Below are positions 1 to 47,131 of a stretch of 47,131 nucleotides of DNA, piece by piece. Positions within the stretch are counted from its first letter, which is position 1; each line of letters begins with the position of its first letter. Source of the stretch: Clostridiaceae bacterium (GTDB taxonomy: Bacteria; Bacillota; Clostridia; Acetivibrionales; Acetivibrionaceae). The position numbers and the translations under genes were made by a program. The notes under the pieces were generated by a model. It ran no database searches and was not told the DNA's origin. It worked only from the letters and a program-made list of their open reading frames with translations. The stretch is taken from positions 1 through 47,131 of the forward strand of contig JAAYPF010000205.1 in assembly GCA_012519925.1 (NCBI GenBank), written 5' to 3'.

Positions 1-102
1 GATAAAGAAACTGGATGCCCAATAATTATGTGTATAAAGTGTGATGGTGTTATGATTGATAAAGATTACTTTGACAGTTCAAAAAGGCACAGAACCAAGT
101 AG
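1..102 (+). CDS. C-terminal tail of a truncated gene, function unknown
   Basis: The first frame is open from base 1 and ends in TAG at 100-102, giving 33 residues of a protein that starts outside the window. The fragment has two close cysteines (CPIIMCIKCDG) that could bind a metal, followed by a basic end (SSKRHRTK). An intrinsic terminator follows directly, which supports this as a real gene end. No family can be assigned from so little sequence. Confidence 0.55.
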   Translation, partial: DKETGCPIIMCIKCDGVMIDKDYFDSSKRHRTK

Positions 103-103
103 T

Positions 104-123
104 CGCCCGAAGGGCGTTTTTGT
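104..123 (+). terminator. Intrinsic terminator of the upstream gene
   Basis: The stem CGCCC/GGGCG with a GAA loop is followed by a T-rich run (TTTTTGTT). It begins two bases after the stop codon of the truncated gene. Confidence 0.75.
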
Positions 124-190
124 TCCTAAGAAATTTAGATAAGTTAAATATAAACATCAATTAGTAATATTTCAAAATGAAAATACCATA

Positions 191-1333
191 TTAATTCGCA
201 ATTTCATTTGGGTATGGTAAATCACTGTCTAGCATCTCTAAAATCTTTTGAAATACCTTATTATTATTTAATATCCCCTTATGGTTTGGTGCATTTAATA
301 TATTACCGCTTAAAATACTATCTACAGTAAAACTATTTTCACCTATATTGAACATCTCCGTGGGAATCTTCCATTCTTCCAAACTTGAACTCTCTTCAGT
401 TACGACTTCGTCATATTGGCTCGTTATATTGGCAACCTGTATTGATGAATTAAGACCTTTATTTATTGACGATTCAAAAATGCTTGTAAAAAGAACGCTG
501 TCTGGGGAAAGATCCTTAATTGATTTATCTTTATAAAAATTTTGACCAAGGGCTGCAATAAACGAGCCTCTATGAGGTACAGCAGTAAAAATGATTTTAT
601 TCACATCTTCATGCTTCAGATATTCTTCACTGGTCGTATAGTATCTTGCTACCAGACCTCCCATGCTGTGAGTAATTAATGTAAATTTGTTAACTAGTAC
701 GCCATTATTTATATAATCTTGCTTTTTTTGTAATAAAAAGTTTTTCAGAACTCTTGATCCTTCCTCAACTCCAGCTTTTGAATCATACTCCATGATACTA
801 CAGTCATATTTGTTTTCTATCAGAAATTCATTAAGATTGGCATAAACTTCTGCAGATTCTTGAAAGCCATAGATCATAACTATAGGAGTTGAAATAAGAT
901 TAATACTTATGGAAGAGGATTTTGTTGAATTTCTAATTTGTGCTGTTATTTTAGTTGATGGAACAGAGTTTGAACTTCCTAATTCATAATAGTTTAGAGG
1001 AGTATAAGAAAAAATACATTCACCTAGTTCGTTAGTTGCACCCTTTTCTAAAGAAAGTTTGCCAGCTCCTTCTTCAATTAGTATTTTAATAGGAGCATTC
1101 TTCATAGGTTTTCCTTCAGAGTTTTTTACACTTGCTTTTAATAAAAGCCTATTAGACGACTCAGCAGACATAGTGTGTATTTGGGTATTAACAACTGAAA
1201 CATTTATTGATAGATTCTCTTTATTATATACAGAATAATAAATATAGCTAGTAATTGGTTTTGAAAAAAATAATAAAAACATAACTAAAGTAAAGAATAT
1301 TGATAAAAATAGAATCTTTATATTATGATGCAT
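191..1333 (-). CDS. Membrane-anchored alpha/beta-hydrolase (lipase/esterase-like) with an Ig-like domain
   Basis: Seen: residues 1-33 form a basic-then-hydrophobic N-terminus, read as a signal anchor or uncleaved signal peptide. Residues about 42-147 look like a bacterial Ig-like (Big/invasin-type) beta domain. From about residue 148 there is an alpha/beta-hydrolase fold with the nucleophile elbow THSMGG (Ser223) and an early strand TPIVMIYGF. A late PNHKGI segment is a candidate for the catalytic His. Known of the family: GHSMGG-type elbows are typical of lipases, PGAP1-like esterases and acyltransferases. Inferred: an extracytoplasmic esterase facing the wall. The substrate cannot be told. 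It stands alone on the minus strand, with no partner gene in the same direction nearby. It could be an acyltransferase instead. Confidence 0.8.
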   Translation of the reverse strand: MHHNIKILFLSIFFTLVMFLLFFSKPITSYIYYSVYNKENLSINVSVVNTQIHTMSAESSNRLLLKASVKNSEGKPMKNAPIKILIEEGAGKLSLEKGATNELGECIFSYTPLNYYELGSSNSVPSTKITAQIRNSTKSSSISINLISTPIVMIYGFQESAEVYANLNEFLIENKYDCSIMEYDSKAGVEEGSRVLKNFLLQKKQDYINNGVLVNKFTLITHSMGGLVARYYTTSEEYLKHEDVNKIIFTAVPHRGSFIAALGQNFYKDKSIKDLSPDSVLFTSIFESSINKGLNSSIQVANITSQYDEVVTEESSSLEEWKIPTEMFNIGENSFTVDSILSGNILNAPNHKGILNNNKVFQKILEMLDSDLPYPNEIAN

Positions 1334-1549
1334 AAAACTCAGCCCTTTTATAAAATAAACTTAAATGGAGAAGTAAGATATCTAAATATATTATATCACT
1401 TTTTATATTAAAAGTAGTTATAATAATATAATTTTAAATTTTCTAATTTATACCTATAATTGCTGCATGATTATTAACATTATATTCAATGTTTATCAAA
1501 TAAATAAATGAAGATAATATTATTGAATTCAAAATAAGGGGATGATTAT

Positions 1550-1969
1550 GTGAAAGTTAGAGATAAGATGACAAGGAATGTTGGATATGTAAATCCATCT
1601 AATACAGTAGTAGAAGTTGCACAAGTAATGCAAAAGTTAAATGTTGGTTCTGTACCAGTGTTTGATCAGAATAAAGTAGTAGGTGTTGTTACAGATAGAG
1701 ATATCGTTGTAAGAAATGTTGCACATGGCAAGATACCACAAGAAACAAAGGTTCAGGATGTTATGACTTGTCAGGTAACTACAGTAACTCCTGATATGGA
1801 TGTTGGTGAAGTGTCAAAAATTATGGCACAGCAACAAATAAGAAGAGTACCTGTTGTAGAAAATAATCAGTTAGTAGGAATTTTGGCATTAGGAGATATG
1901 GCTACCGATTTTAGATGTGATACCGAAGCATCAGAAGCACTAACAGAGATCTCTAAGCCTGGAAAGTAG
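1550..1969 (+). CDS. Two-CBS-domain protein
   Basis: The start is GTG, preceded by AAGGGG at about 1535-1540. An ATG start is not available in a better place. The 139 residues consist almost wholly of a tandem pair of CBS motifs: residues about 7-60 (SVPVFDQNKVVGVVTDRDIV) and about 72-127 (RRVPVVENNQLVGILALGDM). CBS pairs (Bateman modules) bind adenine nucleotides or similar ligands, and stand-alone versions are common in Firmicutes with mostly unknown targets. No enzyme domain is attached. It is probably a small cytosolic ligand sensor. It appears monocistronic, with a possible hairpin downstream. Confidence 0.9.
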   Translation: MKVRDKMTRNVGYVNPSNTVVEVAQVMQKLNVGSVPVFDQNKVVGVVTDRDIVVRNVAHGKIPQETKVQDVMTCQVTTVTPDMDVGEVSKIMAQQQIRRVPVVENNQLVGILALGDMATDFRCDTEASEALTEISKPGK

Positions 1970-2004
1970 ATTTTAAATAAAAAGAAAAGTAAAAAAACAT
2001 ATCG

Positions 2005-2038
2005 CAGCGGAATTGAAGTAAATAAGAATATTCCGCTG
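2005..2038 (+). terminator. Inverted repeat downstream of the CBS gene, possible weak terminator
   Basis: CAGCGGAAT (2005-2013) pairs with ATTCCGCTG (2030-2038) in a perfect 9-bp stem with a 16-nt loop. No good T-run follows directly; the nearest is GATTTTTATT, about 15 nt later. It is the only terminator-like structure after the CBS gene. Confidence 0.4.
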
Positions 2039-2119
2039 TGATTATGTTGTAGATTTTTATTAAGAAGAAAGAGGTATAAGGATGATTTATTGTGTTACGA
2101 AGTCCATTAATAAATTATA

Positions 2120-2596
2120 CTAATAAAAGAATCTTACAAATTTTATGGAGTACATATCACACAATAACAAATCATCTGTTTCTGTCTCTCTTATTATAAT
2201 GTAACTTGTACCAACATCCATTAAAATGCCTTCTCTATCAACAAACATGTTGGTTCCAATTAAAAACTCTACCTTAACATGTCTTCCAATTTGAGTCCTT
2301 AGATACCCCTGAGTAAATGCAGTACTTAGTACTGTTTCTGGTAGCAAAACATCTCCATTTAAAGGAGCTTGAGCTATAGGAGTTGAAGGAGCTTGAGCTA
2401 TAGGAGTTGAAGGAGCTTGTTGTACTGGGGTTGGACTACTATACGCAGGACCTGTAGGGATGCCTGTTGGCATTTGAGTAGTTGGTTGCACTGCTTGCAT
2501 ATATTGTGTAGCAGTAGCACCAGAACAATTTTTACATGGATTGAAATAATTGTTCATTTTAGGTATCATTGAATTCTTATTTAAATAATTTGGCAT
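2120..2596 (-). CDS. gerQ: GerQ-like spore coat protein
   Basis: Seen: 158 residues with a start supported by an AGGAGG site. The N-terminus is polar (NPCKNCSG), then comes a Pro/Gln/Thr-rich stretch with two exact APSTPIAQ units, then a C-terminal domain from about residue 88. The C-terminal pattern (YLRTQIGRHVKVEF...MFVDREGILMDVGTSYIII...LLLCDMYSIKFVRF) matches the conserved half of GerQ/YwdL. Known: in Bacillus, GerQ is an inner-coat protein needed to localise the cortex hydrolase CwlJ and is cross-linked by transglutaminase. Context: it lies downstream of a cwlJ-like gene on the same strand, the order known from Bacillus. The low-complexity N-terminal half differs from Bacillus GerQ. Confidence 0.8.
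   Translation of the reverse strand: MPNYLNKNSMIPKMNNYFNPCKNCSGATATQYMQAVQPTTQMPTGIPTGPAYSSPTPVQQAPSTPIAQAPSTPIAQAPLNGDVLLPETVLSTAFTQGYLRTQIGRHVKVEFLIGTNMFVDREGILMDVGTSYIIIRETETDDLLLCDMYSIKFVRFFY
2364..2411 (-). repeat. Two tandem 24-bp repeats inside gerQ
   Basis: Two identical 24-bp units (2364-2387 and 2388-2411) encode the repeated APSTPIAQ octapeptide. A partial third copy follows from 2412. The unit is in frame, so copy-number change would lengthen or shorten the linker without a frameshift. Confidence 0.85.
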
Positions 2597-2863
2597 AATT
2601 CAACCTCCTGATTATATGTTTAAGATTTAATTCCTCTAAAAAAGCTCGTTTACTTAAGATGTTTATAAAATGACCTATATAGTAGTAAAGTATAAAGCCT
2701 TTCAAACTAGTTTTTTTGAAAAGGCGATGGATAAGTTTCTTGCAATTAAGCTCTAAAACACCTATACTGAAGTTTTTTAGAGTAGGTGTCGTAAGAAACT
2801 TTTTTTAAAGATTTAGTTCCACAGTTTTCACTAGCGGAATTTACTGCTTTAAATGCTGGATAT
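2597..2863. other. Structured gap between cwlJ and gerQ
   Basis: No credible gene lies here. There are two foldable blocks. At 2697-2725, GCCTTTCAAA pairs with TTTGAAAAGGC apart from one bulge. At 2733-2801, an outer stem AAGTTTCTT/AAGAAACTT encloses ACACCTA (2758-2764)/TAGGTGT (2783-2789), with an alternative CTCTAAAA/TTTTAGAG pairing. A T-run (2800-2806) follows on the plus strand. The blocks could terminate transcription from either side, or act as a leader for gerQ. Confidence 0.5.
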
Positions 2864-3307
2864 TTATGTTTGTGCGTACAGTGGCGTAGGATTATAGAAG
2901 CAGTGTTGGTTTACTCTTGTTATATATCTTCCGGTTCCTGTTGAGGGAAATATATAACTACATGTTGGGCTGAAAGGATTATAGTACCATAAACATTCAC
3001 CTAATCCAGATAGCTTATTTCCCGATAAAGCCCAATCAGCAACATCATAATGAATCTGCTCGGGAGGTGTTGCCCATATGGTTTGAGGATTTACCTCACC
3101 ATAGACTGTACTCATAACACAAGTAAATTGTCGTGGCTGGAATATAACTTTACGAAGATCACCTTGCCCGGTTCTTAAATACTCACCATAAGAAACGTGA
3201 ACTCTATTCATAACAACAGTTGCCACAGCTTTCATTCCGTCTATACCTTCTCCACCAGCTTCACATTTAATTAGTCTTGCCAATAATTCCCTTGGTGAAT
3301 AGGACAT
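2864..3307 (-). CDS. cwlJ: CwlJ/SleB-type spore cortex-lytic hydrolase
   Basis: Seen: 147 residues with an AAAGGTG site before the ATG. There is no signal peptide. The Hydrolase_2 (SleB/CwlJ) catalytic pattern covers nearly the whole length: LLARLIKCEAGGEGIDGM with the conserved Glu, VATVVMNRV, IFQPRQF, and the terminal CFYNPTP. Known: these enzymes degrade cortex peptidoglycan during germination. SleB has a signal peptide and a peptidoglycan-binding domain, while CwlJ (about 142 residues) has neither, so the size and the missing export signal favour CwlJ. Context: gerQ-like lies downstream on the same strand, as in the Bacillus cwlJ-gerQ operon, and an SASP gene is next door. Expression is expected in the mother cell, but I could not pick out a sigma-E box with confidence. 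Confidence 0.87.
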   Translation of the reverse strand: MSYSPRELLARLIKCEAGGEGIDGMKAVATVVMNRVHVSYGEYLRTGQGDLRKVIFQPRQFTCVMSTVYGEVNPQTIWATPPEQIHYDVADWALSGNKLSGLGECLWYYNPFSPTCSYIFPSTGTGRYITRVNQHCFYNPTPLYAQT

Positions 3308-3490
3308 TTGCTTTCACCTTTCTTTCAATTAAATACGGCTAATTCATTATATTAACATAAACTAAAAAACGTAACCCTTTACTTTGAAAAAATTACATCA
3401 AATTTTATTCTTAATAATAGTTAATAATATGAAGGAACGCAAATTGAATATATAAGTAAATTTCTACTTATATAAAAGGAGGCATGAACT

Positions 3491-3664
3491 ATGAGCAGAC
3501 GTGGCGGTATGATGTCCGAAAGTCTTAAAGCTGAAATAGCTAAAGAATTGGGAGTGTATAATATCGTTGAAAATGAAGGCTGGGGTTCTGTTTCATCAAG
3601 AGATTGCGGAAATATTGTAAAGAAGGCTATAGAAATGGCCGAAAGAAATCTCAGTAATAGATAA
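3491..3664 (+). CDS. sspF: Small acid-soluble spore protein, SspF-like alpha/beta type
   Basis: Seen: 57 residues beginning MSRRGGMMSESLKAEIAKEL and continuing GVYNIVENEGWGSVSSRDCG. AAAGGAGG at 3474-3481 gives an ideal ribosome site. The body aligns by eye with Bacillus SspF (MGRRRG.MS...LAKDLG, GGWG.....RDAGNMVKRAIE). Known: alpha/beta-type SASPs coat forespore DNA, protect it from UV and chemicals, and are degraded by Gpr on germination. An AT-rich 8-bp hairpin (3451-3472) sits just before the ribosome site. A strong terminator follows, so the gene is monocistronic. It is too short to be found by a 60-residue cutoff and easy to miss. Confidence 0.93.
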   Translation: MSRRGGMMSESLKAEIAKELGVYNIVENEGWGSVSSRDCGNIVKKAIEMAERNLSNR

Positions 3665-3680
3665 TGCCTTTTAGCGTGAC

Positions 3681-3706
3681 AAAAGCCGGTATTAACCGGC
3701 TTTTGT
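3681..3706 (+). terminator. Intrinsic terminator of sspF
   Basis: AAAAGCCGGT and ACCGGCTTTT form a strong hairpin with an ATTA loop region, ending in TTTTGTTT. Confidence 0.92.
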
Positions 3707-3741
3707 TTATGCATTTCTTTAATATAGTTTGTTTCAATTCT

Positions 3742-3758
3742 ATTACAATTTCTTTACA
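3742..3758 (-). promoter_or_regulatory. Candidate WalR box upstream of the S-layer promoter
   Basis: Read on the minus strand, the site is TGTAAA-GAAAT-TGTAAT, an exact match to the WalR consensus TGTWAH-N5-TGTWAH known from Bacillus and Staphylococcus. Its right edge is 15 nt upstream of the -35 box at 3774, a position where OmpR-family activators often bind. The walRK genes lie 30 kb away in this window. Binding is an inference. Confidence 0.5.
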
Positions 3759-3773
3759 CTTGAATTCTAGATG

Positions 3774-3802
3774 TTGACTCACTGAAATGCCGATGATATA
3801 AT
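3774..3802 (+). promoter_or_regulatory. Sigma-A-type promoter of the first S-layer gene
   Basis: TTGACT (3774-3779), a 17-nt spacer, and TATAAT (3797-3802). This is close to ideal, and the spacing is optimal. The start site would fall near 3809, giving a leader of about 143 nt. Confidence 0.8.
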
Positions 3803-3808
3803 TAGTTT

Positions 3809-3951
3809 TGAATTCAAGATAGGTTAAGTGCGCCGGTCTTGAGCAAAATGCAATATAGGTCAGGTTAGACACAGAGGGATAAGGCGTAGCCTGGCTTTAA
3901 GTTTTAAGCCTGCTTCCCAAAAAAACAACAATACAAGGAGGATTTGAGAGT
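3809..3951 (+). promoter_or_regulatory. Long structured 5' leader of the S-layer mRNA
   Basis: The leader is richer in G and C than its surroundings. Its 3' half can fold as a compact three-way junction: GGGA (3876-3879)/TCCC (3915-3918) as the closing stem, AGGC (3882-3885)/GCCT (3889-3892) and GGCTT (3893-3897)/AAGCC (3906-3910) as arms. The ribosome site AAGGAGGA (about 3935-3942) lies downstream and free. I do not recognise a riboswitch class. Long stable leaders are common on highly expressed S-layer genes. Confidence 0.5.
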
Positions 3952-6900
3952 ATGAAGAATCTCAAAAAGATGTTGGCGTCACTAGTAGTAGTTGCTATGA
4001 TGGCATCTATGGCTTTAGTGCCTGCATTCGCTGCAACACTTAGCTATGAAAAAGAAGCAGAACAACTTAATAAAGTTGGTTTGTACTTGGGGATAAGCGA
4101 AACAGAGTTTATTCCTGATTTAGAAACACTTCTTGACAGACAAACTGGAGTAGTTATGCTTCTTAGAATGTTTGGACAAGAAGAAGAAGCAAAATTGCTT
4201 TCAGATGAAGAAGCAAACTCAATGCTTGCTAAATTCACAGATGCTGGAACAATAGCAGACTGGGCTAAAAAGCAAGTAGCATATGCAGTTGATAAGGGTG
4301 TTGTAAAAGGATATGCTGAAGATTCAACATTCAGACCATCAGCTGGATTGAACGGAAAAGCATATTGTTCATTGTTGCTCCAACAATTAGGTTATGATGG
4401 AGACTTTGATTACCATCAAGCAGCAACTAAATTAGCTCAAGTTGGTGGGTTAAATGCTTCACAAGCAGCATTATTCAACAGCGACGCTCAAATAAACAAG
4501 GACTCATTAGTAGGTATTTCCTACGGAGCATTACAAGCTAAAACTAAAGCAGATGGTAAGAAGCTTGTTAAATTATTGCTTGAGAACGAAGTTGTTAAAG
4601 AAGAAGATCTTAATGATGCTGAAATTCCTTACGCTGACATAACAGCAGTAGCTGAAATTGCTGACATTACAGTAGATGTAGGAGCTGAAGTTAAACTTCC
4701 TGAAACTGTTACAGCAACTTATGACAATGGAACTACAGCAGACGTAGCTGTTACTTGGCCTACAGTTGATACTTCAAGCGAAGGCGAACAAACAATTACT
4801 GGTACAATAGCTGATACTACAATAACTGCTTCAGTTAAAGTTATTGTTGTACCTGCTGAATTAAGAGTAACTGGTGAAGTATCTGGTAACCGTAAAGAAA
4901 TCATTCTTAACTTCAACAGAGCAGTTGAAGATGCTGACAAAGCAAAGAATGTAAATAATTACAGAATTAAGAAATATAAAGTGCAAAATGTAGACCTTTC
5001 AGCAGATAAAATGACAGCCACATTGCTTTTAGAAGATGGACAATTATTTAAGCAACAAGAAGATGTTACTGTAACTGTTGATAAAGATGTTGGACTTGAA
5101 GAAGACACAGATGTAGTAATTAAAAACATTAAGGACGTTACACCTCCTGAAGTTGAATCAGTAGTAGCAGTAGGAAACAGCCTTATTAAAGTAACATTTA
5201 CTGAGCCTGTACAAAACATTAGAAGTGTTACTAACTACACAATAGACGGTAAAGCTTTCCCTGCATCAAAAATTGATGTAGCAAAGAACTTAAAAGTAGT
5301 AAGTATTCATCTTAAAAACAAATTAGCTTCTGATACTCATACTTTAGTTGTAAAAGACAAAGTGGCTGACTATGCAGGATTCAAGATAGAAGATAATGAA
5401 ACTGAATTTACTGTTGTTGATGATAATGAAGCACCAACAGCAGAAATCGAAAGTGCAACTCAAACTAAGGTTGTTGTTAAGTTCAGCGAACCAGTTAAAA
5501 AGCCAGCTGACGACGATGTTGACACTAGCACAACTGCTAAGATTACTAAGAGAGAACTTGACGACGATGATATAACTTATACAATAGAGTTTGATCGTGA
5601 GAAGCCATTGCCAGCATCTGGCGGTAAATTAACAATGAAAAATGTTGAAGACTACAGTGGTAACAAGACTGATATAGCAATTGTTGTTGAACCTGATTAT
5701 GATTTAGAAAAACCTGAGTATGTTGGTTACAAAGTTGCTGAAAAGCAGACTGAAATCATAGTTGAGTTTAGCGAAGATATAATATATGAAGATGACAACT
5801 TTGAACTTGTTAATGCAGATGGCGATGATGTAATAATAAATGTTGAATATGAAAAGAATGATAAGGGCGATGATGTTAAGAACAAGGTTGTTATTACAAG
5901 AGCAAATGATGCTGCTTTTGCATCAGAAAAGCATAAGTTAACAATTGATGGTGTAAAGGATAATAGTCCTATAGAAAATGAGATTGACAAAATAACAGTT
6001 ACTATCGAAATTGATGATCAGGAGCCACCTAAAGTAGAGGAAGTAGCTATTGATTACTCTTATGATAGTTCAGCAAAAGAATATAAGAGCAAAATGTATA
6101 TCAGATTTAATGAAGATATTGACTTTGATACTGCAGTAGACTACAACAACTATACTTTCCAATTAGCAGGCGATAAGACAATATATGATCTTGATAAAGA
6201 TTTTGCAGATATTGATTTATTGTCAGATGAAAGAACTATATTAATTACTTTTGACAGAGAAGATACTTCTAAGAAAGACCAAAAAGCAGGTGTAGATTAT
6301 GTTGAAGTTGAGGACATAGTAAACATCCAAATTGATTCAGTTGAAGATACAGCTGGTAATGAAATGAAGAGGACTCCATGGGATGACTTTAAGGATTTAT
6401 CCGATGGTGAACTAATACCATTAGTTCTAAGTGCTAAAGTTACTGGTGAAAACACAATTGCTGTTAAGCTTGAGAACAAAATAAACGATAAGACTCTAAG
6501 TTCTGCTGATTTCAGCTTGTATGCGCTTGTTGATAGCAAGCAAGTTGGTATTGAAGCTTATGATGCTGAGTATAAGTATGATGACGATGAAATAATACTT
6601 TCAATCAATCAAGACTTAGCTGCAGATGGAACTTACAAGGGTGGTAATATCTACTTGTCCCTTATTGATCCAAAAGATATAGACACTGTTAACGCATATG
6701 ATCAGGTACTAGATTATCATGAAGAGTTTGAAGAACTTGTTGAAGACGGATATAATCCAACTATTGATTCAGTATCAGAAGCAGTATATGATAATAAAGG
6801 TACAAGTGATTATGCAAAAGCATATGGAAATGGAACTTATGCAGTACTTGAGTTAACAGAAGCATTATCTCTTCCAGAAGATCCAAAAGAAGAGATTGCT

Positions 6901-7215
6901 GATGTGTTAGCTGCACAGTTCTCTGTTAAGGTTGGAAGTGATGCTGTAGATAAAGTAATATATTATGCAGCACCAGTAGCAGACGATGAAAATACTACTA
7001 AAGACGAGTCTAAGCCTGCTAGATTAATAATAAAAGTTGTTGGCGATAAAGCAGCAGATGAGTTAGCTGGTAAATTCATTAAAGTTAGCTTTACTCCAGT
7101 GCCTAATAGTGCAGCAAATAAAGCAGCTGGATTGGTTATAGCTGATGACTCTGATGCAAAAAATCCTCTTCAAGAGAAAGGTGTAATTGAGAAGAAGATT
7201 TCATTAGTGAAATAA
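3952..7215 (+). CDS. S-layer protein with degenerate SLH domains and Ig-like repeats
   Basis: Seen: a 1087-residue acidic protein with a signal peptide (cleavage expected after AFA, residue 27). Three weak SLH-type repeats occupy about residues 31-215; the clearest contains ADWAKKQVAYAVDKGVVKGY and STFRPSAGLN. A Big_4-like domain follows at about 230-303. The rest is a series of Ig-like modules with recurring phrases (KVTFTEPVQ, VVVKFSEPV, IIVEFSED, MYIRFNEDI). Known: SLH modules anchor proteins to pyruvylated secondary wall polymer, and Ig-like repeats form the lattice body. Codon use is biased toward few codons (many GTT, GCA, GAA), consistent with very high expression. It has its own strong promoter, long leader and terminator. 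It is probably the main S-layer subunit. Its paralogue follows directly. Confidence 0.85.
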   Translation: MKNLKKMLASLVVVAMMASMALVPAFAATLSYEKEAEQLNKVGLYLGISETEFIPDLETLLDRQTGVVMLLRMFGQEEEAKLLSDEEANSMLAKFTDAGTIADWAKKQVAYAVDKGVVKGYAEDSTFRPSAGLNGKAYCSLLLQQLGYDGDFDYHQAATKLAQVGGLNASQAALFNSDAQINKDSLVGISYGALQAKTKADGKKLVKLLLENEVVKEEDLNDAEIPYADITAVAEIADITVDVGAEVKLPETVTATYDNGTTADVAVTWPTVDTSSEGEQTITGTIADTTITASVKVIVVPAELRVTGEVSGNRKEIILNFNRAVEDADKAKNVNNYRIKKYKVQNVDLSADKMTATLLLEDGQLFKQQEDVTVTVDKDVGLEEDTDVVIKNIKDVTPPEVESVVAVGNSLIKVTFTEPVQNIRSVTNYTIDGKAFPASKIDVAKNLKVVSIHLKNKLASDTHTLVVKDKVADYAGFKIEDNETEFTVVDDNEAPTAEIESATQTKVVVKFSEPVKKPADDDVDTSTTAKITKRELDDDDITYTIEFDREKPLPASGGKLTMKNVEDYSGNKTDIAIVVEPDYDLEKPEYVGYKVAEKQTEIIVEFSEDIIYEDDNFELVNADGDDVIINVEYEKNDKGDDVKNKVVITRANDAAFASEKHKLTIDGVKDNSPIENEIDKITVTIEIDDQEPPKVEEVAIDYSYDSSAKEYKSKMYIRFNEDIDFDTAVDYNNYTFQLAGDKTIYDLDKDFADIDLLSDERTILITFDREDTSKKDQKAGVDYVEVEDIVNIQIDSVEDTAGNEMKRTPWDDFKDLSDGELIPLVLSAKVTGENTIAVKLENKINDKTLSSADFSLYALVDSKQVGIEAYDAEYKYDDDEIILSINQDLAADGTYKGGNIYLSLIDPKDIDTVNAYDQVLDYHEEFEELVEDGYNPTIDSVSEAVYDNKGTSDYAKAYGNGTYAVLELTEALSLPEDPKEEIADVLAAQFSVKVGSDAVDKVIYYAAPVADDENTTKDESKPARLIIKVVGDKAADELAGKFIKVSFTPVPNSAANKAAGLVIADDSDAKNPLQEKGVIEKKISLVK

Positions 7216-7253
7216 GAATTATCCATGAAATATAAAATCTGAATTGATTTTAG

Positions 7254-7287
7254 ACTGGTAGGGGGATACCTCCCTACCAGTTTTTTA
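7254..7287 (+). terminator. Intrinsic terminator after the first S-layer gene
   Basis: ACTGGTAGGG (7254-7263) and CCCTACCAGT (7272-7281) form a perfect 10-bp stem followed by a run of six Ts. Only about 37 nt separate it from the next S-layer gene, and no promoter is visible in that gap. Confidence 0.95.
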
Positions 7288-7324
7288 TAAGTATCAATGG
7301 ATTAAGAAAGAGAGGTAGAGGGCT

Positions 7325-10300
7325 ATGATAAGATTAAGAAAAGTATTTGCGGTATTGCTGACATTGGCAATAGTTTCATCTATTAATGTAATACCTGCTT
7401 CAGCAAGCACGTTTATATATGAGAAGGAGGCTAATGCACTTTATGAGCTTGACCTTTACAAGGGAATTAACGAATCCCGGTTTGATCCTGATTTGGCAAC
7501 AGCTCTAGACAGACAAACCGGAGTTGTTATGCTTCTTAGAATGTTTGGTCAGGAAGAGGAGGCTAAAAAGCTTACGAAGGAGAAGGCAAACTCAATATTA
7601 AATAAATTCAAGGATTCGGATTCGATTGCAGACTGGTCTAAAAAGCAGGTTGCCTATGCTGTAGATAAAGGATTTGTAAAAGGTTACTCTGAGGACTCAA
7701 CCTTCAGACCATCAACGGGTTTAAACGGTAAAGCTTATTGTTCATTAATTCTTCAGCAATTAGGTTATGATGGTGATTTTCAATATGATAAGGCTGCATC
7801 AAAATTAAGCGAAATAGGTGGTTTAACTCCTATTCAAGGTAATATGTTTAATAGCGATGCTACATTGATTAAAGATTCTTTAGTAGGTATTTCATATGGA
7901 GCATTGCAGGCTAAATACAATTCAGATGGTGAAAAATTAATTAAAGTACTAATTGACAAGGGAATTGTTTCAGCCAAAAAGGCTAAAGAATTGGGGTTTG
8001 AATATGCAAAGATCGTATCAGTAGAAGCGATTAATGATATAACAGTTAATATAGGAGATTCACCTAAATTACCCACTTTCGTAAAGGCTGAATATGATGA
8101 TGGAACTAAAGAAAATGTAAGTGTAAGCTGGCCATACGTTGATACGTCAAGAACTGGGGAGCAAATTATTTCTGGAACAATAGATGGTGCTTCAGTTAAA
8201 GCCAAAGTAAAGATAATAGTTGTTCCTGATGAATTAAGGGTAGAGGCTATTTCTTCGGGAAATCTTAAAGAAGTAATTATCGAATTCAGCAAACCTGTGG
8301 ATAATGAAGATGAAGCTAAAGATAAAAAGAACTATGACGTTGATGGAAATAGTGTAATAAATGCCGAACTTTCGGAGGACAGAATGACAGTAACACTACT
8401 TCTTAAAAATGCTATTAAGCAGCAATCTGATATTGAGGTTAGTGTTGATAAAAAGGTAGGACTAGATAAAGATGCTGTATTGTATATTGATAATGTAAAA
8501 GATGTTGATATTCCTGAAGTTGTTGATGTTGTTGCAGTGGGTAACGGTCTTGTAAAAGTTACCTTTAGTGAGCCGGTACAAAATGCTACAAATCTTTCGA
8601 GTTATGCAATTGATAAAAGGCTTTTTAGTGCAACACAACTGAGCTTGTCAGATAACGAGAAAACAATAAATATTAATTTGACTAAGCGTTTATCTTCTGG
8701 CTCCCATAAGCTAACTGTTAAAGATAAAATAAATGACTATGCAGGGTACATGGTTGAAGATAATGAAATAAGCTTTACAGTTGAAGATGATGACGAAGCA
8801 CCTACGGCTAAAATTAAGAGTGCCACCCAGACCAAAGTGGTGGTAAAGTTTAGTGAGGAAATTGCAAAGCCTGAATTGAGAAAAGTGGATACAAATGCTG
8901 GGGCAAAGGTGGAAAGCATTGAATTAGACAAGGATAATATGACCTTAACAATTTATTTTGATGTTGAGAATGCTTTACCCGCATCGGGATGTAATATAAT
9001 TATTGAAGACGTTAGTGATTTTAGTGGAAATTCAAAGGACATAAAACTTCCTGTGACACCAGATTATGATGTAACAAGACCTGAGTATGTTGGATATTCA
9101 ATAGAGAATCAAAGAGAAATAGTACTTGAATTCTCCGAAGAAGTATTCTCTAAGTATGGTAAATTCAAACTTACAGACAGCGATGATGATAGTATAGATT
9201 TGTCAAGTGCAGAGTATTATAGAAATGATGATGGTGAGCCTGTAAAGACAAAGTTAGTTATTAGGAGAGCAGATGGTGAGAAGTTCGAATCAGGTAAGTA
9301 TGAGCTGTTGATCCGCGAAGTTACAGATTTAAATCCTTTAAAGAATGAAATTATTGAAAAAACTGTAAACATAAATGTTGCAGACAACACTCCACCAATT
9401 ATTTCAAGCGTATATATTAATAATGATGATAATCAAGTCTTTATTAAGTTCAATGAAGATGTAGACGAAAATTCAGTTACAGAGTATTCAAATTATTACT
9501 ATATAGTTAATAGTATAGCAAGCAAACTAGAAAAGAATGCTATGAAGATAGAGTTATTGTCCGATGATCAAACAGTATGTATTACCTTCTCAAAGGATAA
9601 GGATGATTATAAGGACAAAGAGGCTGTGTCGGTAAGTGAGATTTCACGTATTCAGGTAGAAGGAGTTAAAGATACAAAAGGTAATGAGATGAGAGCACAA
9701 AGTGTTTCAAGTAAGGATTTTAAATCAGATAATAGTACTGCTCCGGAAATAATTTCTGCTGCTGTAACCGATAAAAACACAATAGTTTTGAAAATTAAGG
9801 GGTCAATAAATCCTGCTACATTAGAACCGGATGATTTTTATATTACAGCAGGAAAAAACGATAGAGGCCACGATATAGTGATAACAGCATGGGATGCATA
9901 CTATGACTCCGATAAGAGTGAAATTACATTATCTGTTAATGCAGATATTGAATCTAATGGTACCTTTAATGGAAAGTCTCTTTATTTGGGATTAGAAGAT
10001 AGAGAAGATGTAGATACAGAAAATACTTTTAAACAAAAATTAACTATAGCATCTCCAATTAAAGTAAATGAAGACTTTAAGCCAGTTGCTAAGTCAATAG
10101 CTTCTGCACAATACGAAAGAGGTGTAGGAACTCTAGTGTTCATTGAATTGTCGGAAAATTTGAGACTTAATAATGGAGATCAACTCAATCAAAATGATTC
10201 ACTACAATTTAGGGTTAAGATTGACGGTAAAACAGTAGATGCAAAAATATACTACTACCATGCCGAAGGTAAGGATAATAAGGATACTGATGTAGATGAA

Positions 10301-10447
10301 ACTTCTGCAAGATTCAAGTTTGTAATGGAGGAAAATTATAGAGGCGACCAAGTTCAAGTCATATTCTATAGAGCGTCTAAAGCTACAATCACAGATTATT
10401 CGGGTAATGCACTTGATGACTTTGATTTTAAACAGACGGTTGAGTAA
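7325..10447 (+). CDS. Second S-layer-type protein, paralogue of the upstream gene
   Basis: Seen: 1040 residues, a signal peptide (cleavage near ASA, residue 27), the same degenerate SLH triplet (TALDRQTGVVMLLRMFGQEE, ADWSKKQVAYAVDKGFVKGY), the same Big_4-like domain and the same Ig-like module order as its neighbour. Identity is high in the SLH part and falls toward the C-terminus, where the surface would be exposed. Codon use is less biased than in the first copy, suggesting lower expression. It has an AGAGGTAGAGG ribosome site but no visible promoter, so it may be transcribed by read-through of the 7254-7287 terminator. Role: probably a minor or alternative lattice subunit anchored to the wall. 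Functional difference from the first copy is unknown. Confidence 0.83.
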   Translation: MIRLRKVFAVLLTLAIVSSINVIPASASTFIYEKEANALYELDLYKGINESRFDPDLATALDRQTGVVMLLRMFGQEEEAKKLTKEKANSILNKFKDSDSIADWSKKQVAYAVDKGFVKGYSEDSTFRPSTGLNGKAYCSLILQQLGYDGDFQYDKAASKLSEIGGLTPIQGNMFNSDATLIKDSLVGISYGALQAKYNSDGEKLIKVLIDKGIVSAKKAKELGFEYAKIVSVEAINDITVNIGDSPKLPTFVKAEYDDGTKENVSVSWPYVDTSRTGEQIISGTIDGASVKAKVKIIVVPDELRVEAISSGNLKEVIIEFSKPVDNEDEAKDKKNYDVDGNSVINAELSEDRMTVTLLLKNAIKQQSDIEVSVDKKVGLDKDAVLYIDNVKDVDIPEVVDVVAVGNGLVKVTFSEPVQNATNLSSYAIDKRLFSATQLSLSDNEKTININLTKRLSSGSHKLTVKDKINDYAGYMVEDNEISFTVEDDDEAPTAKIKSATQTKVVVKFSEEIAKPELRKVDTNAGAKVESIELDKDNMTLTIYFDVENALPASGCNIIIEDVSDFSGNSKDIKLPVTPDYDVTRPEYVGYSIENQREIVLEFSEEVFSKYGKFKLTDSDDDSIDLSSAEYYRNDDGEPVKTKLVIRRADGEKFESGKYELLIREVTDLNPLKNEIIEKTVNINVADNTPPIISSVYINNDDNQVFIKFNEDVDENSVTEYSNYYYIVNSIASKLEKNAMKIELLSDDQTVCITFSKDKDDYKDKEAVSVSEISRIQVEGVKDTKGNEMRAQSVSSKDFKSDNSTAPEIISAAVTDKNTIVLKIKGSINPATLEPDDFYITAGKNDRGHDIVITAWDAYYDSDKSEITLSVNADIESNGTFNGKSLYLGLEDREDVDTENTFKQKLTIASPIKVNEDFKPVAKSIASAQYERGVGTLVFIELSENLRLNNGDQLNQNDSLQFRVKIDGKTVDAKIYYYHAEGKDNKDTDVDETSARFKFVMEENYRGDQVQVIFYRASKATITDYSGNALDDFDFKQTVE

Positions 10448-10452
10448 ATGAT

Positions 10453-10482
10453 ACTGGTGGGGGTAACCCCACCAGTTTTTTG
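10453..10482 (+). terminator. Intrinsic terminator after the second S-layer gene
   Basis: ACTGGTGGGG (10453-10462) and CCCCACCAGT (10467-10476) form a perfect stem followed by TTTTTT. It is a clear sequence relative of the terminator after the first copy (both start ACTGGT and end ACCAGTTTTTT). Confidence 0.95.
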
Positions 10483-10653
10483 GTAGTAGCTAATAATACC
10501 TCAGATATGATATATAAGATGACTTAGCTTATAGTAAATAAACCTTCAGTAATTATCCAAAAATAGTGAGTGGAAGCAAAAGCACCATATTTATTATTGC
10601 TTTTATTACAGCTGATAAAATGCTAAAATTAGTAAATTTAGTAGTATTTATAA

Positions 10654-10682
10654 TTGACATGCTTATAGTATTTATGTAAAAT
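10654..10682 (+). promoter_or_regulatory. Promoter of the polysaccharide operon
   Basis: TTGACA (10654-10659), 17-nt spacer, TAAAAT (10677-10682). It is the only strong promoter-like sequence before the Wzz-like gene. The start site would fall near 10689, leaving a leader of about 90 nt. Confidence 0.75.
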
Positions 10683-10688
10683 TAAGCT

Positions 10689-10729
10689 GTTCATATTATG
10701 AACAAATTAATTTATATGCAATTCATATA
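10689..10729. promoter_or_regulatory. Two dyads just after the polysaccharide promoter, possible operators
   Basis: GTTCATATTATGAAC (10689-10703) is a perfect 6-bp dyad with a 3-nt centre lying on the expected transcription start. TATATG-CAATT-CATATA (10713-10729) is a second dyad 10 nt further. A winged-helix EPS regulator is encoded second in the operon and could bind here. They might also act as RNA hairpins. Confidence 0.45.
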
Positions 10730-10777
10730 AAGAGATGCGGGTTAAATTATATAAATAGATTATATGGGGGTTAGATA

Positions 10778-12055
10778 ATGGACGAACTAAGCTTGGTTGA
10801 AATTATCCGAATTTTGGTTAAAGGGAAGAAGATTATATCTTTAGTTACTGCCGTTTGTTTATTAGTTACTGTGATTATAGTTTTTTTTATGATGGATCCA
10901 ATATATGAGTCTCAGACCATGCTAATGATATCTCCAATTACAAATGCAGTGGTTAAAGAAGATGATAATAATTTTAGTGGACTAGTTTCGACTTTGTCAC
11001 AATATCCACAGATGACAATAGATACTTACAGGGAGCAAGTAAAAGCACCCGTTATACTGCAGTATTTGAGAAAAGAGCTTGATATGGAAGATGTTCCTTT
11101 GAGTGCCATTGCAAATAAAATAACTGTAAGAGCTATTGATAAGACAAATTTGATAACTATAGGTGTAAGAGACACGAATCCTGATCAAGCTGCAAAAATA
11201 GCAAATTTAGTAAGTAATAAGTTTACGGAATTTGTTTCTAGTACAAATAAAAAACAGGCTGAAAATTCTGCAAAGTTTATACAAGAGCAAATGGAAAAAG
11301 AAAAAATAAATATGGAAGATTCATCAAAAAAGCTTGAGGAATTTTTAGCAAAGCCTAGAGGACCTCAGGAGCTTCGTTTGGAATTAGATGGAAAGCTAAG
11401 TAAGATCACTGAATTTAAAACAACTGTAGCACAAGTTAAGGTTGATGTTCAAGCAGCAAAGTCATCATTAAGTCATGCAAAGAATTTATTGAATAGTACT
11501 CCTAAAACTATGGTTACAAGTAAAACCCTGGTTAATAATGATTTGTTGAGTGATTTAATAAAAGAAAAGACAGGATTAAGTACTTTAGATATTTCCAAGT
11601 TAAAGTTAACAGATGAAGAAATAAATGAAGTATATGTTGCTTTATCAGCATCAGTTAATGAGCTGGAACTTGAAGTGTCTTCTCTTACTGCTCAAGGCGA
11701 GAGTTTGGAAAAAGAAATCACAGTGCTTCAAAAAGAAATTGAGATGTTGCAATCTGAGCTTGCATCAAAACAACAAGAATATGATTTGTTGCAACATGAA
11801 TTGGATTTGAATAGACAGACTTACGATGCGTATCAGGCTAAATATAAAGAAGCTATGATAAAAGAATCTGCTGAAATTGGAAAATCCAGTATATTAATTG
11901 TATCTGAGGCAATTGCACCAAAGAGTCCTGTTGCTCCTAGAAAAATCCTGATTTCAGGCATAAGTGCACTAGTAGGGTTTTTATTAGGCTTTGGGTTCGT
12001 GTTTATTAATGATTATATGGGAAAGAACAAAGAGATATCGTCTATAAAAGTCTGA
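10778..12055 (+). CDS. Wzz/GumC-type polysaccharide chain-length protein
   Basis: Seen: 425 residues. An N-terminal amphipathic segment and membrane helix (about 17-37), a short conserved region after it (PIYESQTMLMISP), a long helical coiled-coil stretch (about 155-360), then a proline-rich SPVAPRK motif and second membrane helix (about 390-413). This is the standard layout of polysaccharide co-polymerases. Known: they set glycan chain length or couple polymerase to export at the membrane. No tyrosine kinase domain is attached, and no CpsD/YwqD-type kinase is in the window, unlike many Firmicute EPS operons. It is the first gene of the operon, behind the 10654 promoter and 19 nt ahead of the regulator gene. 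Confidence 0.88.
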   Translation: MDELSLVEIIRILVKGKKIISLVTAVCLLVTVIIVFFMMDPIYESQTMLMISPITNAVVKEDDNNFSGLVSTLSQYPQMTIDTYREQVKAPVILQYLRKELDMEDVPLSAIANKITVRAIDKTNLITIGVRDTNPDQAAKIANLVSNKFTEFVSSTNKKQAENSAKFIQEQMEKEKINMEDSSKKLEEFLAKPRGPQELRLELDGKLSKITEFKTTVAQVKVDVQAAKSSLSHAKNLLNSTPKTMVTSKTLVNNDLLSDLIKEKTGLSTLDISKLKLTDEEINEVYVALSASVNELELEVSSLTAQGESLEKEITVLQKEIEMLQSELASKQQEYDLLQHELDLNRQTYDAYQAKYKEAMIKESAEIGKSSILIVSEAIAPKSPVAPRKILISGISALVGFLLGFGFVFINDYMGKNKEISSIKV

Positions 12056-12079
12056 TACTAATATTAAGGAAAGATGATA

Positions 12080-12595
12080 ATGGATAAAGAATTAATTCTA
12101 TTAAGAGAGATACATTTAAATCCTACAATGACACAACGTGATATGGCAAAGGTATTAGGATTATCTTTAGGTAGTGTTAACGATCTTCTTAAAAGAATGG
12201 TCAAAATAGGAGCAATAAAAATTGAGAAAATATCACAAAAGAGAATAATATACCAATTAACATCCTTGGGTTTTTCTCAAAAGGCTGAAGGAACTTATAA
12301 ATATATATCTGAGTTATATAAGTATTTAAAAGATTTAAGTAAAAATATAGACAATTTATTAAATAGTATAAATGACGATAGTATAGTAGTTTTATTTGGT
12401 AATGATGATGTATTTGATATAATAAAAATGACACTTGATAAAAGTGGAAGACAGTACATTACAGCTGTAAGTTATGAGGAAATAGAAGCACTTTCAGAGA
12501 AGGATAAATTATTGTTTATTGTATGGCAACCGGAAAATATTAAAATACTGAATTATGGTGAATATAACTGTATAGACCTATTAAACTGCATTTAA
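12080..12595 (+). CDS. MarR-type EPS-associated winged-helix regulator
   Basis: Seen: a winged helix in about the first 75 residues (NPTMTQRDMAKVLGLSLGSV, then NDLLKRMVKIGAIKIEK), a linker helix, and a C-terminal domain of unknown fold (VVLFGNDDVFDIIKMTL). The ATG at 12080 is preferred over the in-frame ATG at 12074 because AAGGA (12066-12070) is at correct distance only from the former. Known: small MarR-like regulators of this kind recur in O-antigen and EPS loci, often near the start. Inferred: local control of the operon, perhaps through the dyads at 10689-10729. The C-terminal half is longer than in usual EPS MarR proteins and might sense a metabolite. Confidence 0.75.
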   Translation: MDKELILLREIHLNPTMTQRDMAKVLGLSLGSVNDLLKRMVKIGAIKIEKISQKRIIYQLTSLGFSQKAEGTYKYISELYKYLKDLSKNIDNLLNSINDDSIVVLFGNDDVFDIIKMTLDKSGRQYITAVSYEEIEALSEKDKLLFIVWQPENIKILNYGEYNCIDLLNCI

Positions 12596-12628
12596 TCATT
12601 TGAAATAATGAATTGTGAGGAGAAAAAA

Positions 12629-15600
12629 ATGAGTAAAGCATCAAAAGTAATAGCGGCTAAGAAATCTAACAAAAATATTGGAGATACAGGATATCTTAAA
12701 ACTATTAGAATTTTACTGTTATTTGGAATTTTGTTTGTAATATTCTATACACCATTTTTAAGGGGTCTTTATTTTGAATCAGAGCAGCTTTTTACAGAGA
12801 TTGTTCTTCTGTCAATATTTATATTGTTTTGGGTGCATAAATGGCTTAAAAAGGATACATCTTTTATAAAAACTCCTATTGAATATGCATCTTTGGGATT
12901 GGTTCTTGCATATCTATTGACAACATTTACAGCAGTTAATCAAAGATTGGCTGTGTCGGAATTTTTGAAATATGCAATGTATTTTATTGTTTTTATAATG
13001 TTGTCTGATTTAGTTAAAAGTGAAAAAGAAAAAGCATACGTACTTTGGGCAATTGTAGCATCAGCTTTTGGTGTTTGTATTATTGGGATTGATAGCGTTG
13101 CCGGGGGCAAGATTGTCAATATTTTTAATGCGATGTTTAAGTCAGTTAATATAAATTTTAGTTTTTTTGGATTGTACGTTGATGGTAGGATACATTCTAC
13201 AATGCAGTATCCAAACGCTTTGGCCTCTTATTTGATAGCGGCGTTTTTTATATCAATGGCTCTTTCATTAACAGCTAAGAAGTGGTGGGTTAGAGGCATA
13301 GCTAGTTCAATAGGTTTTGTTTTGCTTACAACATTTATATTTACATTAAGTAGGGGAGCATATATTTTATTATTATTGGCATTGCCTTTGTATTTGTTGC
13401 TACTTCCTAAGGGAACTAAGGCAAGAGGCGTTTATTGTTTGGTGACATTACTTGGTATTACAGTACCTCTTGCAATACTATTATCTAAGACTATTAACAA
13501 TGCATCTGGAAATAAGTCTTTAGTCTGGCTATTAGTTTTATTTGGAGCTTTAATGGCATTTTTTGTGAGATATACAGATGAAATTGCTGCGAAACTTTTA
13601 AATAAAATCAAATTAAGTGTTGCGGTTATTGGTTCATCAGTTTTGGTAGTAATTGTTGCAGTTGGGTTGGTTTTCATTTTTAATGCTTCTTTACCCTTGG
13701 AATTAAATCATGCTATAGATGAGAAGGATGAATTTAAAGGTAAAACTAAGACTGTTGCGTTAGAAAGTAATAAGAAATACAATCTTGTTTTTGAAGTAGA
13801 AGCAAAGGCAGAAAATGAAAAAGCGGAATATGCGTATATGGTGTATATGAAGACTAAAAACGAAACATCAATATCTTCAGTAGGTGAAGTTGTTTTAATA
13901 GATAGAAAATTTAATTCTACAAACGGAATTGAGAAAAAGCAAATTGAATTTGAATTACCTGAAAGTAGCGAAATAGTAAGTGTAACATTTCAAAATTATT
14001 ATGCAGGTACAAGTGCAACATTTTATGAAGCAAAAATCTATGAGGCAGATAGTGGTAAAGAAAAAAGGAATATTATTTTAAAACATAAGTATTCGTTCGC
14101 AGAATCAATATTATCCAGATTTGAAAATATTACAGCAGATAAAAGCTATAATACTAGGATTATGTTTATAAAGGATGGGCTTAAGATATTTAAAGATTGG
14201 TGGTTGATAGGTGCCGGTGGTGGAGCATGGAGCTTACTTAACTTTAAATATCAATCATTTTTGTATTGGTCTACACAAACTCATAATTACTTCTTGCAAG
14301 TAATGGTAGAGACGGGCTTGATTGGAATATTATTCTTGATGTTGCTGTGTATATTTATAGTTATAGGTTTTATAAGGCTTATGAAAAACCGCCTTGATAA
14401 CTCAAATAATAGTATTTATAGCATATCTGCGTTTACTGCTATAATTCTATTGTTTCTACATTCGGCTATGGACTTTGATTTTTCATTGTCAGCTATTTAT
14501 TTATTAGCTTGGCAGCTAATTGCGTTGCTTAATGTAGATGTTAGAAGAGAATTTTCGGAAGTGGAAGGTGGCTCAAAGCTTAATAAAAGTGTAAAGGCAA
14601 AAGTTGGGAGTAAATTATCGATTGTAAATTTTGGTTATATTTTAAAAAAAGGCTTGAATGTATATCCAGTGATTATGATAATAATATCTGCAGTGGTTTT
14701 GATATGGCCTATTTTGTTTATGAGGGCAAGCGTGTATGCACAAAGAGCTTTGGAGAGTTATAAGGAATCTGATCTAGATAAGGCAATAGAGTTTATGGAT
14801 AGTGCAATAGAATTAGATTATCTTAATACAGAATATATTACAGGATATACACCCATTAGTTCTAAGCCTGAAATTAGATTAGGCTATATCGATTTGTTAA
14901 TCAAGAAACTTGAAAGTGATTCAAAAAATTTAAGTCAAAGTAAAGATTCTGAGGATCAATTAGTATTGAAAAATTATTTGGCCAATGCACAAAGGTTGGC
15001 TAAAAGGGCAGAAAAACAGGCTAAATATAATTCTAGTCTTGCATTGAACTTAGGTATATATTATTTGAATACAAGTGAGAAAGAAAAGGGAATTGACTAT
15101 ATAAATAAGTCAGTAGAATTAAAACCTTTAGTTCCAGCGCAATGGCAGTATAAAGCTAATGCTTTATATGCAACGGCTTTATACTACTATCAGCAAGACA
15201 ATAAACAAAAAGGATTGGAGTGCCTTGAAAAAGTATTAGGAATAATTGATGAAGCAAAAAAGGTAAACGAATATAATTTGTTACCGTTTAAATTTAATGA
15301 AGAAACTCAGATATATATAGAGAAAGCTTATCAATATAAAACTCAGTCAAATATAAATAATTTTGTATTTCAAAGTATATTTGAAATGGATGTGGATAAC
15401 GACAATATACCAGATCAGTGGACAATTAACAACAAGACAATTATGGACAATGAATTAAACAATGGTATATATACAATTGAAAGAAAAAATAAAAATATAA
15501 CTCTTTGTATTTATACAAGAAGTATAGAACTTGAAGAAGGAAGTACGTATAGAGTTGAAGTGGAGCTCGATAATTCAAATAATATTGAATATATTCCATT

Positions 15601-15766
15601 TCAAATTGTTGGAGTAACTGAAATTGAACATTTGAATCCAAATAACAGTATTTTTTCATCAGAGTTTACAGTATCTAAGATAAGTGAAAATATGAAGTTA
15701 GCTATATATGTTGAAGACAAATATGATATTAAAAATGTTAAGATAATAAAGAACGATGGTGTATAA
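12629..15766 (+). CDS. O-antigen polymerase/ligase-like membrane protein with TPR and C-terminal beta domain
   Basis: Seen: about 1045 residues from the ATG at 12629, which has GTGAGGAGA before it; the in-frame ATG at 12608 lies upstream of that site. Multiple membrane helices fill the first 620 residues or so, interrupted by a large soluble loop (about 355-490). The Wzy_C signature is near residues 535-580 (WWLIGAGGGAWSL, TQTHNYFLQVMVETGLIG). A last helix near 685-705 is followed by helical repeats typical of TPRs (about 715-900). The C-terminal stretch has a DVDNDNIPDQW motif, like Ca-binding loops. Known: WaaL/Wzy-family proteins either polymerise glycan repeats or transfer them to lipid or protein. 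Gram-positive S-layer ligases such as Geobacillus WsfB combine this domain with TPRs. Inferred: polymerase or ligase for the locus glycan, with outward-facing TPRs to bind an acceptor. Confidence 0.82.
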   Translation: MSKASKVIAAKKSNKNIGDTGYLKTIRILLLFGILFVIFYTPFLRGLYFESEQLFTEIVLLSIFILFWVHKWLKKDTSFIKTPIEYASLGLVLAYLLTTFTAVNQRLAVSEFLKYAMYFIVFIMLSDLVKSEKEKAYVLWAIVASAFGVCIIGIDSVAGGKIVNIFNAMFKSVNINFSFFGLYVDGRIHSTMQYPNALASYLIAAFFISMALSLTAKKWWVRGIASSIGFVLLTTFIFTLSRGAYILLLLALPLYLLLLPKGTKARGVYCLVTLLGITVPLAILLSKTINNASGNKSLVWLLVLFGALMAFFVRYTDEIAAKLLNKIKLSVAVIGSSVLVVIVAVGLVFIFNASLPLELNHAIDEKDEFKGKTKTVALESNKKYNLVFEVEAKAENEKAEYAYMVYMKTKNETSISSVGEVVLIDRKFNSTNGIEKKQIEFELPESSEIVSVTFQNYYAGTSATFYEAKIYEADSGKEKRNIILKHKYSFAESILSRFENITADKSYNTRIMFIKDGLKIFKDWWLIGAGGGAWSLLNFKYQSFLYWSTQTHNYFLQVMVETGLIGILFLMLLCIFIVIGFIRLMKNRLDNSNNSIYSISAFTAIILLFLHSAMDFDFSLSAIYLLAWQLIALLNVDVRREFSEVEGGSKLNKSVKAKVGSKLSIVNFGYILKKGLNVYPVIMIIISAVVLIWPILFMRASVYAQRALESYKESDLDKAIEFMDSAIELDYLNTEYITGYTPISSKPEIRLGYIDLLIKKLESDSKNLSQSKDSEDQLVLKNYLANAQRLAKRAEKQAKYNSSLALNLGIYYLNTSEKEKGIDYINKSVELKPLVPAQWQYKANALYATALYYYQQDNKQKGLECLEKVLGIIDEAKKVNEYNLLPFKFNEETQIYIEKAYQYKTQSNINNFVFQSIFEMDVDNDNIPDQWTINNKTIMDNELNNGIYTIERKNKNITLCIYTRSIELEEGSTYRVEVELDNSNNIEYIPFQIVGVTEIEHLNPNNSIFSSEFTVSKISENMKLAIYVEDKYDIKNVKIIKNDGV

Positions 15767-15796
15767 AGTTAATTAGTTTTTGGGATTTATCTAATG

Positions 15797-15824
15797 TTGA
15801 CAATAAAGTTTTGGTATGTAATAA
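15797..15824 (+). promoter_or_regulatory. Candidate internal promoter before the sugar transferase
   Basis: TTGACA (15797-15802), 16-nt spacer, TAATAA (15819-15824). A second TTGACA at 15940 has no good -10 before the gene. The 221-nt gap before the sugar transferase start is otherwise empty. Confidence 0.45.
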
Positions 15825-15987
15825 TTCTTATTATAAAATTTAAATATAAAGACAAAAAAAGTAATTGCAGATACTTGATTGCTTAGATAGGTTACTGTAT
15901 TTGTTTAGCATAAACTTTGATGTTTAACTATACTGTACGTTGACAAAAAAGTAAATTACTTTGTGTAAAACAGGGGGAGTAACCAAA

Positions 15988-16644
15988 ATGGTTTATCTAA
16001 AAATTAAAAGATTTATCGACATTATTTTGTCCTTAACGGGTCTTATTATATTGTCTCCTGTTTTTATCATCCTCATTATTGCGATCAAACTTGATTCAAA
16101 GGGACCTATTTTCTTTAAGCAAAAAAGAGTGGGTATTCATAATAATTATTTTTATATTTTGAAGTTTAGAACAATGCGAGTTGATACTCCTAAGGATATT
16201 CCCACACATCTTTTGGAGAATCCAGATCAATGGATAACCAAGGTGGGTTATATTTTGAGGAAGACTTCACTAGATGAACTTCCTCAGATTATAAATATAT
16301 TTAAAGGTGAGATGAGTGTCATAGGACCTAGACCAGCACTTTGGAATCAGTATGACCTGATTGAAGAAAGAGAGAAGTATGGTGCAAACGATGTACCGGT
16401 TGGGCTTACTGGTTGGGCACAGATTAATGGCAGAGATGAGCTGTCTATTGAAGCTAAAGCAAAGCTGGATGGAGAATATGCTAAGAAAATAGGTTTTTGG
16501 ATGGATTTGAGATGCTTCTTTGGGACAATAGTTTCAGTGTTACGTTCAGATGGAGTTGTTGAAGGTGGAACTGGAAAGATTGACAAGAAGCAAATAACAG
16601 CTGGAACTATGTCAAGAAAAACCAAGGAGACGATATCGAAATGA
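15988..16644 (+). CDS. Initiating polyprenyl-phosphate sugar-1-phosphate transferase
   Basis: Seen: 218 residues from the ATG at 15988, which has GGGGGAG at 15972-15978. One N-terminal hydrophobic hairpin helix (about 10-32) precedes the catalytic block. Bacterial sugar transferase motifs are clear: IFFKQKRVG, ILKFRTMR, SLDELPQIINIFKGEMSVIG, PRPALW and GLTGWAQINGRDELS. Known: this small monotopic class (PF02397) moves a sugar-1-phosphate from a UDP-sugar to undecaprenyl phosphate on the inner face, starting the repeat unit. The likely donor is a UDP-6-deoxy-HexNAc such as QuiNAc or diNAcBac, because a SDR and a CapD-type dehydratase are in the same locus, but the specificity is not readable. 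It overlaps the next gene by four bases (ATGA). Confidence 0.93.
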   Translation: MVYLKIKRFIDIILSLTGLIILSPVFIILIIAIKLDSKGPIFFKQKRVGIHNNYFYILKFRTMRVDTPKDIPTHLLENPDQWITKVGYILRKTSLDELPQIINIFKGEMSVIGPRPALWNQYDLIEEREKYGANDVPVGLTGWAQINGRDELSIEAKAKLDGEYAKKIGFWMDLRCFFGTIVSVLRSDGVVEGGTGKIDKKQITAGTMSRKTKETISK

Positions 16645-17525
16645 AGAGAGTATTAATAACTGGTAAGAACAGTTATATTGGTACTTCTGTTGAGAATTGG
16701 CTAAAAAAGGAACCTTCTAAATATGATGTAGATTCGGTGGATATGAAAGATGGATTATTTAGAGAAAAGGATTTTTCCAAATATGATGTAGTGTTCCATG
16801 TGGCAGGGATAGCACACATTAAGGAAACAAAAGCTAATAAACACCTTTATTACGAAGTTAATAGAGATTTAGCATATGAAACTGCTAAGAAAGCTAAAGA
16901 AGAAGGCGTGAGGCAGTTTGTTTTTTTGAGCTCTATGAGTGTGTATGGAATTGAATTTGGTGTAATTGACAATAGTACACTGCTCAAGCCAAACAGTTCT
17001 TATGGCAAGTCAAAGTTACAAGCAGAAGAATTGATTAGGCAATTAGAAGATAAATCTTTTTCTATTGCAACCATTAGACCACCTATGGTTTATGGCAAAG
17101 GATGTAAAGGTAATTACACAAGGTTATCGGGTTTTGCGATTAAAACGCCAATTTTTCCTAATATAAGGAATAAACGCAGCATGATTTTTATTGATAACTT
17201 ATCGCAGTTTGTAAAGCAAGTGATTGATAACGAAAGCTCCGGACTTTTTTTTCCACAGAATGCTGAATATGTTGCTACCAGTGATATGGTTCAATTAATT
17301 GCTTCGGCGCATGGAAAGAAGGTTATAATGACTAAGTTATTTAATCCTTTTTTACGTATATTAAATATAAGTATGGTAAATAAGATGTTCAGGGACTTGG
17401 TTTATGAGAAAAGTATGTCTGAGTATGATTTTGATTATAGAGTATGTAATTTTAAGGAGTCGATTTTAAAAACAGAGACGGCGAAAGGTAGTGAGGAAAA
17501 CAGTGAAAAGAGAGGAATTAATTAG
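16641..17525 (+). CDS. NAD-dependent sugar epimerase/reductase (SDR)
   Basis: Seen: 294 residues with an extended-SDR Rossmann start (RVLITGKNSYIGTSVENWL), an AGIAH segment, LSSMSVYG, and the YGKSK (YxxxK) catalytic motif. The glycine motif is GKNSYIG rather than the usual GxxGxxG, a variant seen in WbpV/GalE-like proteins of polysaccharide loci. Known: such proteins often reduce 4-keto groups or epimerise C4. Inferred: together with the membrane dehydratase at 31346 it could make UDP-QuiNAc or a related primer sugar for the transferase it is translationally coupled to. It overlaps both the gene before and the gene after, so the trio is one transcript. Confidence 0.82.
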   Translation: MKRVLITGKNSYIGTSVENWLKKEPSKYDVDSVDMKDGLFREKDFSKYDVVFHVAGIAHIKETKANKHLYYEVNRDLAYETAKKAKEEGVRQFVFLSSMSVYGIEFGVIDNSTLLKPNSSYGKSKLQAEELIRQLEDKSFSIATIRPPMVYGKGCKGNYTRLSGFAIKTPIFPNIRNKRSMIFIDNLSQFVKQVIDNESSGLFFPQNAEYVATSDMVQLIASAHGKKVIMTKLFNPFLRILNISMVNKMFRDLVYEKSMSEYDFDYRVCNFKESILKTETAKGSEENSEKRGIN

Positions 17526-18270
17526 TATTGTAATGCCTGCATATAATTGCGAAAAATATGTTGCAGAAGCAATAAATTCTGTTCTTGCTCAAACCTATCA
17601 AAACTGGGAGCTGTTAGTTATAGATGATGATTCTAAAGATAATACATTGAACATTATTAATGATTTTCAAAAACAAGATCATAGAATTAAAACGATCAAA
17701 AATGAAATAAATATGGGAGTTTCTAAAACAAGGAACCTTGGTATTTCAATTGCAGAAGGTGATTGGATTGCTTTCTTAGATAGTGACGATATATGGGAAA
17801 TAACTAAGCTCGAAAAGCAAATGATTGTTGCAAAAGCAAGAGGTGCAGAGTTTCTTTTTACAGGAGCAGCTTATATTAACGAAAAAGGTGAGTCGTTTAA
17901 AGGTATATTTGGAGTTCCTGAGTTAGTTACGTATAAGAAGCTTAGATATCAAAATGTGATTTCGTGCTCTTCGGTGTTGGTAAGGAAAAAATTTTTTGAT
18001 AATATAAAGATGGAAAATGATGGGATACATGAAGATTATGCTGTTTGGTTGAGAATTCTTAAAACTGGTGCTATAGCACATGGTGTTAATGAACCATTAT
18101 TGTTATACAGAATTTCACGGAATTCTAAGTCTGGTAATAAACTTAAAACTATTAGGATGACCTATAAAGTTTTCAGATTTGTAGGAATAAATCCTATCGG
18201 TTCTGCTTATTTTATGTTTAGACATATATTGGGGTCTATAAGAAAATACAAGAGAATATTTACTGATTAA
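17503..18270 (+). CDS. Family 2 glycosyltransferase
   Basis: Seen: about 255 residues. The GT-A fold start (ISIVMPAYNCEKYVAEAINS), VLAQTYQNWELLVIDDDSKD, the DXD region FLDSDDIW and a downstream HEDYAVWLR acidic motif are all present. The GTG at 17503 is favoured over the GTG at 17491, because GAGGA (17493-17497) precedes it. Either way it begins inside the preceding gene. Known: GT2 enzymes add sugars from nucleotide donors on the cytoplasmic face of the membrane. The donor and acceptor cannot be told. It resembles EpsE/CpsI-like transferases of EPS loci. Confidence 0.88.
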   Translation: MKREELISIVMPAYNCEKYVAEAINSVLAQTYQNWELLVIDDDSKDNTLNIINDFQKQDHRIKTIKNEINMGVSKTRNLGISIAEGDWIAFLDSDDIWEITKLEKQMIVAKARGAEFLFTGAAYINEKGESFKGIFGVPELVTYKKLRYQNVISCSSVLVRKKFFDNIKMENDGIHEDYAVWLRILKTGAIAHGVNEPLLLYRISRNSKSGNKLKTIRMTYKVFRFVGINPIGSAYFMFRHILGSIRKYKRIFTD

Positions 18271-18294
18271 TAACAGAAGAATGAGGACTAGCTA

Positions 18295-19515
18295 ATGAAA
18301 GTGTTATTTTTGGGTGGAATTTTTGATAAAGATTTGGAAAACGAAATATTGCATAAATCTAAGAGTACAGTTCATTATGCTGCCAATAAATTGCAGTGGA
18401 ATCTTATAGATGGTCTGCTAAAACTTGATTATATTAAATTGCAGCTATTGTCAGCTCCTTTAATCGGGTCTTTTCCTAGAGATTACAAGGATGTGATAAT
18501 AAGGGAGAAAGAAACAACTTATAATGGTGTTGCTACATGTAAATTTGTGAAATTTAGTAATATATGGGGCTATAGAAATATTTCACGTAAAAATCATCTG
18601 ATTAAAGCTATAAAGTTATTTGCTGCAGAAAATGAAAAAAATAAAGTAATTATTGTTTATTCGCCACATACACCATTTTTGCAGGCGGCAGTTTACGCTA
18701 AAAAGAAGGATCCATCAACTCATATATCCTTGATAGTGCCAGATTTGCCTCAGTTTATGAATCTTAACAATAAACGAACACTAATATATGACTTACTGAA
18801 AAAATATGATGTTGAAGTATTCAATCGAAATTCTAGATACGTGGATTCATTTGTACTGCTTACAGATCAGATGAAAGAAATTCTGAATGTTGGTAAACGC
18901 CCATATATAGTTCTTGAGGGGGTTGTCAATCTTGAGCATTTATCAGAGAAGCTTGAAGAGGAAGACAACCAAAAATATATCGTTTATACAGGTACCCTTA
19001 ATGAGAAATTTGGAGTTGTTAACTTGATAAAAGCTTTTCACAAATTGGAAATGCAAGATATACGTTTAAAAATTTGTGGACGAGGCGATTCAGAAGATAT
19101 CATCAGAGAGTATGCATGTAAAGACAGCAGAATAGATTTTTTAGGCCAGCTATCGAATGATGAAGCTGTCGAACTTCAAAATAGAGCAGCAATTCTTGTT
19201 AATCCCAGACAGAATAATGAGGAATTTACCAAGTATTCATTTCCATCTAAGAATATGGAATACTTACTAACAGGAAAGCCTGTAATTGCTTACAAATTAG
19301 ATGGAATTCCGCCTGAATATGATAATTTCTTCTTTTATGTTGAAAATGATACAATAGAAGCGCTTACTAATACAATGGAAAGAGTATTGTCTATGACAGA
19401 AGAAGAAAGAAGTGCTTTTGGAAAAAAAGGTAGAGAATTTGTCCTTAAAGAAAAAAATAATTATTCTGCAAGTAGAAAAATAATTGAAATGATACAAAGA
19501 TATAGGAGTAGATAA
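18295..19515 (+). CDS. GT-B glycosyltransferase (family 4-like)
   Basis: Seen: 406 residues with two Rossmann-like halves. The C-terminal half carries YIVYTGTLNEKFGVVNLIKA, LKICGRGDSEDII and the donor-site stretch NPRQNNEEFTKYSFPSKNME followed by YLLTGKPVIAYKLDGIP. Known: GT4 enzymes are retaining and use UDP- or GDP-sugars. It lies next to the capE-F-G genes and could be the FucNAc transferase, as in staphylococcal capsule loci, but this is only by position. An AATGAGGA ribosome site precedes the ATG. Confidence 0.85.
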   Translation: MKVLFLGGIFDKDLENEILHKSKSTVHYAANKLQWNLIDGLLKLDYIKLQLLSAPLIGSFPRDYKDVIIREKETTYNGVATCKFVKFSNIWGYRNISRKNHLIKAIKLFAAENEKNKVIIVYSPHTPFLQAAVYAKKKDPSTHISLIVPDLPQFMNLNNKRTLIYDLLKKYDVEVFNRNSRYVDSFVLLTDQMKEILNVGKRPYIVLEGVVNLEHLSEKLEEEDNQKYIVYTGTLNEKFGVVNLIKAFHKLEMQDIRLKICGRGDSEDIIREYACKDSRIDFLGQLSNDEAVELQNRAAILVNPRQNNEEFTKYSFPSKNMEYLLTGKPVIAYKLDGIPPEYDNFFFYVENDTIEALTNTMERVLSMTEEERSAFGKKGREFVLKEKNNYSASRKIIEMIQRYRSR

Positions 19516-19518
19516 ATT

Positions 19519-20538
19519 ATGTTTAAAGGAAAAACTTTGTTAATTACAGGTGGTACAGGCTCTTTTGGATATGCTGTAATGAAAAGATTTTTAGATACAA
19601 ACATTAATGAAATCCGTATTTTTTCTCGTGATGAGAAAAAGCAGGATGATATGAGAAGGCAGTACAAGAATGATAAATTGAAGTTTTATATAGGCGATGT
19701 AAGGGATTTAGGCAGTGTAAAAAATGCTATGCATGGAGTAGACTATATATTCCATGCAGCGGCTCTTAAACAAGTTCCTTCATGCGAATTTTTTCCCCTT
19801 GAAGCTGTAAAAACTAATGTTCTTGGTACAGATAATGTTCTTACTGCTGCAATTGAAATGGGTGTTAAAAAAGTTATATGTCTGTCAACAGATAAAGCAG
19901 CTTATCCAATTAATGCTATGGGTATATCAAAAGCTATGATGGAGAAGGTGTTTGTTGCTAAATCTAAAACAGTTGATCGGGACAAAACGCTCATTTGTGG
20001 TACAAGATATGGCAATGTAATGGCATCAAGAGGGTCTGTAATTCCCTTATTTATTGAGCAGATTAAGAATGGTCAGCGCTTAACTGTAACTGATCCTAAT
20101 ATGACCAGGTTCTTAATGAGCCTCGAAGAAGCGGTGGAGCTGGTTGTTTTTGCATTTCAGAATGCTGAGCCCGGAGATATTATGGTTCAGAAGTCACCAG
20201 CATCAACTATTGGAGATTTAGCTCAGGCAATAAAAGAACTCTTTAATAGCGACAATGAGATAAAGATTATTGGTACACGTCATGGAGAGAAACTCTATGA
20301 AACACTCTTAACAAAGGAAGAACATGTTGTTGCAAAAGATATGGGGAACTTCTATTGTGTGCCTGCTGACAAGAGAGATCTTAACTATGACAAGTATTTT
20401 GTTGAGGGAGACCATAAACTCTCATCACAAGATGAGTATAATTCTCATAACACCGAAAGGCTCAATGTAGAGCAGATAAAGGAGAAATTATTAAAGCTTG
20501 ATTATGTAAGAGAACAATTGAAAGGTTGGAAAATGTAA
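19519..20538 (+). CDS. capE: UDP-GlcNAc 4,6-dehydratase/5-epimerase, CapE/FnlA/WbjB type
   Basis: Seen: 339 residues of a soluble extended SDR. Motifs are LLITGGTGSFGYAVMKRFL, FHAAALKQVPSCE, LSTDKAAYPINAMGISK and RYGNVMASRGSVIPLF. The usual catalytic Tyr is replaced by Met (MxxxK), which is characteristic of the CapE/FlaA1 dehydratase group and not a defect. Known: CapE converts UDP-GlcNAc to UDP-2-acetamido-2,6-dideoxy-beta-L-arabino-4-hexulose, the first step to UDP-L-FucNAc. The next two genes encode the second and third enzymes, so the pathway is complete and in order. Its stop codon overlaps the next start by one base. Confidence 0.92.
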   Translation: MFKGKTLLITGGTGSFGYAVMKRFLDTNINEIRIFSRDEKKQDDMRRQYKNDKLKFYIGDVRDLGSVKNAMHGVDYIFHAAALKQVPSCEFFPLEAVKTNVLGTDNVLTAAIEMGVKKVICLSTDKAAYPINAMGISKAMMEKVFVAKSKTVDRDKTLICGTRYGNVMASRGSVIPLFIEQIKNGQRLTVTDPNMTRFLMSLEEAVELVVFAFQNAEPGDIMVQKSPASTIGDLAQAIKELFNSDNEIKIIGTRHGEKLYETLLTKEEHVVAKDMGNFYCVPADKRDLNYDKYFVEGDHKLSSQDEYNSHNTERLNVEQIKEKLLKLDYVREQLKGWKM

Positions 20539-21647
20539 TGAAGATATTAATTACTGGGGCAAAGGGGTTTATTGGGAAAAACTTAGTTGTTGAGCTTAGA
20601 AACAGAAATTATAATGATATTTTTGAGTTTGATAGGGATAATGATTTAGACCTTCTTGATACCTATTGCAAGGAAGCAGACTTCGTATTTCATCTTGCAG
20701 GTGTGAACCGTCCTAAAGATCAATCAGAGTATATGGAAGGCAATTTCGAATTTACTTCGGCCTTGATAGATACACTAAAAAAACACAATAATATTTGCCC
20801 GGTGGTTATATCATCTTCTATACAAGCTGAAATAGATAACCCTTATGGTAAGAGTAAAAAATCAGCGGAGGATTTTTTGTTTGATTACAGTAAAGAAACT
20901 GGAGTAAAGGCATTAGTTTACAGATTTCCTAATGTATTTGGCAAATGGTGCAGGCCAAACTACAATAGTGCGATTGCAACTTTTTGTTACAATATTGCAC
21001 ATAATATACCTATTCAGGTAAACGATCCAAGCGTAGTGATGAAGCTTGTTTATATAGATGATGTTGTTAACGAGTTAATTTATGCTCTTGAGAACAATGA
21101 AAACAAAGTGGGTTTATTTTGTGAAGTTCCTACGGTATATACTATAACACTTGGGGAAATTGTTGATTTGATTTATAGCTTTAAAAATAGTAGAAAGGAC
21201 TTTTCAGTTCCGAATATGAGCGATGTTTTCGTCAAAAAGTTATACAGCACCTATCTAAGTTATTTGCCTGAAGATAAGTTCAGTTATGAGTTGAAAATGA
21301 ATGTAGATCAACGAGGTTCCTTTACAGAATTTATAAAAACTCCTGACAGAGGGCAGGTTTCTATAAATATATCAAAACCCGGTATAACAAAAGGGAATCA
21401 CTGGCACCATACGAAGAATGAGAAATTCCTTGTAGTAAGCGGTAAAGGTGTAATTCGCTTCAGAAGAATAGATTCGGATGAATTGTTGGAGTATTTTGTA
21501 AGTGGTGATAAAATGGAGGTTGTAGATATTCCGACAGGATATACACATAGCATCGAAAACCTTGGTGATACAGATATGGTGACAATTATGTGGGCCAATG
21601 AGCCCTTTGATCCGGAAAAACCTGATACTTATTTTTTGGAGGTATAA
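20538..21647 (+). CDS. capF: CapF, bifunctional epimerase/reductase for UDP-L-FucNAc
   Basis: Seen: 369 residues from the ATG at 20538, overlapping the capE stop (TAATG). The N-terminal two-thirds is an SDR (KILITGAKGFIGKNLVVELR, FHLAGVNRP, NPYGKSK). The last third, from about residue 250, is a cupin with metal-site histidines (GNHWHHTKNEKFLVVSGKG, PTGYTHSIENLG) and the typical end NEPFDPEKPDTYF. Known: in CapF/WbjC the cupin does the 3-epimerisation and the SDR reduces C4 with NADPH, giving UDP-2-acetamido-2,6-dideoxy-L-talose. All expected parts are intact. It works between CapE and CapG. Confidence 0.94.
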   Translation: MKILITGAKGFIGKNLVVELRNRNYNDIFEFDRDNDLDLLDTYCKEADFVFHLAGVNRPKDQSEYMEGNFEFTSALIDTLKKHNNICPVVISSSIQAEIDNPYGKSKKSAEDFLFDYSKETGVKALVYRFPNVFGKWCRPNYNSAIATFCYNIAHNIPIQVNDPSVVMKLVYIDDVVNELIYALENNENKVGLFCEVPTVYTITLGEIVDLIYSFKNSRKDFSVPNMSDVFVKKLYSTYLSYLPEDKFSYELKMNVDQRGSFTEFIKTPDRGQVSINISKPGITKGNHWHHTKNEKFLVVSGKGVIRFRRIDSDELLEYFVSGDKMEVVDIPTGYTHSIENLGDTDMVTIMWANEPFDPEKPDTYFLEV

Positions 21648-21651
21648 TATA

Positions 21652-22779
21652 ATGAAGAAATTAAAAGTTATGACAGTTGTAGGAACGAGACCTGAGATCA
21701 TAAGACTGTCAGCTGTTATAAATAAATTGGATGAATCGGAAGCAGTAAACCATGTTTTGGTTCATACTGGTCAAAACTATGATTATGAACTAAATGAGGT
21801 GTTTTTTAAAGATTTTAACCTTAAGAAACCGGACTACTTTCTTAACGCAGCTACAGGTACAGCAGTAGAGACGATTGGAAATATTCTTATTAAGATTGAT
21901 CCGATTCTTGAAGAAGTTAAACCGGATGCATTTCTTGTATTAGGAGATACAAACAGTTGCCTTTGTGCAATTGCTGCAAAAAGGAGGCATATCCCTATCT
22001 TTCATATGGAGGCTGGTAATAGATGCTTTGATCAGCGGGTTCCAGAAGAGACCAATAGAAAGATTGTTGACCACACAGCAGATATTAATATGACTTATAG
22101 TGATATTGCCAGAGAATATCTTTTAAGAGAAGGGCTTCCGGCAGATCGAGTTATTAAGACAGGAAGCCCTATGTTTGAGGTACTTAAGTCCAGAGAGGCT
22201 GAAATTGAAAAATCTGAAGTGTTAAATAGACTTAATCTTAAAGAGGGACAGTATTTTGTGGTTTCAGCTCATAGAGAAGAGAATATCAGTTCTGAAGTCA
22301 ATTTGATGGACTTAGTTGATAGTCTTAATACTATAGCCGATAAGTATCAGTTGCCTTTAATTGTTAGTACGCACCCAAGAACCAGAAAGAAAATTGAAGA
22401 AAAAGGCATTGAGTTTAATCCTTTAATATTAACAATGAAACCACTTGGTTTTTTTGATTATGTTAAACTTCAGAAGTACGCTAAAGCTGTACTTAGTGAT
22501 AGCGGGACAATCAGTGAAGAATCCTCAATTCTTGGCTTTAAAGCTCTTAATATTAGACAAGCACATGAAAGGCCTGAAGCAATGGAGGAAGCTTCAGTTA
22601 TGATGGTTGGCCTTAAGAAGGAAAGAATCCTGCAAGGATTAAAAATATTGGAATCACAAGAAAAGGACACCTTGAGATTAGTTGCGGATTATAGTATGCC
22701 AAATGTTTCGGATAAAGTTTTGAGGATTATTTTATCTTATACAGATTATGTGAAAAGGGTGGTTTGGGGTGTAAATTGA
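21652..22779 (+). CDS. capG: UDP-N-acetyl-L-fucosamine synthase (2-epimerase), CapG/FnlC type
   Basis: Seen: 375 residues starting at the ATG 21652 after TTTGGAGG; longer in-frame extensions would run into capF and lack a ribosome site. WecB-like epimerase motifs are present: VVGTRPEIIRLSAV, HTGQNYDYELNEVFF, LVLGDTNSCLCAIAAKRRHI, MEAGNRCFDQRVPEETNR, VSAHREENI and LSDSGTISEES. Known: CapG/WbjD/FnlC inverts C2 to produce UDP-L-FucNAc. WecB uses UDP-GlcNAc, but the MEAGNRCFDQRVPEE form and the place after capE-capF point to CapG. Confidence 0.92.
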   Translation: MKKLKVMTVVGTRPEIIRLSAVINKLDESEAVNHVLVHTGQNYDYELNEVFFKDFNLKKPDYFLNAATGTAVETIGNILIKIDPILEEVKPDAFLVLGDTNSCLCAIAAKRRHIPIFHMEAGNRCFDQRVPEETNRKIVDHTADINMTYSDIAREYLLREGLPADRVIKTGSPMFEVLKSREAEIEKSEVLNRLNLKEGQYFVVSAHREENISSEVNLMDLVDSLNTIADKYQLPLIVSTHPRTRKKIEEKGIEFNPLILTMKPLGFFDYVKLQKYAKAVLSDSGTISEESSILGFKALNIRQAHERPEAMEEASVMMVGLKKERILQGLKILESQEKDTLRLVADYSMPNVSDKVLRIILSYTDYVKRVVWGVN

Positions 22780-22813
22780 TATTTGAAAGATTGAGAGAAA
22801 GGACAGTTATAGT

Positions 22814-23836
22814 ATGGTTCATGCAGTATTCTTAATTGCTTTGTTTTTTACTATTCCAGAACTAAATAAAAAGTATCCTTTTCGAATGTATACCTTTGTA
22901 ATACTTTATCTCTTTTTAGCACTACGGTATGACTATGGTAATGATTATATGGAATATTATAGAATACATTCAGCTTTTAACAAGGGATTGTCTGCGTGGG
23001 GTCAGAGTGATATTTTATTTCATACTATAAACATAATGATACCTAACTTTTTTGTATTAATTGCAATAACAAGCTTATTTTATATAATTTCAATCTGGTA
23101 TCTCATTAAAAATAACTTAAAAGTCAATCAATACTGGTTTGCTTTTTTGATTTTATTAATTAATCCGTATCTTTTTTTAGTGCACTTATCAAGTTTAAGG
23201 CAAACAATAGCTATATGCTTCTTTATATTTGCAGTTAACTTTGCGGTTAAGCGAAAATTGATTCCCTATATTATATTTCTGTTATTAGCAATAGGCATGC
23301 ATTCAAGTGCGGTTATTTTATTACCTTTGTATTTTTTCTTAACAGAAAAGCCATTTAATAAAAAATATTTGTATGGTATGCTAGCTATATTGGCAGCATT
23401 ACTTTTTACACCACTATTAGACTTAGTTGCAAATAAACTATTGGTATACATGCCTCCACATTATCAATATTACTATAATCAAGGATTACAAAACAGTATT
23501 AGAGCTACAATTATTTCTAGTTTTTACATGTTTTTAGTAATATTTAATTTAGGTAAGCTAAAGGGGAAGGAAATAATATATGGAAAACTATCTTTGATAG
23601 CTACAATTTTATCTGTACTAGCTGTTAAAGTTTCAATGATTACTAGAGTGGGAATGTATTTCGATTTGTTTTTAATAATAACAATTCCGCAAATATTTAG
23701 TCGAATGGAAAAGAAATTATACAGGCAAGTGCTTTTTATAGTGTTAATTGTAATTTACTTAATGAGATATTACTCTTTTTTTACAACACCATTATGGGAA
23801 AGCTATAGAGAATATCATACTATATTAGGGAAGTAG
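22814..23836 (+). CDS. EpsG-like polysaccharide polymerase (Wzy-type)
   Basis: Seen: 340 residues with about ten hydrophobic helices and few soluble loops. The N-terminal segment LALRYDYGNDYMEYYRIH is the hallmark EpsG motif (RYxxGxDY), followed by LRQTIAICFFIFAV near residue 135. Known: EpsG-family proteins are thought to polymerise repeat units outside the membrane. It shares the locus with the WaaL/Wzy-like protein at 12629, so the division of labour may be polymerase (this) versus ligase (that one). It is followed by a glycosyltransferase with no gap. Confidence 0.88.
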   Translation: MVHAVFLIALFFTIPELNKKYPFRMYTFVILYLFLALRYDYGNDYMEYYRIHSAFNKGLSAWGQSDILFHTINIMIPNFFVLIAITSLFYIISIWYLIKNNLKVNQYWFAFLILLINPYLFLVHLSSLRQTIAICFFIFAVNFAVKRKLIPYIIFLLLAIGMHSSAVILLPLYFFLTEKPFNKKYLYGMLAILAALLFTPLLDLVANKLLVYMPPHYQYYYNQGLQNSIRATIISSFYMFLVIFNLGKLKGKEIIYGKLSLIATILSVLAVKVSMITRVGMYFDLFLIITIPQIFSRMEKKLYRQVLFIVLIVIYLMRYYSFFTTPLWESYREYHTILGK

Positions 23837-25111
23837 GTGAGGATAATGAATATCCTATGGTTAATCAATATACCAATACCAGAAGCAAGTCAATTAATGG
23901 GAGAGGAGCCATCGCCATTTGGTGGTTGGCTAATAAATGCATCAAGAGATCTATCAAATCAGGATGGTATTGAGCTATCCATAGCATTTCCAAGCAATAA
24001 AGCAAGCAAATTTACGAAATTAGAAGGTAAAAAGGTAAATTATTATCCTTTTAATCCTATTAAAGATAGCGACAAGAAAACAATAGAATACAATGAATAC
24101 TTTGAAACATTGCTAAACAACTTAAAGCCAGATATTGTACATATCTACGGAACAGAGATAGAACATACGTGTTCTATGGTTAATGTTTGTAAAAGTTTAG
24201 GGATAGAAACAGTTATATCAATACAAGGTCTTGTGTCAATATATGCACGACATATTTATGCAAACCTACCTTTTAGTGCGATATATGGATTTACACTGAG
24301 AAATTTATTAAGAAGAGATAGTGTTTACTTGCATAAAAAAATTTTTGAGCTAAGAGGTAAAAATGAGATAGAGTCTCTAAAAAAGACAAATCATATCATT
24401 GGTAGAACTACGTGGGATAAAGCTTGCTCAATCCAAATAAATCCAAAAGCCAAATATCATTTTTGTAATGAGACACTTAGAGAAGAATTTTATAAACATC
24501 GATGGTCAATCGATGAGTGTGAAAAATACTCAATTTTCTTAAGTCAAGGACAATACCCAATTAAGGGATTACACTATATGTTAGAAGCAATGCCAATTAT
24601 ATTAAAAGAGTTTTCTAAAGCAAAAGTATACATAAGTGGGAAAGACATAACAAAATCCGATTCATTTAAAGATAAATTGTTGATGACGTATTACGGTAAA
24701 TATATAAAGAAAATGATAAAAAAATTGGATTTAGAAAGAAATATTGTTTTTACTGGGCCTCTAGATGAGGAGAAAATGTGTCACCGGTATTTAAAGTCTA
24801 ATGTTTTTGTATGTCCGTCATCGATTGAGAATAGTCCTAATTCTCTAGGGGAAGCCATGATATTGGGTGTCCCATGTGTTGTTTCTAATGTTGGTGGTGT
24901 TTTAGATATGTTAAAACATGAAGAAGAAGGATTTGTTTACCAAGCAGATGCACCATACATGTTAGCACATTATGTTTGTGAGATATTTAAGAATGAAGAT
25001 TTAGCTTTGAAATTTTCAGAAAATGCTAGAAAGCATGCATTAAATACACATGATAAGGATATTAATACAAGTACTTTGATGAAAATTTATAGTGATATAA
25101 CATCTTGCTAA
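23837..25111 (+). CDS. GT4 glycosyltransferase
   Basis: Seen: up to 424 residues. The N-terminus has the motif EEPSPFGGWLINASRDL, and a helical middle region follows IYGTEIEHTCSMVNVCKSLG. The C-terminal nucleotide site contains the E-x7-E type motif in CPSSIENSPNSLGEAMILGV followed by PCVVSNVGG. The start could be the GTG at 23837, abutting the previous stop, or the ATG at 23846; AGGTGAGG lies too close to the ATG, so I kept the GTG. Known: a retaining GT-B transferase that adds a sugar to the lipid-linked unit inside the cell. Confidence 0.86.
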   Translation: MRIMNILWLINIPIPEASQLMGEEPSPFGGWLINASRDLSNQDGIELSIAFPSNKASKFTKLEGKKVNYYPFNPIKDSDKKTIEYNEYFETLLNNLKPDIVHIYGTEIEHTCSMVNVCKSLGIETVISIQGLVSIYARHIYANLPFSAIYGFTLRNLLRRDSVYLHKKIFELRGKNEIESLKKTNHIIGRTTWDKACSIQINPKAKYHFCNETLREEFYKHRWSIDECEKYSIFLSQGQYPIKGLHYMLEAMPIILKEFSKAKVYISGKDITKSDSFKDKLLMTYYGKYIKKMIKKLDLERNIVFTGPLDEEKMCHRYLKSNVFVCPSSIENSPNSLGEAMILGVPCVVSNVGGVLDMLKHEEEGFVYQADAPYMLAHYVCEIFKNEDLALKFSENARKHALNTHDKDINTSTLMKIYSDITSC

Positions 25112-25167
25112 AGATAGGCATTAAGTAAAAATATTGAAGATTTAACAACTTGACAAGGAGCTTTGAA

Positions 25168-25992
25168 ATGAGTAAATATAAATTAAAATCCCAACTAGAA
25201 AATTTTCTAATTTATCATCCCTATAATTTTTGGGTGCAGATAAGAAGTTTTTTTGAAACTAAACTTAACAATACATTAAAAACTGAACTAGAGAACAACA
25301 AAACTCTGAGAAACAAATATTTAGGAGAAAGATGCTTTATTATCGGTAATGGTCCTTCTCTAAGAAATCAGGACTTAATAAAGCTAAAAGGTGAATATAT
25401 ATTTGTTACGAATAATTTTATTTTAAACGAAAGAGCTTCAGATATTAATCCTAGTTTTTATTGTATTATTGATCCAATGATTCATAATGGGACTTTTCCT
25501 GTTGAGAGGTTAAGAGATATTGAAAAACAATTATCTAATATAAAATTAATATTTAGATATGCTTCAAGAGATTTTATTCAAAAAAATTCGCTATTTAAAA
25601 ATAATGATGTATATTATCTATTTGATAAGGCAGTTCTAAATGAAAACTACCTATTTGATATGAACCTAGATTCATGCATTCCAGCATCAATTAATGTAAT
25701 TCTGTCATGTATAATATCAGCTTCATATATGGGATTTTCAGAAATCTATTTATTAGGTTGTGATGCCACCTTGTTTATACCAAAACCAGAGCATTTTTAC
25801 AAATCTACAAAAGAAGAAGAGAATAAGAAAGAATCCATGGAAGATAAACTCATGTTTGCTTCACTTATGTTTAAAGGGTATAGAATTTTAAACGAGTATT
25901 GCACAAAAAAAGGCATAAAAATATATAACGCCACAGACGGTGGAGCTTTAGATGTGTTTCCGAGAGTTGAATATGAAAACATTGTAAAATAA
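25168..25992 (+). CDS. DUF115/Maf-like protein, probable nonulosonic-type sugar transferase
   Basis: Seen: 274 residues from the ATG at 25168, preceded by AAGGAG. The core starts GERCFIIGNGPSLRNQDLIK and continues with TNNF and PSFYCIIDPM, then EIYLLGCDATLF and a late KGIKIYNATDGGALDVFPRV segment. This nucleotide-binding pattern matches the DUF115/6-HMPK-like domain of Maf flagellin glycosyltransferases. Known: Maf proteins attach pseudaminic or legionaminic acids from CMP donors. Inferred: it may transfer the CMP-activated acid that the genes at 27520-30797 could produce. Stand-alone DUF115 proteins are common in surface-glycan loci with untested function. It is separated from the previous gene by 56 nt. 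Confidence 0.68.
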   Translation: MSKYKLKSQLENFLIYHPYNFWVQIRSFFETKLNNTLKTELENNKTLRNKYLGERCFIIGNGPSLRNQDLIKLKGEYIFVTNNFILNERASDINPSFYCIIDPMIHNGTFPVERLRDIEKQLSNIKLIFRYASRDFIQKNSLFKNNDVYYLFDKAVLNENYLFDMNLDSCIPASINVILSCIISASYMGFSEIYLLGCDATLFIPKPEHFYKSTKEEENKKESMEDKLMFASLMFKGYRILNEYCTKKGIKIYNATDGGALDVFPRVEYENIVK

Positions 25993-26092
25993 ATAATATA
26001 TTTTAAGTTAAAAAAAGACTGATTGTATAGAAGTATGTAAATTATTCTATATATCAAAGATTTTCATTAATGACAGAGAGGGGGAGAAAACG

Positions 26093-27508
26093 TTGATAAA
26101 TTTAGAAAAGATATTCAAAAACAAAATTATTCAAGCTGGTAGTTGGTACACAATTTCAAATTTCCTATCGAAGGGGTTAGTTTTTTTAACTCTGCCAATT
26201 TTTACTCGATTATTATCAACAGAAGATTATGGTTTAGTTTCTTTGTATACAGCATGGTTAAGTATATTTACTATAATTATTGGTCTGGGATTAAATGAAA
26301 GTATAAGAAGAGCAAGATTTGAATACGAAACAAGACTTGATGAATTTGTTTCTAGTATTACATTTTTATCAATATTACTATTTTGTACTTTTTTGGTGTT
26401 TATATATATCTTCGAAAGTTTTTTTATGAAAATTACTCAATTATCACAAACTCTATTATACTTAATGATTTTTCAAGCATTTTTTACTTATATTCAGAAT
26501 TTAGCAATGACTAAATTCCAAGTAAATTACAATTATAAAACGGTAGCTTCCCTGAATATTATTACAGCTTTAGTTAGTACAATATCTTCGATTGTTTTAA
26601 TAATCTATATTTTCCAGGGAGATAATTATCTAGGGAAAATTATTGGTGATTGGGTAGTAAAATTCTTTATAGGAATGGGCATAATATTTATATTTCTAAA
26701 AAACGGAAAGAAATTCATTAGAATAGAATATTGGAAATACAGCTTAATCTTGGGGGTTCCTCTTGTTTTTCATGGATTGGGTTTAATATTAAATGTACAA
26801 TTTGACAGAATAATTATAAATAAATATGTAGGTGCTTCTGCAAACGGAATCTATAGTTTTGCGTATCAGATAGGTATGATAATTCAAGTTTTATTTTTAT
26901 CTATAGATCAAGCATGGAATCCTTGGTTTTTTGAAAAGTTTAAAGACGGAGAGTATAAAATAATTAAATCACGAGCAAATATTGTAAGAAATGTGTTTAC
27001 TACTCTTTATTGTGCAGTGTTAATGCTAAGCCCTGAAATTGTAAGATTATTCTCTAGTTCGGAGTACTGGAGTGGTTTAGATGTAGTACCGTTGATATTT
27101 ATCTCTTATTATTTTATGTTTATGTACACGTTCGAGGTTAATGTTGAGTATGGAAATAAAAAAACCCATCTTATTGCAGCAGGCACATTGTTAAGTGCTG
27201 TTATCAATATCATATTAAATCTTATATTTGTGCCTGTTTATGGTTATATTGCAGCTGCAATTACTACAATTATATCGTATTATTTACTATTTTTATTTCA
27301 TTATTTTATTACCTCTAAATTATTAAAGATGCCTATATATGGTTTTAGATTTCACCTTAAATCAACTATAATGGTAATAAGTATAACTTTGTATTTCTAT
27401 CTGTTTAAAGGAAGTTTTTTTATGAGACTAATAGGAGTTTTTCTTTCGCTTTTTTTGCTTTATCTATATGAAGCCAAAAATTTGAAAATTAATAATCAAA
27501 AAATTTGA
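26093..27508 (+). CDS. Wzx-type oligosaccharide flippase
   Basis: Seen: 471 residues with a TTG start that is well supported by GAGGGGGAG (26078-26086) and no ATG nearby. The first part, IIQAGSWYTISNFLSKGLVF and TLPIFTRLLSTEDYGLVSLY, is the classic PST/Wzx opening. Twelve to fourteen hydrophobic helices run to the end. Known: Wzx flips undecaprenyl-linked repeat units to the outside for polymerisation or ligation. It is the only flippase in the locus, so it should serve the whole assembly. Its place inside the sugar-acid module may reflect insertion of the module as a unit. Confidence 0.92.
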   Translation: MINLEKIFKNKIIQAGSWYTISNFLSKGLVFLTLPIFTRLLSTEDYGLVSLYTAWLSIFTIIIGLGLNESIRRARFEYETRLDEFVSSITFLSILLFCTFLVFIYIFESFFMKITQLSQTLLYLMIFQAFFTYIQNLAMTKFQVNYNYKTVASLNIITALVSTISSIVLIIYIFQGDNYLGKIIGDWVVKFFIGMGIIFIFLKNGKKFIRIEYWKYSLILGVPLVFHGLGLILNVQFDRIIINKYVGASANGIYSFAYQIGMIIQVLFLSIDQAWNPWFFEKFKDGEYKIIKSRANIVRNVFTTLYCAVLMLSPEIVRLFSSSEYWSGLDVVPLIFISYYFMFMYTFEVNVEYGNKKTHLIAAGTLLSAVINIILNLIFVPVYGYIAAAITTIISYYLLFLFHYFITSKLLKMPIYGFRFHLKSTIMVISITLYFYLFKGSFFMRLIGVFLSLFLLYLYEAKNLKINNQKI

Positions 27509-27519
27509 GGAGAATATAT

Positions 27520-28188
27520 ATGAGAACAATTGCTGTTGTACCAATGAAATTAAATAATGAAAGATTACCTAACAAAAATACAAAGTCATTTGATAACGGT
27601 AAACCTCTTTGCTATTATATTTTAGAAACGTTGCTCAAAGTTAATGGCATTGATGATATTTACGTTTATTGCAGTAATCCAAGGATTCAGGACTTTATAC
27701 CTAAAGGAATTAAGTTTTTGAGAAGAAGTGAAAGTTTAGATACTTCAAGTACACTAATGAATGAGGTTTTGAAATGTTTTTCAGAAGAAGTAAATGCTGA
27801 TATATATTTAATGACCCATGCAACATCACCCTTTGTTCTATCAACTAGTATCGAAAATGCCCTATCAAAGGTTAGGTCAGGTGAGTATGATTCGGCCTTA
27901 GCGGTACAAAAAGTTCAGGAGTTTTTATGGAAAGATGGTAAACCATTTAACTATGATTTATCAAATATACCAAGAACTCAAGATTTACCTAAGTTATTTG
28001 CCGAAACTAGCGGATTTTATATCTATAAAAAAGATATTATTCAAAAATTCAATCGAAGAATTGGATTTAGGCCATATCTTCAAGAAGTGACGAAAATCGA
28101 AGCTACTGATATTGATGAAATGGATGATTTCCTAATAGCAAATGCAATTTTCAATAACATAATAAGGAGTGTGGATTATGATGAATAG
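27520..28188 (+). CDS. NeuA/KdsB-like cytidylyltransferase for an acidic sugar
   Basis: Seen: 222 residues from the ATG at 27520 after GAGGAGA. The fold start is AVVPMKLNNERLPNKNTKSF, a variant of the NeuA R-x-x-S-K-G/N-K loop. HATSPFVLSTSIENAL fits the conserved T-x-P-F/L segment, and SGFYIYKKDI the sugar-site strand. The end, EATDIDEMDDFLIANAIF, has the D-x-D metal acids of the family. Known: relatives activate sialic, legionaminic, pseudaminic acids or KDO as CMP-sugars. Neither a neuB-type condensing enzyme nor kdsA is in the window. The aldolase gene overlapping its 3' end may take that role. Confidence 0.82.
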   Translation: MRTIAVVPMKLNNERLPNKNTKSFDNGKPLCYYILETLLKVNGIDDIYVYCSNPRIQDFIPKGIKFLRRSESLDTSSTLMNEVLKCFSEEVNADIYLMTHATSPFVLSTSIENALSKVRSGEYDSALAVQKVQEFLWKDGKPFNYDLSNIPRTQDLPKLFAETSGFYIYKKDIIQKFNRRIGFRPYLQEVTKIEATDIDEMDDFLIANAIFNNIIRSVDYDE

Positions 28189-29770
28189 AATTAAAGTGCT
28201 AGATTGTACATTAAGAGACGGAGGGTATGTTAACAACTGGGAGTTCGGGAAAAACAATATAATAAATATAATAAATAAGCTTAGTGATTCTGGTCTTGAA
28301 ATAGTTGAATGTGGGTTTTTGACGAATAGAGTTAAAGAAGATAAAGACTCAACCCAATTTTCAACGATAGGTATTATCTCTGATGTTCTACCAAAACAAA
28401 AAACCAACACAGAATACGTATGTATGATTAATTACGGAGAATACAATATAGAAGATTTGCCTGACTATGATGGAAAATCTATAACTGGTATAAGAGTTGC
28501 ATTTCATAAAAAGGACCTTAATGGTGCTTTAGAATTATGCAATGGAATAGTTAAGAAAGGATACAAATTATTTATACAACCCATGGTTTCAGTAGCCTAT
28601 TCTGATGTTGAGTTCATAGAACTAATTAAGAGATCGAATGAAATATTTCCATATGCGTTTTACATTGTTGATAGTTTTGGAGTTATGAAGAGAAGCGACT
28701 TAATGAGATTTTTCTATCTAGTTGATAATAACTTGAATAGAGATATTTACGTTGGCTATCATTCTCATAACAACATCCAATTGTCATATTCAAATGCACA
28801 AGATTTGGTAGACTTAAAGACTAAGAGAAAGTTAATCATAGATTCTAGTGTTTTTGGGATGGGTAGAGGAGCTGGAAATTTAAATACTGAACTATTCGTT
28901 GAGTATTTGAATGATGTAAATGGTGCTGACTATAAAACTAAGCCATTACTACAGATTATAGATGAAGTTTTGAATAACATTTATATAAGTAACTATTGGG
29001 GGTACTCTCTTCCACACTATATTTCTGCAAAACATAATTGTCATCCGAACTATGCGACTCACCTTTCAGCAAAAGATACACTCACTGCAGAAGATATTAG
29101 CAATATTCTAATGATGTTGGATGAATCCCAAAAAGTCAATTTTGACGCAGAATACGTTGAAAAATTATATTTGAAGTATCAATCACACAAAATTGATGAT
29201 TTAGACAATATTAATAAGTTAAAAGATATTTTTAGAGGTAAAAATGTTATTGCGATAGCTCCAGGTATGAGTATTAACAATAGTGTAAAGGCAATTGAGG
29301 AACTATCAAAACAACCTAATACATTAACTGTATCTGTGAATTTCAATCCACAGAAGATAAAAGTAGATTATGTTTTTATTAGTAATTTAAGAAGATATGA
29401 TCAATTAGAAATAGAGAATGATATGAACTTAGTTGTCACATCAAATGTGACTGAAGCATCAGATGCTACCTTTAGAGTTAACTACATTGATTTACTAATT
29501 GAAAATTCAGCAGTAAGTGATAACGCTGGGTTAATGTTAATCAAGTTATTATCAAGGCTTGAAGTTAGGTCAATAATGCTTGCAGGCTATGATGGATATT
29601 CATACGATGCTTATAAAAATTATGTTGAGAAGGATTTAACTTTAATCAAGAAAAAGACTATAGTAGACACACTAAATGAAGGTATGAAAAAATCACTTAA
29701 TGATTTTGCCAAGTATAATGATATTCAATTCATTACATCTACAAGGTATCTAAATTTGGAGGAGAGTTAG
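28178..29770 (+). CDS. DRE-TIM aldolase fused to a DUF115-like domain
   Basis: Seen: 530 residues from ATG 28178 (8 nt after AAGGAG), overlapping the cytidylyltransferase by 11 bases. Residues about 1-340 are an HMGL/DRE-TIM barrel: VLDCTLRDGGYVNNWEFG (Arg13, Asp14), YHSHNNIQLS (metal His195 and His197), GMGRGAGNLNTE and HYISAKHNCHP. Residues about 350-530 form a second domain (GKNVIAIAPGMSINNSVKAI, VDYVFISN, SIMLAGYDGYSYDAY) resembling the DUF115/Maf nucleotide-binding core. Known: the nearest barrel relatives, such as 4-hydroxy-2-oxovalerate aldolase, join or split pyruvate and an aldehyde. Inferred: pyruvate addition to a sugar aldehyde to make a 2-keto-3-deoxy acid. Citramalate- or isopropylmalate-type chemistry is not excluded. 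The role of the C-terminal domain is unknown. Confidence 0.8.
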   Translation: MMNRIKVLDCTLRDGGYVNNWEFGKNNIINIINKLSDSGLEIVECGFLTNRVKEDKDSTQFSTIGIISDVLPKQKTNTEYVCMINYGEYNIEDLPDYDGKSITGIRVAFHKKDLNGALELCNGIVKKGYKLFIQPMVSVAYSDVEFIELIKRSNEIFPYAFYIVDSFGVMKRSDLMRFFYLVDNNLNRDIYVGYHSHNNIQLSYSNAQDLVDLKTKRKLIIDSSVFGMGRGAGNLNTELFVEYLNDVNGADYKTKPLLQIIDEVLNNIYISNYWGYSLPHYISAKHNCHPNYATHLSAKDTLTAEDISNILMMLDESQKVNFDAEYVEKLYLKYQSHKIDDLDNINKLKDIFRGKNVIAIAPGMSINNSVKAIEELSKQPNTLTVSVNFNPQKIKVDYVFISNLRRYDQLEIENDMNLVVTSNVTEASDATFRVNYIDLLIENSAVSDNAGLMLIKLLSRLEVRSIMLAGYDGYSYDAYKNYVEKDLTLIKKKTIVDTLNEGMKKSLNDFAKYNDIQFITSTRYLNLEES

Positions 29771-29771
29771 T

Positions 29772-30797
29772 ATGAAAGTAATAACTTTTGGTGAAATATT
29801 ACTGAGATTAGCACCACAAGGACACAAAAAGCTTTTTCAGAATGATATATTGGAGATATCGTTTTGTGGGGCAGAGGCCAATGTGGCAGTTTCTTTAGCT
29901 AATTATGGGTTGAAATCATGCTTTGTTACGAAAGTCCCAGACAATGAAGCAGGACAAGCTGCAATTAATTCTCTTAGATATTTTGGCGTAGATACTTCAG
30001 CAGTAATTAGAGGTGGAGAACGTTTAGGTATATATTATTTAGAAAAGGGTGCCAGCCAAAGACCATCAAAGGTTCTTTATGACAGAGCTTTTTCTGCTAT
30101 AGCTTGCTCGGGTGTTGAAGATTATAATTGGGATAATATATTTGATGGTGCTGAATGGTTTCACTTTTCAGGTATAAATCCAGCATTAAGCGAAAGTATG
30201 TTGGAAATATCTTTTGAAGCATGTAAGGCTGCTAAGGAAAAAGGTATTTTAATAAGTTGTGATATAAACTTCAGAAGCAAGCTATGGACAAAAGATAAAG
30301 CAAGAGAAACAATGACAAAACTCATGAAATATGTTGATGTTTGTATTGGAAACGAAGAGGATGCTGAAAATGTATTTGGAATAAAAGCAGATAATACAGA
30401 TGTTCTAAATGGTAGTATTGATCACAAAAGTTATAAAGAAGTTGCAAAGAAACTCAGCAATCAATTTGGCTTTAAGTACGTGGCTATAACACTAAGAACG
30501 AGTTTGTCTGCCTCAGTAAATAAATGGGCTGGAATGTTGTATTCAACTATTGAAGATAAATATTTTATTTCTAAGGAATATAAGATTGATATAGTAGATA
30601 GAGTTGGTAGTGGTGACAGTTTTGCTGCAGGAATTATTTATTCATTGATCAACGGGTATGAAGGCCAGCATGCAGTTGAATTTGCTGTTGCAGCAAGTTG
30701 TTTAAAGCATACACTAGAAGGAGACTATAATCGGGTAAAAATTGATGATGTATTAGCGCTGGTAAATGGTGATAGCTCTGGAAGAGTAAAGAGATAG
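29772..30797 (+). CDS. PfkB-family kinase resembling 2-keto-3-deoxygluconate kinase
   Basis: Seen: 341 residues. The PfkB start VITFGEILLRLAPQGHKKLF and GAEANVAVSLANYGLKSCFV are followed by the KDG-kinase-like ISCDINFRSKLW and the ATP/catalytic motif DRVGSGDSFAAGIIYSL with the base Asp. Known: close relatives phosphorylate KDG or other keto-sugar acids on the terminal hydroxyl. It follows the aldolase gene by a single base, so the two are probably co-translated. Inferred: it may phosphorylate the substrate or product of the aldolase in a surface-sugar pathway. No Entner-Doudoroff or uronate catabolic genes are nearby. It is the last gene before a 548-bp gap. Confidence 0.85.
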   Translation: MKVITFGEILLRLAPQGHKKLFQNDILEISFCGAEANVAVSLANYGLKSCFVTKVPDNEAGQAAINSLRYFGVDTSAVIRGGERLGIYYLEKGASQRPSKVLYDRAFSAIACSGVEDYNWDNIFDGAEWFHFSGINPALSESMLEISFEACKAAKEKGILISCDINFRSKLWTKDKARETMTKLMKYVDVCIGNEEDAENVFGIKADNTDVLNGSIDHKSYKEVAKKLSNQFGFKYVAITLRTSLSASVNKWAGMLYSTIEDKYFISKEYKIDIVDRVGSGDSFAAGIIYSLINGYEGQHAVEFAVAASCLKHTLEGDYNRVKIDDVLALVNGDSSGRVKR

Positions 30798-30941
30798 AGT
30801 ATAGTAATTTCGAGAACCGTTTAATAAATCCAAGTTAGTTAACTGTCTGGAATTATAGCTAACTTTAACCGGACAGGTAGCTCAAAACTAAACCGTTATT
30901 AATCTATATCTTCGGCTGCTGAAAACTAATTAAATTTATCT

Positions 30942-31154
30942 ATGACTGTTTCATATAAACCATATATTACAATAAGTGGTACAATTAAATCTGAAAAAAT
31001 AGTAGGGACTGCAGTGTTTGTCATAATAAATGGCAATAGCTATGGGGCGAAATGCAATACTCAAAGTGGTGTTTTTGAATTAGATGTCAAGCTGCATAAA
31101 ATAGCTAATGCTGCTGAAATTATTATTACACTGATTGATATTAATGGGTTATAG
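30942..31154 (+). pseudogene. Short ORF, possible remnant of a surface-protein beta domain
   Basis: The 70 residues (beginning MTVSYKPYITISGTIKS) alternate hydrophobic and polar residues like an Ig-like or carbohydrate-binding beta domain, with NGNSYGAKCNTQSGVFELDV in the middle. There is no ribosome site before the ATG and no signal peptide, and the reading stops abruptly after INGL. It is therefore more likely a fragment of a larger former gene than a working small protein. Confidence 0.4.
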
Positions 31155-31230
31155 GTGTAACCCTGTCACAATTCCAATAAAAGGACAAGAGGGAGTTTGT
31201 GCAAAGAAAAATGTAAATCTTAGGGATGGG

Positions 31231-31260
31231 TTGTAATTTATATATAAAATGAAGTATAAT
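31231..31260 (+). promoter_or_regulatory. Promoter of the CapD/EpsC gene
   Basis: TTGTAA (31231-31236), 18-nt spacer and a perfect TATAAT (31255-31260), about 85 nt before the start codon. Confidence 0.6.
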
Positions 31261-31345
31261 TTTATTGATGGATTATTGATTAGTATAGATGAAAAAATTC
31301 AACGAAAAAAGCAATACTAATAGAGATAATCGGGAGGTCAATTAA

Positions 31346-33190
31346 ATGAAGAGAAAAATAAGATCAAATGCATTAATTGCTTTTGACTTAATACTAATTA
31401 ATGTGTCATTAATTATGGCATATCTATTGAGATTCGATTTTAGATATGAAAGTATTCCTGAAAGGCATTCACAGCCAATATTAAAACTATTAGTAATAGC
31501 TACATGTGTAAAGCTTATGGTATTTATACTCTTCAGATTATACAACAGTCTTTGGAAATATGCTGGAGCGTATGAAATGGGGCTAATAGTTGGGGCAGTT
31601 TTTGTTGGTAATTCGATTATGATATCCTATGTATTCTTATCTAAGACATCTGTGCCGAGAAGTATATTCCTTATTTGTATGCTGACAGACACATTTCTTT
31701 TAGCGGGAATAAGGTTTGCGTATCGTATATTTAGAAGAGTAATTAGAGGCGAAATAGTACGAATAAAGGGTTCAAAGAGAGTATTAATATTCGGGGGCGG
31801 AGATGCAGGTGCAATAATCGTAAAGGAAATGAAGATGCATCCCGAACTAAAAAGCACACCAGTAGCTATAGTTGATGACAATTTGTTCAAGCAGGGAAAG
31901 AAAATAAACGGTGTACCCATTGTAGGTCAGAGAAAGGACATTGCAACAGTAGTTGAAAAAAGGCAAATTGATGAGATAATAATTGCCACTCCATCTGCAA
32001 GTAATAAAGATATAAATGAAATATTTACAGAATGTTCAAAAACCCAATGTAAGGTAAAAATATTGCCATCAGTATCACAGCTTATTGATGAATCTGTGGT
32101 AATGCAAAAAGTAAGGGACGTAAATATTGAGGACTTGCTTGGAAGAGAGCCGGTAAATCTTGATGTAAATGAGGTTTCTTCCTATATTAAAGATCAAGTA
32201 GTTTTGGTAACTGGTGGTGGTGGTTCAATTGGTTCAGAGCTATGCAGACAGATTGCCACTTTTGAACCTAAAAAGCTGATCATTTTAGACAACTATGAAA
32301 ATAATGCTTATGACATTCAAAATGAACTATTACACAGTAATCCTCAATTAGAACTTTATACTGTAATTGCAAATATAAGGGAAAAACAAAGAATTGAAAG
32401 CATTTTTGATATGTACAAGCCTGATGTAGTGTTTCATGCTGCGGCGCATAAACATGTTCCTCTTATGGAGGCCAATCCTAGTGAGGCTATAAAGAATAAT
32501 GTATTTGGAACTCTGAACGTTGCTGAATGTTCGGACAAGTACGGTGTAAAGAAATTTGTGCTTATTTCCACCGACAAGGCCGTTAATCCAACTAATATAA
32601 TGGGTGCTACAAAAAGAATTGCGGAGATGGAAATTCAGGCAATAAATCGCAACAGTAAGACTGAATATGTTGCAGTAAGATTCGGGAATGTTTTAGGAAG
32701 CAATGGAAGTGTAATACCTTTATTCAAAAAGCAAATTGAGCAGGGCGGACCAGTCACAGTAACACATCCTGATGTTACAAGATTCTTTATGACTATACCT
32801 GAGGCGGTACAGCTGGTTATACAGGCAGGTGCGATGGCAAAAGGTGGAGAGATATTTGTTCTTGATATGGGACAGCCGGTTAAGATTTCCGATCTCGCAA
32901 AAAACCTGATAAAGCTGTCAGGGTTTGAACCGGATGTAGATATTAATATTGAGTATACAGGTCTTAGACCGGGAGAAAAGCTTTATGAAGAATTGCTTCT
33001 TAAGGAAGAGGGGCTTGAATCAACTAAGAATAATAAGATATATGTAGCTAAACCGATTCACACCGATTTAGCACTTTTAAGAAGAGAACTAGATTGTCTC
33101 AAGGAAATAATTATGAAGGATTCGGAAGGGATATCGGAGTATATAAAACTAATTGTGCCAACCTATAAAAAAGCTGAAAATGGGAATTAA
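31346..33190 (+). CDS. Membrane nucleotide-sugar 4,6-dehydratase, CapD/EpsC/PglF/WbpM family
   Basis: Seen: 614 residues. Four membrane helices lie in the first 130 or so residues. A first Rossmann (CoA-binding-like) domain follows at about 145-265 (RVLIFGGGDAGAIIVKEMK). The catalytic SDR begins at about 287 (VVLVTGGGGSIGSELCRQIA), with AAAHKHVPLMEANP, STDKAVNPTNIMGATKRIAE (MxxxK in place of YxxxK, normal for the family) and RFGNVLGSNGSVIPLFKKQI. Known: these enzymes convert UDP-GlcNAc to the UDP-4-keto-6-deoxy sugar used for diNAcBac, QuiNAc or similar residues. Inferred: it supplies the sugar placed first by the transferase at 15988. It has its own promoter and ends the locus. Confidence 0.93.
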   Translation: MKRKIRSNALIAFDLILINVSLIMAYLLRFDFRYESIPERHSQPILKLLVIATCVKLMVFILFRLYNSLWKYAGAYEMGLIVGAVFVGNSIMISYVFLSKTSVPRSIFLICMLTDTFLLAGIRFAYRIFRRVIRGEIVRIKGSKRVLIFGGGDAGAIIVKEMKMHPELKSTPVAIVDDNLFKQGKKINGVPIVGQRKDIATVVEKRQIDEIIIATPSASNKDINEIFTECSKTQCKVKILPSVSQLIDESVVMQKVRDVNIEDLLGREPVNLDVNEVSSYIKDQVVLVTGGGGSIGSELCRQIATFEPKKLIILDNYENNAYDIQNELLHSNPQLELYTVIANIREKQRIESIFDMYKPDVVFHAAAHKHVPLMEANPSEAIKNNVFGTLNVAECSDKYGVKKFVLISTDKAVNPTNIMGATKRIAEMEIQAINRNSKTEYVAVRFGNVLGSNGSVIPLFKKQIEQGGPVTVTHPDVTRFFMTIPEAVQLVIQAGAMAKGGEIFVLDMGQPVKISDLAKNLIKLSGFEPDVDINIEYTGLRPGEKLYEELLLKEEGLESTKNNKIYVAKPIHTDLALLRRELDCLKEIIMKDSEGISEYIKLIVPTYKKAENGN

Positions 33191-33225
33191 AAATAAGAAC
33201 TTCGTAGAACTAAGCAATTCACTTA

Positions 33226-33297
33226 GGGATAACGAAAAAATAACTTCCTATTCTCATATTGGCAGAACATTATCAAATCAAGTTTTTTCGTTATCCC
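33226..33297. repeat. Perfect 15-bp inverted repeat with a 42-nt spacer
   Basis: GGGATAACGAAAAAA (33226-33240) and its exact complement TTTTTTCGTTATCCC (33283-33297) lie 36 bp after the CapD-type stop codon, in the convergent gap before the Spo0E-like gene. In RNA this makes a strong long-loop hairpin. No T-run follows, so it is not a standard terminator. Confidence 0.8.
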
Positions 33298-33339
33298 AGA
33301 GTTGGAACTTATATTTTAATCGTTCCTTAGTTAAAGGAT

Positions 33340-33373
33340 TTAAAATTAAAAGGGCAATCTTAATGGATTGCCC
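33340..33373 (-). terminator. Terminator of the Spo0E-like gene
   Basis: On the minus strand, GGGCAATC and GATTGCCC form an 8-bp stem with a 6-nt loop, followed by TTTTAATTTTA. Confidence 0.85.
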
Positions 33374-33395
33374 ATACAATTGTTATTCTTGATCC

Positions 33396-33617
33396 TTATA
33401 AATATGCGCATTTTAAGGAGGTCTCAAGATAACATGTTTTTAACTTTAATTGCTTGTCCCTTTGATAAAATTTATTATAATGATCTAAAACTTTGTCCAA
33501 TCTTCTGCTATAATGCTGGACTTCTTCGTCTAAAAGATCAAACCCCTTGCTTTCAATCAATTTGTTTAACTTGAGGTGCATTTCCGTTATAAGATAGTAC
33601 ATTGATTCGTTTGACAT
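33396..33617 (-). CDS. Spo0E-family aspartyl-phosphate phosphatase
   Basis: Seen: 73 residues, all helical in character. The family signature is present as HYSRRLDKVLDHYNKFY, matching the Spo0E pattern S-x-x-L-D-x-h-I/L-x-x-Y. The first helix holds ESMYYLITEMHLKLNKLIES. A strong AGGGGGG ribosome site lies before the ATG, and a terminator lies after the stop, so it is monocistronic. Known: Spo0E, YisI and YnzD remove phosphate from Spo0A and delay sporulation. Here it sits between the glycan locus and the Wal operon. Overlapping plus-strand frames in this stretch have no ribosome sites and are not genes. Confidence 0.85.
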   Translation of the reverse strand: MSNESMYYLITEMHLKLNKLIESKGFDLLDEEVQHYSRRLDKVLDHYNKFYQRDKQLKLKTCYLETSLKCAYL

Positions 33618-33925
33618 TATTAGCAGCCCCCCTGAACTAGAATTGTTTAATGCAAGAAAGCTTATGTAGAAAGAATTATGACAAACTTCTTAGTATATTA
33701 TAACACATTTTGGGATTAAATCAACATAATACATAAAATTTTACAAAAAAACGAGATCAAAATCACCTAATTCAATAAATTGGTTGTATTGTCTTAAAAT
33801 AAATATTCAATTTTGTAATATAAATGTTATAATAATATATGTTGTTTGTGTGAACTACAATGGCAGATATGCAAAATTTGTACAGATGCAATTATAACTT
33901 CCATAAATAAAAGGGGGGCTATTTT
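33618..33925. other. Divergent regulatory region between the Spo0E-like gene and walR
   Basis: This 308-bp AT-rich stretch separates divergent genes. It holds a weak sigma-A-type promoter for walR (TTCAAT 33806-33811, 16-nt spacer, TATAAT 33828-33833) and the candidate WalR box below. No other gene or structure stands out. Confidence 0.5.
33814..33830 (+). promoter_or_regulatory. Candidate WalR box at the walR promoter
   Basis: TGTAAT-ATAAA-TGTTAT matches TGTWAH-N5-TGTWAH exactly. Its right half overlaps the -10 element TATAAT (33828-33833), a position that would block polymerase, so autorepression is the natural guess. It is about 95 nt before the walR start codon. Confidence 0.5.
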
Positions 33926-34621
33926 GTGAGCGGAAAGATACTAATTGTTGATGATGAGAAAAACATAGTTGATATTTTAAAATTTAATTTAGCTAAAGAA
34001 GGCTTTCAAACTGTTGAAGCGAATGATGGTGAGCAGGCAATAGAATATGCTTTAAAAGAAAAGCCTGATCTTATCCTTCTTGACATAATGTTACCAAAGA
34101 TGGATGGTTTTACAGTATGCCGTAAACTTAGACAAACTATCTCTACTCCTATAATTATGATAACAGCAAAGGAGGAAGAGGTTGATAAGGTTTTAGGTCT
34201 TGAATTGGGTGCGGATGATTACATTACTAAACCTTTTAGTACTAGAGAGTTAATGGCCAGGGTCAAGGCAAATCTTAGGAGGGTTTCAACGGAAAATGCC
34301 GCAACTAAAGAGACAAACTTATTAAGATGCGGAAATCTAGAGATTGATATAGAAAGATATGAAGTTAAAAGGGATGATCAGGTTTTAGAGCTTACTTTAA
34401 GAGAGTTTGAACTGGTCAAATTTCTAGCACTTCAGCAAGGGCAAATATTTTCAAGAGAAAGCTTATTGGAAAAAGTGTGGGGTTATGAATATTATGGTGA
34501 TGTACGTACTGTGGATGTTACAGTCAGAAGGCTTAGAGAAAAGGTAGAGACCGACCCTAGTAATCCATGTTATATTATGACTAAAAGAGGCGTAGGGTAT
34601 TATTTTAATAAAGTTAGTTAA
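33926..34621 (+). CDS. walR: WalR (YycF) response regulator
   Basis: Seen: 231 residues with a GTG start supported by AAGGGGGG. The receiver domain (1-118) has the acidic pair at Asp9/10, phospho-acceptor Asp53 (LILLDIMLP), Thr (MITAKE) and Lys (DYITKPF). An OmpR-type winged helix fills residues about 130-230 (TLREFELVKFLALQQGQIFS, VDVTVRRLREKVE). Known: WalR is the conserved, usually essential controller of wall hydrolases and wall metabolism in Firmicutes. PhoP is very similar, but the following walK-walH-walI-walJ order identifies this as the Wal system. It is first in its operon. Confidence 0.95.
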   Translation: MSGKILIVDDEKNIVDILKFNLAKEGFQTVEANDGEQAIEYALKEKPDLILLDIMLPKMDGFTVCRKLRQTISTPIIMITAKEEEVDKVLGLELGADDYITKPFSTRELMARVKANLRRVSTENAATKETNLLRCGNLEIDIERYEVKRDDQVLELTLREFELVKFLALQQGQIFSRESLLEKVWGYEYYGDVRTVDVTVRRLREKVETDPSNPCYIMTKRGVGYYFNKVS

Positions 34622-34657
34622 TTAATAAGTGATAGCTTTTAAAAATATTAGTTAAGC

Positions 34658-34705
34658 AGGGCGAAATGCCCTCAAAATTTTTACCCACTAAGTTTTTGCG
34701 AGGGC
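34658..34705 (+). promoter_or_regulatory. Mutually exclusive hairpins before walK
   Basis: GCCCTC (34668-34673) can pair upstream with AGGGC (34658-34662) in a tight hairpin, or downstream with GAGGGC (34700-34705). The downstream partner contains the walK ribosome site (ATG at 34710). One fold leaves the site free and the other masks it. It is a possible way to set WalK below or above WalR. Confidence 0.4.
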
Positions 34706-34709
34706 GGAT

Positions 34710-36533
34710 ATGTTTTTTAGGAAACTACAATTTTTAAGAAGTTTACAATGGAGACTCGTTGTTATTTTTGTTCTTGTATCACTTGCATTAATGATTACAG
34801 TGAGCATTTCACTAAACTATTTTATGGAAGCAGTATACTATGAAGACTTTAAAAATAGGATAGATAAAGGTTTTGAAAGCTGGGGTATTGGTGATAATCC
34901 TACAGGAAGCGAAATAATTGGGGATCTAAAGGGTAATTATAGTGATATTAGTCTCTTTATGGTGAGAGACTATGTTACTTATGCAGTAATTGATAAGCGT
35001 TCAAATGATATATTATACTCAAGTGACAATTTATTTGATGAAGATACAGATAAGTTTATTGAAGAAATATTAAATTCAAAGAATTTTTTATCTGCACTTG
35101 CAGGAAAAGACGTAAATGAAGGAAGAGCCATTCATAGTAATGACCGGGTATTCTTTGATTATGCTCGGGGCAAAGGTAATTATATATTATATTTTAGATT
35201 TTATAAAGATGAGTGGGGAGTTGTAATAAACAGCTTTAATAACATTATTCAAAACGCATTTGTTATTGCAGTTATTTTATCTCTTATTTTTGGATACCTG
35301 CTATCAAAGACAATAACCGTACCTATAGTAAATTTGATGCACAAAGCGAGAAATATTGCTCAAGGGGATTTTACTCAGATGGCAGAAGTAAAATCAGAGG
35401 ATGAGATAGGCAAGCTTACTAGAACTTTTAACTATATGGCTAAAGAGCTTAAAAACACACTAAATGAAATTTCCAAAGAGAAGAATAAGATAGAGACTAT
35501 ACTAAACTATATGACCGATGGCGTAATAGCTTTTAATATAGATGGGGAAGTGGTCCATGCCAATCCGGCTTCAAAGCTTATGCTTGGTTTGGATGAATTT
35601 AATATGAATTTTAATGAATTTTCAAGTAGGTTTGATTTAGGTATAACAATAGAAGAGATGCTCTACCTTGAAATATTCAGTACAAAAGAGGCAAACCTGA
35701 GCTTTGACAATAAATATATTCAGATATATTTTGCATTATCAACTGATGAACAAAGGAAAGCAGAAGGTATTATTGCGGTTTTACATGATATTACAGTCCA
35801 GCAAAAGCTGGATAATATGAGACGCGAATTTGTTGCAAATGTTTCGCACGAGCTTAGAACACCTTTGACCTCAATTAAAAGCTACTCAGAGACTCTGATG
35901 GATGGTGCACTTGACGATCCAGAAACAGCACATAGGTTTCTTGAAGTTATAAATTCTGAGGCTGATAGAATGACAAGACTGGTTAAAGATTTGCTACAAC
36001 TTTCTAGATTGGAAAATGAGCAATTACAGTGGAATATTCAGAGTTTTAGCTTTGATAGCCTTATAAGGAGCTCAGTAGAAAAGATTGAACTATCGGCAAA
36101 AGAAAAGGGACAAATTATAGAGTGTTTTTCAATAGGTGATAAACCGCAAGTCTTAGCGGATAAAGATAGAATTGAGCAAGTTATACTTAATGTGCTTACT
36201 AATGCAATCAAATACACTCCTGAAGGGGGCAAAATTGTTGTATATGTAGGAAAGATGTATAGCGATGCCTATGTAAAAGTTGTCGATTCGGGCATAGGAA
36301 TACCTGAAGAGGATATTAAGAGGGTGTTTGAAAGATTTTATAGAGTGGACAAAGCCCGTTCTCGAGAAATGGGAGGAACTGGGCTTGGACTATCTATAGC
36401 TAAGGAAATAGTTGAGGCTCACAAGGGGAGTATTTCAATTACAAGCCAACTTGGCAAAGGTACTGAAGTGACTGTAAGATTGCCTATATATTATGACGAA
36501 CAAGCTTCAAAAGAAGATGTAATTGAATCTTAA
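34710..36533 (+). CDS. walK: WalK (YycG) sensor histidine kinase
   Basis: Seen: 607 residues. Membrane helix about 13-35, an extracytoplasmic domain about 36-180, second helix about 183-205, HAMP about 205-257, PAS-like about 262-370, then the HisKA box VSHELRTPLTSIKSYSETLM with His380. The ATPase part has NVLTNAIKYTPEGG (N box), VDSGIGIPEED (G1) and GGTGLGLSIAKEIVEAHKG (G2). This domain order is that of WalK from Bacillus and Staphylococcus. Known: it phosphorylates WalR in response to wall precursor or hydrolase state and is restrained by WalH and WalI through the membrane helices. The GAGGGCGG before the ATG can be sequestered in a hairpin. Confidence 0.95.
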   Translation: MFFRKLQFLRSLQWRLVVIFVLVSLALMITVSISLNYFMEAVYYEDFKNRIDKGFESWGIGDNPTGSEIIGDLKGNYSDISLFMVRDYVTYAVIDKRSNDILYSSDNLFDEDTDKFIEEILNSKNFLSALAGKDVNEGRAIHSNDRVFFDYARGKGNYILYFRFYKDEWGVVINSFNNIIQNAFVIAVILSLIFGYLLSKTITVPIVNLMHKARNIAQGDFTQMAEVKSEDEIGKLTRTFNYMAKELKNTLNEISKEKNKIETILNYMTDGVIAFNIDGEVVHANPASKLMLGLDEFNMNFNEFSSRFDLGITIEEMLYLEIFSTKEANLSFDNKYIQIYFALSTDEQRKAEGIIAVLHDITVQQKLDNMRREFVANVSHELRTPLTSIKSYSETLMDGALDDPETAHRFLEVINSEADRMTRLVKDLLQLSRLENEQLQWNIQSFSFDSLIRSSVEKIELSAKEKGQIIECFSIGDKPQVLADKDRIEQVILNVLTNAIKYTPEGGKIVVYVGKMYSDAYVKVVDSGIGIPEEDIKRVFERFYRVDKARSREMGGTGLGLSIAKEIVEAHKGSISITSQLGKGTEVTVRLPIYYDEQASKEDVIES

Positions 36534-36539
36534 ATGTCG

Positions 36540-36556
36540 TGTAACAATCTTGTAAC
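36540..36556 (+). promoter_or_regulatory. Candidate WalR box after walK
   Basis: TGTAAC-AATCT-TGTAAC is an exact match, and a perfect direct repeat, for the WalR consensus. It lies 7 nt after the walK stop, before the unknown secreted protein and walH-walI. An AT-rich stretch with TATAAT (36571-36576 region) is downstream, so a WalR-controlled internal promoter is possible. Confidence 0.5.
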
Positions 36557-36638
36557 ATAATTAATATATAATATATTATATGATATTGGGGTTAAAAATT
36601 TTAAGCATAATATTGCTTATAAAAAGGGTGGATGTTAA

Positions 36639-37181
36639 ATGTACAAAAAAATAATTTACATATTTACACTAGTTATATTGATTACTAGTTTCAGTGTTAC
36701 TTCTTTTGCACAAGGTGTTGAAAATCAAAAATTACTTAATCAGTATCCAATTTTATCAGATAAGGCGACAAGCGATACTGAACAGTTTATGGTTACCATA
36801 ACCCGACCAGAAGGGGATGAATCGACATTTAAGAAATCTTATGTTATTTGCGGTAATTCCGTAAACGATGAGATAAGTGTAATGCTTTTGATTTATGACA
36901 ATGATGAGAATAAGTACATACCTTTTGCCAACACAGATGGCGATTACATATGGGATATAGGTGCTTCAGGTATATTTATGAAAGAGGTAATTCTACCTAA
37001 TAAAGGTGCAAATGATGTAAGAATTATTGCCTATAAGAAGAACGAAACGGAAAGCTTGTTAAGCAAAACAAATCTACAGATAAACAGTTTTAAGGTTTCT
37101 GTATTGGATAATGGGATAAAAGAAGCGATAAAAACTGGATTTTTGAAGATTACAGATATGTTGAATGGCTTATTTAAATAG
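36639..37181 (+). CDS. Secreted protein of unknown function within the wal operon
   Basis: Seen: 180 residues with a cleavable signal peptide (hydrophobic core IFTLVILITSFSV, cleavage near SFA, about residue 24). The mature part is a predicted beta-rich domain (EQFMVTITRPEGDESTFKKS, SVMLLIYDNDENKYIPFANT, RIIAYKKNETE) and a C-terminal amphipathic helix (IKEAIKTGFLKITDMLNGLF). I do not recognise the family. Context: it lies between walK and walH, where Bacillus has nothing, and has a WalR box upstream. It might act outside the membrane on WalK or on wall synthesis. An AAGGGTGG ribosome site precedes the ATG. Confidence 0.75.
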   Translation: MYKKIIYIFTLVILITSFSVTSFAQGVENQKLLNQYPILSDKATSDTEQFMVTITRPEGDESTFKKSYVICGNSVNDEISVMLLIYDNDENKYIPFANTDGDYIWDIGASGIFMKEVILPNKGANDVRIIAYKKNETESLLSKTNLQINSFKVSVLDNGIKEAIKTGFLKITDMLNGLFK

Positions 37182-37189
37182 TGTAAGAG

Positions 37190-38662
37190 GTGGCGGATAT
37201 TAAAAAACGGTTTAGATTTGAAAGATTTAAATTGTACATTTTAATAGTCTTGGTTATGACGAGTTTTATACAGGTAGGAATCCTTTGGAATTATCAAAAC
37301 GAAGGGTTACCTACTAATTTTTTATGGAATATTTTTGCAAGCAGTAATAAGAAGGTTCCAAGTGATATAAGCGATTATGTTAAGTTTTTTCGAATTACTG
37401 CTACCGAAGGTTATGACGAATCACATTTTATTATTGATGAGACACACGAACATTATGACAAATTAACTAATGAAGTATTATATTATTTATCTAACTTGTT
37501 GGAAGGGAAGGAAATTCTACGAAGGCAAATTTACCATGAGGAAGACTGGGGCGAAGTAGTTGTAAAAAAGAGTTTTGTGTTTGAATTTAAGACAATAGTA
37601 AACACAAGTACTTTAGCAGCATTACTAAATGTGGAAAGCAACGAAAGTCAGGAATTTAATGGGGTATATAAAGTAGCCTTATTGCCAAGGATAGACTCAA
37701 ACAACAATATTGGTCTATATGTTTATGATGGATCAAGGACATATGGTTATGTCTTGCCATTTTCTGAGAAGGGTTTAAGCAGAGAGAAATATAATGATAT
37801 ATTAATCTCACTTGAAGAGGATGACGGGTATAGCTATGTAGTTATGAACGAATGGATGGGAATTAATAAAACTCCGTATAGAATTAAGCCTGATATTTTG
37901 ATACCTAGAGGAAGTGCTTCCGAAGACTTTCCTGATATTATCAGCACAGTACCACAGATTATACGGGATATTGATACTACTAGTAAGGAAGATCTTGAAA
38001 AGATCGCAGCAAAGGTTTTAGGAAGCGATAAAGAAAGGCTTACTTGGGGAGTTGATTTAGACAACTCTATAGTGTTTAGAAATCCGAGTAAAACCTATAA
38101 GATTCATCGGGATGGGCTTATGGAATATAAGTATTTGTCCCAATACGATAAGGCTGATAAGGGCTCTGAAATAGATGCTCTTCATAGGGCAATTGAATTT
38201 ATTGCTAAGGTAGCGGATTTAGTTAAGGGGGCAGAAATTTATCTGTCAGGAATTAACAGTGATAAAGATGGATATTATACCTTTACTTTTGATTATAAAG
38301 TTAGTCAAAGACCTGTTTCTTTTTTAGAGTATCCAGTAAACACAGGGAAGGAAGCTTTCATAAATAATGCAATTGAGATTAATGCTAATAAAAAGAAAGT
38401 ATTAAGTTGTTATTGGATTCTAAAAGAGTTCTCTGTCGGAAGCAATACTTTAAAAGTAAGGACTTACCCATTTGATTTGCTTGATGATGTTTTTAAAAAG
38501 TACGATCATTTAAATTTCTATAATTTTTCTGTAAAGGATGTTATTACATCCTATGATGCAAAATACAGTAAAAATGAGGAACATTTAAAACCTATTTGGC
38601 TCATAGAAACAATGGATGGAAGGAATTTTACAGTTGAAATGAACGAGATAAAAGGGGAGTAG
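37190..38662 (+). CDS. walH: WalH (YycH)-like regulator of WalK
   Basis: Seen: about 490 residues, one N-terminal membrane helix (FKLYILIVLVMTSFIQVGIL, about 12-32), then a large extracytoplasmic domain with alternating strands and helices. EDFPDIISTVPQIIRDIDTT lies in the middle. Sequence likeness is weak, as is usual for YycH, but size, topology and place before yycI and the MBL gene fit. The start is uncertain: GTG 37190 has the ribosome site AAGAGG overlapping it, so a rare ATT at 37199 or a TTG near 37220 could be used. Known: YycH and YycI form a membrane complex with WalK and lower or raise its activity, depending on species. Confidence 0.8.
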   Translation: MADIKKRFRFERFKLYILIVLVMTSFIQVGILWNYQNEGLPTNFLWNIFASSNKKVPSDISDYVKFFRITATEGYDESHFIIDETHEHYDKLTNEVLYYLSNLLEGKEILRRQIYHEEDWGEVVVKKSFVFEFKTIVNTSTLAALLNVESNESQEFNGVYKVALLPRIDSNNNIGLYVYDGSRTYGYVLPFSEKGLSREKYNDILISLEEDDGYSYVVMNEWMGINKTPYRIKPDILIPRGSASEDFPDIISTVPQIIRDIDTTSKEDLEKIAAKVLGSDKERLTWGVDLDNSIVFRNPSKTYKIHRDGLMEYKYLSQYDKADKGSEIDALHRAIEFIAKVADLVKGAEIYLSGINSDKDGYYTFTFDYKVSQRPVSFLEYPVNTGKEAFINNAIEINANKKKVLSCYWILKEFSVGSNTLKVRTYPFDLLDDVFKKYDHLNFYNFSVKDVITSYDAKYSKNEEHLKPIWLIETMDGRNFTVEMNEIKGE

Positions 38663-38664
38663 CT

Positions 38665-39516
38665 ATGGATTGGGCAAAGGCAAAAAATATACTAATTTTT
38701 ATATTTGTTCTTTTGAACCTTTTTCTTTCTATTACTTTGATTACTTTGTTTAATTCTGATAATATATCTGGGGAAGCGATTGATAACACAGTAAAAGTCC
38801 TTGAAAACCGCGGAATTGTTTTAGATTGCGAAATTCCCTTATATAATAAGGAAATGGGTACCTTAATTAGCACTAATACAATTTTAGATAAAGACTTGAT
38901 AATAAAGAGTTTTTTTGGAGAAGTAAAGTATATAGAGGAGACCTTTAATGAAAGTATAAATGCTGTATGTGGAAATAAAAAGTTGGTGATTGAAAAAGCA
39001 AATACATTTGTTTACAATAATAGTGACCCTAGGGAGGCATTTTATCTAACTGACTCAAAAAGGGTTCAAAACCATCTTGCAAATTTGTTTAAAGAAATGA
39101 AAATACCTTTTGAAAAGTTTTATTTTGATAAGACAGAAGAGACTTCAGAAGGTCAAAAAATATATACTTTTAGACAAAAAAAAGAAGGATTCTGGTTATA
39201 CAGTAATTATGTTGAAGTAGCTATATCACAAAATGGAATTACTTATTTGAAGTATAACAACAGAAATGCTAAAGAGATCTCTGGTAGTCAGAAAATAGTA
39301 CCAGCCTATCAAATACTAGTAAAGAATCTGATAGACGATAGTGGTACAGTTATTAGTAAAATTGATTTGGGATTTGGCGAGCAAGTTGTAGGCGATGATA
39401 CAAAAGTGCTTGATGATATTCCTGTTTGGAGAATTACAGCTAAAAAGTCAGAAAAAATTGTAGAAAGATATTTTAAAGTATATAATGGTGAGGAAGTAAA
39501 ATTAAATGATAAATAA
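38665..39516 (+). CDS. walI: WalI (YycI)-like regulator of WalK
   Basis: Seen: 283 residues starting MDWAKAKNILIFIFVLLNLF, which is the standard YycI opening (short MDW-x-x-x-K-x-I then one membrane helix). An extracytoplasmic domain follows, with YTFRQKKEGFWLYSNYVEVA and the end IPVWRITAKK.EKIVERYF typical of PepSY/YycI folds. It starts two bases after the walH stop, so the two are translationally coupled. Known: it pairs with WalH outside the membrane and contacts WalK helices. AGGGGAG precedes the ATG. Confidence 0.88.
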   Translation: MDWAKAKNILIFIFVLLNLFLSITLITLFNSDNISGEAIDNTVKVLENRGIVLDCEIPLYNKEMGTLISTNTILDKDLIIKSFFGEVKYIEETFNESINAVCGNKKLVIEKANTFVYNNSDPREAFYLTDSKRVQNHLANLFKEMKIPFEKFYFDKTEETSEGQKIYTFRQKKEGFWLYSNYVEVAISQNGITYLKYNNRNAKEISGSQKIVPAYQILVKNLIDDSGTVISKIDLGFGEQVVGDDTKVLDDIPVWRITAKKSEKIVERYFKVYNGEEVKLNDK

Positions 39517-39621
39517 ATTGGTTAATTAGTGATTTTTGGGTGTGTAATTTGATGAAATATAGTAATATAATTAGTATGGTATGTTTTGCCGGTCAAAAGA
39601 AAATGAGTGGGGGCGTTATAT

Positions 39622-40881
39622 TTGGAGAAGTTTTTAATTCGGGGCGGCAAACCGCTTGTTGGAGAAGTAAGTATAAGCGGAGCTAAGAATTCAGTGGTGG
39701 CAATTATACCTGCTGCTTTGTTAGTCGATGGACCCTGTAGAATAGAAAATATTCCTGAAATTAGTGATGTTGGGATTTTAATAGATATATTAACAGAATT
39801 AGGTTGTGAAGTTGAATTTGATGATAAAGACAGTATAAGGATAAATTCGCAATATGTTAAATCAGACACAGCTACATATGATATGATAAAAAGCCTTCGA
39901 GCATCTTACTATTTATTAGGTGCTCTGCTTGGACGGTTTAAAAAAGCGGAAGTGGCTTTTCCTGGTGGATGTGATTTTGGTTATAGACCCATAGATCAGC
40001 ATATTAAAGGGTTTGAAAAATTAGGTGCAAAAGTAGAAATGGATCACGGAATTATAAGACTTGAGGCTGAAAGGCTTGTAGGAAGTCAGGTTTATATGGA
40101 TGTAGTTAGTGTTGGAGCTACTATTAATATTATGCTTGCAGCAGTAAAGGCAGAAGGTACTACTGTAATTGAAAATGCCGCAAAAGAACCGCATGTTGTT
40201 GATGTAGCGAATTTCCTTAATGCAATGGGAGCTAACGTAAAGGGTGCAGGTACCGATGTAATTAAGATTAAAGGAGTATCAAATCTCTCGGGCGGAGCAA
40301 CTCATTGTGTGATACCTGATCAGATAGAGGCTGGTACTTTCATGGTTGCAGCTGCTGCCACAAAAGGGAATCTTACTGTAAGGAATATTATTCCTAAACA
40401 TATGGAGTCACTAAGTGCGAAACTTATTGAAATGGGTGCGGAACTTGAAGAAGGCGGAGATTGGATTAGGGTTAAGGGACCTGAAAACATATTAAAAGCC
40501 AATATCAAAACACTACCATATCCAGGATTTCCAACGGATTTGCATCCACCTGCATCGGTTATGCTGTGTTTGGCAGAAGGGACGAGTACAATCACGGAGG
40601 GAATATGGGATTCAAGGTTTCAATATGTTGATGAATTGAAAAGAATGGGTGCACAAGTAAAAGTTGAGGGAAGAATGGCAGTATTTGAAGGGATTCCAAG
40701 ACTTTCCGGGGCACCGGTAAAAGCCACTGATTTGAGGGCTGGAGCGGCACTGATAATTGCTGGGCTAGTTGCAGAAGGCGAAACTGAAGTATATAATATA
40801 AACTACATAGATAGAGGATATGAATTAATAGAAGAGAAGCTTAGGAGTCTTGGAGCTGATATTACAAGAGTTAAAGACTGA
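39622..40881 (+). CDS. murA: UDP-N-acetylglucosamine 1-carboxyvinyltransferase (MurA)
   Basis: Seen: 419 residues from TTG 39622 (MEKFLIRGGKPLVGEVSISG), the usual MurA opening. The GTG at 39607 is probably part of the ribosome site GTGGGGGC. The KN pair (AKNSVV) and catalytic loop FPGGCDFGYRPIDQHIKGFE with Cys117 are present, so the enzyme should be sensitive to fosfomycin. DLRAGAALIIAGLVAEGETE marks the end of the second domain. Known: first committed step of peptidoglycan synthesis, adding enolpyruvate from PEP to UDP-GlcNAc. It is inserted between walI and walJ here, unlike in Bacillus, where those genes adjoin, so a wall enzyme gene sits within the wall-sensing cluster. Confidence 0.95.
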   Translation: MEKFLIRGGKPLVGEVSISGAKNSVVAIIPAALLVDGPCRIENIPEISDVGILIDILTELGCEVEFDDKDSIRINSQYVKSDTATYDMIKSLRASYYLLGALLGRFKKAEVAFPGGCDFGYRPIDQHIKGFEKLGAKVEMDHGIIRLEAERLVGSQVYMDVVSVGATINIMLAAVKAEGTTVIENAAKEPHVVDVANFLNAMGANVKGAGTDVIKIKGVSNLSGGATHCVIPDQIEAGTFMVAAAATKGNLTVRNIIPKHMESLSAKLIEMGAELEEGGDWIRVKGPENILKANIKTLPYPGFPTDLHPPASVMLCLAEGTSTITEGIWDSRFQYVDELKRMGAQVKVEGRMAVFEGIPRLSGAPVKATDLRAGAALIIAGLVAEGETEVYNINYIDRGYELIEEKLRSLGADITRVKD

Positions 40882-40971
40882 GTTGTAACTACCTATAGCT
40901 TTTTTTAGGTTATTTAAATAATGAATAGTGAAGTTCCGTCATATGGAAATGGATAAACAGGAGAAAAACAA

Positions 40972-41763
40972 ATGATGAAATTTTGTAGTTTATATAGTGG
41001 AAGTAGTGGGAATTGCCTATTTGTATCCGATGGCAAGACAAAGATTTTAGTTGATTGTGGTATGAGTGGCAAGAGGATAATTGAAGCACTTGTTGCCATA
41101 GGAGAGAATCCTTCGGAATTAAGTGCTGTTTTAGTATCTCATGAGCATAGCGATCATATAAGAGGAGCGGGTATACTGTCTAGAAAATTTGACTTACCTA
41201 TTTATGCCAATGAAAATACATGGAACGCTATGGAACAGGCTCTTGGACCTGTAAATATTAAAAATAGAGTATGTTTTGACAACTGCAAAGAGTTTGAGAT
41301 AGGCAATATATATGTTAAAGCATTTCCAATTCCTCATGATGCTATTGATCCTGTGGGATTTAATTTCTTTTTGGACAATAAAAAAGTTACTACTGCTACA
41401 GATATAGGGCATATGACTAATAAGCTTTTAAGCTATTTATTGGGTAGTGATCTTTTGTTAATTGAATCTAACCATGATATTGAAATGTTAAAGGTGGGAC
41501 CATATCCATGGCCACTAAAAAAGAGAATACTAGGCGAGAGAGGACATTTGTCCAATGAAATGGCAGGAAAGGTGGTGGCCTATTTGGCGAAAAACGGTAC
41601 TAAGAAATTTTTGTTAGGGCACTTAAGCAGAGAAAACAATTTTCCTGAGCTTGCCTATCAAACAGTTTACAATGTGCTTAGTGAGAATGACATCAGTGTA
41701 GGAAAAGATATTATGTTGTCGGTGGCTTTACGTGATAGGGTTGGAGCAGTGGTAGAAGTTTAG
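40972..41763 (+). CDS. walJ: WalJ (YycJ) metallo-beta-lactamase-fold protein
   Basis: Seen: 263 residues. The opening KFCSLYSGSSGNCLFVSDGK and metal motif VLVSHEHSDHIRGAG (HxHxDH) are standard, followed by PIPHDAIDPVGF, ATDIGH and LLIESNHD. The late LGHLSRENNFPELAY segment is also conserved. Known: YycJ is a probable 5'-3' DNA exonuclease/MBL phosphodiesterase of uncertain cell role, almost always beside walRK-HI. AGGAGA precedes the ATG pair at 40972, and the gene is 9 nt upstream of rlmH. Confidence 0.93.
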   Translation: MMKFCSLYSGSSGNCLFVSDGKTKILVDCGMSGKRIIEALVAIGENPSELSAVLVSHEHSDHIRGAGILSRKFDLPIYANENTWNAMEQALGPVNIKNRVCFDNCKEFEIGNIYVKAFPIPHDAIDPVGFNFFLDNKKVTTATDIGHMTNKLLSYLLGSDLLLIESNHDIEMLKVGPYPWPLKKRILGERGHLSNEMAGKVVAYLAKNGTKKFLLGHLSRENNFPELAYQTVYNVLSENDISVGKDIMLSVALRDRVGAVVEV

Positions 41764-41772
41764 GAGGATATA

Positions 41773-42252
41773 ATGAAATTAACAGTTATTGCAGTGGGGA
41801 AGCTCAAGGAAAGGTATCTGAAGGAAGGAATAGGTGAATACAATAAGAGACTTTCAAGGTTTTGTGAGCTTCAGATTATAGAGGTTGACGATGAACAGGC
41901 ACCAGAGAATTTAAGTGAGTCCCAAGAAATTCAGGTAAAAAGAAAAGAAGCAGAACGAATTATTAAGAAAGTTAAAGACGGATCGGTCTTGATAGTGCTA
42001 GATCTAAAAGGGAAAAAGCTTAATTCGGAGGGATTTGCAGATAAGCTTAATTCCTTTTTTATTTCTGGTAAATCTCATATCACATTTGTGATTGGAGGTT
42101 CGTTAGGATTAGATGAAGAACTTGTTAAAAGAGCAGACTTTAGGCTATGCTTATCCGATATGACTTTTCCGCACCAGTTGACCAGACTTATTTTACTTGA
42201 ACAGGTTTTTAGGGTTTTTAAAATTCTGAACAATGAGACGTATCACAAATAA
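41773..42252 (+). CDS. rlmH: 23S rRNA (pseudouridine1915-N3)-methyltransferase RlmH
   Basis: Seen: 159 residues, the full family length. The SPOUT pattern is clear: KLTVIAVGKLKERYLKEGIG, VLIVLDLKGKKLNSEGFADK, the trefoil-knot SAM site FVIGGSLGLDEELVKRADF and the end SDMTFPHQLTRLILLEQVFR. Known: methylates Psi1915 in helix 69 of 23S rRNA on the 70S ribosome. It is commonly the last gene downstream of walJ in Firmicutes, as here. AGGAGG precedes the ATG. I see no strong terminator in the 61-nt convergent gap that follows. Confidence 0.96.
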   Translation: MKLTVIAVGKLKERYLKEGIGEYNKRLSRFCELQIIEVDDEQAPENLSESQEIQVKRKEAERIIKKVKDGSVLIVLDLKGKKLNSEGFADKLNSFFISGKSHITFVIGGSLGLDEELVKRADFRLCLSDMTFPHQLTRLILLEQVFRVFKILNNETYHK

Positions 42253-42313
42253 ACTGATAAAAATAAGTGATATATTAAGAGTTTTGTAATGATTCATATG
42301 CTGTGTCAATAGA

Positions 42314-43345
42314 CTAATTCAACTTCTTTGTAGAATTCCTTTCAACGAAGATTGGTGGCAAGAGTATTTTTTCCGATATAGAATTTGGGTTGGCTGTTTT
42401 TTCTAATAAACATTTAACTGCTCGTTCTCCCATGGCTTCTTTTGAGATATGCATTGTGGTCAATTCGGGAGTTATATCCTTTGAGGACTCAATATTATCA
42501 AAACCTACCATCGAGATATCATCTGGTACGGATAGTTTCATCAATTTCAAAGCGTTTATAACGGTTATTGCCTCTATATCATTACAGCAAAAAAAAGCTG
42601 AAGGCAACTCGGGAAGTTTTTTGATTTCCTCAACAACTCTTCCTATGCCATTAATTCTAAACTCAGAAAGGCACTTATCAGTTATGGATAAAGAGCGGTT
42701 CAGGGGAATAGAGTATTGGCTCAAGGCTTTTATATATCCTTGATATCTATCATAAAAACTGCTGGATATTGAAATATTACCTAAAAACCCTATATTTTTA
42801 TGACCGAGTTTAATAAGATGTTCTGTGGCTAAGTAAGCCCCGGAAACATTGTCTGTTAGAACATAATTGCAAATTAAATCATCAAAATAATGATCTATTA
42901 TTACAAGGGGTAGATTAAATTTTAAAATAGAAGTTAATGTTTTTTTTGATATTCTTCCAAGAGTAATAATACCTGAAATAAGGTCTTCCTTAACACATAG
43001 GGGTGTTTCAAAATCTTCTTTATCCTCTTCATAGCAATATATAATGATATTTATATTATTCTTTTTAGCTTCTGCTTCAACACCATATTGTATATATGAA
43101 AAGAAACCTTCCGATTTACTTGTATCCTTAGATAAAATCAGACATATATTTTTATAGGAAGCTTTGTCGGACTCATGTTCAGAGAATTTTTTTTTATATT
43201 CATATCCTAGATGTCTTGCGGTGTCAAGAATAAGTCTGCGTGTCTGTTCATTAATTCCGGGCATATTTCTAAGTGCAAGAGATACGGTATTCTTTGACAT
43301 ACCTACGCTTTTGGCTATATCCTCCATGGTTACTTTCTTTGCCAT
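42314..43345 (-). CDS. LacI-family transcriptional regulator
   Basis: Seen: 343 residues. The N-terminal helix-turn-helix (MAKKVTMEDIAKSVGMSKNT then VSLALRNMPGINEQTRRLIL) and hinge helix (ARHLGYEY) are typical. A periplasmic-binding-like ligand domain runs from about 65 (NICLILSKDTSKSEGFFSYI) to the end, with GAYLATEHLIKLGHKNIGFL and VGFDNIESSKDITPELTTMH. Known: these proteins usually bind a sugar and release a palindromic operator. No sugar-use genes are adjacent; the divergent neighbour is a lipoprotein. The target may be elsewhere, or itself via the inverted repeats upstream. Confidence 0.93.
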   Translation of the reverse strand: MAKKVTMEDIAKSVGMSKNTVSLALRNMPGINEQTRRLILDTARHLGYEYKKKFSEHESDKASYKNICLILSKDTSKSEGFFSYIQYGVEAEAKKNNINIIIYCYEEDKEDFETPLCVKEDLISGIITLGRISKKTLTSILKFNLPLVIIDHYFDDLICNYVLTDNVSGAYLATEHLIKLGHKNIGFLGNISISSSFYDRYQGYIKALSQYSIPLNRSLSITDKCLSEFRINGIGRVVEEIKKLPELPSAFFCCNDIEAITVINALKLMKLSVPDDISMVGFDNIESSKDITPELTTMHISKEAMGERAVKCLLEKTANPNSISEKILLPPIFVERNSTKKLN

Positions 43346-43394
43346 AACTGCCTCCCTTAAGATAAACTTACAATGCTTAGATTATATCATAGGA

Positions 43395-43461
43395 TTTGTA
43401 ATATGTGTAATATTATTTATTGAAAAAGGTCTAAGCTAAAAAGCATGATACATATTACAAA
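43395..43461. promoter_or_regulatory. 12-bp inverted repeat between the LacI-type gene and the lipoprotein
   Basis: TTTGTAATATGT (43395-43406) and ACATATTACAAA (43450-43461) are exact complements 43 nt apart, located 50-116 bp upstream of the regulator start on its minus strand. They could be paired operator half-sites or operators for looping. They do not have the central CG of classical LacI operators. Confidence 0.4.
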
Positions 43462-43489
43462 ATATTGCAAAAAAATGCGAAGAAATACT

Positions 43490-43518
43490 TTGCCTCTTAG
43501 CCATTATTGTGGCATAAT
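43490..43518 (+). promoter_or_regulatory. Candidate promoter for the lipoprotein gene
   Basis: TTGCCT (43490-43495), 17-nt spacer, CATAAT (43513-43518). It would give a long leader of about 210 nt that contains the 47-codon ORF at 43568. Confidence 0.4.
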
Positions 43519-43567
43519 ATTATTATGTATATGTTAATACTGCACTTTAATTATATTAATTTTTATT

Positions 43568-43711
43568 ATGCAGGGGGTGAGGGTTGAATATCAGTTTAAT
43601 AACAATAAGGTGATTTCTAAATACATTGCAATTTTGTTAAAAATCTTACTTAATGGTTTTTTTATTAATAATATTGCACAGGAATTATTGAAATCATTTA
43701 TGCAGAGTTAA
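43568..43711 (+). CDS. Possible small ORF ahead of the lipoprotein gene
   Basis: The frame encodes 47 residues (MQGVRVEYQFNNNKVISKYI then a hydrophobic stretch, ending SFMQS). No ribosome site precedes the ATG, but AGGGGG lies just inside and could serve a later start. The composition looks protein-like, with a hydrophobic helix ILLKILLNGFF. No family is recognised. It may be a leader ORF or chance. Confidence 0.25.
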   Translation: MQGVRVEYQFNNNKVISKYIAILLKILLNGFFINNIAQELLKSFMQS

Positions 43712-43732
43712 TTATATTTAGGAGGTAGATTA

Positions 43733-45301
43733 ATGAAAAGGTTGTTAGTTGCTCTTTTAATGACTACTCTAATATTTAGTGGCTGTTCAGGAGCAAATCA
43801 AAAGGACAAAGATAACAAAGGGGTGAAGGTGTCGTCAACACCGGCACCGGTAGCACTGACAATTGACGAGTCAAAGCTTAACAATGACTATATTATTGAG
43901 GAAGTAATTGAAGATAATACAAGGGAAGATTTAGAGTCTATTATTAAATATCCAAAGGTTTCAAATATGGCGGACTCAGAACTTGAGGGCAGGGTAAACA
44001 AAGCAATTAGTGAAAAAATTCAAAGATATAAAGAGGTTGCAGATAGTATAGCATTAATGGCAGACGGAATATCAGGTGATGATATGTCAAAGCAAGTATT
44101 AAATGTTTCGTACGAAGTTATTTTCAGGTCAAAATATACACTTAGTATTAAACTGATCCTAGAAAACTATATCATTGGACTTGAAGAGCCGGATGAAATT
44201 TTTGATGCAATTAATTTTAACTTAAGAAACGGATTGCAGTACGATTTGAAAGATTTATTGAAAGATACGAAAAAGCTTAATCCAATATTAACAAATAAGG
44301 TTCAACAATCAGGAGTAGCTCTTTTAAAGGATATAAACTCCATAGAAAATATAAATGGTTTTTATATCAAGGATTCAGGTCTGATTTTGTATGCTCAGAC
44401 TATTCCATATACAACTGCGGATATTGGTCCACTAGAATTTGAAATAGCTTATGACGAAATACAAGATAATGTTAAAGATCCGAAGGTGTGGGAAAAAGAA
44501 CCAGCGAGTACATCGATGAATGAATATAATAAAATTATAAATGAAGAAACAAGGCCTCTCGAGGCCTTGTCTTTTATTGAAGAGAAAATAGATACTGTTA
44601 AACGGGATGAAGCAACCACAATGATTCTAAGTTTTGAAGAAATCCAGTCAAGATATCTAGGTATCTATGAAGAAAAGTTAGCATCAGAAGATGTTCAGAA
44701 AGAATTGATTAATACCTTTGGATATATCTTTGATCAAAAGAAGATTGACAATATAAAAGATGAAGAAGTAAAAAGGCTTGTTAAAGAAATATTGGATGGT
44801 GGCTATAGCATTATATATGAAGAGAGCTCGTACACACTTATTCAAAACTATCAGGTGTTAGAAAGATATAACCACCTATTGCAGGAGGAAATTAAAGATT
44901 ATATTTCTTATAAAGCGGCAGAAACAAAACGTATGATGGATCTATTGGACGGATATATAACCTCTTGGGACGAATTGGCTCAAAGTATAATAAGTATTGA
45001 GAATTATATCGGTAAATATCCTAATCCCATTAAGGAGTCTGATATGGCTAGCGATTACCAGTTTTATTTTCATGCCTATCTTTTTGGTTTTAATAACAAA
45101 CCTGCTTTCAGCTATGAGACCAACAAAATCGATAATGACCTTTTGACTAGCTACAGGAAATTTGTTGAGGATAATAAAAAAAGTGAAACAGCAATGATTT
45201 TAAAACAGTATTTACAAATAATTGAGAAGAACAATAATATGCTTTGTGAAGAGGTTGAAAACTATAGAAAGACTATTACTGCAGACCCGCAAATGTATTA
45301 A
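43733..45301 (+). CDS. Lipoprotein with DUF4163/DUF3298-like region
   Basis: Seen: 522 residues. Signal peptide with lipobox FSGC (Cys18), then a charged linker. Residues about 50-255 look like the DUF4163 plus DUF3298 pair (KYPKVSNMADSELEGRVNKA then INFNLRNGLQYDLKDLL), as in RsiV and PdaC. The C-terminal half (about 275-522) is helical, with no recognised family. Known: RsiV binds lysozyme and PdaC is a wall deacetylase with the same N-terminal modules. No deacetylase or sigma-factor partner is present, so the function is open. A near-perfect palindrome marks the boundary of the two halves. AGGAGG precedes the ATG. Confidence 0.75.
   Translation: MKRLLVALLMTTLIFSGCSGANQKDKDNKGVKVSSTPAPVALTIDESKLNNDYIIEEVIEDNTREDLESIIKYPKVSNMADSELEGRVNKAISEKIQRYKEVADSIALMADGISGDDMSKQVLNVSYEVIFRSKYTLSIKLILENYIIGLEEPDEIFDAINFNLRNGLQYDLKDLLKDTKKLNPILTNKVQQSGVALLKDINSIENINGFYIKDSGLILYAQTIPYTTADIGPLEFEIAYDEIQDNVKDPKVWEKEPASTSMNEYNKIINEETRPLEALSFIEEKIDTVKRDEATTMILSFEEIQSRYLGIYEEKLASEDVQKELINTFGYIFDQKKIDNIKDEEVKRLVKEILDGGYSIIYEESSYTLIQNYQVLERYNHLLQEEIKDYISYKAAETKRMMDLLDGYITSWDELAQSIISIENYIGKYPNPIKESDMASDYQFYFHAYLFGFNNKPAFSYETNKIDNDLLTSYRKFVEDNKKSETAMILKQYLQIIEKNNNMLCEEVENYRKTITADPQMY
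44549..44570 (+). repeat. Strong hairpin inside the lipoprotein gene
   Basis: ACAAGGCCT and AGGCCTTGT pair perfectly around a CTCG tetraloop (44549-44570), and CTTTTATT follows. It has the shape of an intrinsic terminator but lies in the coding frame, at about codons 273-280. Confidence 0.8.
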
Positions 45302-45344
45302 TAGGTTTGGCAAAAATAACTTATCGGTTTTATGTGATATTTCA

Positions 45345-45373
45345 TTGACAAGGGGTATTATCTGTTGTACAAT
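45345..45373 (+). promoter_or_regulatory. Promoter of tRNA-Ser
   Basis: TTGACA (45345-45350), 17-nt spacer, TACAAT (45368-45373), 32 nt before the mature 5' end. Confidence 0.8.
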
Positions 45374-45405
45374 ATTAAGGCGGTTTAAATTTAATATCAT
45401 TTTAT

Positions 45406-45497
45406 GGAGAGATGGCTGAGCTGGTCTAAGGCGCACGACTGGAAATCGTGTGAACGTTAATAGCGTTCCGAGGGTTCGAATCCCTCTCTCTCCGCCA
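45406..45497 (+). tRNA. tRNA-Ser (anticodon GGA)
   Basis: The 92 nt include an encoded CCA. The acceptor stem GGAGAGA/TCTCTCC, anticodon arm CACGA-CTGGAAA-TCGTG (anticodon GGA at 45441-45443), a long variable arm (AACG.../...CGTT) and T arm GAGGG-TTCGAAT-CCCTC are all intact. The long variable arm is diagnostic of class II serine tRNA. GGA reads UCC and UCU codons. Its 3' end abuts an integrase gene, so it is very probably an attachment site, and the tRNA was regenerated intact. Confidence 0.97.
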
Positions 45498-45508
45498 AAA
45501 TAAAGGGT

Positions 45509-45537
45509 CTCAGGATTTATTCCTGAGGCTCCTTATT
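45509..45537. terminator. Hairpin shared by tRNA-Ser and integrase ends
   Basis: CTCAGG (45509-45514) and CCTGAG (45522-45527) form a 6-bp stem with a T-rich tract on both sides (CTCCTTATTTT downstream on plus, CCCTTTATTTT downstream on minus). The integrase stop codon lies inside it. It could work in both directions. Confidence 0.6.
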
Positions 45538-46770
45538 TTCATCATGCACAGTAGAATGCACAGGATGTAAAAAGCTTAAAATTTCATTTAGTTTATATGC
45601 TATTTCTTCCTGCTGTTCGAAGTAAATGTGACCGTATAAGTCCATCGTGGTTTTAATGGATGAATGACCTAACCTTTGACTTACGACCTTCATAGGTGTA
45701 TTTTTTAGTATCATTAGTGCGGCATTTGTGTGTCTGAGGTCATGAATACGAATATGCTTAAAGTTAGCTTTTTCTAAGGTCCTTTGAAAATTTTTGTTCC
45801 AAACATGTGGGGGAATAGCTGAACCATCGGATTTACAACAAACAAAATCACCTTTTTTGTAGTTATTACCGAAATATTTTTTGTCATCCTTTTGTTTTTC
45901 CTTTAGTTTTAGCAAATAACTCATTATTGTGTCTGGTACGGTAAGAGTTCTTTTGGAGCTTTCAGTTTTTAAACCAGCTAATGTAATTCCTTCTCCTTCA
46001 TTTGGTGAATATGACCGCTTAACAGTTATTGTTCCTGTTTCGAAATTGACACAATCCCATAAAAGACCTAAGCATTCTCCTCGTCTAAGACCCAAACCTA
46101 CCGCTAGAAGATTAGGAGTATAAAAATCTGTTCCATCAAAAAGTTTTAGTAATTCCTCTACTTCTTCTGCGGTTAAAAATTGAGCTTCATAATCTTTAGG
46201 TTTTGGTGCAGACTTTTTTCCAGCGAGTATATTTGTTTTTAAGTATTTACCTAAAGCTTCATTTAATGCTCTGCTAAGAGTCGCATGTACATACCTTACA
46301 GTAGTCCTACTTAACTTTTTAGTTTTATCTTTTTCGTCTTTTTGCACATCCTTTTCAGTTCTGCCTTTATTGCCTTTTTGTATATCCTTTTTAGTTTCAT
46401 CTTTATTGCCTCTTTGCAAATCATTATACATTTTTTTCACATGACTTAACTCAAGTTCCTGTAACTTTATATGGCCGATATTAGGGATAATGTGTTTAAA
46501 TACATTAACCTTATACCCTCTATATGTGGCAGGAGCAATATCAAACTCAATTGAATTTATCCATTCTTTTAGATAGCTCTCAACTGTTATTTCATCTGGT
46601 GATAGAAATGTCTTGCTATATATTTCAGAAGCTATCTGGTGAAATGCGGATTTAGCTTCTTCGGCTGTTTTGTAGCCCGAATACTGCTTCTGGACTCGTT
46701 TGCCGTTCTTGTATCCAATATCTATCCTAAAGCCATATGAATTTTTAAGTTTTTTAATATGAACTTTCAT
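45517..46770 (-). CDS. int: Tyrosine recombinase (phage-type integrase)
   Basis: Seen: 417 residues. An N-terminal arm-binding domain (about 1-55, KNSYGFRIDIGYKNGKRVQK), core-binding SAM-like domain (about 60-190) and a catalytic domain from about 195. The active residues are visible: Arg in GLGLRRGECLGLLW, HIRIHDLRHTNAAL (H-x-x-R), LGHSSIKTTM and Tyr in DLYGHIYF. The ATG has AGGAGGG before it. Odd: the core-binding domain is interrupted by a charged triplet repeat (119-152). Known: such integrases of Gram-positive prophages and ICEs insert at tRNA 3' ends. Here it lies 20 nt from tRNA-Ser. Confidence 0.95.
   Translation of the reverse strand: MKVHIKKLKNSYGFRIDIGYKNGKRVQKQYSGYKTAEEAKSAFHQIASEIYSKTFLSPDEITVESYLKEWINSIEFDIAPATYRGYKVNVFKHIIPNIGHIKLQELELSHVKKMYNDLQRGNKDETKKDIQKGNKGRTEKDVQKDEKDKTKKLSRTTVRYVHATLSRALNEALGKYLKTNILAGKKSAPKPKDYEAQFLTAEEVEELLKLFDGTDFYTPNLLAVGLGLRRGECLGLLWDCVNFETGTITVKRSYSPNEGEGITLAGLKTESSKRTLTVPDTIMSYLLKLKEKQKDDKKYFGNNYKKGDFVCCKSDGSAIPPHVWNKNFQRTLEKANFKHIRIHDLRHTNAALMILKNTPMKVVSQRLGHSSIKTTMDLYGHIYFEQQEEIAYKLNEILSFLHPVHSTVHDENKEPQE
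46315..46416 (-). repeat. Charged triplicate repeat inside int
   Basis: Residues 119-152 contain three related 12-residue units (QRGNKDETKKDI, QKGNKGRTEKDV, QKDEKDKTKKLS) encoded by diverged 36-bp repeats. The unit is a multiple of three, so gain or loss keeps the frame. Most integrases of this family have only a short turn here. Confidence 0.8.
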
Positions 46771-46792
46771 TCTAAATCCCTCCTTGGATTAG

Positions 46793-46942
46793 TTAGTTAT
46801 TTAAAAATTCTAAAATTGCAGAACCTGTAATAAGGTATTTTCTTCCGACTCGCCTAGACCTTAGTTCTTTCGATTTAAGGAGAGCATAGACCGAATTCAA
46901 CCCTAACCCCAGAATTTTACATACATTCTCAGGGGTATACAC
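46793..46942 (-). CDS. xis: Excisionase-like winged-helix protein (start unclear)
   Basis: Seen: at least 49 residues from the GTG at 46942: VYTPENVCKILGLGLNSVYA then LLKSKELRSRRVGRKYLITG and ILEFLNN. This is the helix-turn-helix pattern of excisionase/MerR-like Xis proteins, and it lies 22 nt upstream of int in the same direction, as expected. No ATG is available. The frame stays open upstream through an ATT at 46963 to a stop near 47046, and no ribosome site is visible. It either uses a weak start or has lost its start. Confidence 0.65.
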   Translation of the reverse strand: MYTPENVCKILGLGLNSVYALLKSKELRSRRVGRKYLITGSAILEFLNN

Positions 46943-46961
46943 TTTTTCGATAATTAATTCA

Positions 46962-47033
46962 ATAGTATAGGAATTTGCATTTTGAAAGTTCGCCCGAAGG
47001 GTGCTAAGTTCATAGTATAGGAATTTGCATTTT
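46962..47033. repeat. 22-bp direct repeat upstream of xis
   Basis: An identical 22-bp sequence (starts ATAGTATAGG, ends TTGCATTTT) occurs at 46962-46983 and 47012-47033, 50 bp start to start, which is close to five helical turns. The intervening DNA contains CGCCCGAAGGG. The pair may be arm-type sites for integrase or Xis, or operator sites. Confidence 0.85.
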
Positions 47034-47131
47034 AGCCTTTGGTCTTAGTAGGTAAAAAATACATGTCAGAGAAATAAAATTGTTGATTGGATTGCAAAAT
47101 TTGTATAAAATAAAGTGGAATATATGTATAA

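Follow-up and report, generated by a model that had tools for sequence, protein, structure and literature searches.

Cells produce S-layer protein in very large quantities, and its output has to keep pace with growth of the wall that bears it. The S-layer locus studied here raises the question of whether the essential wall-sensing system WalRK controls this output directly. In the window (the whole stretch of DNA analyzed, 47,131 nucleotides), a first-pass annotation had placed a WalR consensus box ahead of the main S-layer promoter. The region contains the following features.

3731..3758, minus strand: WalR-type array; half-sites TGTAAA (3753-3758), TGTAAT (3742-3747), and a weaker TGAAAC (3731-3736), with an 11-nt period
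3774..3802, plus strand: S-layer promoter TTGACT-N17-TATAAT; -35 at 3774-3779, -10 at 3797-3802, extended -10 TG
3952..7215, plus strand: S-layer protein gene; 1,087 amino acids, SLH and Ig-like domains, orthologues identified by protein similarity
7325..10447, plus strand: second, tandem S-layer-type gene; 1,040 amino acids, paralogue of the 3952..7215 gene

The first-pass annotation had claimed an exact WalR consensus (minus strand, 3742-3758) and, 15 nt beyond it, a strong promoter; both were confirmed. Box TGTAAAGAAATTGTAAT at 3742-3758 (minus strand) is an exact match to the pattern TGTWAH-N5-TGTWAH. It is separated by 15 nt from the -35 of a promoter that matches the consensus at 11 of 12 positions, has a TG preceding its -10, and is the best promoter of the region. 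The two half-sites described earlier are indeed present, but the third, GTTTCA at 3731-3736, had been missed; viewed on the plus strand, the array consists of GTTTCA (3731), ATTACA (3742), and TTTACA (3753), three half-sites with an 11-nt period. If transcription starts about 7 nt past the -10, the putative center of the array (that of the two strong half-sites) would lie at about -59. The orthologue family of the 3952..7215 gene probably includes Cthe_2348, which we take to be the locus tag of an Acetivibrio thermocellum S-layer protein that has been detected in membranes (PMC3039559). Neither a box nor a leader of its own was found for the tandem gene in searches with the box-promoter pattern and the leader covariance model. 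Directly upstream of the S-layer promoter lies a small gene (3491-3664; MSRRGGMMSESLKAEIAKELGVYNIVENEGWGSVSS...) that, by eye, looks like a small acid-soluble spore protein gene.

Could the box have arisen by chance because the DNA is AT-rich, or be no more than an A+T-rich upstream element that no specific regulator recognizes? The window contains four matches to TGTWAH-N5-TGTWAH, which represent three sites since the box at 36540-36557 matches on both strands. The expected number was 1.02, in agreement with the earlier estimate of about one chance match per window, and four matches were reached in 1 of 100 shuffles. The first-pass annotation had also suggested a scan of the whole genome with this pattern. 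That scan revealed no enrichment: the window's genome (G000; 3.9 Mb, 253 contigs) has 64 matches (32 + 32), compared with 62 (29 + 33) for the reversed pattern. This equality is what speaks for a chance match, and because of it the plain consensus alone is no evidence. By crude gene calls, 27 of 60 matches in the genome were intergenic, and the few proteins scanned downstream of such matches included one SLH protein (L257), one Cu_amine_oxidN1 protein (L260), and no recognized hydrolase. The L257 box, TGTAATTGATTTGTAAC at L257:1235-1251, lies about 100 nt before this further SLH-domain protein of the same genome and has the orientation of the array downstream of walK described below. The window's genome also has a second TTACA-N6-TTACA repeat with a TGTTGAC promoter (L141; G000:C178:20368-20402, minus strand), which precedes a small Spo0E-like reading frame near a RodA-like gene (both named by eye) and has no counterpart among the pattern matches of the relatives.

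Conservation upstream of orthologous S-layer genes, which the first-pass annotation had named as a check, places the S-layer box beyond chance. In the window's family (f1; genomes G000 to G013), protein similarity identified a strong S-layer orthologue in 12 of 14 genomes, and the box is present in all 12, as TTACA-N6-TTACA-N10-16-TGTTGAC with the TTACA repeats 206 to 212 nt ahead of the start codon. Neither a strong S-layer orthologue nor the box pattern was found in G011 (55% complete) and G012. The box-plus-TGTTGAC pattern occurs in 44 of the 58 genomes of the order, mostly as a single match (0 for the reversed control), and in 40 of 391 genomes of the class, other families included, where some matches precede unrelated genes. 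Matches to a pattern that includes the box are uninformative about its invariance; for this reason, the leader RNA 3′ of the -10 was used to build a covariance model. An exact [ATG]TWACA-N5-[ATG]TWACA was present within 110 nt upstream of 61 of 61 leaders found by this box-free model, where 0.08 was expected from composition shuffles. The training leaders had first been gathered via the box pattern, so independence from the box is complete only for the 20 of 61 leaders that were new, having been missed by that pattern; all 20 carry the box.

The geometry of these promoters is nearly constant. The full promoter was recognized at 59 of the 61 leaders; the gap from box to -35 was 15 nt in 58 of them and 14 nt in one (9 to 22 nt were permitted), and the spacer between -35 and -10 was 17 nt in 57. 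In the leader-derived promoters, the near-invariant positions relative to the -35 are -31 to -27 and -20 to -16. The third half-site (TTTCA, -42 to -38) is conserved but weaker than the other two, and the sequence upstream of it is not conserved in the same promoter set. With the box at every leader, a constant gap, and two near-invariant half-sites 11 nt apart, a chance match or an A+T-rich element without a specific regulator becomes extremely improbable. The two near-invariant 11-nt half-sites likewise rule out a SigA-only or UP-element reading.

Two further groups of matches were observed. In three genomes of family f67 (L192, L193, and L194), box and promoter stand before a conserved small membrane protein (MYSTMQSVTSLIVIVVSFVC...), possibly a further target of the regulator. 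In two f72 genomes (L195 and L196), nearly identical sequences have the triple array TTACA-N6-TTACA-N6-TTACA, followed by a TGTTGAC promoter and then by a short reading frame.

The walRK locus lies in the same window.

33814..33833, plus strand: consensus match upstream of walR; box at 33814-33830, second half-site overlapping the extended -10 TGTTATAAT
33926..34621, plus strand: walR (yycF) response regulator gene; NCBIfam NF040534 equivalog (344 bits, cut-off 340), WalR clade in the tree
34710..36533, plus strand: walK sensor kinase gene; best match WalK, under its strict cut-off, positioned 3′ of walR
36518..36572, plus strand: walK-downstream WalR array fronting the next genes; half-sites at 36518, 36529, 36540, and 36551 (11-nt period), -10 TATAAT at 36567-36572

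This region also encodes YycI, a MurA-type enzyme, and, at the position expected for YycJ, a metallo-beta-lactamase-fold protein. Among named records, those closest to this WalR by similarity are from Acetivibrio mesophilus and Herbivorax sp. Both of the additional walRK boxes claimed earlier are present, but only one is conserved. Among 65 walRK loci from many families, 35 had the exact box downstream of walK (0.27 expected), with the consensus layout TGTAAY-N5-NTTAAA-N5-TGTAAY-N5-TGTAAY and, in many loci, a -10 about 10 nt further on. The box upstream of walR, in contrast, was found in 1 of 65 loci versus 0.22 expected; we judge the match at 33814 to be fortuitous and rejected it as an autoregulatory walR site. 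Conservation of the walK-downstream box thus links walRK to this half-site and its 11-nt period.

Which regulator would bind the S-layer array? A tree was constructed from 42 OmpR-type response regulators of 11 genomes, some of which contributed partial sets (10 regulators were collected from G000, 1 from G212, 2 from G352, and 3 from G420). The WalR clade (support 100/97) was the only OmpR-type clade present in all 11 genomes, with one member in each, and WalR is nearly universal. The S-layer box is present in 9 of the 11 genomes; the box pattern was not found in G116 and G167, both of which are in the tree only as relatives of G212. In G212, where an SLH gene has the box, WalR was the sole OmpR-type regulator found, in a genome that is 92% complete, so that a second regulator may be missing. 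We therefore weighed WalR against another OmpR/PhoB-family regulator of similar direct-repeat specificity, for example, one like PhoP or PhoB. In Bacillus subtilis, PhoP boxes are direct repeats of the TTWACA type. The coding-strand repeats of the array, TTWACA-N5-TTWACA, resemble them, and with ten OmpR-type regulators the window's genome offers other candidates. Against this, no OmpR-type clade other than WalR, PhoP-like or otherwise, was common to the 11 genomes in the tree, no other such regulator was found in G212, and walRK itself has conserved copies of these half-sites. We consider a different regulator unlikely.

Taken together, these data suggest with good likelihood that the S-layer promoter contains a conserved operator of the OmpR/PhoB family of regulators, for which WalR (YycF) is the most likely candidate; in phosphorylated form, WalR would bind there and activate. 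For direct WalR control of the S-layer, as first proposed, the conserved box and the link between motif and walRK speak in favor and the unconserved box upstream of walR speaks against; WalR as the protein bound at the S-layer array is a prediction from sequence. Also on the side of doubt are the lack of enrichment of the consensus across the genome, the other intergenic matches, which do not clearly belong to cell wall hydrolase genes, and the orientation of the array, opposite to that downstream of walK.

The direction of control was considered separately. In Staphylococcus aureus, activation is associated with WalR sites that lie upstream of the -35 and repression with those located between the -35 and -10 or downstream of them, and orientation is irrelevant (PMC10746227). 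WalR might instead bind the S-layer array and repress, or merely buffer, a promoter that is intrinsically strong. The hexamers of the S-layer promoter are indeed near consensus, and the array has the opposite orientation to the walK-downstream array. However, the S. aureus data show activation from upstream of the -35 in either orientation (PMC10746227), and the constant 15-nt gap fits contact with RNA polymerase, which leaves repression or buffering rather improbable. Since the box is upstream of the -35, as in the activated S. aureus promoters, we infer that activation by WalR is the best reading.

The RNA that served to find these promoters has conserved structure of its own.

3814..3842, plus strand: leader hairpin P1; TCAAGA 3814-3819 with TCTTGA 3837-3842
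3857..3897, plus strand: leader helix P2; 3857-3867 with 3887-3897
3876..3918, plus strand: pseudoknot helix P3; 3876-3879 with 3915-3918 and 3882-3885 with 3908-3911, its 5′ half in the P2 loop
3935..3966, plus strand: RBS AAGGAGG and start-codon hairpin; TTTGAGA 3943-3949 with TCTCAAA 3960-3966, ATG in the loop

P1 was paired in 94.7 to 95.5% of cells and showed compensatory changes (folding z, -2.31). P2 had compensatory changes at 10 of 11 pairs (z, -2.68), and P3, whose two segments were paired in 74.7% and 88.5% of cells, had them at 4 of 8; near-perfect P3 versions of 8 to 10 bp occur in several families, e.g., GGAAGCAGG/CCTGCTTCC. For P1, P2, and P3 together, 90.4% of cells were paired and 19 of 25 pairs had compensatory changes, in a MAFFT alignment that was not fitted to the structure. 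The observed values were reached in 0 of 500 shuffles, and pairing fell to 50 to 54% when the partners were moved by one column. Because shuffles lose relatedness, the weight falls on this one-column shift and on the variety of pair types in P2. Mutual information over the whole leader alignment was dominated by shared ancestry and was set aside for counts on the named structure. An alignment-free pseudoknot search scored above 15 shuffles in 31 of 60 leaders, weak support because the helices were not always the same. The start-codon hairpin (3943-3966; 7 bp) had a folding z of only -1.27 and no compensatory change in a longer leader alignment, and it is thus not proven by covariation. As DNA, the perfect 7-bp inverted repeat TTTGAGA/TCTCAAA around the start codon is kept in most relatives.

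Within the order, 45 of 58 genomes contained the leader once or twice according to the model, as did 37 of the 391 genomes in the class. Wherever the downstream frame was readable, the leaders examined precede MKNLKK-type S-layer/SLH genes; three end at contig ends. In Rfam 15, neither the leader of the window nor those of eight relatives had a match above the gathering score.

On the reading we favor, the half-sites, repeated every 11 nt at about -50 to -79, would be occupied by phosphorylated WalR, which from this position ahead of the -35 would increase transcription from the near-consensus sigma-A promoter. S-layer output would thereby be linked to the cell wall growth signal read by WalK. 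The transcript would open with the structured leader, hairpin P1 and then the P2/P3 pseudoknot, and in the initiation region the start codon may be enclosed by a hairpin. Leader and initiation region probably serve to stabilize the mRNA or to tune its translation. A broader proposal, plausible but held tentatively, is that many families of Clostridia control their S-layer genes by two layers that are passed on together: a WalR operator at a nearly fixed distance from the promoter and an uncatalogued pseudoknotted leader, possibly a feedback or stability element, on what would be among the most abundant mRNAs of the cell. If WalR does act here, the operator is a direct link from the essential wall-sensing system to S-layer synthesis, with the conserved leader RNA, unlisted in Rfam, as a second layer of control. 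Promoter and leader together are a candidate strong expression part for Acetivibrio and relatives.

The S-layer array shares its half-site and 11-nt period with the known WalR boxes of B. subtilis (TGTWAH-N5-TGTWAH) and S. aureus (TGTHH-N6-WGTNDD). It differs from them in being reversed, in having an extra, weaker half-site, in its nearly constant distance of 15 nt to the -35, and in the gene it serves, which encodes an S-layer protein and not an autolysin. The B. subtilis PhoP box and the Escherichia coli Pho box are likewise direct repeats with an 11-nt period, bound by OmpR/PhoB-family regulators; their repeat layout is that of the S-layer array, while regulator and signal differ. For the leader, the comparison is with the SLH motif RNA, described as a riboswitch candidate before SLH-domain genes in Synergistaceae, Clostridia, and Negativicutes, with about 60% of 80 examples upstream of SLH genes (PMC6429828). 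Both RNAs are structured and upstream of SLH-domain genes, and, compared by published description, they may or may not be identical.

A link between WalR and the S-layer, which the first-pass annotation did not regard as established, has in fact been reported: in Clostridioides difficile, WalR overexpression raised six S-layer protein (cwp) genes (PMC9210968), and the S-layer has been suggested as a WalRK target in Bacillus anthracis (as related in PMC9210968). WalR control of the S-layer is therefore not wholly new. What appears new, as far as the searchable literature shows, is the conserved operator at SLH-type S-layer promoters, with its near-constant geometry and its covarying, pseudoknotted leader. 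The C. difficile evidence is from overexpression and knockdown profiling, whereas the genes here are SLH-type S-layer genes with a conserved operator. In both organisms, and in the suggested B. anthracis target, WalRK output would reach S-layer protein genes, and a WalR operator of the kind proposed here would explain a coordination that has so far been merely suggested by profiling in C. difficile.
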